Shown in pieces: positions 1-33,273 of a stretch of 33,273 nucleotides of DNA. Location of the stretch: IMG/VR virus record IMGVR_UViG_3300049846_000641, positions 1-33,273 of that record. The stretch is one strand, 5' to 3'. The position numbers and the translations under genes are program-made. Source of the stretch: a virus. The notes beneath the pieces were generated by a model. The model made no database searches. It saw only the letters and a program-made list of their open reading frames with translations, and was not told where the DNA came from. Numbering within the stretch: position 1 is the stretch's first letter; every line of letters starts with the position of its first letter.

Positions 1-117
1 AATTATAAAAGCGTTGGCGGCATTGTTGTTGATGCGGCAAAAGAATACTTTGATCGTATTAAATTTATAGATGAAGTAAACGATTTGATTTATGAGTGCT
101 TGCAGCCTGTTGATTAA
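1..117 (+). CDS. 3' end of the early gene that starts at 32904 (wrapped copy)
   Basis: This open frame without a start is the last 38 codons of the 119-residue protein encoded at 32904-33263, read again because the two window ends overlap. The stop codon TAA is at 115-117. It is not a separate gene. Confidence 0.9.
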   Translation, partial: NYKSVGGIVVDAAKEYFDRIKFIDEVNDLIYECLQPVD

Positions 118-127
118 CTGTTGAAGT
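1..127. repeat. Terminal direct repeat, left copy (circular closure)
   Basis: Bases 1-127 are identical to 33147-33273. The length of exactly 127 is a usual assembler k-mer size, so this most likely marks a circular contig rather than a biological terminal repeat. The unit genome is then 33146 bp and the genes on both sides join up. Confidence 0.95.
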
Positions 128-165
128 AGCTGGTTATCGTTGATGCGCATATTAACGGAGAGAGT

Positions 166-345
166 ATGACAAAGATGGAAATGATAGCTGCACTTGTAGA
201 GATACTTAATAGTGTAGAGTTATTTAAGGTTGGAATTTATACGGAAGCTCAGTGCGTTATTGATATGGCCGAGGCAATGCTAGAACAAGAAGGATGGCAA
301 AGAAATTCAATAGACGGGCATTGGCAAAAAGATACTGTATGCTAA
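166..345 (+). CDS. Small hypothetical protein, first cassette-like gene (59 aa)
   Basis: An ATG at 166 is preceded by a good ribosome binding site (GGAGAGAG, 157-164) and the frame runs 59 codons to TAA at 343-345. The protein is acidic, probably helical, has no membrane segment and matches no family I recognise. Its stop codon overlaps the R''-like end of the first attC-like site (340-346), as is usual for integron cassette genes. No clear R' sequence complementary to that R'' was found upstream, so the left border of the array is not defined. It lies in the rightward early operon, about 50 bases after the gene that crosses the circle junction. Confidence 0.7.
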   Translation: MTKMEMIAALVEILNSVELFKVGIYTEAQCVIDMAEAMLEQEGWQRNSIDGHWQKDTVC

Positions 346-402
346 CGGTGAGGTAATGGGTGGCTGCGCGTTAGCGCGTCCCGCTTGACCGATAAGTTAT
401 AC
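340..402 (+). repeat. attC: attC-like site a (integron cassette recombination site)
   Basis: The R''-like end is TGCTAAC (340-346), with a CGCG/CGCG stem (367-370 with 375-378, loop TTAG) at the centre, and the R' end is GTTATAC (396-402). The extended R' GTTATACAC (396-404) is the exact reverse complement of GTGTATAAC at 602-610, which is the R'' of the next cassette. The 63-base length is in the normal attC range. Confidence 0.75.
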
Positions 403-417
403 ACAAATGGAGGATTT

Positions 418-609
418 ATGAAAAAATTAAGCAGCGCACAACAGGCCGCCTTAAACAAATTAAGTAAAACAAAATACCAAAGCGCGGATGATTTAGGTGT
501 AAGTATTACTACTTTAGACTGCCTAGTAAAAAAAGGTAAAGCATTAAAAAAGCACGATGGAAGGCATTTTGTACACCCTAGAACATGTATTTTGTACATT
601 GGTGTATAA
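418..609 (+). CDS. Cassette gene: small winged-helix-like protein (63 aa)
   Basis: The start ATG at 418 follows GGAGG at 409-413; an in-frame ATG at 385 lies inside the attC-like site and is not used here. The basic protein has a helix-rich first half with a pattern like a small helix-turn-helix or winged helix: an alanine/leucine helix at residues 5-15, then SADDLGVSITTLDCLVKKG at about 23-41. A role in DNA binding is therefore possible but unproven. The stop TAA (607-609) lies inside the R'' end of attC-like site b, so this is one ORF per cassette. The cassette would span about 397-658 (262 bp). It has no promoter of its own that I can see and would depend on read-through from the early promoters. 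Confidence 0.8.
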   Translation: MKKLSSAQQAALNKLSKTKYQSADDLGVSITTLDCLVKKGKALKKHDGRHFVHPRTCILYIGV

Positions 610-664
610 CGTATGAATTGAGGCTGCGAGCTTGCGAGCATCGCACTTGAACGATTTGTTGTAC
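604..664 (+). repeat. attC: attC-like site b
   Basis: R'' GTATAAC (604-610) and R' GTTGTAC (658-664) bound a stem at 625-645: TGCGA pairs with TCGCA and GC pairs with GC, leaving A640 unpaired. An unpaired extrahelical base is typical of folded attC strands. The R' GTTGTACAC (658-666) is exactly complementary to GTGTACAAC (862-870) behind the next gene. Confidence 0.85.
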
Positions 665-685
665 ACAACTAAGAGAGGATTATTT

Positions 686-859
686 ATGAGTAAGTTTTTA
701 GCAACAGTTTTTGTTTTATCGGCACTGATTGGATTAGGCGTGCTGGTTATGATGTATGGATGGGGCTTAGAGGTTAAAAGCTGGCCGTGGGTGATAGGTG
801 GAGGAGTTTTTGGGCAAGCGTTTTTGAAGATTATTGGTGATAAAGTTATTAGTGAATAG
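686..859 (+). CDS. Cassette gene: small membrane protein (57 aa)
   Basis: The start ATG at 686 is preceded by AGAGAGGA (672-679); an ATG at 632 in the same frame lies within the attC-like site. The protein has a strong hydrophobic N-terminal segment (about residues 4-24) and a second weaker glycine-rich one (about 34-48), so one or two membrane passes are expected. No family is recognised. The stop TAG (857-859) is three bases before the R'' of attC-like site c. The cassette would be about 659-934 (276 bp). Confidence 0.8.
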   Translation: MSKFLATVFVLSALIGLGVLVMMYGWGLEVKSWPWVIGGGVFGQAFLKIIGDKVISE

Positions 860-863
860 TGGT

Positions 864-940
864 GTACAACGTGTGAATTGAGGCGCGGCCTTTAGGCCGT
901 CGCACGAGTGTAACGAGTAAACTCGAATGATTTGTTAGGT
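864..940 (+). repeat. attC: attC-like site c
   Basis: R'' GTACAAC (864-870) and R' GTTAGGT (934-940) bound a stem: GCG-CGGCC (883-890) pairs with GGCCG-CGC (895-903), leaving T900 unpaired. An extra small inverted repeat (CGAGT...ACTCG, about 904-925) makes this the longest site at 77 bases. R' GTTAGGTGC (934-942) is exactly complementary to GCACCTAAC (1128-1136). Confidence 0.85.
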
Positions 941-960
941 GCGAAATAAAGGAAAATTTT

Positions 961-1128
961 ATGTTTAATTATACGCTAAAGATAGACGGTGATACCGTAA
1001 AAATAACTACTTATGCAACGATAAAAGACGCAGTTATAAAAATTATATATGACCCGCTAAATGGTAAAGTTATAAATGCTACCGCTGGTGTGTTTGAGTT
1101 TGTTCCAGCAAATAGAGTTATGTTTTAG
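961..1128 (+). CDS. Cassette gene: small hypothetical protein (55 aa)
   Basis: An ATG at 961 follows AAAGGA (948-953). The 55-residue product alternates charged and beta-branched residues and looks like a small beta-rich cytoplasmic domain; no family is recognised. It is too short for most gene finders, but its position is exact: it starts 20 bases after the R' of site c, and the last base of its TAG stop (1126-1128) is the first base of the R'' complement GCACCTAAC. The cassette would be about 935-1188 (254 bp). Confidence 0.75.
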   Translation: MFNYTLKIDGDTVKITTYATIKDAVIKIIYDPLNGKVINATAGVFEFVPANRVMF

Positions 1129-1129
1129 C

Positions 1130-1194
1130 ACCTAACGCCCGAAATGAGGGGTGAGCCACATAGTGGCGAATCCCTCTCGATTGAGTTGTTAGGC
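1130..1194 (+). repeat. attC: attC-like site d
   Basis: This is the best match to the attC consensus. R'' ACCTAAC (1130-1136) fits RYYYAAC and R' GTTAGGC (1188-1194) fits GTTRRRY. GAGGG (1146-1150) pairs with CCCTC (1172-1176), and GCCAC (1155-1159) pairs with GTGGC (1163-1167) around an ATA loop. R' GTTAGGCAC (1188-1196) is exactly complementary to GTGCCTAAC at 1449-1457. Confidence 0.9.
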
Positions 1195-1219
1195 ACAAAC
1201 CAACAAAGGAGTAATAGAA

Positions 1220-1456
1220 ATGAATATGGTACAAATGGCTGCCAAAATGCAAGACTGCAACGACACGGCAAAATCATTCTACGGCGACAAGTACGATGAA
1301 AAGATAAAGCCAATTAAGGAAGCAATAAACAGGCTTTCTGAGCAAGATGGCAAAGGTGTTTTACCTGCTGCAATAAAACTGGCTCAACTAAACAAAGAAA
1401 ATGGAATGGTAAGCATGATGATATTTTCTGCGGCTGTTGATATGGTTGGTGCCTAA
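1220..1456 (+). CDS. Cassette gene: small helical phage-type protein (78 aa)
   Basis: An ATG at 1220 follows AAAGGAG (1205-1211). The protein is almost wholly helical: a charged first half (DKYDEKIKPIKEAI, about 24-37) is followed by a more hydrophobic C-terminal helix (MVSMMIFSAAVDMV). Small proteins of this pattern occur in early regions of many tailed phages, but I know no function. It starts 25 bases after the R' of site d, and its stop TAA (1454-1456) lies inside GTGCCTAAC, the perfect complement of that R'. It is therefore a complete cassette gene even though no R' follows it. Confidence 0.85.
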   Translation: MNMVQMAAKMQDCNDTAKSFYGDKYDEKIKPIKEAINRLSEQDGKGVLPAAIKLAQLNKENGMVSMMIFSAAVDMVGA

Positions 1457-1457
1457 C
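1449..1457 (+). repeat. attC R'' half-site e (right edge of the cassette array)
   Basis: GTGCCTAAC is the exact reverse complement of the cassette start GTTAGGCAC at 1188-1196. The rest of an attC site (stem and R') is missing: the next gene begins within about 27 bases. This looks like the scar of a deleted attC. Confidence 0.7.
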
Positions 1458-1483
1458 TAAAGAATATGGGGAGCTTGCAAGGT

Positions 1484-1789
1484 ATGGCGTATAGAACCAC
1501 AAAAAAAGCACAAGAAATATGCGCAAGAATGCGAACAGCCAAAGAAAGGAAGCGTTTGGCGGATGAGGTGCCGGACTATCCACCAATGTTGCCAGATCTA
1601 CGGCGCACAATCATTATTATTGACCATGATTTTGGCGATAAAGAAAACAGAATTGAGCTTTATAAAACAAGCCGGATTGACTGCTTTAGAGCAATTGTAA
1701 ACGGCAAGGAGTGGAAAAAACGCATTGGATTTAGCGGAGTGCTTGAAGGTATCAGAAAGAGCATGCCTAGATTAACCACTAGGATTTAG
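1484..1789 (+). CDS. Conserved-type small phage protein (101 aa)
   Basis: The start ATG at 1484 is chosen because GGGGAG (1468-1473) lies 10 bases before it; an in-frame ATG at 1466 would have no ribosome binding site. The protein is strongly basic at the N-terminus (an arginine/lysine helix, residues 3-25), has a PDYPPMLP motif near residues 30-37, then a beta-rich core and a basic C-terminus. Proteins of this shape are common small phage genes of unknown function. The stop is followed by GTCTAAC (1791-1797), which fits the attC R'' consensus, but no complementary R' stands in front of this gene, so membership in the cassette array is uncertain. Confidence 0.75.
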   Translation: MAYRTTKKAQEICARMRTAKERKRLADEVPDYPPMLPDLRRTIIIIDHDFGDKENRIELYKTSRIDCFRAIVNGKEWKKRIGFSGVLEGIRKSMPRLTTRI

Positions 1790-1831
1790 GGTCTAACTAT
1801 TATAAAGTTATGCAATACATAGGAGGGCAAA

Positions 1832-2188
1832 ATGGCTATTTTGAATATAAAAGGAGTTGATGTAATAGTTGATGATCTTGATGTTAATCTTATTAATAGC
1901 GTTAATTGGTGGTACTGTAAAACGACTGGGTATGTTTTAACAAAAGTCGGAAGCGGGAGGAAAAACAGAAAAACAATGGCGCTGCATAGGTTTATATTGG
2001 GAGATCCTAATTGTTCAGCAATAGACCATATAAATAGAAATAAGCTAGATAATAGGCGATCTAATTTGCGAGAAGTTACAGATTCAGAAAATTGCAAAAA
2101 TAAAACAAAAAGAAAAAATACACACTCAAAATATAAAGGTGTTTCAAAAAATAGAGGTAAGTGGTCTGTTTTGTGCGCGGTGGCATGA
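1832..2188 (+). CDS. HNH homing-type endonuclease, AP2 domain truncated (118 aa)
   Basis: The ATG at 1832 follows AGGAGGG (1821-1827). An HNH_3-type core is clear at about residues 65-90 (DHINRNKLDNRRSNLRE), with the His and Asn residues of the nuclease fold present. It is followed by the beginning of an AP2 DNA-binding domain (YKGVSKNRGKW, about 101-111). The protein then stops after seven more residues, so about 35 residues of the AP2 domain that the other two HNH proteins of this genome have are lacking. Its stop TGA ends one base before the start codon of the next gene. I infer a homing endonuclease shortened by a deletion or recombination; it may have lost DNA recognition. Confidence 0.85.
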   Translation: MAILNIKGVDVIVDDLDVNLINSVNWWYCKTTGYVLTKVGSGRKNRKTMALHRFILGDPNCSAIDHINRNKLDNRRSNLREVTDSENCKNKTKRKNTHSKYKGVSKNRGKWSVLCAVA

Positions 2189-2189
2189 T

Positions 2190-2900
2190 ATGAACGATAA
2201 ACAAGCACTAATAGGCTACACTGGCAAAATCTCAAAGATGGCAGACGAATCAATACGGCTATGTATTGACTTCAAAGAACAAGACTTTGTTGATGTAGCT
2301 AGGCTGTTTGGTAAGAGCGGTACAAGTGTTGCTGTAGCTGTAATTGTAGAGGCAAAAACAATAGCAGAGCATATTGCAGATGCTCATTCTAAAAGAGACT
2401 TCTTAAGAAGAGACATGGTTACAGGTTCAGGGTACAAAAAACATGCATATAGCGAACAAGCAAAACTCTTATGGCAAAGCGGATTTTTTAGATCGCCTGC
2501 TGTGTGGGAGGCGGTTGGTACGGATACCCAGTTTTTAGAGTGGTTAAAGCATCAAAAGTGCTGCTCTGAAAATAGCAAGGCATATTGCAGTGGTGATATT
2601 GTAGCTGCTCACGTTAGGCGCGTTGCTAATGGTGCAGGGGTTGGAATAAAGCCAAAGTTTAGCGCAGTACCATTGTGTCATTTACATCATAACATGCAGC
2701 ACGTTGAGGGCGAATCATCTTTAGGCGGAAAAGAATGGTTTGATCAGCAAAGAATCAAACATATATCAATATGGGCTAAGGATGCGCTTAAAATAAAACT
2801 AGGTTATAGTTCTACCGCTGATATACCGCCATCAGTTCTAATTGAATGGGCTGATCAAAACGGTTTATCTCAATACATACCAAACAACTATAAGGAATAA
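2190..2900 (+). CDS. Probable zinc-binding HNH nuclease (DUF968-like), 236 aa
   Basis: The start ATG at 2190 is one base after the stop of the truncated HNH gene; the frame is open further upstream, but that part overlaps the AP2 code. The C-terminal half carries a metal-binding HNH-like pattern: C124/C125, C133, H141 in AAHVRR, then C163, H166/H167 and H171 in PLCHLHHNMQH. This is typical of DUF968/YbcO-type phage nucleases found near recombination or Holliday-junction genes. The N-terminal half (1-110) is not recognised. It is a plausible recombination or DNA-processing nuclease of the early operon. Because the boundary is a recombination scar, the original N-terminus may have been different. 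Confidence 0.75.
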   Translation: MNDKQALIGYTGKISKMADESIRLCIDFKEQDFVDVARLFGKSGTSVAVAVIVEAKTIAEHIADAHSKRDFLRRDMVTGSGYKKHAYSEQAKLLWQSGFFRSPAVWEAVGTDTQFLEWLKHQKCCSENSKAYCSGDIVAAHVRRVANGAGVGIKPKFSAVPLCHLHHNMQHVEGESSLGGKEWFDQQRIKHISIWAKDALKIKLGYSSTADIPPSVLIEWADQNGLSQYIPNNYKE

Positions 2901-2904
2901 TGCA

Positions 2905-3003
2905 ATGACTAATAAAGTAGCTTCCGGTGCAATGCCACCTAAAAAACCAAGCAAAAAGACGGGATCTGGCACCATGCCACCTAAGAAGCCTAAAGGTAAA
3001 TAA
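2905..3003 (+). CDS. Small basic proline-rich peptide with internal repeat (32 aa)
   Basis: This short ORF starts at ATG 2905, behind AAGGAATAA. It encodes a peptide built from two copies of SG(A/T)MPPKKP(S/K) with a lysine-rich tail. Its stop TAA overlaps the start ATG of the next gene (TAATG, 3001-3005), which supports real translation. The function is unknown. Confidence 0.6.
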   Translation: MTNKVASGAMPPKKPSKKTGSGTMPPKKPKGK

Positions 3004-3428
3004 TGTATCAGGCGATTTTATATTCTTTATTCGCCTTAGCTTTAGCGGTGTCTGCTAGGGATGGTAGACACTTCTTTTTTACTCTGAGCATCGCTTTAAT
3101 CTTAACGCTATATGACTTTGTAGGGGTAAATCATTTCTTTGATGGGGTTAGATGGTTTCTGTTTTGTGGGTTTGGTGAGATGGCAATCATAGCCTGTTGT
3201 GTTCCCTATCGTCGGATAGCTGCGCTAATAGTCGCGCTATTATCTATACTAGCATTATGCTACCATTTGGCTGCGTTCTTTATAGGTATAGATACAGGCC
3301 ATGCATATTCCAAATTTTACACTTTATCTATACAATTATTCCAATTACTCCAAGGGCTTACCTGCCTGTGGTATGCAACAACAACTAGAAGGGCTTGGCA
3401 GTGGATGCAAAAGATTGGTATTACATAG
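3003..3428 (+). CDS. Multi-pass membrane protein (141 aa)
   Basis: The ATG at 3003 overlaps the stop of the preceding small gene. Four hydrophobic segments are visible (about residues 3-18, 24-41, 60-82 including CC, 105-123), with charged loops and an aromatic, basic C-terminus. It has no enzyme motif. It stands directly before a TM/coiled-coil protein and a lysozyme, so a part in lysis (holin-like) or in inner-membrane modification is possible. I cannot name a family. Confidence 0.75.
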   Translation: MYQAILYSLFALALAVSARDGRHFFFTLSIALILTLYDFVGVNHFFDGVRWFLFCGFGEMAIIACCVPYRRIAALIVALLSILALCYHLAAFFIGIDTGHAYSKFYTLSIQLFQLLQGLTCLWYATTTRRAWQWMQKIGIT

Positions 3429-3730
3429 GCGGCATGATAATGATGGGGTTAACTGTGATAGGCGCAGCTTATACCATGCACATTAAACCAATCAAAGATG
3501 ACGTTAACGAACTAAAAAAAGGCACTGTATCTGAAAAGGCTTTTGATGAGTTCAAGACGGAATCCAAAGAAAACTATCGCGAACTAAGAGCTCGCCACGA
3601 AAACGAAGTTGTAGCCCTAAGAGCAGAAATAAATGGAATGGGTGACCGCATTATCAAGATGTACGAAAAGTCACAAGAAAACCTAATCAAATATATTGAC
3701 GCCCAATTTAAGGCGTACTTCAAAGAATGA
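3401..3730 (+). CDS. Membrane-anchored coiled-coil protein, spanin- or holin-like (109 aa)
   Basis: A GTG at 3401 is the preferred start because AGAAGGG (3387-3393) lies 7 bases upstream; a TTG at 3395 would be too close. One membrane helix (about residues 7-28) is followed by a long charged alpha-helical region predicted to be a coiled coil (about 35-105). This N-terminal TM plus periplasmic coiled-coil plan is that of inner-membrane spanins, and the next gene, overlapping by 4 bases, is the endolysin. No outer-membrane lipoprotein partner was found, so a holin or accessory role is also possible. Confidence 0.7.
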   Translation: MDAKDWYYIGGMIMMGLTVIGAAYTMHIKPIKDDVNELKKGTVSEKAFDEFKTESKENYRELRARHENEVVALRAEINGMGDRIIKMYEKSQENLIKYIDAQFKAYFKE

Positions 3731-4152
3731 TCAATCAAAAAGGCATAGACCTTATCAAGAAGTTTGAAGGCTGCAAACTAACAGCATACCGCTGCCCAGC
3801 TGGAGTTTTAACCATAGGGTACGGCTCAACTTTTGGAGTGTATGAAGGCCAAAAGATAAGCCAAGAAGCCGCGGATACGAGGCTAATAAACGACATAGCA
3901 AAGTTTGAAAAGTGCGTCAAAGAAATGTGCCCGCCAATGAATGAAAACATGAGAGCCGCTTTAGTATCGTTTGCGTTTAATCTTGGCTGCGGAGCACTTA
4001 AAACATCAACCCTACTAAAAAAGCTTAATGCTGGCGACATACAAGGCGCTGCTGATCAATTCCTTCGTTGGACTAAAGCTGGTGGCGTTGAGCTAAAAGG
4101 GCTTGTAGAACGCCGCAAGGCTGAACGCGAGCTATTCCTGGCTAATGACTGA
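3727..4152 (+). CDS. Endolysin, GH24 (T4-type) lysozyme
   Basis: This 141-residue muramidase cleaves the glycan of peptidoglycan at the end of infection. The catalytic triad of the family is visible as E14, C23 (cysteine in place of the T4 Asp20, a known E-C-T variant) and T29, within the motifs KKFEGCKLTAY and LTIGYG. The C-terminal lobe (NMRAALVSFAFNLGCGAL; LVERRKAE) is complete. There is no signal peptide or SAR helix, so it needs a holin. The ATG overlaps the preceding stop (ATGA) and the VRR-NUC gene overlaps its 3' end by 8 bases. Confidence 0.95.
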   Translation: MINQKGIDLIKKFEGCKLTAYRCPAGVLTIGYGSTFGVYEGQKISQEAADTRLINDIAKFEKCVKEMCPPMNENMRAALVSFAFNLGCGALKTSTLLKKLNAGDIQGAADQFLRWTKAGGVELKGLVERRKAERELFLAND

Positions 4153-4492
4153 ACACCACCACCAAAGCGCGCTGATAAAGTGGTTTGATATTCAGCACAA
4201 AAAATACTCTGGCAGATTGTTTGCAATCCCTAACGCGGCAAAGCGTAGCGCAGCTTTGGCAAGATACATGCAGGCCGAAGGTATGCGGTCAGGGGTGCCC
4301 GATCTTTTCTTGCCAGTACCAAGTGAAAAGTATCATGGTTTATTTATAGAAATGAAAAGCGAAAAAGGAAAGGTTAGCGACAACCAAAAAGACTGGCTCA
4401 ATTTTTTAAGCGGGCAAGGATACATGGCTTGCGTGTGTTATGGGTTTGATGATGCAAAAAAAGTTATTGACGTTTATCTGTCAGGCAAATAA
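4145..4492 (+). CDS. VRR-NUC domain nuclease
   Basis: This 115-residue single-domain protein has the PD-(D/E)XK signature of the VRR-NUC family: GVPDLFLP with D53, then LFIEMKSEKGKVS with E69 and K71, and a downstream Q81 in DNQKDWL. Stand-alone VRR-NUC proteins of phages are structure-specific nucleases, probably working on branched DNA during replication or packaging. It is the last gene of the rightward operon, overlapping the lysozyme gene, and is followed after 21 bases by an intrinsic terminator. Confidence 0.92.
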   Translation: MTEHHHQSALIKWFDIQHKKYSGRLFAIPNAAKRSAALARYMQAEGMRSGVPDLFLPVPSEKYHGLFIEMKSEKGKVSDNQKDWLNFLSGQGYMACVCYGFDDAKKVIDVYLSGK

Positions 4493-4513
4493 AATCAAGT
4501 TCTTCATTGTGTT

Positions 4514-4541
4514 GGCCGCCTTAAAAAAGCGGCCTTTTTTT
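4514..4541 (+). terminator. Rho-independent terminator of the rightward operon
   Basis: GGCCGC (4514-4519) pairs with GCGGCC (4529-4534), followed by seven T (4535-4541). It lies between the convergent VRR-NUC and tail fibre genes. The other strand has no U-tract after the stem, so it works rightward only. Confidence 0.92.
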
Positions 4542-4598
4542 ATTGGTGCCAGCTAAGAACCTGAATGTTAAGAGGCACAAAACAAACAGGGAAGCTGG

Positions 4599-5516
4599 CT
4601 ATTTGTATTTAAGGTATGCGGTACCACCTATAAATGCCGTGCCGCTAGTTAATACTTGAACGGCTGTTAATGCCCCACTCATTGAAACTATACCGTTAGA
4701 TAGATTTTCATTTGTTGTTCCGTTTTGGACTGTTGAGATGCTCCATATATTACCGCTCATTTTTTCTAGCCGCGCCGTTATATATTTGATGTATACTGAT
4801 GACCCTAACTCTACACTTGTAGACCAATTCGTATTTACATCTTTTCCTTCGTAACCGGTTGTTTGATATGTTGTGGATCCATATCCAGTACGCAAATAAT
4901 GGTAAATTGTACCGCCTCCGCTAGAGTTCATGCCAATAATTGAAAGAACTATGCTGCTAACGCTTGTGGGGATTCCCGTAAAAGCTTGAGATGTGCCACT
5001 TAATGTTATTGGGGTCATGTAAGTCCAATCGGCACCGCCAGAAGTTTCGCCGGTTCCTGTAAGTTGAATTTTAATAGTCCATGCGCCAGCGCCACCATCC
5101 AATGAGGGGTCATAAGTAAACGAATACTCATATCCGGCGACTAAAAGTCCGGCAGTCATTGGCGTTAAAGCGCCATCAAGTAAAACCTTTTTAGAGCCTA
5201 ATCCAGCAAGGTTAAGAGTTGTCGCACCAGTATTAGTGACAGCAACCTTTGTTCTGCAGCGCAGACCCTTAAAAAGAGCGGGTGGTGTTTTTAATAAGTT
5301 TGGAGTACCCAAAACCAAAGCATTAACTGAGCCCGAGTCATTATAAAAGTCTCCCCCACCTGCATAACAAGAAACACCTTTTGCTACCTGCTGAAGATCA
5401 CCACCACTTAAAACAATTCCTGCCGTCTCAATTACTGTTTGTAATTCGCTAGGAACTTCATCCCATTCACTGGCGCTTAACGTATCGCCCGTTATTTTGT
5501 CATTTAAATCTTGCAC
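4599..5516 (-). CDS. Tail fibre protein (305 aa)
   Basis: A GTG start at 5516 follows an AGGAG. The N-terminal 60 residues look like a baseplate-binding segment. The remainder is rich in Gly, Ser and Thr with short beta repeats typical of trimeric fibres. The C-terminus ends in a small beta domain (TAFIGGTAYLKYK). It is the last gene of the leftward operon, in the position of Mu gpS, directly after the gp48-like gene. No separate fibre assembly chaperone follows; the convergent terminator is reached at once. Receptor binding is inferred from position and composition. Confidence 0.8.
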   Translation of the reverse strand: MQDLNDKITGDTLSASEWDEVPSELQTVIETAGIVLSGGDLQQVAKGVSCYAGGGDFYNDSGSVNALVLGTPNLLKTPPALFKGLRCRTKVAVTNTGATTLNLAGLGSKKVLLDGALTPMTAGLLVAGYEYSFTYDPSLDGGAGAWTIKIQLTGTGETSGGADWTYMTPITLSGTSQAFTGIPTSVSSIVLSIIGMNSSGGGTIYHYLRTGYGSTTYQTTGYEGKDVNTNWSTSVELGSSVYIKYITARLEKMSGNIWSISTVQNGTTNENLSNGIVSMSGALTAVQVLTSGTAFIGGTAYLKYK

Positions 5517-5528
5517 GTCTGCGTCTCC

Positions 5529-6137
5529 TTAGTTGGCAAAAGCATCGCTAAAGTCATCACTAAATTGCTGTGTTATGGCCTCGAATATAATTCTGCAATT
5601 TGCTGGCTTTAGCTTATTAAATAAACATTCCAAAATTGTGATTGATTCATCACCAAAAAAAATCGGGAAGGTGTATGTGAATGCGTTTGGTTCATCGGTT
5701 GTGTATTGTATAACGATTGTAAATTTTGCATCTTGCCCAGCGACAATTTCAGCTTGCGAATAAACATTGACCACATAACCAAACAATAAGGCAACATTCT
5801 CAAAGTCTGATTCAGTTTGCACACCCAGAGATGCAAGCTTGACCATTACATCGCGGCGTCTTTCTTCTAATGTGCCGGTACCACTAAAGCACCCATCAGG
5901 TATACCAAGCGTTCGCTCCCATTCTTCTAGGAAGTATGTGGTTGTTGGAATATCAATCTCATAAGAAAATAAAGCTAACAAGTCAGACACGTCTTTATTG
6001 CTTGCTCCGATTCCCCTTAAAAAGCTACGATAAACAGAGTCTGGTATGTTTTTAGCTTGAAAAAGCTCACCATTTGGCAGGTGGTCTGCCAGAATTTGCG
6101 CTTGATCTTCAACGCTTGGGCTATTAAATAAAATCAT
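5529..6137 (-). CDS. Baseplate wedge protein, Mu gp48 / YmfQ-like (DUF2313)
   Basis: This 202-residue protein has the family pattern: an N-terminal helical part (ADHLPNGELFQA, then a helical region with LEEWERTLGIPDGCF and the ERRRDVMVKLASLG motif), followed by a mixed domain ending in LKPANCRIIFE. In Mu-like tails this protein joins gp47 in the baseplate wedge and connects to the fibre. Its ATG overlaps the stop of the gp47-like gene. Confidence 0.9.
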   Translation of the reverse strand: MILFNSPSVEDQAQILADHLPNGELFQAKNIPDSVYRSFLRGIGASNKDVSDLLALFSYEIDIPTTTYFLEEWERTLGIPDGCFSGTGTLEERRRDVMVKLASLGVQTESDFENVALLFGYVVNVYSQAEIVAGQDAKFTIVIQYTTDEPNAFTYTFPIFFGDESITILECLFNKLKPANCRIIFEAITQQFSDDFSDAFAN

Positions 6138-7438
6138 GGGAATGTCACCGCGCCCAATACAGGATATTCACCAGTGCCACCGCCAATATCACCGCTTGGG
6201 CTTGATAACGTAAAACTCTGAACGCGGCTACCTGTTTGTGGATCGATTGTAGTTTGAATGGCTGCAATATATTGGTTTTCTGTTAATGGCTCGCCAACGA
6301 TTGCAGAATCTAAAAACATAGCTCTTAGTTGCGCCGTGATTGCGTTTTGCATTGATGCAGTGTTAGGGCTTAATGCTGTGAATGTAAAATTAGCTGTGAT
6401 GGGAGTAGGAGCTAAAACAATCACGTCTGCACTTGCCGTATTAGCAGGTTTAATTTCTAAGATTTTATTTTTGACCGCTGTAATTTCTGAGCCATCGGGA
6501 ATTGGGTTATCATCATTCCCCCGGATAAAGTATATGGTAACCTGACCTAAAGCGGGGGTGATCTCGTACACAAAAACGTCTGTGACACCACTAACCAATT
6601 TAGCTTGATAAGTAATTTCGGCTACATTGAAATGCGCTACAGGGTTTTGGACACGATCCAATAGCCGCGCTCTTAGCTCTGTATTGGTCTCAATATCAGT
6701 ACCACCACCGATGGAATTTTGATCGACATAGGCTTGCGTGTTAGCCCCAACGATAGGGGTTGCAAAGGTTAGACGTGCGTTGGCACTTTGGTTTTGATCT
6801 TGCCCGAATCCGTCAGAGGTAACGCTGACAGCCGCAGTTGTAAAGCTTGCCTGCGGCGACCCTGTTGCTGGGCTTGCTGCGCTTGTGGTCATCGTATAGG
6901 TAAACACGGTGTTACTTGTGACTGTGATGGTAAACGTGCCGTTATAAGCGGTCTGTGTTGCCCCTGCAATGGTTACGGATAGTCCGGTGTAAATGCTTTG
7001 CGCGCTTGCAAGTGTGGCCGTTGCTGTTGTGCCTACACTTGTCAGCGTAATGTTGACCGTATTAAGCGATATAGTCACATCCTGATTGACGGTGTATGTC
7101 TGCCCATCCGTTGAACTTAAAACAGTCCCTTGGTTGATTAGCGTTCCTGCCGTGCCAGTGGCCACAACAATACCCGTTGCTGTGGTTGCTGGGTTGCGAA
7201 CAATACCCCAATAACTCGCCCACATTTCCAAGTATTCTTCAGCTGTGATAGGGATGCATTCTTGTGACAAGATTTTCAATTGCTGATAGAAGTCAAAAAC
7301 TCGGTTTGCATTGGCTACCGCTTGCGCACCCATCCAAGATTCTTGAAGGAAAGGGTTAGCATTAGTCGGCAAATAAGCCTGCAAGTCTGCCTTGGCTTTG
7401 GTTTGTAATTCTTGCGGATTAGATGGGATTGTTAGCAT
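6134..7438 (-). CDS. Baseplate J-like protein (Mu gp47 type)
   Basis: The start ATG at 7438 is two bases after the stop of the gp46-like gene and gives the usual N-terminus (MLTIPSNPQELQ). This 434-residue protein is the main wedge protein of the contractile baseplate. Family features include the helical N-terminus, DGFGQDQNQ leading into the conserved GGTDIETNTELRARLLDR region, and a beta-rich C-terminal part. Residues about 128-200 form a Thr/Ser-rich insert (GLSVTIAGATQTAYNGTFT) not present in Mu gp47 and reminiscent of Ig-like adhesion modules in phage tail proteins. Confidence 0.93.
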   Translation of the reverse strand: MLTIPSNPQELQTKAKADLQAYLPTNANPFLQESWMGAQAVANANRVFDFYQQLKILSQECIPITAEEYLEMWASYWGIVRNPATTATGIVVATGTAGTLINQGTVLSSTDGQTYTVNQDVTISLNTVNITLTSVGTTATATLASAQSIYTGLSVTIAGATQTAYNGTFTITVTSNTVFTYTMTTSAASPATGSPQASFTTAAVSVTSDGFGQDQNQSANARLTFATPIVGANTQAYVDQNSIGGGTDIETNTELRARLLDRVQNPVAHFNVAEITYQAKLVSGVTDVFVYEITPALGQVTIYFIRGNDDNPIPDGSEITAVKNKILEIKPANTASADVIVLAPTPITANFTFTALSPNTASMQNAITAQLRAMFLDSAIVGEPLTENQYIAAIQTTIDPQTGSRVQSFTLSSPSGDIGGGTGEYPVLGAVTFP

Positions 7439-7440
7439 AA

Positions 7441-7890
7441 TTATGATCCAGTATTGCCCCATAGTAAGAAGTAACGGGTTTCAGTTATACCGTCAAAGGC
7501 GGTTATCTGTATTCTTGCCGTTAGCGTGTTTCTAGTAATGTCGCGGCTAGTCTCAACATAAAGGCTTTTTGCATAGCCATAATCTATTAGCCACTGCAAA
7601 GCCTGTTGGCAATAAGTCTTTGCTCTGTTAACCGTTTCATTTGTCAAGCGCGCTTGATAAAGCAGCCATAATTTAGAACCTAATTCAACGTCTGCAAATT
7701 GATTGCCAACCCACCCTCTGCGCTTTTGCGGTGTCGCTTCTTCTGTTGCGCTTGCGCGTCTGTCGCTACCGAATAATGAAAGTTGAAGCGCAGTATCAAA
7801 CGAATCTAATTTCTCAAAGTCGCCATCACTCCCTATGCTTAAATCATAGTAACCGTCTGGCTTAGAAAATAGAACGTCTGTGTATGCCAT
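7441..7890 (-). CDS. Baseplate protein, Mu gp46-like (GPW/gp25 role)
   Basis: This 149-residue protein, with DVLFSKPDGYYDLSIGSDGDFEKLDSFDTALQLSLF at the start and a central RRGWVGNQFADVELGSKLWLL, corresponds to phage Mu gp46. It does the job of T4 gp25 in joining wedge to hub and sheath. The ATG overlaps the stop of the gp45-like gene (TAATG). Length and order match the Mu baseplate cluster. Confidence 0.9.
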   Translation of the reverse strand: MAYTDVLFSKPDGYYDLSIGSDGDFEKLDSFDTALQLSLFGSDRRASATEEATPQKRRGWVGNQFADVELGSKLWLLYQARLTNETVNRAKTYCQQALQWLIDYGYAKSLYVETSRDITRNTLTARIQITAFDGITETRYFLLWGNTGS

Positions 7891-8558
7891 TAGTTAGGTA
7901 CCGCCGTATTGCCTGCGCCAGTAGTAACGCCGCCGTGCGTGTGTGTACTACCAACGGCTTTTCCATTGTTTGTTAGCGTTCCTGTCGTTGCTACGTTCCC
8001 TGTCACTGTGTAGTTCCCTGTGTGAACGATATTGCCCGTTATATTCAAGGTTCCTATATTAAAGTTACCTGTTGTTGCTGTCACGCTTAATGCGTTGACT
8101 CCTGTAATTGTAATGTTTTGACTAGATGCATTTAATGAGATTGCTTTTGTTGTAGCGGTTACCGTTTGCAAAGATAAAGAAACATCGTCTGCGGTAACTG
8201 TAATGTTTTTTGATGTTTGAGTGATATGTCTAGGAATCACAACTTCTAAATCACCGTTTTCCTTCAGGTACATGTATGCACCTGAAAGCATATTCTCTAA
8301 AACAGTTTCACCATCTTTTAAGTTGCGCTTGCGTGCCAATGGTGCAAATGGGATTGCTAATCGCGCAGATTCATTGCCTTGCTGATTGAGCATTGCCAAT
8401 AATGACTTTCCTTGTGGTGCGCGTGATGTTAAACCGTAAGGCATTACTAAAGTAATGTCAGCCGTTTTCCCTAAATACGATGCTTGAGCCTGTGGTATTT
8501 CTTCACTGTCGTCTGTGTTGAGTGTTGATAACGCTATCTTGTTTTGGTTTCTATTCAA
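7890..8558 (-). CDS. Baseplate assembly protein V / tail spike tip (Mu gp45 type)
   Basis: This forms the membrane-piercing spike under the hub. An N-terminal OB-type part is followed by a long run of beta repeats (residues about 110-190, T-N-I-T-I rich) as in the triple beta-helix of P2 gpV and Mu gp45. The C-terminus carries GSTHTHGG, the HxH motif that binds iron at the spike apex. A TTG at 8558 is preferred as start since GGAGG lies 8 bases upstream; an ATG at 8582 in the same frame lacks a ribosome binding site. It overlaps the gp44-like gene by 8 bases. Confidence 0.9.
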   Translation of the reverse strand: MNRNQNKIALSTLNTDDSEEIPQAQASYLGKTADITLVMPYGLTSRAPQGKSLLAMLNQQGNESARLAIPFAPLARKRNLKDGETVLENMLSGAYMYLKENGDLEVVIPRHITQTSKNITVTADDVSLSLQTVTATTKAISLNASSQNITITGVNALSVTATTGNFNIGTLNITGNIVHTGNYTVTGNVATTGTLTNNGKAVGSTHTHGGVTTGAGNTAVPN

Positions 8559-9669
8559 AGGTAAAACCTCCACCCGTATCATTGGTACGGCTTTGTGCTA
8601 CTGGCTCACTTACCTGTAATGTATAGGCATCGCGATGCGTCAAACAAAATTGCGTTGTATGGCCATCATACAAATTAATGTTGTGGGTGATTCCTTTAAT
8701 CAACATCATTGCATTGATCTTGCAATCTTCATCAACAACCTGAGCTAATCCGTTAAGCTCATAAGGCTTTAATGTAAGCGGATTCACTACCCCATCAATA
8801 GTGCAGTAATACTCGATTGATCTTGCTTTGCGGATGTTGGATTCCCATTTAGCGCGCTCTAATGTCGTGCTTTGATCGCTTGGGTTTTCAGCAATGATGG
8901 TCATGATGCGGCTTGCTCTGACTTCAGAATCAAACACTTCGCCACTTTGCACGTTAACAACATCCTCTAACGATGGCACACCAAAGTTATTAGCCCCGAC
9001 TAAGTTAGACTGGCTGACTACTACATAGCGACCATAGCGGTTAGACCAATCAAAACTAGCTCGTGATTCAAGCAAATTGTTTTCGCCGTTAATATCATCT
9101 TTTAGATTGATGAATTTAAGCCCAGTATCAACAGGCTGGCCTCGTGTCACTACAATGTCACCATTTCCGTTTGTGGTTACCAACACTTGCTTTTTGCGCG
9201 CATGTTGCTCGATTAGGTCAAAGCAGCTTTGCTGAGCCTCGCAAGAAATAATGTCCTCTTTGCCAAAGTCAGAAACGGTTTCTTCTAATACGATAGGCTG
9301 ACTTAACCCAATAGCATTTTGTGTTTTGTTGATAACATCACTCATTGAAATAGTGGGGTTTAGCTCAACAGCAGCAGCCCCTAGCGTTGAGTCAATAAGG
9401 TCTGCGGTTACATCACGTCCGGCCACCTCAACATTGTGATCACGAGCACTTACATTAGGGTTTAGGTAGTCCACGTATCCGGTCACGATAGGAACCCCAT
9501 CGACTGCCACCTTAACGCTAGAACCAACCTTTATTGGGAACTCACCCGCGTCTGCATCTGTGGCGGTAATGTTGAAGGAACCGCTAAAATCATCAAGCGA
9601 ACGGCTAACAGCGATAGACACAAAGTTTTCAAAAGGCTGACCATCAACTTCCATGTAAACCGTGGTCAT
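8551..9669 (-). CDS. Baseplate hub protein, Mu gp44 / P2 gpD-like
   Basis: This 372-residue hub protein has the late-control D / gp44 fold. Its N-terminal beta domain begins TTVYMEVDGQPFENF, has SRSLDDFSGSF, and contains VPIVTGYVDYLNPNVSARDHNVEVAGRDVTADLIDST. A central domain and a C-terminal region with THRDAY complete it. It forms the trimeric hub that carries the gp45 spike. The ATG overlaps the TGA of the gp43-like gene. Confidence 0.92.
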   Translation of the reverse strand: MTTVYMEVDGQPFENFVSIAVSRSLDDFSGSFNITATDADAGEFPIKVGSSVKVAVDGVPIVTGYVDYLNPNVSARDHNVEVAGRDVTADLIDSTLGAAAVELNPTISMSDVINKTQNAIGLSQPIVLEETVSDFGKEDIISCEAQQSCFDLIEQHARKKQVLVTTNGNGDIVVTRGQPVDTGLKFINLKDDINGENNLLESRASFDWSNRYGRYVVVSQSNLVGANNFGVPSLEDVVNVQSGEVFDSEVRASRIMTIIAENPSDQSTTLERAKWESNIRKARSIEYYCTIDGVVNPLTLKPYELNGLAQVVDEDCKINAMMLIKGITHNINLYDGHTTQFCLTHRDAYTLQVSEPVAQSRTNDTGGGFTFE

Positions 9670-10889
9670 TGCGTTAAGACCTCTACATCACCAACCATAC
9701 TTTCAAGGTTGTTGCTTTTTGGCCGGTTAAGGTCGATCAATGTACTAAATGTTTCATCATAATCGGTCTGTTCTTTTTCGGCATAGTAGCTATAGGCCAA
9801 CACTTGCAAAGGCATTCTGCGAGTTTCAACAGTCACCACATCTGCCGCAGTTAGCTTTTCTTGCTCCAAGAATGCGATAACAGACGTGCGAATGTTAGAC
9901 AATTCAAGTAATACCGAAGGGTCAAGATCATAGCCTTGCAGCTTGGTAAACTCTGTATTTAGTTGGTTTTGCACTTGCTCAATAGCGTCAACTGTTGTGT
10001 ATTCAATTTGGCAAGCCGCTTGATAGGCATAGGCAAGGTTTACCGATTGAACCGTATTTCTAATTAAAGCCGTGTTTGTGTTTGTCTCTACACGCTGCAC
10101 AGTGGTCGGTTGATAGAATTGCGCGTCATCTTCAAAACCAAAAAACCTGCTATACACATCATAAAGAGTTTCAGGCGCATCAAATAACCCCTCAACATTG
10201 CCCATGATCTCAAAGAAGTCATCGGCTAAGTTTTGCGGTACAGGGATAAGCGAAGTAATGTTACTTCTAAAAGTAGTGATCAGATTGTTAAATGGGCTTA
10301 CCGCGCTTTGCACTTGCGAGAATGTGTTAACAATGCTTTGTGTTGTATCTGTAAAAGTGTCAAATAATCCGACCGCTGACTCATAGCTTAAAGGGCTAAT
10401 AGCGTTAAACGTATTAACAAAGCTTGTCTTTGCAGAATCAACAAAACCACTAATGCGCTGGCTAATAGACGATAGGGAGTTGGTGACTAGGCTAGGGTTA
10501 GTCTTAGCAAAGTTATAATCAAACTCCATTGTGATAGTGGCTTTACCTAAAGCCGCCATTGATTCGTCTAACGTATATGGGCGGGCTGTCACCTCAAAGC
10601 TTGACTCAAAGAAAGGGTGGCTAAGTGTGCCGTTCCCCGCTGTCTCTAACGCTTTTAAAAGTTCATCGCGTTTCTGAAAATAAGAACGCGGATCATTAGC
10701 ATTTGCGCCGGTTATGATAGCGGTTAGCTTGAAGTTGCGAGGTTTAAAACCTAAGTCCTCAACGCTCTGTTTGTCAGAATTAACGTATTCATGCAAAACC
10801 TGCTTTCTTCCGCCAGAAGTAGTAGCAGATACAACCAAAAAAGAAGCACCCCTAAAACTACCACTATTTAGCTGATCTAGAATTGACAC
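9666..10889 (-). CDS. Mu gp43 / DNA circularization N-terminal family tail protein
   Basis: This 407-residue protein begins with the family's N-terminal domain (SGSFRGASFLVVSATTSGGRK, then FKLTAIITG), in the place of Mu gpN, a tail or baseplate protein that helps link tube and hub. The annotated family name 'DNA circularization' is historical. The start is GTG 10889 with a strong GAGGAGG. In front of it lies an antisense HNH gene, and beyond that a second, diverged copy of its first 28 or so codons (11463-11549). The present gene is complete, and its own ribosome binding site replaces coupling to the tape measure gene. Confidence 0.9.
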   Translation of the reverse strand: MSILDQLNSGSFRGASFLVVSATTSGGRKQVLHEYVNSDKQSVEDLGFKPRNFKLTAIITGANANDPRSYFQKRDELLKALETAGNGTLSHPFFESSFEVTARPYTLDESMAALGKATITMEFDYNFAKTNPSLVTNSLSSISQRISGFVDSAKTSFVNTFNAISPLSYESAVGLFDTFTDTTQSIVNTFSQVQSAVSPFNNLITTFRSNITSLIPVPQNLADDFFEIMGNVEGLFDAPETLYDVYSRFFGFEDDAQFYQPTTVQRVETNTNTALIRNTVQSVNLAYAYQAACQIEYTTVDAIEQVQNQLNTEFTKLQGYDLDPSVLLELSNIRTSVIAFLEQEKLTAADVVTVETRRMPLQVLAYSYYAEKEQTDYDETFSTLIDLNRPKSNNLESMVGDVEVLTQ

Positions 10890-10943
10890 ATTAACCTCCT
10901 CGTGTTAGTTTGATGCAAACACGAAAATTTAAAGGATGCGTAT

Positions 10944-11462
10944 ATGCTAAATAAGGAATATCTAAATGAGTGCTTTGATGCTGATTTTGAGGCTGGAACA
11001 TTAACATGGAAAAAAAGACCTCTTAATCATTTCAAAAACAAAAATGCGTTTAATGTTTTTAATGCTCAACAAGCTGGAAAAACTGTTAATACAATTGCAA
11101 GGTTTTATAAGACTGTTGGCATAAATTACAAAAGATATCAACAGCATACCATATTGTTTATAATGTATCATGGATATAAACCATTTCAAATAGACCACAT
11201 TGATGGTAATAAACTAAATAACTCAATATCAAATTTGCGAGAATGCACATCGTCACAAAATAACATGAACTCAAGCTTACAAAAAAACTCAACAACCAAG
11301 CTCAAAGGAGTCTCCTTCAATAAGAGAAAAAATAAGTTTGAGGCTTCTATAATGGCAAATTATGTTAAATACAGGCTTGGGCTTTTTGATACGGCAGAGG
11401 ATGCAAAGCGTGCCTATAATGCTGCGGCAAATAAATTGCACGGATGCTTTGCCAAGATTTAG
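10944..11462 (+). CDS. HNH/AP2 homing-type endonuclease, antisense insert (172 aa)
   Basis: The ATG at 10944 follows AAAGGA (10931-10936). An HNH_3 core at about residues 83-106 (IDHIDGNKLNNSISNLRE) is followed by SSQNNMN and a complete AP2 domain from about 118 (LKGVSFNKRKNKF...LGLFDTAEDAKRAYNAAA). It is the only gene on the plus strand within the leftward tail operon. It lies between the broken 5' copy and the intact copy of the gp43-like gene, the usual place of an invading endonuclease gene. It is flanked by its probable target sequence. Confidence 0.93.
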   Translation: MLNKEYLNECFDADFEAGTLTWKKRPLNHFKNKNAFNVFNAQQAGKTVNTIARFYKTVGINYKRYQQHTILFIMYHGYKPFQIDHIDGNKLNNSISNLRECTSSQNNMNSSLQKNSTTKLKGVSFNKRKNKFEASIMANYVKYRLGLFDTAEDAKRAYNAAANKLHGCFAKI

Positions 11463-11549
11463 TTTTCGACCACCGCTAGTGGTTGCACTAGTGACCAAGA
11501 ATTTAGCGCCTCGAAAACTTCCTTCGTTAAGTTGGTCTAATAGCGCCAT
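11463..11549 (-). pseudogene. Broken 5' end of a second gp43-like gene (about 28 codons)
   Basis: From ATG 11549, coupled to the tape measure stop (TAATG), the first residues MALLDQLNEGSFRGAKFLV are nearly the same as the N-terminus of the intact gp43-like protein (MSILDQLNSGSFRGASFLV). The homology ends at GGRK, exactly where the HNH gene begins. The two DNA copies differ at many third positions, so this is not a recent copy. It is either an old insertion scar or a mosaic of two alleles. Confidence 0.85.
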
Positions 11550-13066
11550 TACTTACCACCCGCCATATTCTTGCCAGTGTTTCCGGTTGCGTTTGTGCTT
11601 ACAACTTTCCCGTCTTGATCAACCTTGATATTTACATCAACACCTTTCTGCTTTTCAAGTGTCTTGATAAGCATCATCAATGGCGCTGTCATTGGGTTTG
11701 TCATTAGTGGATTAGATGCATTTTCCTTTATTGTAGAGCCAATACCTACCCCTTCTCGCTCTGATTTTGCTGCACCTGTAAGCATATTAGTTGCAAAGTC
11801 TAAAGTGTTTTTAATGAAGTCTGTTGAATCAAGAACACTGGTAATGTAGTCGCTTAGCGCAGTCTTAAATCCTTGCCATTTTTTTGACGTAGTATCCGTT
11901 CTAATTCTTGCAGCCTCAGCCGCTGCACCTGCACCATTAAGCTGTGCATTGTAAACTGTGAGAAACTCATCTTGCTTGTTGTTAAATTCAATCATAGCGC
12001 GTGAGTATTCACCGAATAACTCAGTAGTTACCTTTTGGCGCCTCTCTATATCTTTAATGCCTTGTACCTTCTGATAAAGGCCAGCGAGTTTTTGTATTGT
12101 TTGTTCGCCTGTTAATCCCTCAAATGACATACCTTTTGTTAATGGGCTTTGGCGTATGTTTTCAGTAATCCGCTTGACCGCTGTACCAGCTTCCGCCCCT
12201 GTGAACGTGCCGCCCAAAACAGATAGCATAGCCGTTTGCGCTTCAGGCGATAGCCCAATTGCAGAAGCCGATCCACCAATGTTATACATGCCAGAAACCA
12301 TTTTAGAAATGGGAGTTCTGCCAGCCGCTTCAGCCGCCGCCAAGTTGTCAGCAATTCTTTTTGCGCTATCAGCAGCAAGGTTATTAGATGCAAGGATAAG
12401 TGCCGTTGCGTCTGCTGCCTCCGCAGGATCAATGCCCGAAGCTGATGCAAGCTGCGCAATACTCACCCCAACATCTGCAAGCATTTTTTCTTTGCCTTTA
12501 GCCATCAATTCAGGGATTGCGCTTGCAGTAACCCTAAACATGTCGATCATTGCTACGCCAGTTTGTCCTAGTTTAGCCCCCGACTGGAATGCCTGATCGC
12601 GCAAATACTCTAAGCTTTCGCCTGTGATTCTGTTTTGTGCGGATAAAGCGGCCAAAGCGTCCTCGGTCTCGAATACCGTGCGCGCTGTGTTTTGGGCTCC
12701 TTGGTAGGCCATATAACCAGCAGCAGCAGTCGGCAAGAACCTGCCAGCCATTGAAGCCATGCCCATACCGCTAACACCTGTGGGCGCAGCACCACCACCA
12801 CCGCGCGTTGTAAAAGCAACCCCTTTGCCTGACTGCCTTTGCAGCGATTCCATCCGCTGTTGTACCTTTAACAGCTCGCTTTCAAACTTCTTTGCTGCGC
12901 TTATTTGTTTTGTGAATAGTTGCTGCTGAGCATTTGCTGATTGCTTAAAAACAACATTCATCTTTGACATTTTTTTATTGATGCGCTCAAAAGCCTCCTC
13001 TACCTTTTTAGCGACAGAGGTGAATTGATCAGTAGCCTTAATGTTGTAACTAACTGTAAAGCTCAA
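11549..13066 (-). CDS. Tail tape measure protein (505 aa)
   Basis: A TTG start at 13066, three bases after the chaperone extension stop, has AAAGGA upstream. The N-terminal part (1-75) is a coiled coil with many Lys and Gln. A glycine-rich linker (about 88-120) with a hydrophobic stretch follows. The middle is the PhageMin_Tail region with Ala-rich helices (DALAALSAQNRITGE; GGTFTGAEAGTAVKRI; ELFGEYSRAMIEF). At about 0.15 nm per residue this protein would fit a tail of roughly 75 nm. It lies at the standard place between chaperone and gp43. Confidence 0.95.
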   Translation of the reverse strand: MSFTVSYNIKATDQFTSVAKKVEEAFERINKKMSKMNVVFKQSANAQQQLFTKQISAAKKFESELLKVQQRMESLQRQSGKGVAFTTRGGGGAAPTGVSGMGMASMAGRFLPTAAAGYMAYQGAQNTARTVFETEDALAALSAQNRITGESLEYLRDQAFQSGAKLGQTGVAMIDMFRVTASAIPELMAKGKEKMLADVGVSIAQLASASGIDPAEAADATALILASNNLAADSAKRIADNLAAAEAAGRTPISKMVSGMYNIGGSASAIGLSPEAQTAMLSVLGGTFTGAEAGTAVKRITENIRQSPLTKGMSFEGLTGEQTIQKLAGLYQKVQGIKDIERRQKVTTELFGEYSRAMIEFNNKQDEFLTVYNAQLNGAGAAAEAARIRTDTTSKKWQGFKTALSDYITSVLDSTDFIKNTLDFATNMLTGAAKSEREGVGIGSTIKENASNPLMTNPMTAPLMMLIKTLEKQKGVDVNIKVDQDGKVVSTNATGNTGKNMAGGK

Positions 13067-13240
13067 TTACTTTTCCTTTGCTAGTTCGCAAATAATGTTA
13101 TTGATCTTGATGGCTTCATCAACTGGCAAGCCTTCTAAGTATTCCAAAGTAACAGCCCCATTGCTATGCATTGCAGCCTTTAAAAATACTTCGGTTAGCT
13201 CGCTACTAGTTCGCGGTATACCGAAGCAATGATAAAATTT
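13067..13240 (-). other. -1 frameshift extension of the tail assembly chaperone
   Basis: After the heptamer AAATTTT (13234-13240 on the minus strand), the -1 frame stays open for 55 codons to TAA at 13067-13069. It ends in EYLEGLPVDEAIKINNII followed by CELAKEK. A shift after codon 140 gives a 195-residue fusion in place of the 152-residue short form. This is the E/E' arrangement of P2-type and Mu-type chaperones. There is no start codon of its own with a ribosome binding site at the head of the extension. Confidence 0.88.
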
Positions 13241-13653
13241 GCCATATACAACCCAAAAAGTTTTGTACCGTCCTCAATGCTTATTTCATCAAATAAGGCG
13301 GTAGTCATTTTGTATTCGCCTTCAATCTGACAAAGAGTGTCTGTAGTCATTAACTTTCTAAATTCATCAAAAGCCTCTGTAAAGCTAACCTTTTCAGACT
13401 TGCGAAACAGGCTAAGAATCCATTGCGCTAAGTCATCTATACTTGGGGCTTGCGCATCACCTTTAGACTCTTTTGCTGGCTTTGACGTATCCGCTTCTTC
13501 TTTTTGAGCAATAGAAAACATTTCATCTAGCTTTAATGCTTGGGCTCGATGCTTGTTTGTTGGGGCTCTTAATACTAAAAGCTGACCATCAAGCATTTGA
13601 CCGCCAGCCGGTACTTTTAAAGGGCTTGATAGCCCGAATTGAAAATCTGCCAT
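13195..13653 (-). CDS. Tail assembly chaperone (gpE/gp41-like), short form
   Basis: This 152-residue protein binds the tape measure protein during tube assembly. It has an N-terminal beta part (FGLSSPLKVPAGGQMLDGQLLVLRAPTNKH) followed by helices, and contains a low-complexity acidic linker at about 50-70. It sits between tube and tape measure genes. A slippery heptamer at codons 139-140 allows production of a longer form (see 13067-13240). Confidence 0.92.
   Translation of the reverse strand: MADFQFGLSSPLKVPAGGQMLDGQLLVLRAPTNKHRAQALKLDEMFSIAQKEEADTSKPAKESKGDAQAPSIDDLAQWILSLFRKSEKVSFTEAFDEFRKLMTTDTLCQIEGEYKMTTALFDEISIEDGTKLFGLYMANFIIASVYRELVAS
13234..13240 (-). promoter_or_regulatory. Slippery heptamer A AAT TTT for -1 frameshift
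   Basis: On the minus strand the sequence is A AAT TTT in the zero frame, an exact X XXY YYZ motif in which both tRNAs can re-pair one base back. It lies within the short overlap where the -1 frame is open (from about 13257 down to the zero-frame stop at 13195). Confidence 0.85.
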
Positions 13654-13677
13654 AGTGTGCCTCTTATGGTGTTATTG

Positions 13678-14076
13678 TTAAATTGTTGGAGCGTTGCCCT
13701 TCATTTCTACAGGGATAGTGCCATCGGATGATAGCTTGCCAGTGTAGTTATTGGTCAAAGCCGCCTCGGTGTAGGTGCGAGTCAGGTTTTTACCATCGTG
13801 GGTAATACCTGTTAACACCACCACATTCTGGTTCAAGTTTGCTTTGATACTGCGGATAAAGTTTAAATTATCAACAGTCGAACGCATCTCGAACTTGATC
13901 ATGCCAATGTTTGTTTCAACATTATTTGAATAAACAGTTGACAAGATGCCGTTTCCAGCACTTTGAACCATTAATTCTTGTTCGCCAAAACCTTCATCAA
14001 ACTCTACAGAGTTGGGAACGATGTTAATTGTGTCGCCGTTGATGCTGATACTAGGATCGGAAAGCTGCACAGCCAT
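13678..14076 (-). CDS. Tail tube protein (132 aa)
   Basis: This 132-residue, beta-rich protein (SDPSISINGDTINIVPNSVEFDEGFGE; VETNIGMIKFEMRSTVDNLNFI) forms the inner tube of the contractile tail, like Mu gpM. It is followed by the chaperone as in all relatives. Normally the tube gene lies directly after the sheath gene; here an HNH gene separates them. The ATG is at 14076 behind AAGGAGAATCTT. Confidence 0.92.
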   Translation of the reverse strand: MAVQLSDPSISINGDTINIVPNSVEFDEGFGEQELMVQSAGNGILSTVYSNNVETNIGMIKFEMRSTVDNLNFIRSIKANLNQNVVVLTGITHDGKNLTRTYTEAALTNNYTGKLSSDGTIPVEMKGNAPTI

Positions 14077-14091
14077 AAGATTCTCCTTACT

Positions 14092-14595
14092 TTAAATTAA
14101 ACGGCCATGATTTTCATGGAAACCGTACTTTTCTCTGGCTTCAGATACAACAAATGAAGCAAGTTCCAAATCATCGTAAAAACCTAAATGCAAGCTTTTA
14201 CCAAAATGCATTATTCTAGCATGCCATTTATTTAAGTTTTTATTCCAATTTACACCCATAACGCCTGAAGTATTGTTTTTGTGCATTCCTTTATTGCGCA
14301 TGTTTTCATTTCTGCTAACAACTCTTAAGTTACAAAAACGATTATCTCCTTTAATTCCATTGATGTGATCAACTTCATATTCAGGCATTTCGCCTGTCAT
14401 GTAAAAAAAAGCTAATCTATGCGCTTTATATGCAATGCTATCAATTTTAATGCGAACATAACCTTCAGGCATTACATAGCCAGCAACATCACCAACACAA
14501 GCATTATGGCAATACTTAGGAACCGCCAATCTGGTAAAAATACCAGTTGACGGGTCATAATGTAAAAGCTCTTTTAGTCTTTCTTGCGTAAGCAT
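14092..14595 (-). CDS. HNH/AP2 homing-type endonuclease between sheath and tube genes
   Basis: This 167-residue protein has an N-terminal recognition part (YDPSTGIFTRL), an HNH_3 core (about 77-97: VDHINGIKGDNRFCNLRVV) and a complete AP2-like domain (GVNWNKNLNKWHARI...HLGFYDD). It runs with the operon, starting 6 bases before the sheath stop, and does not interrupt either gene. This is a free-standing homing endonuclease placed between two conserved genes. Translation of the tube gene still has its own ribosome binding site. Confidence 0.93.
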   Translation of the reverse strand: MLTQERLKELLHYDPSTGIFTRLAVPKYCHNACVGDVAGYVMPEGYVRIKIDSIAYKAHRLAFFYMTGEMPEYEVDHINGIKGDNRFCNLRVVSRNENMRNKGMHKNNTSGVMGVNWNKNLNKWHARIMHFGKSLHLGFYDDLELASFVVSEAREKYGFHENHGRLI

Positions 14596-14600
14596 TTATA

Positions 14601-16154
14601 TTAACCGTTAGTTGAGAACGTGATTTGCATATCAACCACAAGCGAGCGCAATTGAGTTACGATAGGTAACTTCATGCTTGCGGTCACTGATCCTGTTGAT
14701 AAATCAATCGTGATTGTTAAATTATCCTTAAAGAATTGGCTGTAAGTTTCGCCAATCTGCACCAAAGACATTAAAGCTAAGTCTTGATACAGCTTACTAA
14801 AGAACGCTTCAATCGTTGCAGCATTAACCATCGAACTGTTGGGCAATACACCACCTAAAGTTAAACGGGTTTGAGCAAAACGAGCGCGGCAGTTGTTATA
14901 GAAATACTCACGACATGCGCTAGAGGTGTCAACGTATTCTAAGTATTTAAAGGTCACGTCAGGATTGCTTGCGCTATCTGTTTTATAGGTAGTTGCAACC
15001 TCTCCTAAAATAACTTCGGTGCCGCTTAAGTTGTTGCCAAAGATTGCCCCACCCGCCGCCTTAATAGCGTCTTGCTCTACAGCAGTCCAACCACGACTTG
15101 CTGTGCCGGTTGTGCGAGGCGACATGTCAGTAGGCATGTTGAAATATGGGAAACTTGCCATGTGCATACCGCCAACCTTGTCATTGCTACCTGTACCAGC
15201 AACAACCAAACTTGACGTGTTAGCGCCATCGGTCAATTTTAGCGCACGAATACCGCCTACCTGTGCAGCAGAAGCCCAAGGCAATTCGACAATGCTTGAA
15301 CCTTTAAATGCTGATTCGTTAATCGTTTCATCAACAAAATAAACAATGCTTTGTGAGTTGCGAGCGTTTAATGCTGACAGCACGTTGGCATAACTATCAA
15401 TCAAGGTTGAGATTGCAACGCCGTCAAGCACCGCGTTGGTTACATTCCAGCGATCGTCTAATAAATCCTCAACAATGCTAATGCTTGCAGTGTAAGGCCA
15501 CAAGATTGTTTGGTACCGCATCCCGTCAATAACGTCAAACACTGTCGTTAAGGTTGGGTCGGTAGCCCCGCTTGCCATTGCTGTGATTGCAATGCTTACC
15601 CCTGCAACTGTACCGTCAACAACAAGGCCAATCTTATTGCCTAACGTGCCTTTGTTGACCGCTGTGAGTGTAACGGTGCCGGTTGAGTTACTAGCTGTAA
15701 CTGGGCACTTAGTATTTGCATTGATAGCTGCCTCGATAGTGTCACCAATCGCTGTTGCTGTATCACTATTAGCAATATCAATGGTGAATGTATAGTTTTG
15801 CTCACTACCCACGATTAGCGTTACTGTACCGGCTTCCGTGGCTGTACCTGTAACAGTAAAGGCACCAGTCGCAGCCGTGCCACCACCTGCATCGCTTAAG
15901 ATGATCGCATCCACACGGCTTACACCGTTTACCTCTCGGATGTTGCGATATTGCTCAGCAATCATTGAGCTTTCTCCGGCCAATGTTCCAAAATCTGAAA
16001 CACTACCTAATTGCGTGTATAGTTGGCCGCTTGTTGCTGTACCTGCCGAGCTTTGCTGACCAACAATTAAAACACGCTGCTCTGTGTTTCTAATCGTTTG
16101 GAGAGCGCTTGATATAGTAAAATCAAAATTTGGCTCTTTAATAATGGTTGCCAT
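14601..16154 (-). CDS. Contractile tail sheath protein (517 aa)
   Basis: This is a Mu gpL type sheath subunit that surrounds the tube and contracts on infection. Its N-terminal NFDFTISSALQTIRNTEQRVLIVGQ, a variable outer domain (about 95-200, Thr/Ala-rich), and the conserved C-terminal domain (RTTGTASRGWTAVEQDAIKAAGG, then CREYFYNNCRARFAQTRLTLGG) are visible. The ATG at 16154 is preceded by GAGGA. The DUF2635 gene ends 3 bases before it. Confidence 0.95.
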   Translation of the reverse strand: MATIIKEPNFDFTISSALQTIRNTEQRVLIVGQQSSAGTATSGQLYTQLGSVSDFGTLAGESSMIAEQYRNIREVNGVSRVDAIILSDAGGGTAATGAFTVTGTATEAGTVTLIVGSEQNYTFTIDIANSDTATAIGDTIEAAINANTKCPVTASNSTGTVTLTAVNKGTLGNKIGLVVDGTVAGVSIAITAMASGATDPTLTTVFDVIDGMRYQTILWPYTASISIVEDLLDDRWNVTNAVLDGVAISTLIDSYANVLSALNARNSQSIVYFVDETINESAFKGSSIVELPWASAAQVGGIRALKLTDGANTSSLVVAGTGSNDKVGGMHMASFPYFNMPTDMSPRTTGTASRGWTAVEQDAIKAAGGAIFGNNLSGTEVILGEVATTYKTDSASNPDVTFKYLEYVDTSSACREYFYNNCRARFAQTRLTLGGVLPNSSMVNAATIEAFFSKLYQDLALMSLVQIGETYSQFFKDNLTITIDLSTGSVTASMKLPIVTQLRSLVVDMQITFSTNG

Positions 16155-16156
16155 AA

Positions 16157-16309
16157 CTATTCCTCGCTTTTGGCTTTTTTGGGTTTAACATCCTTGGCTA
16201 TTTCGGCATCACCATCGCGCAGACGTTTACGCCAAAAAAGGTCTAAGTTTATATTAACAACTTGATCTGTTTTGTAATTATCAAAACTTTTTAAAATTCT
16301 AACTTTCAA
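16157..16309 (-). CDS. DUF2635 small protein (Mu gp38-like), 50 aa
   Basis: A TTG start at 16309 follows a run of six G (16315-16320). The product (KVRILKSFDNYKTDQVVNI followed by LDLFWRKRLRDGD and a Lys-rich tail) has the short DUF2635 pattern, including the W-R-K-R-L-x-D-G-D motif. In Mu-like tails the gene stands just before the sheath gene, as here. The function of the family is unknown. Confidence 0.85.
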   Translation of the reverse strand: MKVRILKSFDNYKTDQVVNINLDLFWRKRLRDGDAEIAKDVKPKKAKSEE

Positions 16310-16336
16310 AATATCCCCCCAATTAAAAAGTAACTG

Positions 16337-17101
16337 CTATGGATTTATTAAGCCATGCGTCCTTTCCATGCTTAAATCAGCATTCATTTTTTGCTTAAGC
16401 TCATTCGCAAGCGTTATCACGGATGCTAAATCTGTAGCGTCTGGGCTAGATACATTAGCAATTGCTGGCTGCCTTCCGCCGACAACTTGATTGTTATTAA
16501 CCTTTAAGACAGCACCATCTACAAGGTTTTGATCCATTTTCCAGTTAAGCTGGCTTATGTATCCAGAATTAACAATCCTCCCAAAAATTGCGCCAGACGT
16601 TTCAAAAAATTGAAGCCCAGGATCCCCGGCGGTTCCCAATGCGCTTAATGTTGAATCAGAATGCACAGAGTTAAACATGACATTGCTGCCCTTGCCTAAT
16701 AGCTGATCAGCAAAAATCTCAACGTCATCACTTGTTGATTTATATACTGCATTTGACTCGTCTCTAACAGTAAACAATACACCTTCCGGCAATCTGTAAA
16801 CTATCCATTGAGGCGCTAATGTGTTTGTATTATCTGTAGCGGCATAAGGAGACCATACAACTAAAACGGCATAATCATCTGCTAGTCCATCCCATAAACC
16901 AGTATTAACGGATGCCTTTTTTAGCAAATATCTTGCACCATTTGATGGGCTAACCGGTGGGGTAGTAGTAGTTGAAGATAATACATTGATATTGATTACA
17001 GCGTCCGACCATAATAGAAACGAGCGCAATTCGTTTAAGTACTTTTCTTTGAAATCAGCATAAACAATTTGATCGCTATTAGCGCCGTAAAGTATCGTCA
17101 T
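16337..17101 (-). CDS. Hypothetical virion protein with DUF2793-like domain (254 aa)
   Basis: After a short N-terminus, residues about 45-115 resemble the DUF2793 domain of phage tail proteins: PPVSPSNGARYLLK, a GLWDGLADDYAVLV block, and a W-x-V-Y-R-L-P-E-G-V motif. The remainder is a repeat-poor beta region with a helical C-terminus. The gene is an insert between the tail terminator region and DUF2635, where Mu has no such gene. A role as an accessory tail or surface protein is inferred; a fibre-like or decoration function is possible. Confidence 0.6.
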   Translation of the reverse strand: MTILYGANSDQIVYADFKEKYLNELRSFLLWSDAVININVLSSTTTTPPVSPSNGARYLLKKASVNTGLWDGLADDYAVLVVWSPYAATDNTNTLAPQWIVYRLPEGVLFTVRDESNAVYKSTSDDVEIFADQLLGKGSNVMFNSVHSDSTLSALGTAGDPGLQFFETSGAIFGRIVNSGYISQLNWKMDQNLVDGAVLKVNNNQVVGGRQPAIANVSSPDATDLASVITLANELKQKMNADLSMERTHGLINP

Positions 17102-17113
17102 TTTAAATCCCTC

Positions 17114-18247
17114 TTAACTTGGAAAAGATTCTCCAAAAGATTCAGCAAAACCTAAATCTGTATCCTCTAGCACCTCGTCTATATTAACGTCTGCTGTATA
17201 TTCTGTCACGTCACTAAATTGATTTTTAAATGTTAAATATAAGTCCCTAAATGCTCTAGTAGCATAGGTGTCATTGGTATCATCATTCGTGACTTGTATG
17301 ACTTGCTGAAAATCAAACTTGTGGACGTAGTAAGCACCCGTATAGCCTTGGAAACTGTCGCCGTTATAACTTAAAGTTGATTGCGTTTGGCATGACAAAT
17401 AAGTGGGGAAGTTTACCCTAAGCAATGCCCTAAACAAAAACGGCCTGATAGTTGTCTCTATATAGTCACGCTCTTTACGCCCGTTTTGATCTCTAGGTGA
17501 TGTGCCCTTGTTAGGGAGAAACGCATAAACCGACATATTGCTAATGATTTGATGATAGTAGTCACCCTGCATCCCTTGGGTGATCTGAGCATCATTAGTG
17601 TTCAAGCGGTTTTTATTTGCGAAGTAGTCACCTAAAACCACAAACAACCATATCGAATTGGCAGATTGAGCTGTGTATGAGTTGTTAGCTGTTTCAATAT
17701 CAACCGCCGCGCTTACCTGAAACTTAGTGTTTATCTTAACTGTTGCTGTGCTAATTGGCGCAGTCATAAACTCAAAGTCAGGGCTTAAATCAAAGCGTAT
17801 TGTTGTTGAGTTCGGAACTGTTATTACTTGATGAATGTCGTTTAAACCATAAGGGTAAGTTTGGAATAAGTATTCACCCTCTAGGTCTGGGCTACCTACG
17901 TTAGCAATAACAAAATTTAGCCGATTTGGTACACCTAAAAGGCTGTATGTATTTACCCCAATTTTAACTGTTTTTGATTCGCCACGATAAAGGCTTAAAT
18001 CATGATCAACCGCGGTTGTGCAAACAATCGTATCCCCGTCAATGTAGGAATCTGTGATAAGCGTAGGTGTCTCAACTCCACCCAAAGAAAACAACTCACC
18101 TACAGATAAACCATGAGCCGTTCCCGTTGTTAGCTGCCAAGTATTACCGCTGACCTTTATAATAGTCGAAGGGGTAGCCGACTGGCTTAGTCCGGTCATA
18201 GTGCCGATGCTGGCTTGTATCTGTTGGACTACGTCAGCCGCCTTCAC
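17114..18247 (-). CDS. Probable tail terminator / completion protein with extra N-terminal domain (377 aa)
   Basis: The GTG start at 18247 overlaps the stop of the preceding gene (GTGA). Residues about 25-180 are beta-rich with Ig-like or adhesion-like character (SGNTWQLTTGTAHGLSVGE; YLFQTYP). The C-terminal half (about 180-377) has the mixed pattern of a tail completion protein (VYAFLPNKGTSPRDQNGRKERDY; LFRALLRVNFPTYLSC). The position, after the HK97 gp10-like gene and before the sheath block, is that of Mu gp37, the tail terminator. Family membership itself I cannot prove, and the length is more than twice that of usual terminators. Confidence 0.55.
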   Translation of the reverse strand: MKAADVVQQIQASIGTMTGLSQSATPSTIIKVSGNTWQLTTGTAHGLSVGELFSLGGVETPTLITDSYIDGDTIVCTTAVDHDLSLYRGESKTVKIGVNTYSLLGVPNRLNFVIANVGSPDLEGEYLFQTYPYGLNDIHQVITVPNSTTIRFDLSPDFEFMTAPISTATVKINTKFQVSAAVDIETANNSYTAQSANSIWLFVVLGDYFANKNRLNTNDAQITQGMQGDYYHQIISNMSVYAFLPNKGTSPRDQNGRKERDYIETTIRPFLFRALLRVNFPTYLSCQTQSTLSYNGDSFQGYTGAYYVHKFDFQQVIQVTNDDTNDTYATRAFRDLYLTFKNQFSDVTEYTADVNIDEVLEDTDLGFAESFGESFPS

Positions 18248-18666
18248 TTCAAACGCTTCCCTATTTCTTTTTCAATGATGCCGCCGATCTTGTTTTGCTT
18301 GATCGCATTGATTGAGTTTAACAATCCCTTACGAGCGCCCATTCTGGCGGTGCCATTCTCTAACCATCCTGCATAGTACGCGCTATTGCCAAACTCTAAT
18401 TCATCCCATCCGCTAACATTAAACCCAATGGATTTTCGGTAGTTTCCAGTTAGGTTAGCCGGCGTTTCACCTTCAGCAGACGCACGATGCAAGCGCCCTG
18501 CAATTCGGTACAATCGCCCACTCTTAGGGCGCGCTAATACTTGCTTTATAAATTCCTGCTTGAGCATATTACCAACCAAGAAAAGGCCGCCACGAGCCCC
18601 TAATTTAGTCATAGCCTCAATCTTTGACGGGTTAAGCCCCTTGATGTTAGTAGTTATTGTTAGCAT
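18244..18666 (-). CDS. HK97 gp10-like head-tail protein
   Basis: This 140-residue basic protein has the HK97-gp10/Mu-G pattern: a helical start, a central SGRLYRIAGRLHRASAEGE..LTGNYRKSIGF block, then the conserved ELEFGNSAYYAGWLENGTARM motif and a basic C-terminal helix. Proteins of this family work at the neck or in tail completion. The gene overlaps both neighbours. Confidence 0.88.
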   Translation of the reverse strand: MLTITTNIKGLNPSKIEAMTKLGARGGLFLVGNMLKQEFIKQVLARPKSGRLYRIAGRLHRASAEGETPANLTGNYRKSIGFNVSGWDELEFGNSAYYAGWLENGTARMGARKGLLNSINAIKQNKIGGIIEKEIGKRLK

Positions 18667-19027
18667 TCAAATAATCCCCGCGCTCATTGCACGACAATTT
18701 TAACCACTCATGGCGGCCATCTAAATCCTCAACCTTGCGAATCTTTAAGCGTACACCGTCAAACAATACCCAATCTTGCGCCGTGATAGTGTCATCATAA
18801 TAGACGTAGAACTCGTGAGTGATGCTGTGCTCTTGGTTTGTTTCGTCAAAGATGGTTACACCGTTGACGGTTTTAAGCATCGCAAACACGCTGGCCTTCG
18901 TGTCAAAGTCGCTGATATAGTCAACGCCGTTGTCACCTTGAATCGCTCTGGTTTGTATCTCAATAAAGCGGTCAAGATCACCCGCGCAAATTGTACGCCG
19001 GCGCCCGTGTATCGTTTCGCACCTCAT
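18647..19027 (-). CDS. Head closure / head-tail adaptor protein
   Basis: This 126-residue protein has the beta-barrel pattern of SPP1 gp16/HK97 gp9-type head closure: AGDLDRFIEIQTRAI..., a central FAMLKTVNG, and VLFDGVRLKIRKVEDLDGRHEWLKLSC at the end. It binds the connector after packaging. Its ATG overlaps the stop of the connector gene by 4 bases, and its 3' end overlaps the next gene by 20. Confidence 0.88.
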   Translation of the reverse strand: MRCETIHGRRRTICAGDLDRFIEIQTRAIQGDNGVDYISDFDTKASVFAMLKTVNGVTIFDETNQEHSITHEFYVYYDDTITAQDWVLFDGVRLKIRKVEDLDGRHEWLKLSCNERGDYLNANNNY

Positions 19028-19707
19028 ACCACAAAATCCAATATACGGTATTGGTTAAATACTGCACGCGCAATAGCCGGAGCTGATGAACAAGTGCAAC
19101 CACTCGAACAATCGCCCTTGTCCTCATACAAAGCAGAGGCGAACGCTAATAGGGCTGTTTTAAGGCTTGGCGGTAATGTTATGCCTTGTGCATTGTCCTC
19201 ACTGTAACCGGCTGTAAACTCAATACTGATTGATTGTTGGCGCTGAATGTTTATAGGCCATGACGTTGTGGGGAATATCAAGGAGTACGATTCTTTGAAA
19301 ACCACGTAATAATCGGTCGGGTTAATAGTTTGCTCAACATCATTTGAGTCAAAATACTTGATAGAAGTAACAGCACTAAAAGGAGACTTGCGGATGCAAA
19401 TAGGGTTAGTGTTATTAGGAGCAGGCTGATAATAGTAAGCAGGGTATCCAACATAGGCCGGCGACTCCCCATTGTCACCGAATACATCACGGTAAGTTTT
19501 GAATGTTTTTAAATACAATTCACGCTTGGTGTAATTTTCGACTTCTTGCGTAGCCGCTGCAATGATCATTTGCAGCGTAGCAGTCTCAGCAGCTATCTGC
19601 GCAACATTAGTCATCTTTAACCATGCGGCTAACTCAGCAACCGTGATAGGCGCTGTTTCGTTTGTGGTTACAAATAAATAAGGTTGAGCACCTGTAGCTC
19701 TTAACAT
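19024..19707 (-). CDS. gp6-like head-tail connector protein
   Basis: This 227-residue protein begins with the typical helical connector domain (PITVAELAAWLKMT..AAETATLQMIIAAATQEVENYTKREL) and continues with a beta region (SPFSAVTSIKYFDSNDVEQ; YYVVF; ISIEFTAGY). It adds a ring below the portal. Near the C-terminus there is a CSSGCTCSS cysteine cluster (about residues 203-211), unusual for this family. Confidence 0.9.
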   Translation of the reverse strand: MLRATGAQPYLFVTTNETAPITVAELAAWLKMTNVAQIAAETATLQMIIAAATQEVENYTKRELYLKTFKTYRDVFGDNGESPAYVGYPAYYYQPAPNNTNPICIRKSPFSAVTSIKYFDSNDVEQTINPTDYYVVFKESYSLIFPTTSWPINIQRQQSISIEFTAGYSEDNAQGITLPPSLKTALLAFASALYEDKGDCSSGCTCSSAPAIARAVFNQYRILDFVV

Positions 19708-19934
19708 TACTTAGCCTTTTTGGTTTTGGCTGCTTTATTCTCAGCAACAGGCTTTAATTCTTTATCTTCAACTACAGGCTTAGATTCTTTTACTTCTACA
19801 AGGTAGCCATTATCTAGCATGATTTGCAAAGACGCATCGCTAACACCTTCTACAGTGTCGCCTTCTTTTGCAATGATCAATCGTTGACCATCTTGGAATT
19901 TTAAGCGTTCAAGTTTTTCAGTTGCTTTAAGCAT
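19707..19934 (-). CDS. Small Lys/Glu-rich hypothetical head-region protein (75 aa)
   Basis: The first 48 residues form a small folded part (RLKFQDGQRLIIAKEGDTVEG..LQIMLDNGYLVEV); the rest is a low-complexity tail of Lys, Glu, Pro and Ala (KPVVEDKELKPVAENKAAKTKK), likely disordered. The stop overlaps the connector's ATG (TAATG). The function is unknown; such tails occur in small capsid or scaffold-related proteins. Confidence 0.75.
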   Translation of the reverse strand: MLKATEKLERLKFQDGQRLIIAKEGDTVEGVSDASLQIMLDNGYLVEVKESKPVVEDKELKPVAENKAAKTKKAK

Positions 19935-19953
19935 ATATCCACCATAAGAAATA

Positions 19954-19973
19954 AGGGCGACCTAAGCCGCCCT
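19954..19973 (-). terminator. Stem-loop between head genes, possible weak terminator
   Basis: AGGGCG (minus strand 19973-19968) pairs with CGCCCT (19959-19954), followed by TATTTCTTAT. It lies in the 46-base gap after the decoration-type gene. The interrupted T-tract suggests partial termination, which would keep the capsid genes more strongly expressed than the genes downstream. Confidence 0.5.
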
Positions 19974-19980
19974 ATATTCG

Positions 19981-20379
19981 TTATACAGGCATTAACTCGC
20001 CTTTTTGCACCGCAAGCACCATTGCTGTTGCGCCAGTAGTTACACTGGTCGAAACAATCTGTGAGCGAACATATTGCAAATTAGAGAAAACACCTACTTT
20101 TGACACGGTGCCTGCCGCTGCTAATGCAGCAGTTAAAGCCCCTTCACTGCCAATTAACTTTGTCGATGGAATGTCAGCCCATGTGCTGCCATCCGCAGAC
20201 TCTTGTAAGTTTAATTGATAGCTACCGTCTGTACGCGATGGCAAAAAGAACAAAAACATCAAACCCATTTCATAATCAGCTGTGTCAATAGACGAGCCGT
20301 TAGTGGTTGTGTTTGTTGAAATCGTTGCGGTTTGTGCGCATACGGTTTTCAGATCGCTTGAAATATCTTGAATAGCCAT
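19981..20379 (-). CDS. Probable capsid decoration or head protein (132 aa)
   Basis: This Ser/Thr/Ala-rich protein with short beta strands (DYEMGLMFLFFLPSRTDGSYQLNLQESADGSTWADIPST, then VRSQIVSTSVTTGATAMVLAVQKG) is encoded directly after the major capsid gene. The position and the compact beta pattern fit a capsid decoration or stabilising protein, but no family is certain. The ATG at 20379 follows GGAGGGCTTAAC. Confidence 0.65.
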   Translation of the reverse strand: MAIQDISSDLKTVCAQTATISTNTTTNGSSIDTADYEMGLMFLFFLPSRTDGSYQLNLQESADGSTWADIPSTKLIGSEGALTAALAAAGTVSKVGVFSNLQYVRSQIVSTSVTTGATAMVLAVQKGELMPV

Positions 20380-20394
20380 TGTTAAGCCCTCCGA

Positions 20395-21702
20395 TTAAGC
20401 TTTAACTTTTAAGCGTTTGAATGAATCAAAGCTAGTTACATCACCACCCACACGCTTGGTCAACATGAACTCTACAGTTCCGGTTGATTTGCTAGTGAAC
20501 GGATCGCGTAAGACACGAATGCCAAAACGATCTACGATCGTGTAACCACGGCGAAAATCACCATAAGCTACAGAGTAGGCATTTGCGGCAATCGCTTGCA
20601 TGTCATCAGCAAACACAATGGGGCGACCCAATAACATCATAGGTTGCGATGGGGTTAAGAAGAACGTGTTAAAGATGAACTGGCCAGCAGTATCTTCTAA
20701 CGTGGTTAAGTTTCCGAAGGTTGCGCGCTTCATTAACCATACTGCGTTAGCTTGGTATTCTTCTTTGACGTCGCTTTGTAACAACTTGTAGTCTTGCGCA
20801 TCAATAGCACCGCTAGTTGTCGAGGTACGAGTACCGATCTTGCCGCGCTCATAGGTATTTACATCAGAAGCGTCGGCATAATCTAAGAACCCACGAGGCT
20901 TGCTTGCGCCATCACCTGCAACGAAGGCAGTATTTTCTTGGCGGCTAAAACGCTCGCTACCACGCATAACGACATAGCTTTCTAAATCAAAGCCAATGTC
21001 ATCAATAGCTTTTTGGCTTGCCGGGATAATCGCTGCTAATTCGTGAACAGGGATCACCAATTTGCCGAATTGATTAGTAGCTACACTTGAAACGGTAGAT
21101 ACTTCACCAACCCAACCACCTGCGCCTACTTCGTTGTCATCAATGATGAACTCTAAAGAATCGGTGCCGGTCGTTTGTACGCTTGCAATAGAGCGCATAG
21201 GCGACGTTTCAAATACGCGATCAATGATCGTTGAGCTACGTTGCGGCATTAACCAGTAACCGCCATCAGGGTTGCTACCAACCAAGAAGGTTTTTACTGC
21301 GATGTCGCGGTTTTCTTCTTCAAGCACACATTTTTCGGCCATTTCTTTGCATACCATGTCGATATACTTTTGGTCTGGCGTAACTTTGCGCTTTAAATAG
21401 GCAAGGATTTGTTTTTGGTAATGCTTTTGATCTTCTGTCAAGCCATCTTCAGAAGCTTCGCCAGCAACAGCGCGTGACAGCTTTTTCTTTAAAAGAATAA
21501 CATCATCTTCTAAAGCTTTTTGAGCAGCCAATTGTTTTTGGTTTTCTTCTTGGATTTTCGCAAAAGTATTTGCGGCTTCTTCAGTAGCGCGTTTAACTGA
21601 TTCGCCAACTAACGAGTCAACTTTGCCTTCCATGTTTTTAACAGCATCTTGGGCAGCATTGACAGCGCTAATGGCCTTTTCAAACAGTTCGTTTGTTTCC
21701 AT
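20395..21702 (-). CDS. Major capsid protein, HK97 fold (435 aa)
   Basis: The first 100 residues form a charged coiled-coil delta domain (AQDAVKNMEGKVDSLVGESVK...) that acts as internal scaffold and is cut off by the protease. The mature fold begins near GGYWLMPQRSSTIIDRVFETSPMR, with the E-loop and A-domain motifs (VPVHELAAIIPASQKAIDD; FVAGDGASKPRGFLDY; GDFRRGYTIVDRFGIRVLRDPFT). ATG 21702 is preferred over a GTG at 21711 because GAGGGTG lies 6 bases upstream. The gene overlaps the protease gene by about 20 bases. Confidence 0.96.
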   Translation of the reverse strand: METNELFEKAISAVNAAQDAVKNMEGKVDSLVGESVKRATEEAANTFAKIQEENQKQLAAQKALEDDVILLKKKLSRAVAGEASEDGLTEDQKHYQKQILAYLKRKVTPDQKYIDMVCKEMAEKCVLEEENRDIAVKTFLVGSNPDGGYWLMPQRSSTIIDRVFETSPMRSIASVQTTGTDSLEFIIDDNEVGAGGWVGEVSTVSSVATNQFGKLVIPVHELAAIIPASQKAIDDIGFDLESYVVMRGSERFSRQENTAFVAGDGASKPRGFLDYADASDVNTYERGKIGTRTSTTSGAIDAQDYKLLQSDVKEEYQANAVWLMKRATFGNLTTLEDTAGQFIFNTFFLTPSQPMMLLGRPIVFADDMQAIAANAYSVAYGDFRRGYTIVDRFGIRVLRDPFTSKSTGTVEFMLTKRVGGDVTSFDSFKRLKVKA

Positions 21703-22810
21703 TGATAACACCCTCTAGTTTGGTCATAAGTAATGTGTGGTGAGCTTTTTCAAGCGTTGCACTCAGTTTATCAAGCGATTCCTCGCTCTCTTTACCTAGA
21801 CCACCCTCTCGGTGTTCGGTATTTCGTTTGATGTTTCCTATAAAAGACTTTGCAGCCTGTTGAGAGAATCCACCAAAGATAAGCAATTGTTCCATATCTT
21901 TAATAGATGCACAAGCCTCAACCATTGTAAAGTCAATACACTTTTCAGACCATGGCGCTGTTAAATCCATTTTCCCGTAGTATTGCTCAATATGATTTTG
22001 CACTTCTGCGCGGTCATCTTCTGGCAGGTCTACACCACCACGCGCCCCACTTACAGCAGCAGCAGCAGCAAACACCCCACGGGGTACAGCCACCAATTGC
22101 CCATCAATTACATCAGCAAACGGTAATTTATATGAAGTAAATTCATCACGATTTGCAGCGTCATACCAAAAAAAGGCGCGCTTATAGTCTGCGCTTGGTG
22201 ATGTTTCACTATCAGTAAACGCACGAACTCTAGCAATAGCAGCCTCACTATCCCATTCGCGCCCACGATCTGCCAATGGTAGATCACCGAATGAAGTGGC
22301 GCTTTTAACCATCGTGATATTTGCGTTTGCGTTCATTGGCTCAGATACTAATGACACCTCCCACAATTCAACCTCTTTAATGACGCGGATTGTTCGATCA
22401 CCTTTTTTAATTGTCTCAATGTTGTTTTTGCGATCAGGAACACTAAAGCCAATACTCATATCAGTAAGCACGCCCTGCTTTGCTAATGCATAAACCTCTT
22501 TGCCACGCTGTACCTCAAGGTTAATCTCACCCTTCATATACAAGCCTTTCTCATCTTCATAGGCATCAGCAGGTGGAAAACCGCCTATCAATTCTGCGCT
22601 ATCATGCCCATAGTACATGCGAACAGGACGGCTATTTGTTTTATGGCGATCTAAGCTCTTAATGAATGCACCGCGCTTAATCTCATCATTGCCGCGATCA
22701 ATATCCCATGTTGACGCATAGCCTTCTATGATGCCGATCTGTACGCCGTTTCTCTCTTCTTGTTTAACGTCAGTAGCTAAGAATTGAACGCTCTTATATT
22801 CTAAATTCAT
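21680..22810 (-). CDS. Prohead serine protease (HK97 type) with C-terminal extension
   Basis: This 376-residue maturation protease (S78 family) removes the delta domain of the capsid protein. The catalytic residues are seen as H69 (YYGHD) and S119 (LTDMSIGF); the ELWEVSLVSEPMN strand follows. Beyond residue 190 there is an additional domain (DRGREWDSEAAIARVRAF...FADVIDGQLVAVPRGVF...HIEQYYGKM) known from other phage proteases with such a tail, and a final coiled region. Its length is about twice that of the bare protease. Confidence 0.94.
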   Translation of the reverse strand: MNLEYKSVQFLATDVKQEERNGVQIGIIEGYASTWDIDRGNDEIKRGAFIKSLDRHKTNSRPVRMYYGHDSAELIGGFPPADAYEDEKGLYMKGEINLEVQRGKEVYALAKQGVLTDMSIGFSVPDRKNNIETIKKGDRTIRVIKEVELWEVSLVSEPMNANANITMVKSATSFGDLPLADRGREWDSEAAIARVRAFTDSETSPSADYKRAFFWYDAANRDEFTSYKLPFADVIDGQLVAVPRGVFAAAAAVSGARGGVDLPEDDRAEVQNHIEQYYGKMDLTAPWSEKCIDFTMVEACASIKDMEQLLIFGGFSQQAAKSFIGNIKRNTEHREGGLGKESEESLDKLSATLEKAHHTLLMTKLEGVINGNKRTV

Positions 22811-23007
22811 GCTACAACCTCCGCTGTAAATTCAGCCTGTAGAAACTCCCTTTCAACCTGTACGATCTCATCACCGTTATCTGGCTCTTTTCCTACAATA
22901 ACCTCAATTGTCATTGTCATAGGGTCAGCGATTAGATCATGGCTAATAACATTGTCATAATAAAATTCGGATCCTGTAGCAATCTCTGTTAATTTGATTC
23001 GTGCCAT
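22807..23007 (-). CDS. Small hypothetical head-region protein (66 aa)
   Basis: The start ATG 23007 overlaps the stop of the beta-helix gene (TAATG) and the last codons overlap the protease ATG. The product is acidic with short beta strands (IKLTEIATGSEFYYDNVISHD; TIEVIVGKEPDNGDEIVQV). No family is recognised. Tight coupling to both neighbours says it belongs to the head module. Confidence 0.75.
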   Translation of the reverse strand: MARIKLTEIATGSEFYYDNVISHDLIADPMTMTIEVIVGKEPDNGDEIVQVEREFLQAEFTAEVVA

Positions 23008-24302
23008 TACATTAACCCCATCATCCAAGAAAAGTTCTCCATTACGCTATCAACACTAGATCCAATTGGCGCAACCCTAAACTCTAGTACGTCATTAGCA
23101 GCTAATGTCATGATGTCGTTAAAAGCAATCGTGTCGGCTTGGTTATATACAGATGCTCTTCCTTTAAATGTCTGCCCACCATTAGCATAAGCCGTGCCGT
23201 TTACAAACAATTGCAAATCATAGTTAATACCAGTTGCACCACTAGCACGTCTCAATGATCCTGTTGCCGTTACCCAATAATCACCGGCATTTGCAACTGT
23301 TATCTGCATTGTTGCCGATCTAGTAAGCCCTGTTGATTGAGATATTAAAACGTCTGTGTTATTGCTAACAATCTTAACAAAGTTACCAGCCCCAGTACTT
23401 ACCGTGCTTGTAGAGTTACCGCTAAATACAAGGCCACCATACGGGTAAACACCTGTGAATGTGTCGTCATATCCTTCACACCCATGAAAGTAGACGTTAG
23501 AATCATCATCTAGGGTTGTAGTGCAAAGATTGCCAGCATTACCGCTTAATGGGGTACAGTTTAAAAACTTTCCTTCTGTAAAATCACCTGTAGTTAGATT
23601 CTCAAATAAGAATTGGCTAGCGGCCATATTGTAAACGCAATTCTCGATGCGCAAATCAGTGTGAGTGCTTGTACCGAAGTTTACGATGTCAACGGTTTCT
23701 TGTGTTGTTCCTGTAGAGAAATCATCAAAGCGAGTGAATACAAATGTTCCTGTTAAGCTTAGTTTGTCAGTTATTGAAGCGGTTCGACAATTCTTAAACC
23801 ATGTCCTACCGGTTGACCCAGCCCAGCTACCCATCTTAGATGTGGCAAATCGACAACCCCACACGCTAAAGTTAACCGTTGTCGTCATACCGAAGATTGA
23901 GCTTCCTGAATTGGCAGTACTCAAACCAACATTGTATAAGCCACCACTAACACTAGTTGCTTTAATGAGCTTATGAGAGGTTAGGGCGTTATCAAGGATA
24001 AGATAATCCATAGTAGGATCGCCACTGATAGAGGCGACAACTGATCCAGCGCTCCAAGTCAATTCACCTTCAACAGTAACACCCCCGTTCACAAGGTAAA
24101 GCGTGTTAGCCGCTAATGTAATGACGTTAGCAACAGGCGTTGGGAATGCATTTCCTTCTGGCTGTGTTGGCTTAACTACAACAACATTATCCCAATACAA
24201 CATAACGCTATCGACAAAATCACGCATATTAGAAGCAGTGATTGCTTTTACGTTGTTATTTGGGAAACTGGCTATGAGCGCAGCATAATCAATTTGTGTC
24301 AC
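23007..24302 (-). CDS. Beta-helix-like virion protein within the head genes (431 aa)
   Basis: A GTG at 24302 (GTGA overlap with the minor head gene; GGAGG 7 bases upstream) starts a protein whose residues about 55-300 show a repeated pattern of short beta strands with Asn, Gly, Ser and Cys at turns (SVWGCRF; TWFKNCRTASITDKLSL; LRIENCVYNM; VYFHGCEGY), as in right-handed beta-helix spikes. The C-terminal 130 residues look like a TNF/C1q-type jelly-roll trimer domain (MQITVANAGDYWVTATGSL..ANDVLEFRV). A head fibre or a portal- or capsid-associated spike is inferred from this position; tail spikes are not usually encoded here. Confidence 0.7.
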   Translation of the reverse strand: MTQIDYAALIASFPNNNVKAITASNMRDFVDSVMLYWDNVVVVKPTQPEGNAFPTPVANVITLAANTLYLVNGGVTVEGELTWSAGSVVASISGDPTMDYLILDNALTSHKLIKATSVSGGLYNVGLSTANSGSSIFGMTTTVNFSVWGCRFATSKMGSWAGSTGRTWFKNCRTASITDKLSLTGTFVFTRFDDFSTGTTQETVDIVNFGTSTHTDLRIENCVYNMAASQFLFENLTTGDFTEGKFLNCTPLSGNAGNLCTTTLDDDSNVYFHGCEGYDDTFTGVYPYGGLVFSGNSTSTVSTGAGNFVKIVSNNTDVLISQSTGLTRSATMQITVANAGDYWVTATGSLRRASGATGINYDLQLFVNGTAYANGGQTFKGRASVYNQADTIAFNDIMTLAANDVLEFRVAPIGSSVDSVMENFSWMMGLM

Positions 24303-25108
24303 CCTATCACCTCCACCGCTGTACAGCGGCAATTAATCGTATTGCCTGCGCTACCCATTGGGTCTGCAGGCCACCTCAACAACTCACCCCCAACAACAAA
24401 AGACTCATTATGAGCAACAACCTGCCCATTAGCAGCTCTATGCGCTGGCCTTACTCGACCATCGCCCATGGTTTGCCAAGATTTGCGAATCCTTAGCAAT
24501 AAGCCAGCAGCAGCTAACTCATTCCCAATTGTTTCGTATTCTATGTTTTTTGAACCTTCTGCGCCATTATTAACTTCAGTAGCCGCAATAGTATCTGCGC
24601 GCCATAAATTAGTATTGCGCAAACTTTCACGCGCAACTTCAGCGACCGCTTTTTGTGTCACTGGAATTTCTAAATCAATGAGCGCAACTGTAGCAGCAGC
24701 AATCGCCGCTTCTAGTTCTTTTTGGTTTGTGTCTGTAATTTCTTGCGCGCTTCTAATGCTTGAACTAACAGCAAAGTTTGCCAGCTTTTCATCTTTCCTA
24801 ATCTCAATGTTTTTTACAATCTCACCTAAGCTTAACCGAGCCGCCAATATAGCCGCTGCAAGGTCGCTATCTTCATCTTTTTCTACTGTGTTCCCCCAAT
24901 AGTTTGTCAGCCATGTGTATTCTTTTAGCAGCATGTCTAAAAAGTCTTGGTGGTAGTCTTGCGCGTTGAATATAGCGCCGGTTTCTGAATAAAAGCGGGT
25001 GGCTTCGTCTGCTAGCTCATTCAAAAGAGCAAGCACCTTTGGGGCAAACTTTTCTTCTTGCCTAAGCTTTTCTGCATGTTGTTGTTCGGCTTTAGCTCTT
25101 ACGGGCAT
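24299..25108 (-). CDS. Minor head protein, Mu gpF/SPP1 gp7-like
   Basis: This 269-residue protein has helical N-terminal two thirds. The C-terminal Phage_Mu_F domain is clear: RKSWQTMGDGRVRPAHRAANGQ, FVVGGELLRWPADPMG and GNTINCRC. Proteins of this family bind the portal inside the procapsid and may be ejected with the DNA. It overlaps the portal gene by 17 bases. Confidence 0.93.
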   Translation of the reverse strand: MPVRAKAEQQHAEKLRQEEKFAPKVLALLNELADEATRFYSETGAIFNAQDYHQDFLDMLLKEYTWLTNYWGNTVEKDEDSDLAAAILAARLSLGEIVKNIEIRKDEKLANFAVSSSIRSAQEITDTNQKELEAAIAAATVALIDLEIPVTQKAVAEVARESLRNTNLWRADTIAATEVNNGAEGSKNIEYETIGNELAAAGLLLRIRKSWQTMGDGRVRPAHRAANGQVVAHNESFVVGGELLRWPADPMGSAGNTINCRCTAVEVIG

Positions 25109-26537
25109 GGCGTACCATTAGCACTGATTCGATGTACTCATCACTGAACGCTTGCGAACCATCCTTATTCTTAATCGATCGCAAATGCTCGCGGTATGCT
25201 TTGGAATCTTCGTCTAATTCGTCTGTTTCTTCGTCTGTTTCTTCTTCTGTTTCAGCCTCACCAATAGCCACTAGGGTCGATGGCTTATAAATTTGATCGC
25301 CACCTTCACGGTCTTTGTAGCCAATGTTTGTGCGCTGCTCATTGTCGCTCAATAAGCCCAACTTGCTAACAACTTCAGCCTCTTTATAAATGCGCTCTTT
25401 TAATGCTGTAATATCAAAGATTGAATAGCTGTACTCTAACTCTTCTGTGCCATACATAGGCATAAGAAGGCGCGTTAATTCGTCTAACAAAAAGTCAGCT
25501 TGCGGTAAGATCGACTGCTCCCAAAATAGCGCATTGCTTACCTTTAAATTATCCATTGTCATATTGCCAGCAGCAACCAAAGGAAGTGGGATGTAATAGG
25601 CCGTATAAATGTCATCACGCACCTTTTCTCGGTTCTCTTTAAACTGCATTTCGGTATTAGATAGTGCCACGTTCTCAGGCTTAACATTATCCGCAATCAC
25701 TTGACGCCCTGCATTTTGGGCTCCCTCGTAAGCCTTTACTTGTTCTTTCATGCGCTCAAATTGCGCATCAGTCATAGGGTCAGAGTGCTGCCAAGACCAA
25801 ACCAAAGAAGGCCGGCCACCACGCTGCAAAATAGAATAGTTGTTTGTGTCTGCTGCTATGTATTGCTGAATTGCCAACCATAATGGCTTAGCTTTGGATA
25901 ACCCACGATAGAAGCTTGTTTGAGATGGGTTGAAGTCTTTTATGTGCCATAGTTGGCGATCATGGTCACGATTCCAATAGCGCAACATGCCGCCTAGCTC
26001 ATCTTCCTCATCAAGATAAAAATACTCTGTGCGGCGATTATCGCTATAGGTGTACGATCTTGGCGCATAGCTGCCATCGTATGAGTCGCAACTAATGTAA
26101 GCAGGTGAAACGACATAAAGCTCCAAAGGCTCACGATCGCCCGTTACAATGACAAACACCTCTCCGCAAATATCAAAGTACGCGCATAATGCCTTAAGGA
26201 ATGACGTTCCAGACTGTATTGGGTTTGGCTTGGTGAGAATATCTAACTGCTTAGGCCTTGTTTCAAATTCTTCTGTGTTGTTGTTGTACACCTTAAGATC
26301 GATAGAGGCGAACGCATCTGATCGTCTATTTACCGCATCAAAGAAAGGCATACACTCTGTATAAAGCCGGATTGCCTCGTAAGCGTACAGGTCATATTGT
26401 CGGTTAAAGTAGAGGTAATCTGCAAACGATTGCTGTGGCACAAATGATTTTAATTCTGTTGATGGCTGAAAGTTTTTTTCATCTTCAAAGGTGATGGTGG
26501 GCGTTATGCGCTCAAATGGAATTACGCTCCCTTTCAT
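25092..26537 (-). CDS. Portal protein (HK97 type, 481 aa)
   Basis: This is the dodecameric ring at the head vertex through which DNA is packed. Typical blocks are visible: DAVNRRSDAFASIDLKVYN, LTKPNPIQSGTSFLKALC, GLSKAKPLWLAIQQYIAADT, and the clip/crown part with YTAYYIPLPLVAAGNMTMDNL. The C-terminus has a Glu-rich acidic stretch (ETEEETDEETDELDED, about 430-446). The gene ends overlapping the minor head gene and starts next to the terminase stop. Confidence 0.95.
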   Translation of the reverse strand: MKGSVIPFERITPTITFEDEKNFQPSTELKSFVPQQSFADYLYFNRQYDLYAYEAIRLYTECMPFFDAVNRRSDAFASIDLKVYNNNTEEFETRPKQLDILTKPNPIQSGTSFLKALCAYFDICGEVFVIVTGDREPLELYVVSPAYISCDSYDGSYAPRSYTYSDNRRTEYFYLDEEDELGGMLRYWNRDHDRQLWHIKDFNPSQTSFYRGLSKAKPLWLAIQQYIAADTNNYSILQRGGRPSLVWSWQHSDPMTDAQFERMKEQVKAYEGAQNAGRQVIADNVKPENVALSNTEMQFKENREKVRDDIYTAYYIPLPLVAAGNMTMDNLKVSNALFWEQSILPQADFLLDELTRLLMPMYGTEELEYSYSIFDITALKERIYKEAEVVSKLGLLSDNEQRTNIGYKDREGGDQIYKPSTLVAIGEAETEEETDEETDELDEDSKAYREHLRSIKNKDGSQAFSDEYIESVLMVRHARKS

Positions 26538-27791
26538 TTAGATAATCCTTAAAGATGGTTCTGGAGTTGATTTTAGCATTAAATCCGTCAAAGCATACAC
26601 CATCGCATCTATTCGGTCAGGTGATTTTTTTGATACCATTGGCACATATTCCTGCATTTCACTTTCTAGCGCGTCCAATCCTTCAGCGTGTGCGATTTTA
26701 TTTTGTTCATATAATGCCGCAATAGGCTCTGCCCTTGCAAACTTTCCTTTGTTCGCATGTACCTTAATCACTTTTATTTTAGGGTCAATTTGTTTTATTA
26801 CTGTATCAACCAAGTCACCCCCTTGGTTTACTTCTGCCACGATATAAGCGGCCTCGTGCTTGTGATATGCGTTAACAGCAGCTTGCGCCCATTGCAGAGG
26901 AGTTGCCTTCATTGAGTAATCAGCATCAACTCTGCCAATCACCCCATCAGTGGAGCAAACAACGATCCCTGTATTGTCACTTTCTGCCTCGCTTGTTACC
27001 GCAGGATCAAGCCCGACAACGGTTTTCTTTGCCTCTCCAAACTCTAAGTTTTGTGCTTGCGTTATCATATCGAACGTCCATAGTGCTCCCTCTACGTCAT
27101 CAAGAAATTGCCCCAATATAAACCGCGCTTGCTCTCGCTTTGACATGCTCATAAGCACTTTTTCAATGTACCCCTTACCTATGTTTTTTTCATTGTCTTT
27201 TGGATTCATTAAAAGAGAGCCGTAATTATCGCCTAATATCGTGCCGTCAACAGGATGTTTGCCTTGTATAAACATCGGGTAAGACCAATGCTTTTTGCTT
27301 GGCGGGTTCATATCATAAAAGAACTTAAGCATTAGGCCGCTATTTTCAGCAAGGCGCGTCAATAACATTTGTATTGCATAGTAACTTAGTTGGCTGCACT
27401 CATTAGCTAAAATCGTTGAGTACTCATTCCCTAAGATTTTTTCTGTGCGTTGCTTGTCATCAATGCCGCCGAACCAGAACTGACTACCATTATGAGGCAG
27501 CTCAATAAACCAATCTGATTTGTTCTCTTTGTATTTGTATTGTGGGTATAGCAGCTCCCATATCTTAGGGAATGTGTCATACCATATCGAGGTTTTAACG
27601 TGGTTAAACTTCTGCCTTACAATTAAATGCCTAGACTTAACAGCCATACCCCTATTGATTACAGAGGCTATATGTATCGCTGTCTTGCCAGAACGAGAAC
27701 CCCCGTAAAGCATGGAGTGCATATTATTTGACTGGACTTGTATTGCCTCTAGCTGCCTAGCTGTCGGTACGAATGACACCGGCAAACTCAC
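26538..27791 (-). CDS. Terminase large subunit
   Basis: This 417-residue packaging motor has an ATPase domain with Walker A GGSRSGKT (30-37) and Walker B-like ILANE (127-131, with Asn where many have Asp, as in related phages). The RNase-H-like nuclease domain follows with D262 (VGLDPAV), E320 (YIVAEVNQGG) and D395 (DRIDAMVYAL). The start is GTG 27791, inside the small subunit gene; another GTG at 27779 is possible. It works with the small subunit and portal. Confidence 0.95.
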   Translation of the reverse strand: MSLPVSFVPTARQLEAIQVQSNNMHSMLYGGSRSGKTAIHIASVINRGMAVKSRHLIVRQKFNHVKTSIWYDTFPKIWELLYPQYKYKENKSDWFIELPHNGSQFWFGGIDDKQRTEKILGNEYSTILANECSQLSYYAIQMLLTRLAENSGLMLKFFYDMNPPSKKHWSYPMFIQGKHPVDGTILGDNYGSLLMNPKDNEKNIGKGYIEKVLMSMSKREQARFILGQFLDDVEGALWTFDMITQAQNLEFGEAKKTVVGLDPAVTSEAESDNTGIVVCSTDGVIGRVDADYSMKATPLQWAQAAVNAYHKHEAAYIVAEVNQGGDLVDTVIKQIDPKIKVIKVHANKGKFARAEPIAALYEQNKIAHAEGLDALESEMQEYVPMVSKKSPDRIDAMVYALTDLMLKSTPEPSLRII

Positions 27792-28206
27792 TCGGTATTG
27801 TTACAGTCACGCCGCCGCTATGCTCAGTCTGTTGCTTATCGCTCATACCGTGGTTTGTGCATAGCATTAACTTTGTTATGGTTGGGTTGTAGTGCCCTGA
27901 CAGGCCAGAATTAACAAGCCTTTGTTTCTGTGCATTCAACAATATGTCAATTGTGTCCTTAAACTCAGGGTAATCATCAATCCATCTATAAATTGCAGAC
28001 CTTGCAATCTTTTCATGCAGGGCATATCCCTCAACAGTTGGTAGGTTAACACGCTGCATAAGCTGATATGATTTTGACCATCCTTTTTCACCGTCTGCCT
28101 CAGACTGCGTTCGCTGTATGTCAACGTCTTGGCACATCTCAATGTAGTCTAATACAGACTTAGGGTGATAATTTGGGTCGTAATCTGTTGGGCGGCCGCC
28201 TGCCAT
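27757..28206 (-). CDS. Terminase small subunit
   Basis: This 149-residue DNA-recognition subunit has an HTH-like region about 65-85 (LHEKIARSAIYRWIDDYPEF), followed by helices for oligomerisation (TIDILLNAQKQRLVNSGLSGHYNPTITKLMLCTNHGM), typical of the terminase small subunit family of HK97-like and Mu-like phages. The stop of the preceding 54-residue gene overlaps its ATG (TAATG). Confidence 0.92.
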   Translation of the reverse strand: MAGGRPTDYDPNYHPKSVLDYIEMCQDVDIQRTQSEADGEKGWSKSYQLMQRVNLPTVEGYALHEKIARSAIYRWIDDYPEFKDTIDILLNAQKQRLVNSGLSGHYNPTITKLMLCTNHGMSDKQQTEHSGGVTVTIPSEFAGVIRTDS

Positions 28207-28370
28207 TACTTACTACCTGCCTGATACTTATAGCTTGCCATCACTTCTAGCTTGTCACCTTCAATCGTTATTACTAATCGGTCAATAGATTTAGAATCAA
28301 TCTCATTCTTGATTAGCTCTTTGATCTGATTTAGCGCCTCATTAGAGGGCAAGTGCTTTACTTTGGCCAT
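28206..28370 (-). CDS. Small hypothetical protein (54 aa)
   Basis: The ATG at 28370 and stop TAA 28206-28208 overlap the terminase start, so it is translationally coupled. The product is charged and helical with a C-terminal beta pair (RLVITIEGDKLEVMASYKYQ). The function is unknown. Confidence 0.75.
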   Translation of the reverse strand: MAKVKHLPSNEALNQIKELIKNEIDSKSIDRLVITIEGDKLEVMASYKYQAGSK

Positions 28371-28417
28371 ATAGGTGTCTTGGTGTTATCTATTGGGAAT
28401 GGTTTTGTTAAGTCCAT
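28358..28417 (-). CDS. Very short possible ORF (19 aa)
   Basis: ATG 28417 with AAGGTAAAG upstream reads MDLTKPFPIDNTKTPIWPK and ends overlapping the next gene start. It may be a leader peptide for the 54-residue gene or only chance. Few facts support it. Confidence 0.3.
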   Translation of the reverse strand: MDLTKPFPIDNTKTPIWPK

Positions 28418-28426
28418 TACTTTACC

Positions 28427-28639
28427 TTAAGCCTCGCTTTCAACTGTTTGACTAACTGGCTCGCTTTCGTTCGCACTGCTTTGCATCCTTTGCAACTCAT
28501 CATCTTGCCTCAATGTTTCTGCGTATTGTTCTAATAGGTTAGCCGTTGCTTTTGGTACTAGCAGCTGCTTAGTGATCCACCCTTTACGCTCAAGGCTTTT
28601 AGTATAACGCTCTTTGATTGCTTTGCGGCCTATAGTCAT
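28427..28639 (-). CDS. Small hypothetical protein (70 aa)
   Basis: The ATG at 28639 overlaps the stop of the holin-like gene. The product has a basic first half (GRKAIKERYTKSLERKGWITKQ), then a helix (ATANLLEQYAETLRQDDELQRMQ) and an acidic tail. No family is recognised. It belongs to the same transcript as holin and terminase. Confidence 0.75.
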   Translation of the reverse strand: MTIGRKAIKERYTKSLERKGWITKQLLVPKATANLLEQYAETLRQDDELQRMQSSANESEPVSQTVESEA

Positions 28640-29160
28640 TTATTTGCAGCCCTTTCTAGCGCGTCTGTTTTGGCCTTGCTACCGCTACTTGAACCAAAGT
28701 AATAAGCAATCACCCCCGTCCAAGAAGTCCCCAAGGAACCAAGCAATAAAAGGACTGCATCGCCACCTACTTCTGGCTTGCCGTATTTAATCAAATAAGC
28801 CAGCGTGCTAAAAAACCCAACGGTCACTATCATTGCCAAAAGCCTAGGGGTTGAGCTATCCCCCGTCTTAATCTCGCGCTCCCTTGCGCTTGCCTTGTCA
28901 GCAATTGCAAGCTCTTCTAGTTTGATGCCGTTATTTTCTAGCGTTTGCTTAAAATCTAACTCTAGCTTTTTGAGCGCGACAATATCCTCAGGCCGTAACC
29001 CTTGGGATATAAAATTCTGCACCTCTTGTTCGCTTGCTGAAGGATTGCCTAGCAGTTGATCGGCCAAAATCTTGACAGCAGTTCCAGCCAAAGGTGTACC
29101 GAAGGCGGTTGCCAGTGCCGGAGCTACTGTAGAAAGTGTTTTTTTCCAATCAAATGACAT
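28636..29160 (-). CDS. Holin-like protein (3-TM holin family), 174 aa
   Basis: The ATG at 29160 follows AAAGGA. The N-terminus (SFDWKKTLSTVAPALATAFGTPLAGTAVKILADQLLG) and the paired C-terminal membrane helices (LLAMIVTVGFFSTLAYLIKYG; AVLLLLGSLGTSWTGVIAYYFG) with a basic end fit the phage 3TM holin family. Residues about 40-105 are a charged helical region. If it is a holin, it is encoded on the other strand and about 8 kb (around the circle) from the lysozyme gene, which would put the two lysis proteins under different promoters. Confidence 0.75.
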   Translation of the reverse strand: MSFDWKKTLSTVAPALATAFGTPLAGTAVKILADQLLGNPSASEQEVQNFISQGLRPEDIVALKKLELDFKQTLENNGIKLEELAIADKASAREREIKTGDSSTPRLLAMIVTVGFFSTLAYLIKYGKPEVGGDAVLLLLGSLGTSWTGVIAYYFGSSSGSKAKTDALERAANK

Positions 29161-29220
29161 AACAATTCCTTTTGATGAATGGCATGACATTTCCGCTCTA
29201 ATTGCGTGGTGTGAGAGGCC

Positions 29221-29247
29221 ATACCATTAGCACTATAATACCATTAG
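29221..29247 (-). repeat. Tandem direct repeat ATACCATTAG around the leftward promoter
   Basis: ATACCATTAG occurs at 29221-29230 and 29238-29247, one copy at the likely transcription start and one in the spacer, flanking the -10 box (29232-29237). The spacing of 17 bases suggests an operator for a regulator binding on one side of the helix or a tandem binding site. Confidence 0.65.
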
Positions 29248-29260
29248 GTTACGCTTGCAA
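29232..29260 (-). promoter_or_regulatory. Promoter of the leftward structural operon
   Basis: On the minus strand TTGCAA (29255-29260) is followed after exactly 17 bases by TATAGT (29232-29237), a good sigma70 promoter. It lies 72 bases before the holin-like start and overlaps the 3' end of the 62-residue gene. No other equally good promoter was seen for the head and tail genes. Confidence 0.7.
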
Positions 29261-29432
29261 GCATTTCTTGTAGGTCAGAAGGTGTTAAGCATTTAATGGT
29301 AAACACCCCATAACCAATACCACACTCCTTGAAAATGTAGAACGGGTATTCGGGCTGCTTGATCTTTTCCCATGGCCGCAAGTTTTGCGCCTTCCATTGG
29401 TTTAAATCTTCATTGTTCTTGATTAAGTCCAT
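29244..29432 (-). CDS. Small hypothetical protein in the replication cluster (62 aa)
   Basis: The ATG at 29432 overlaps the preceding gene by 23 bases. The product is rich in aromatic residues (WKAQNLRPWEKIKQPEYPFYIF) with a helical end (TPSDLQEMLASV). It is unrecognised. Its last codons contain part of the promoter region of the structural operon. Confidence 0.7.
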   Translation of the reverse strand: MDLIKNNEDLNQWKAQNLRPWEKIKQPEYPFYIFKECGIGYGVFTIKCLTPSDLQEMLASVT

Positions 29433-29943
29433 TTGATTCGTCCGCTATTTGATAATTTCTGATCAGTTTATCAGGGTCATTGTGTGGGTGGTAGGTGTCA
29501 ATTATACGGTCAACTGATTTTGACTCTCTAACACCAACCATTGCTTTAATGCCTTTTAAGTGGTTAAGCGCCACGTCTTTTTTACAAGGCGGCTTTGGAA
29601 GCGCCAACTTCTCGTATGGTTTATGAATAGGGTCAGTTTTTGAGAATGACAAAATATAAGGGATGCTTGGCCAGCTATCGTCTATCATTGCGGCTTTAAG
29701 TCGCTCAAACATAGCGTCTTGCTGATCCTTGCTTAATTTGTCGATCTTAATCCCCCATTCAACCAAGGCCACCTCTTGGCTCTCTTTTGTTGGCCAAGTC
29801 CGATTGAACTTTGTTTCGCCATAAATGGTGGCTATTCGGCTAAAAAAGTATTCCCTTCTTTTTTGCTGAACCTCAGAAGTCGGTATGCCTGAGGCCGTAG
29901 TAGATTGCGTTGGTGCTGTTATTAGGTTGTTTATGTGCTGCAT
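29410..29943 (-). CDS. Replication protein, lambda P-like helicase loader
   Basis: The ATG at 29943 follows GAGGG at 7 bases; a TTG at 29964 is less likely. The 177-residue product has the P pattern: about 25-100 contains EYFFSRIATIYGETKFNRTW...EVALVEWGIKIDKLSKDQQ.., then DDSWPSIPYILSF. P proteins bring the host replicative helicase to the origin. It stands after a gene resembling the C-terminus of initiator proteins and close to the stem-loop block that may be the origin. Confidence 0.75.
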   Translation of the reverse strand: MQHINNLITAPTQSTTASGIPTSEVQQKRREYFFSRIATIYGETKFNRTWPTKESQEVALVEWGIKIDKLSKDQQDAMFERLKAAMIDDSWPSIPYILSFSKTDPIHKPYEKLALPKPPCKKDVALNHLKGIKAMVGVRESKSVDRIIDTYHPHNDPDKLIRNYQIADESNGLNQEQ

Positions 29944-30148
29944 TTGCTTGCCCTCTTGGTTCAAATAATCCCTGCCATCCGTTCCGTATGCTTGTGTCTA
30001 CAATGTCTTGCTGTGTTTTAAAGTCATATCTGCACAAAAACTCGATTTGTTTTTTTTGCGCCCTTTCGGTTAGCTTCTTTTTAATGTCTTTGCGATGGTC
30101 AATAAAATCTTGCCATGCTTGTTCGTTTAATAGGTGTGTTAGTTGCAT
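29873..30148 (-). CDS. Short replication protein, like the C-terminal module of phage initiators (91 aa)
   Basis: ATG 30148 follows AGAGGAGG (6 bases before); an ATG at 30166 would place the ribosome binding site after the start. The sequence WQDFIDHRKDIKKKLTERAQKKQIEFLCRYD..QQDIVDTSIRNGWQGLFEPRG matches the module usually found at the very C-terminus of longer phage replication proteins. Here it stands alone with no winged-helix N-terminal part. It is either a shortened gene or a separate helper protein. The next gene (P-like) overlaps its 3' end by about 70 bases. Confidence 0.75.
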   Translation of the reverse strand: MQLTHLLNEQAWQDFIDHRKDIKKKLTERAQKKQIEFLCRYDFKTQQDIVDTSIRNGWQGLFEPRGQANAAHKQPNNSTNAIYYGLRHTDF

Positions 30149-30185
30149 TTTGCCTCCTCTGTTCATAGTTTAACCCCTTTCATCC

Positions 30186-30408
30186 CGTGACCTACCTATC
30201 ACGCCGCCTAGCAATGCGGTTAATGGATTACTCAGTATCCTCAAGGGTTCACTAAATACCTAGCTTACCTTGCAGTCAATCCCAATATGACTGTCTCCCA
30301 TACAAGCTTGCGTCCTTGTATGCATTAGGCTACGGCTATCATAGGGTTCACCTAATGCGTTCCAACGGTTTGTCACGGTCGCGGGTGTTAAGGGGTTCAC
30401 TAGCCCGC
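30186..30408 (-). other. Array of seven stem-loops, possible replication origin or structured leader RNA
   Basis: No gene is present from 30167 to 30870 apart from the small RNA. In order on the plus strand there are perfect inverted repeats at 30186-30203 (5 bp), 30204-30219 (4), 30225-30240 (4), 30273-30293 (6), 30299-30322 (8), 30322-30358 (8) and 30381-30408 (5). GGGTTCAC occurs three times (30245, 30344, 30393). The block lies directly upstream of the leftward replication genes. It may be an origin with initiator sites, a primosome-type single-strand site, or a folded 5' leader. Confidence 0.6.
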
Positions 30409-30509
30409 ACTTTTCTACTTTGCTTTACTCCCACGCACCGACAAAGACGGCCTTTTTAACGTATGGGGCACGAGCCTAAAAAAATTTGACCTAATGGGAC
30501 ACAGAGGGG

Positions 30510-30537
30510 TTTAACTATAAATCGAAAATGCTATACT
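30510..30537 (+). promoter_or_regulatory. Extended -10 promoter of the candidate small RNA
   Basis: TGCTATACT (30529-30537) is an extended -10 element with a weak -35-like TTTAAC (30510-30515) 16 bases upstream. The expected start is close to 30543, just before the three stem-loops. Confidence 0.55.
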
Positions 30538-30542
30538 TGATC

Positions 30543-30651
30543 TATGGTTTAAACGCGGCTGGTACGCTTTAAATCAGATCGTTAAGGCGGCTAATCCTTA
30601 ACGACAAGCCAATACTAAACCCGTCTACCTACAAAGTAAACGGGTTTTTTT
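30543..30651 (+). ncRNA. Candidate small RNA of about 110 nt with three stem-loops
   Basis: Three clean stems follow the promoter. TTTAAA-GCG with CGC-TTTAAA (30548-30573, one bulged C) is the first. CGTTAAGG with CCTTAACG (30580-30603, perfect 8 bp) is the second. AAACCCG with CGGGTTT (30617-30647) and its T-run form the terminator. No ORF with a ribosome binding site is inside. The first stem contains GGTACGCT, a sequence also found in both early promoters. The function is unknown. Confidence 0.6.
30617..30651 (+). terminator. Rho-independent terminator before the early promoter
   Basis: AAACCCG (30617-30623) pairs with CGGGTTT (30641-30647) and the T-run extends over 30645-30651. It ends the small RNA transcript and separates it from the early operon. 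Confidence 0.9.
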
Positions 30652-30787
30652 ATGCATATAAGCCAGAAACATATAAAAATCGCTCTTTTTTATACATATC
30701 TACCCTATAAGGTCAAACTTTAATCCTTTAAGAATCAATTACTTACCCATAAAAGGGTGTTTTTTTACGATATACCCTAAAAAAAGC

Positions 30788-30816
30788 TTTACTTGGTACG
30801 CTAAACGGCCTATAGT
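30788..30816 (+). promoter_or_regulatory. Early rightward promoter P1 with operator-like sequence
   Basis: TTTACT (30788-30793), 17 bases, TATAGT (30811-30816). The element GTACGCT is repeated at 30796-30802 and 30815-30821, the second copy touching the -10 box. The same layout is found at 32842-32870. It probably drives the operon from 30872 rightward, and is likely controlled by the Cro-like protein at 32635. Confidence 0.75.
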
Positions 30817-30871
30817 ACGCTCATAGGGTGATTGATCAGCCCTATTAACCAAAGACAAACAAGGGGAAGCT

Positions 30872-31003
30872 ATGAGCATTAAACCACATAAAAAAGGATT
30901 CATTGGCCGAGTTTATGGCGTGCCTACAGTTATTGCGCCAACACGAAAAGAAGTTATGCAAACTCTTATCAGGCTTTTAGAGGGCTTGAATGATGAGCAA
31001 TGA
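30872..31003 (+). CDS. Small hypothetical early protein (43 aa)
   Basis: The ATG at 30872 follows AGGGGAAG (30861-30868). The basic product (SIKPHKKGFIGRVYGVPTV, then APTRKEVMQTLIRLLEGL) is the first gene of the early operon and overlaps the next start by 14 bases. No function is recognised. Confidence 0.75.
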   Translation: MSIKPHKKGFIGRVYGVPTVIAPTRKEVMQTLIRLLEGLNDEQ

Positions 31004-31229
31004 GCATAATTTAGGGATGGTTGAAGGTCGCTGGTATTACAAATACAAGGTGGCCAATGAGCCTTTCCAAACAAAGCTATACGACACAAAAGAACAAGCA
31101 ATATCAGAAGGGGTTAAGTTAGAAAATGAGCGAGCAGTTTTATTGTCACTTTTGCCGGAATTACAGGAAAACGGAACTTTTGAAAAAGAGCTGGAAGTAC
31201 GGCAACAACCAAACCAAGCGGCAATGTAG
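30990..31229 (+). CDS. Hypothetical early protein (79 aa)
   Basis: ATG at 30990, with another ATG at 30993; GAGGG at 30980-30984 would serve either. The first half shows a small domain resembling phage AP2-/integrase-type DNA-binding modules (GRWYYKYKVANEPFQTKLYDTKEQAISEG), in which three strands precede a helix. The rest is an acidic helix. The role is unknown; DNA binding is only a guess. Confidence 0.7.
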   Translation: MMSNEHNLGMVEGRWYYKYKVANEPFQTKLYDTKEQAISEGVKLENERAVLLSLLPELQENGTFEKELEVRQQPNQAAM

Positions 31230-31253
31230 ACCATGTTTTGAGAGGCTAAACAA

Positions 31254-31460
31254 ATGAAAAAACGACTAACACTTGAACAAAGACGCGAACAACTAAGAAA
31301 AGAGTTTATAGGCAGTGATGACCAAGCCGAATGGTTATACCAAGATGCGGCGTTATGCTTGCGCTATGGCGGTGAGATTACTGAGGATCACATGCAAGCA
31401 ATCAAATATAAGCACCGCAAACTGGTACAACAAAAAGCACAACAAGGAGCGCCGTTCTAA
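31254..31460 (+). CDS. Hypothetical early protein (68 aa)
   Basis: This highly charged helical protein (KKRLTLEQRREQLRKEFIGSDDQAEWLYQDAALCLRYGGEI) has its stop overlapping the ATG of the Gp157-like gene by one base. No family is recognised. It is preceded by GAGAGG. Confidence 0.7.
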   Translation: MKKRLTLEQRREQLRKEFIGSDDQAEWLYQDAALCLRYGGEITEDHMQAIKYKHRKLVQQKAQQGAPF

Positions 31461-31951
31461 TGAAACTGTACGAGATAACTGACCAATACAATAACGCGCT
31501 CAACGAGTTGCTTTACAATGAAGATATACCGCAAGATGCTGCAATTGATACGTTAGAGGCATTAGAAGGTGAGCTTGTAGCAAAAGGTCAAAACGTGGCT
31601 GCATTTATTTTAAATTTAAACTACGACATTGAGACGCTAAAAGCGCACGAAAAAACCATCGCAGCCAAGCGTAAAGCTATGGAATCAAAACAGGAATGGT
31701 TGCGTGAGTACCTGTTAACTAAAATGATGAAAAGCGGAATAACAGAAATTAAAGCTATCGATGGCAGCTTTAAGGTCAAGTTTAGCGAAGGCCGCGAAAG
31801 TGTTGTAATTGACAATGATGAATTGATAGATGAAAGATTTTTAAAAGTAAAAACGGAGGTGAGCAAATCAGCAATACAAGAAGCCATTAAAAATGGTGAG
31901 GCAGTAAAAGGCGCACACATTGAGAAAAAACCATATATAACCATTAAATAA
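31460..31951 (+). CDS. Siphovirus Gp157-like protein
   Basis: This 163-residue protein has the Gp157 pattern: an N-terminal MKLYEITDQYNNALNELL segment, a long coiled coil (about 55-95: LNLNYDIETLKAHEKTIAAKRKAMESKQEWLREYL), and a C-terminal KVKFSEGRESVVIDNDELI...VKTEVSKSAIQEAIKNGE block. Gp157 proteins are found next to recombination and ssDNA-binding genes in many phages; their role is not settled, although some have been linked to phage resistance. Confidence 0.93.
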   Translation: MKLYEITDQYNNALNELLYNEDIPQDAAIDTLEALEGELVAKGQNVAAFILNLNYDIETLKAHEKTIAAKRKAMESKQEWLREYLLTKMMKSGITEIKAIDGSFKVKFSEGRESVVIDNDELIDERFLKVKTEVSKSAIQEAIKNGEAVKGAHIEKKPYITIK

Positions 31952-31964
31952 AGAGGGTAAAACC

Positions 31965-32597
31965 ATGGGATTAAAAGCACCAGCACAAGAGCATAAAGAG
32001 TTTGAAAAAGCACCAGCAGGAAACCACATAGCAACGTGTTACGTTGTATGCGATCTAGGGTTGCAGGAAAAAAATTATAACGGCGTAAAATCATTTGAGC
32101 ATCAAGTACGGCTTGCATGGGAATTGCCTAACGAAACAATGCAGGATGGCCGCGTCTTTTCTATCAGTCAAGACTTTAAGCTGTCGATGGCTGAATATAA
32201 GGGCACAAAATCAAAACTGCGCTCTTATCTTGAGTCTTGGCGCGGCAAACCATTTACACAAGAAGAAGCAAACGATTTTGACATTTTTTCTGTGTGTGGT
32301 CGGTCATGTATGCTTAACATAGTACACAAACCCAATCAGGACGGTACGCGCACCTATGCAAATATCAGCGCAGTTGCACCGCTACCAAAGGGAATGACGG
32401 CTCCGCAAATGATCAACGAGCCGATTATGTACGCGATTGATGGCGATGGAATGCAGTTTGAAGAATTGCCAGAGCATTTACAGAAAAAGGTAAACAGAAA
32501 CAAGCCGGCGCCTTTATACCCTGACGAAGGAATGCCGCCGCCAGAGTATAACGAGCCACCAAAACCCGACGACTTTGATGACGACATTAACTGGTAA
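31965..32597 (+). CDS. Probable single-stranded DNA-binding protein with acidic SSB-like tail (210 aa)
   Basis: The ATG at 31965 follows AGAGGG. The first 150 residues form a beta-rich domain (GNHIATCYVVCDLGLQEKNY; QVRLAWELPNE; SCMLNIVHKPN; TYANISAVAPLP) like the OB-type phage proteins next to Gp157. A proline-rich linker (PAPLYPDEGMPPPEYNEPPKP) is followed by the acidic end DDFDDDINW, similar to the DDDIPF tail by which SSB binds partner proteins. Function in replication or recombination is inferred. Confidence 0.78.
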   Translation: MGLKAPAQEHKEFEKAPAGNHIATCYVVCDLGLQEKNYNGVKSFEHQVRLAWELPNETMQDGRVFSISQDFKLSMAEYKGTKSKLRSYLESWRGKPFTQEEANDFDIFSVCGRSCMLNIVHKPNQDGTRTYANISAVAPLPKGMTAPQMINEPIMYAIDGDGMQFEELPEHLQKKVNRNKPAPLYPDEGMPPPEYNEPPKPDDFDDDINW

Positions 32598-32634
32598 ACA
32601 TGGGGGAGCAATCCCCCTCTCTTAAGGAGTAAAT

Positions 32635-32835
32635 ATGCGACCTTTTAGCGTAGAAAAAAACAACCAAAAAGAGTTTAACCGCTTGCTTAAAAAGCACAAA
32701 AAAACACCCTATGCAATCGCTAAAATGATAGGCATGGGTAAAAGCCATCTTTATGCCGTAGCAAGGGGTGAGGTTGGTTTAAGCCATAATGCGTGGTCAA
32801 TGCTCCTTTTAAAATTAGGCGAAATTAATTTATAA
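32635..32835 (+). CDS. Cro-like helix-turn-helix protein (66 aa)
   Basis: This small protein has an XRE/Cro-type HTH at about residues 23-50 (KTPYAIAKMIGMGKSHLYAVARGEVGLSHNAW), preceded by a basic N-terminus and followed by a short hydrophobic helix (SMLLLKLGEI). It is the only evident regulator in the genome, located just before promoter P2 (32842-32870) and within the operon driven by P1. It may bind the GTACGCT repeats of both promoters. Confidence 0.82.
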   Translation: MRPFSVEKNNQKEFNRLLKKHKKTPYAIAKMIGMGKSHLYAVARGEVGLSHNAWSMLLLKLGEINL

Positions 32836-32841
32836 AAGGTC

Positions 32842-32870
32842 TTTACATGGTGCGCTAAACGTACTATTAT
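32842..32870 (+). promoter_or_regulatory. Second early rightward promoter P2 with the same operator-like sequence
   Basis: TTTACA (32842-32847), 17 bases, TATTAT (32865-32870). The surrounding sequence is closely similar to P1: TTTAC-TGGT-CGCTAAACG in the spacer and GCTCAT behind the -10. It would transcribe the 119-residue gene and, past the circle junction, the cassette array and lysis genes. Confidence 0.78.
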
Positions 32871-32903
32871 ATGCTCATGGTAACAATTGAAAGGGGAAAT
32901 CAA

Positions 32904-33263
32904 ATGTCTATCGTCTGCGACCTAAAGATCAAACGATACTTGTTTGACGAAGTAATGCCTAACTATAGCCGTGGTAATGAGCCTGAAAGCTGGCATTATT
33001 TAACAGAAGAACAGCAAAAAGATATTAAGCAGATATGGTTAGAAGAAAATCTTAATGACTGCTTTGGCGACATAATGGCCTATTATTTTGAATCCGATAG
33101 CCACATTGGCTCTCACTATTTAATTTGCAGCTATATTGCCAGCGGAAATTATAAAAGCGTTGGCGGCATTGTTGTTGATGCGGCAAAAGAATACTTTGAT
33201 CGTATTAAATTTATAGATGAAGTAAACGATTTGATTTATGAGTGCTTGCAGCCTGTTGATTAA
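32904..33263 (+). CDS. Antirestriction-like or unknown early protein (119 aa)
   Basis: The ATG at 32904 follows GGGGA; an ATG at 32871 lies directly on the -10 region of P2 and cannot be the main start. The protein is acidic (VMPNYSRGNEPESWHYLTEEQQ; ENLNDCFGDIMAYYFESDSHIG) with a mostly helical pattern, as DNA-mimic or antirestriction-type proteins often are, but no family is recognised. It crosses into the overlap with the left end of the window and is followed there by the cassette region. Confidence 0.75.
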   Translation: MSIVCDLKIKRYLFDEVMPNYSRGNEPESWHYLTEEQQKDIKQIWLEENLNDCFGDIMAYYFESDSHIGSHYLICSYIASGNYKSVGGIVVDAAKEYFDRIKFIDEVNDLIYECLQPVD

Positions 33264-33273
33264 CTGTTGAAGT
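33147..33273. repeat. Terminal direct repeat, right copy (circular closure)
   Basis: Identical to bases 1-127. See the left copy: the repeat marks circular closure of the contig. Confidence 0.95.

Follow-up and report, generated by a model that had tools for sequence, protein, structure and literature searches.

An integron-type cassette array without an integrase, its genes reversed relative to their attC sites, in the early operon of a phage

Phages are known to carry clusters of attC sites lacking an integron integrase (CALINs). Qi et al. (2023; PMC9892861) described 17 of them, including those of TJE1, H101/PH101, P12002L and MW202573, and in their assay attI1 recombined with five of the six sites examined, which came from TJE1, PH101 and P12002L. 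Cassettes inserted at G|TT outside any integron (attG insertions; Loot et al. 2024, as summarized in passages of PMC12901181 and PMC12444791) have also been described. In chromosomal integrons, the recombinogenic attC strand is placed on the leading-strand template, which limits excision (PMC11023631).

Here, we analyzed a stretch of viral DNA of 33,273 bases (the window), in which four small cassettes lie within a phage early operon. We consider it very probable that they form an array without an integrase and of reversed design, belonging to a wider class of phage arrays that trade accessory genes. The locus resembles the phage CALINs of PMC9892861 in being an attC array without an integrase in a phage genome, and these 17 published cases correct the original prediction, which took such arrays to be not commonly described. 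It shares attC structure, cassette-unit integrity and G|TT boundaries with sedentary chromosomal and class 1 integrons, whereas those have intI, attI and Pc, carry their genes along attC in 117 of 127 cassettes, and have longer cassettes (median span about 510-520 versus 272 bp). Like the attG insertions, as far as those passages outline them, its cassettes occupy a predicted G|TT site outside any integron; unlike them, it is an array of four, lies in a phage and has reversed genes.

The closest counterpart is MW202573 (L182, 413-3738), in which five attC matches lie on the minus strand and the annotated genes on the plus strand, just downstream of gp157. It has the reversed polarity and the early-operon neighbors of the window, including a homolog of the 210-aa early protein that is likewise upstream of the attC array, despite head genes that are P22-like. 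TJE1, in contrast, is of forward polarity, with genes running along their attC sites. The text of PMC9892861 mentions neither the reversal in MW202573 nor a class of reversed phage cassettes, and our further literature search for such cassettes found no report. Phage CALINs are already known; what is unusual, and was missed in the original prediction, is that the genes run against their attC sites and do so in many phages.

The last 127 bases of the window exactly repeat its first 127, which identifies the window as a complete circular genome of 33,146 bp. It encodes a terminase, portal, Mu-F-like protein, capsid protease, capsid, sheath, tape measure, baseplate hub and wedge, and endolysin. 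This set of virion and packaging genes on a complete molecule marks it as a phage genome and, by its content, as that of a contractile-tailed phage of about 33.1 kb. The early operon runs rightward from the Gp157 gene; the 210-aa protein and then small ORFs follow, and past the circular junction the operon reaches the array region (Table 1). In line with the original prediction, which placed the array within a phage early operon, the array genes are co-directional with this operon, and a repeated promoter-like sequence sits about 0.4 kb upstream of the array. Its two near-identical stretches (30788-30826 and 32842-32880; TTTACNTGGTNCGCTAAACG..CTATNNTA), both upstream of early genes, probably constitute a phage-specific pair of regulated promoters. 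Two HNH endonuclease genes (1832-2188 and 2139-2900) lie just downstream of the array, and an HNH-AP2 homing-type gene (10944-11462) sits on the opposite strand between tail genes.

A tblastn search of the complete window with IntI1 gave no match, and among about 40 of its proteins none belonged to a recombinase family. The intI and attI of a complete integron were not recognized in the complete genome. With four tandem attC sites in 855 bp and no integrase gene found, the array classifies as a CALIN, that is, integron-type cassettes without an integrase in a phage genome, and in this the original prediction was right.

Rfam has no attC family, and the window gave no match to it; we therefore built covariance models from plasmid integrons. 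The first model (R1) was derived from 13 attC sites of plasmid class 1 integrons, independently of the window, with a structure written by hand (R boxes, L boxes and the extrahelical base); its training on class 1 integron cassettes distinguishes it from the IntegronFinder model. The second model (R2) was derived from 75 attC sites of other phages. With filters off and every position of the 33-kb window scored, the top four R1 matches were the four sites that had been predicted to be attC-like, and R2 found the same four (E 1e-9 to 8e-4; next best match in the window, E 0.2). The R'' and R' boxes, the L boxes with an extrahelical base and the unequal spacers are all present in the minus-strand alignments to R1. 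Through this agreement of two models in sequence and predicted structure, the four sites are confirmed as genuine attC sites, and the predicted ORF sizes and spacing held as well. A DNA pattern made from the window's own attC half matched no other viral contig.

Table 1. Features of the cassette array and of the early operon in which it lies (positions in the window; cassettes numbered in attC order)
Feature	Position	Strand	Evidence
59-aa ORF outside the G|TT-to-G|TT array	166..345	+	Stop codon TAA forms the predicted insertion site
attC of cassette 4, last of the array	341..402	-	R1 15.0 bits, E 0.095; R2 24.0 bits, E 8e-4
Cassette array (CALIN), four complete cassettes, in attC polarity	346..1456	-	R1 and R2 matches; cassette-end matching
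63-aa gene, cassette 4, antisense to its attC	418..609	+	ORF with GGAGGA
attC of cassette 3	604..664	-	R1 23.0 bits, E 9e-4; R2 30.7 bits, E 2e-5
57-aa probable membrane protein, cassette 3, antisense to its attC	686..859	+	ORF with AGAGGA; translation
attC of cassette 2	864..940	-	R1 26.7 bits, E 1e-4; R2 33.1 bits, E 4e-6
55-aa gene, cassette 2, antisense to its attC	961..1128	+	ORF with AAAGGA
attC of cassette 1	1130..1194	-	R1 44.3 bits, E 3e-9; R2 47.5 bits, E 1e-9; plus strand 4.9 bits
78-aa gene, cassette 1, antisense to its attC	1220..1456	+	ORF, AAAGGAG upstream of ATG
G|TT boundary, array start in attC polarity, operon-distal end	1455..1457	-	TTCTTTAG|TTAGGCACC
107-aa ORF, resident phage gene downstream of the array	1466..1789	+	ORF; search found no relative
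Siphovirus Gp157 family gene, early operon, upstream of the array across the circular junction	31460..31951	+	PF05565, E 7.5e-38
210-aa early-operon protein	31965..32597	+	phrog_862; tblastn 37%, E 9e-33 to MW202573
Promoter-like sequence that could drive the array	32842..32870	+	Consensus, and repeat at 30788-30816, only
127-bp exact copy of 1-127	33147..33273	+	End overlap of the circular complete genome

Every R1 and R2 match was on the minus strand; on the plus strand, these sites scored no more than 4.9 bits, or 7.6 bits for a fragment of the first site. To calibrate strand calls, R1 was run on 80 loci around IntI1-type genes, where all 88 attC sites detected fell on the cassette strand opposite intI, and TJE1 reads forward as published. 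The polarity calls of R1 can therefore be trusted. It did not detect the published sites of H101 and P12002L and so misses some published phage attC sites. Since the attC sites are on the minus strand and the four genes, with good ribosome-binding sites, on the plus strand, each gene runs against its attC, and the usual direction of integron genes along attC is seen in none of the four cassettes (0/4). The original prediction had the attC sites running along the genes; R'' and R' are in fact swapped, and the proposed cassette boundaries and acquisition end are inverted with them.

In attC polarity, the array begins at G1457|TT, its cassettes start at G1457, G1136, G870 and G610, and it ends at G346; beyond the G|TT at 1457, we recognized no attC or attI and only phage sequence. 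Instead of five genes separated by four sites, as predicted, there are four whole cassettes, and the 59-aa ORF left outside them is most likely a resident phage gene, judging from its position. The 78-aa gene, which had seemed to lack an attC, occupies a whole cassette starting at G|TT 1457. The earlier polarity also suggested that 1443-1457 was a truncated fifth attC; this reading was rejected, since with the sites on the minus strand these bases form the left edge of the array, and no attC of the array is truncated. In the last site, that of cassette 4, phage DNA supplies the final R' half past G346. Joining the flanks (345 to 1457) gives the empty site TGTATGCTAA^CTAAAGAAT, which is a predicted one because searches for relatives with the terminase and other window proteins found no array-free relative.

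The cassettes share one design, in which the gene opens immediately past the attC and closes with a stop codon within or adjacent to the other R box; that of the 78-aa gene, for example, falls within the R box GCCTAAC. Over the 11 bases that follow GTT, each cassette's own ends are alike at 10, 9, 10 and 10 positions, whereas neighboring ends, as now joined in the array, are alike at 6, 2 and 7, and pairing each cassette with its own end is the best of all 24 permutations. Such own-end matching, by which each cassette would have a full attC when circular, is the signature expected of units that once existed as circles. The complementarity of the ends extends to about 14 bp, past the 7-bp R box (1457/1188, 1136/934, 870/658 and 610/396). 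Base 10 of the cassette ends is mismatched in all four cassettes (C versus A in three and T versus G in one), and this mismatch is not general in other arrays. The 78-aa protein had no family match above the cut-off and no matching phage record, and Pfam gave the 63-aa protein of cassette 4 a weak, sub-threshold match only.

Is the reversal peculiar to this phage? We searched IMG/VR with a canonical attC pattern blind to genes, followed by R1, and scored gene direction between neighboring attC sites, counting without duplicates; the bacterial baseline consisted of IntI1 loci together with gammaproteobacterial and betaproteobacterial chromosomal arrays. Most of the comparison contigs come from metagenomes, and some are short; in GC-rich contigs the calls of ORF direction are noisy, and a minority of calls are ambiguous. 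The direction of the first TJE1 cassette was taken from the annotation because its gene runs into the attC. Bacterial cassettes were forward in 117 cases and reversed in 10, versus 29 forward and 53 reversed among the viral cassettes (Fisher p 1.3e-18). Furthermore, a ribosome-binding site precedes 43 of the 53 reversed viral genes versus 1 of the 10 reversed bacterial genes. Among forward-type viral contigs, L161 (54.6%), L095 (48.5%) and L108 (partial) match IntI and are thus host integrons or their edges. Contigs with reversed arrays gave no IntI match beyond a weak one to an ordinary phage integrase. These results indicate that back-to-front cassettes are common in phages, with some 15 to 20 further phage sequences showing the design. 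In L137, an ordinary phage tyrosine integrase gene adjoins a reversed attC array (8697-9782 and 10410-11276). One gammaproteobacterial genome (G077; L239, L240 and L241) gave several reversed-gene calls, most without ribosome-binding sites, which could be real, prophage or calling errors.

The survey also bears on the reading adopted in the original prediction, that of an ordinary CALIN from a bacterial integron with genes and attC sites in the same direction. The plus-strand layout does look canonical (short leader, ORF, stop codon in an R box), and TJE1 is an example of a phage with a forward CALIN; both models, however, place all four sites on the minus strand, three of them by 20 to 39 bits, and four of four reversed genes stand against the bacterial count of 117 to 10. 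We regard an ordinary CALIN as highly improbable.

The genes carried by other reversed arrays confirm their reading direction, with homology for three N6_N4_Mtase genes, one dATP/dGTP diphosphohydrolase and one Phage_gp49_66 gene; the last is a plain gene without surrounding attC sites in RSP and phiV10. Several phage arrays hold N6_N4 DNA methyltransferase genes as reversed cassettes (L132 9361-10008, L152 2857-3531, L135 2040-2714 and L153 1-63), possibly as anti-restriction cargo. Next to reversed arrays lie early or recombination genes of phages. In L156, the array follows Erf and then a Gam-like gene; in L132, it follows Bet/RecT and then RecE; RecE is the neighbor in L158 and a phage DNA polymerase in L145. 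The attC sites oppose the operon in all four, as they do in the window and MW202573.

Do reversed cassettes move? In 55 reversed phage cassettes, own-end agreement was 6.98 versus 4.49 for neighboring ends (p 4e-8), and in 156 bacterial cassettes it was 7.19 versus 4.79. A methyltransferase cassette common to L132 and L152 is identical in 59 of 60 bases after G|TT and in 25 of 60 before it, and L145 and L153 have another cassette in common. Such comparisons indicate that reversed phage cassettes move as units. This evidence of exchange, drawn from sequence comparison, is for the reversed class and not for the window's own array, whose four cassettes yielded no homologs.

The hairpins might instead be terminators, processing sites or blocks of homology at which annealing proteins (Erf, Bet, RecT) swap small genes. 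The arrays adjoin genes for ssDNA annealing in several phages, and attC sites can act as weak terminators (PMC9892861). On the other hand, own-end matching and the switch from 59/60 to 25/60 exactly at G|TT are predicted by IntI cleavage and would not be expected if diverged hairpins were annealed, and the L boxes, spacers and extrahelical bases score as those of true attC sites, which leaves this explanation quite unlikely. Less easily set aside, yet still unlikely, is a frozen relic of true attC origin, assembled long ago and inherited as a normal operon without cassette movement. It is in keeping with a genome in which no integrase was found and with cassettes for which no sharing was found, but four of four cassettes retain intact R boxes and extended end complementarity, features that disuse would erode, and related arrays share cassettes.

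A terminase search for close relatives of the phage returned one contig at 56%, ending short of the array region, and searches with the 253-, 78-, 107- and 130-aa window proteins found none. Applied to the early regions of 16 other phages (167 kb), R2 gave no match. No attC was found in sixteen contigs having the 210-aa early gene, and the array is thus not a fixed part of that operon.

We propose, for the reversed array, that each cassette is a mobile unit that would begin after G|TT and end in its attC, and that the array would be read from the phage's own operon promoter, against attC polarity. The phage has no integrase of its own, and recombination would then be carried out by a host integron integrase during infection. 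The original insertion may have been into a non-attC, attG-like G|TT site, and new cassettes would enter at the attC sites or at G1457, the operon-distal end. The role of cassette acceptor that the original prediction gave to the phage is plausible, given an integrase from the host. Why would the polarity remain reversed? With expression from the phage side, only reversed cassettes would be useful in such an array, and their pool would consequently be kept apart from the bacterial one. Reversal may also place the recombinogenic strand of attC on the template of the lagging strand, favoring shuffling, if the operon is co-directional with replication, an idea that rests on the leading-strand placement in chromosomal integrons cited above.

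Phage accessory regions are mosaic and rich in tiny unknown genes. Arrays of this kind would give a site-specific route for swapping single genes, in which phage genes are shuffled as cassettes by host integrases. Reversed polarity tells phage-made cassettes from bacterial ones; because it marks them and predicts the recombining strand, the entry point and silence in a host integron, the idea is testable. Surveys that assume gene and attC to be co-directional will mis-bound phage cassettes. On balance, we favor the view that phages keep a cassette pool of their own, in which accessory genes (methyltransferases, gp49/66, nucleotide hydrolases and tiny unknowns) of inverted polarity would be shuffled among unrelated phages by host integrases, expressed from phage early promoters, and silent if captured by a host integron.
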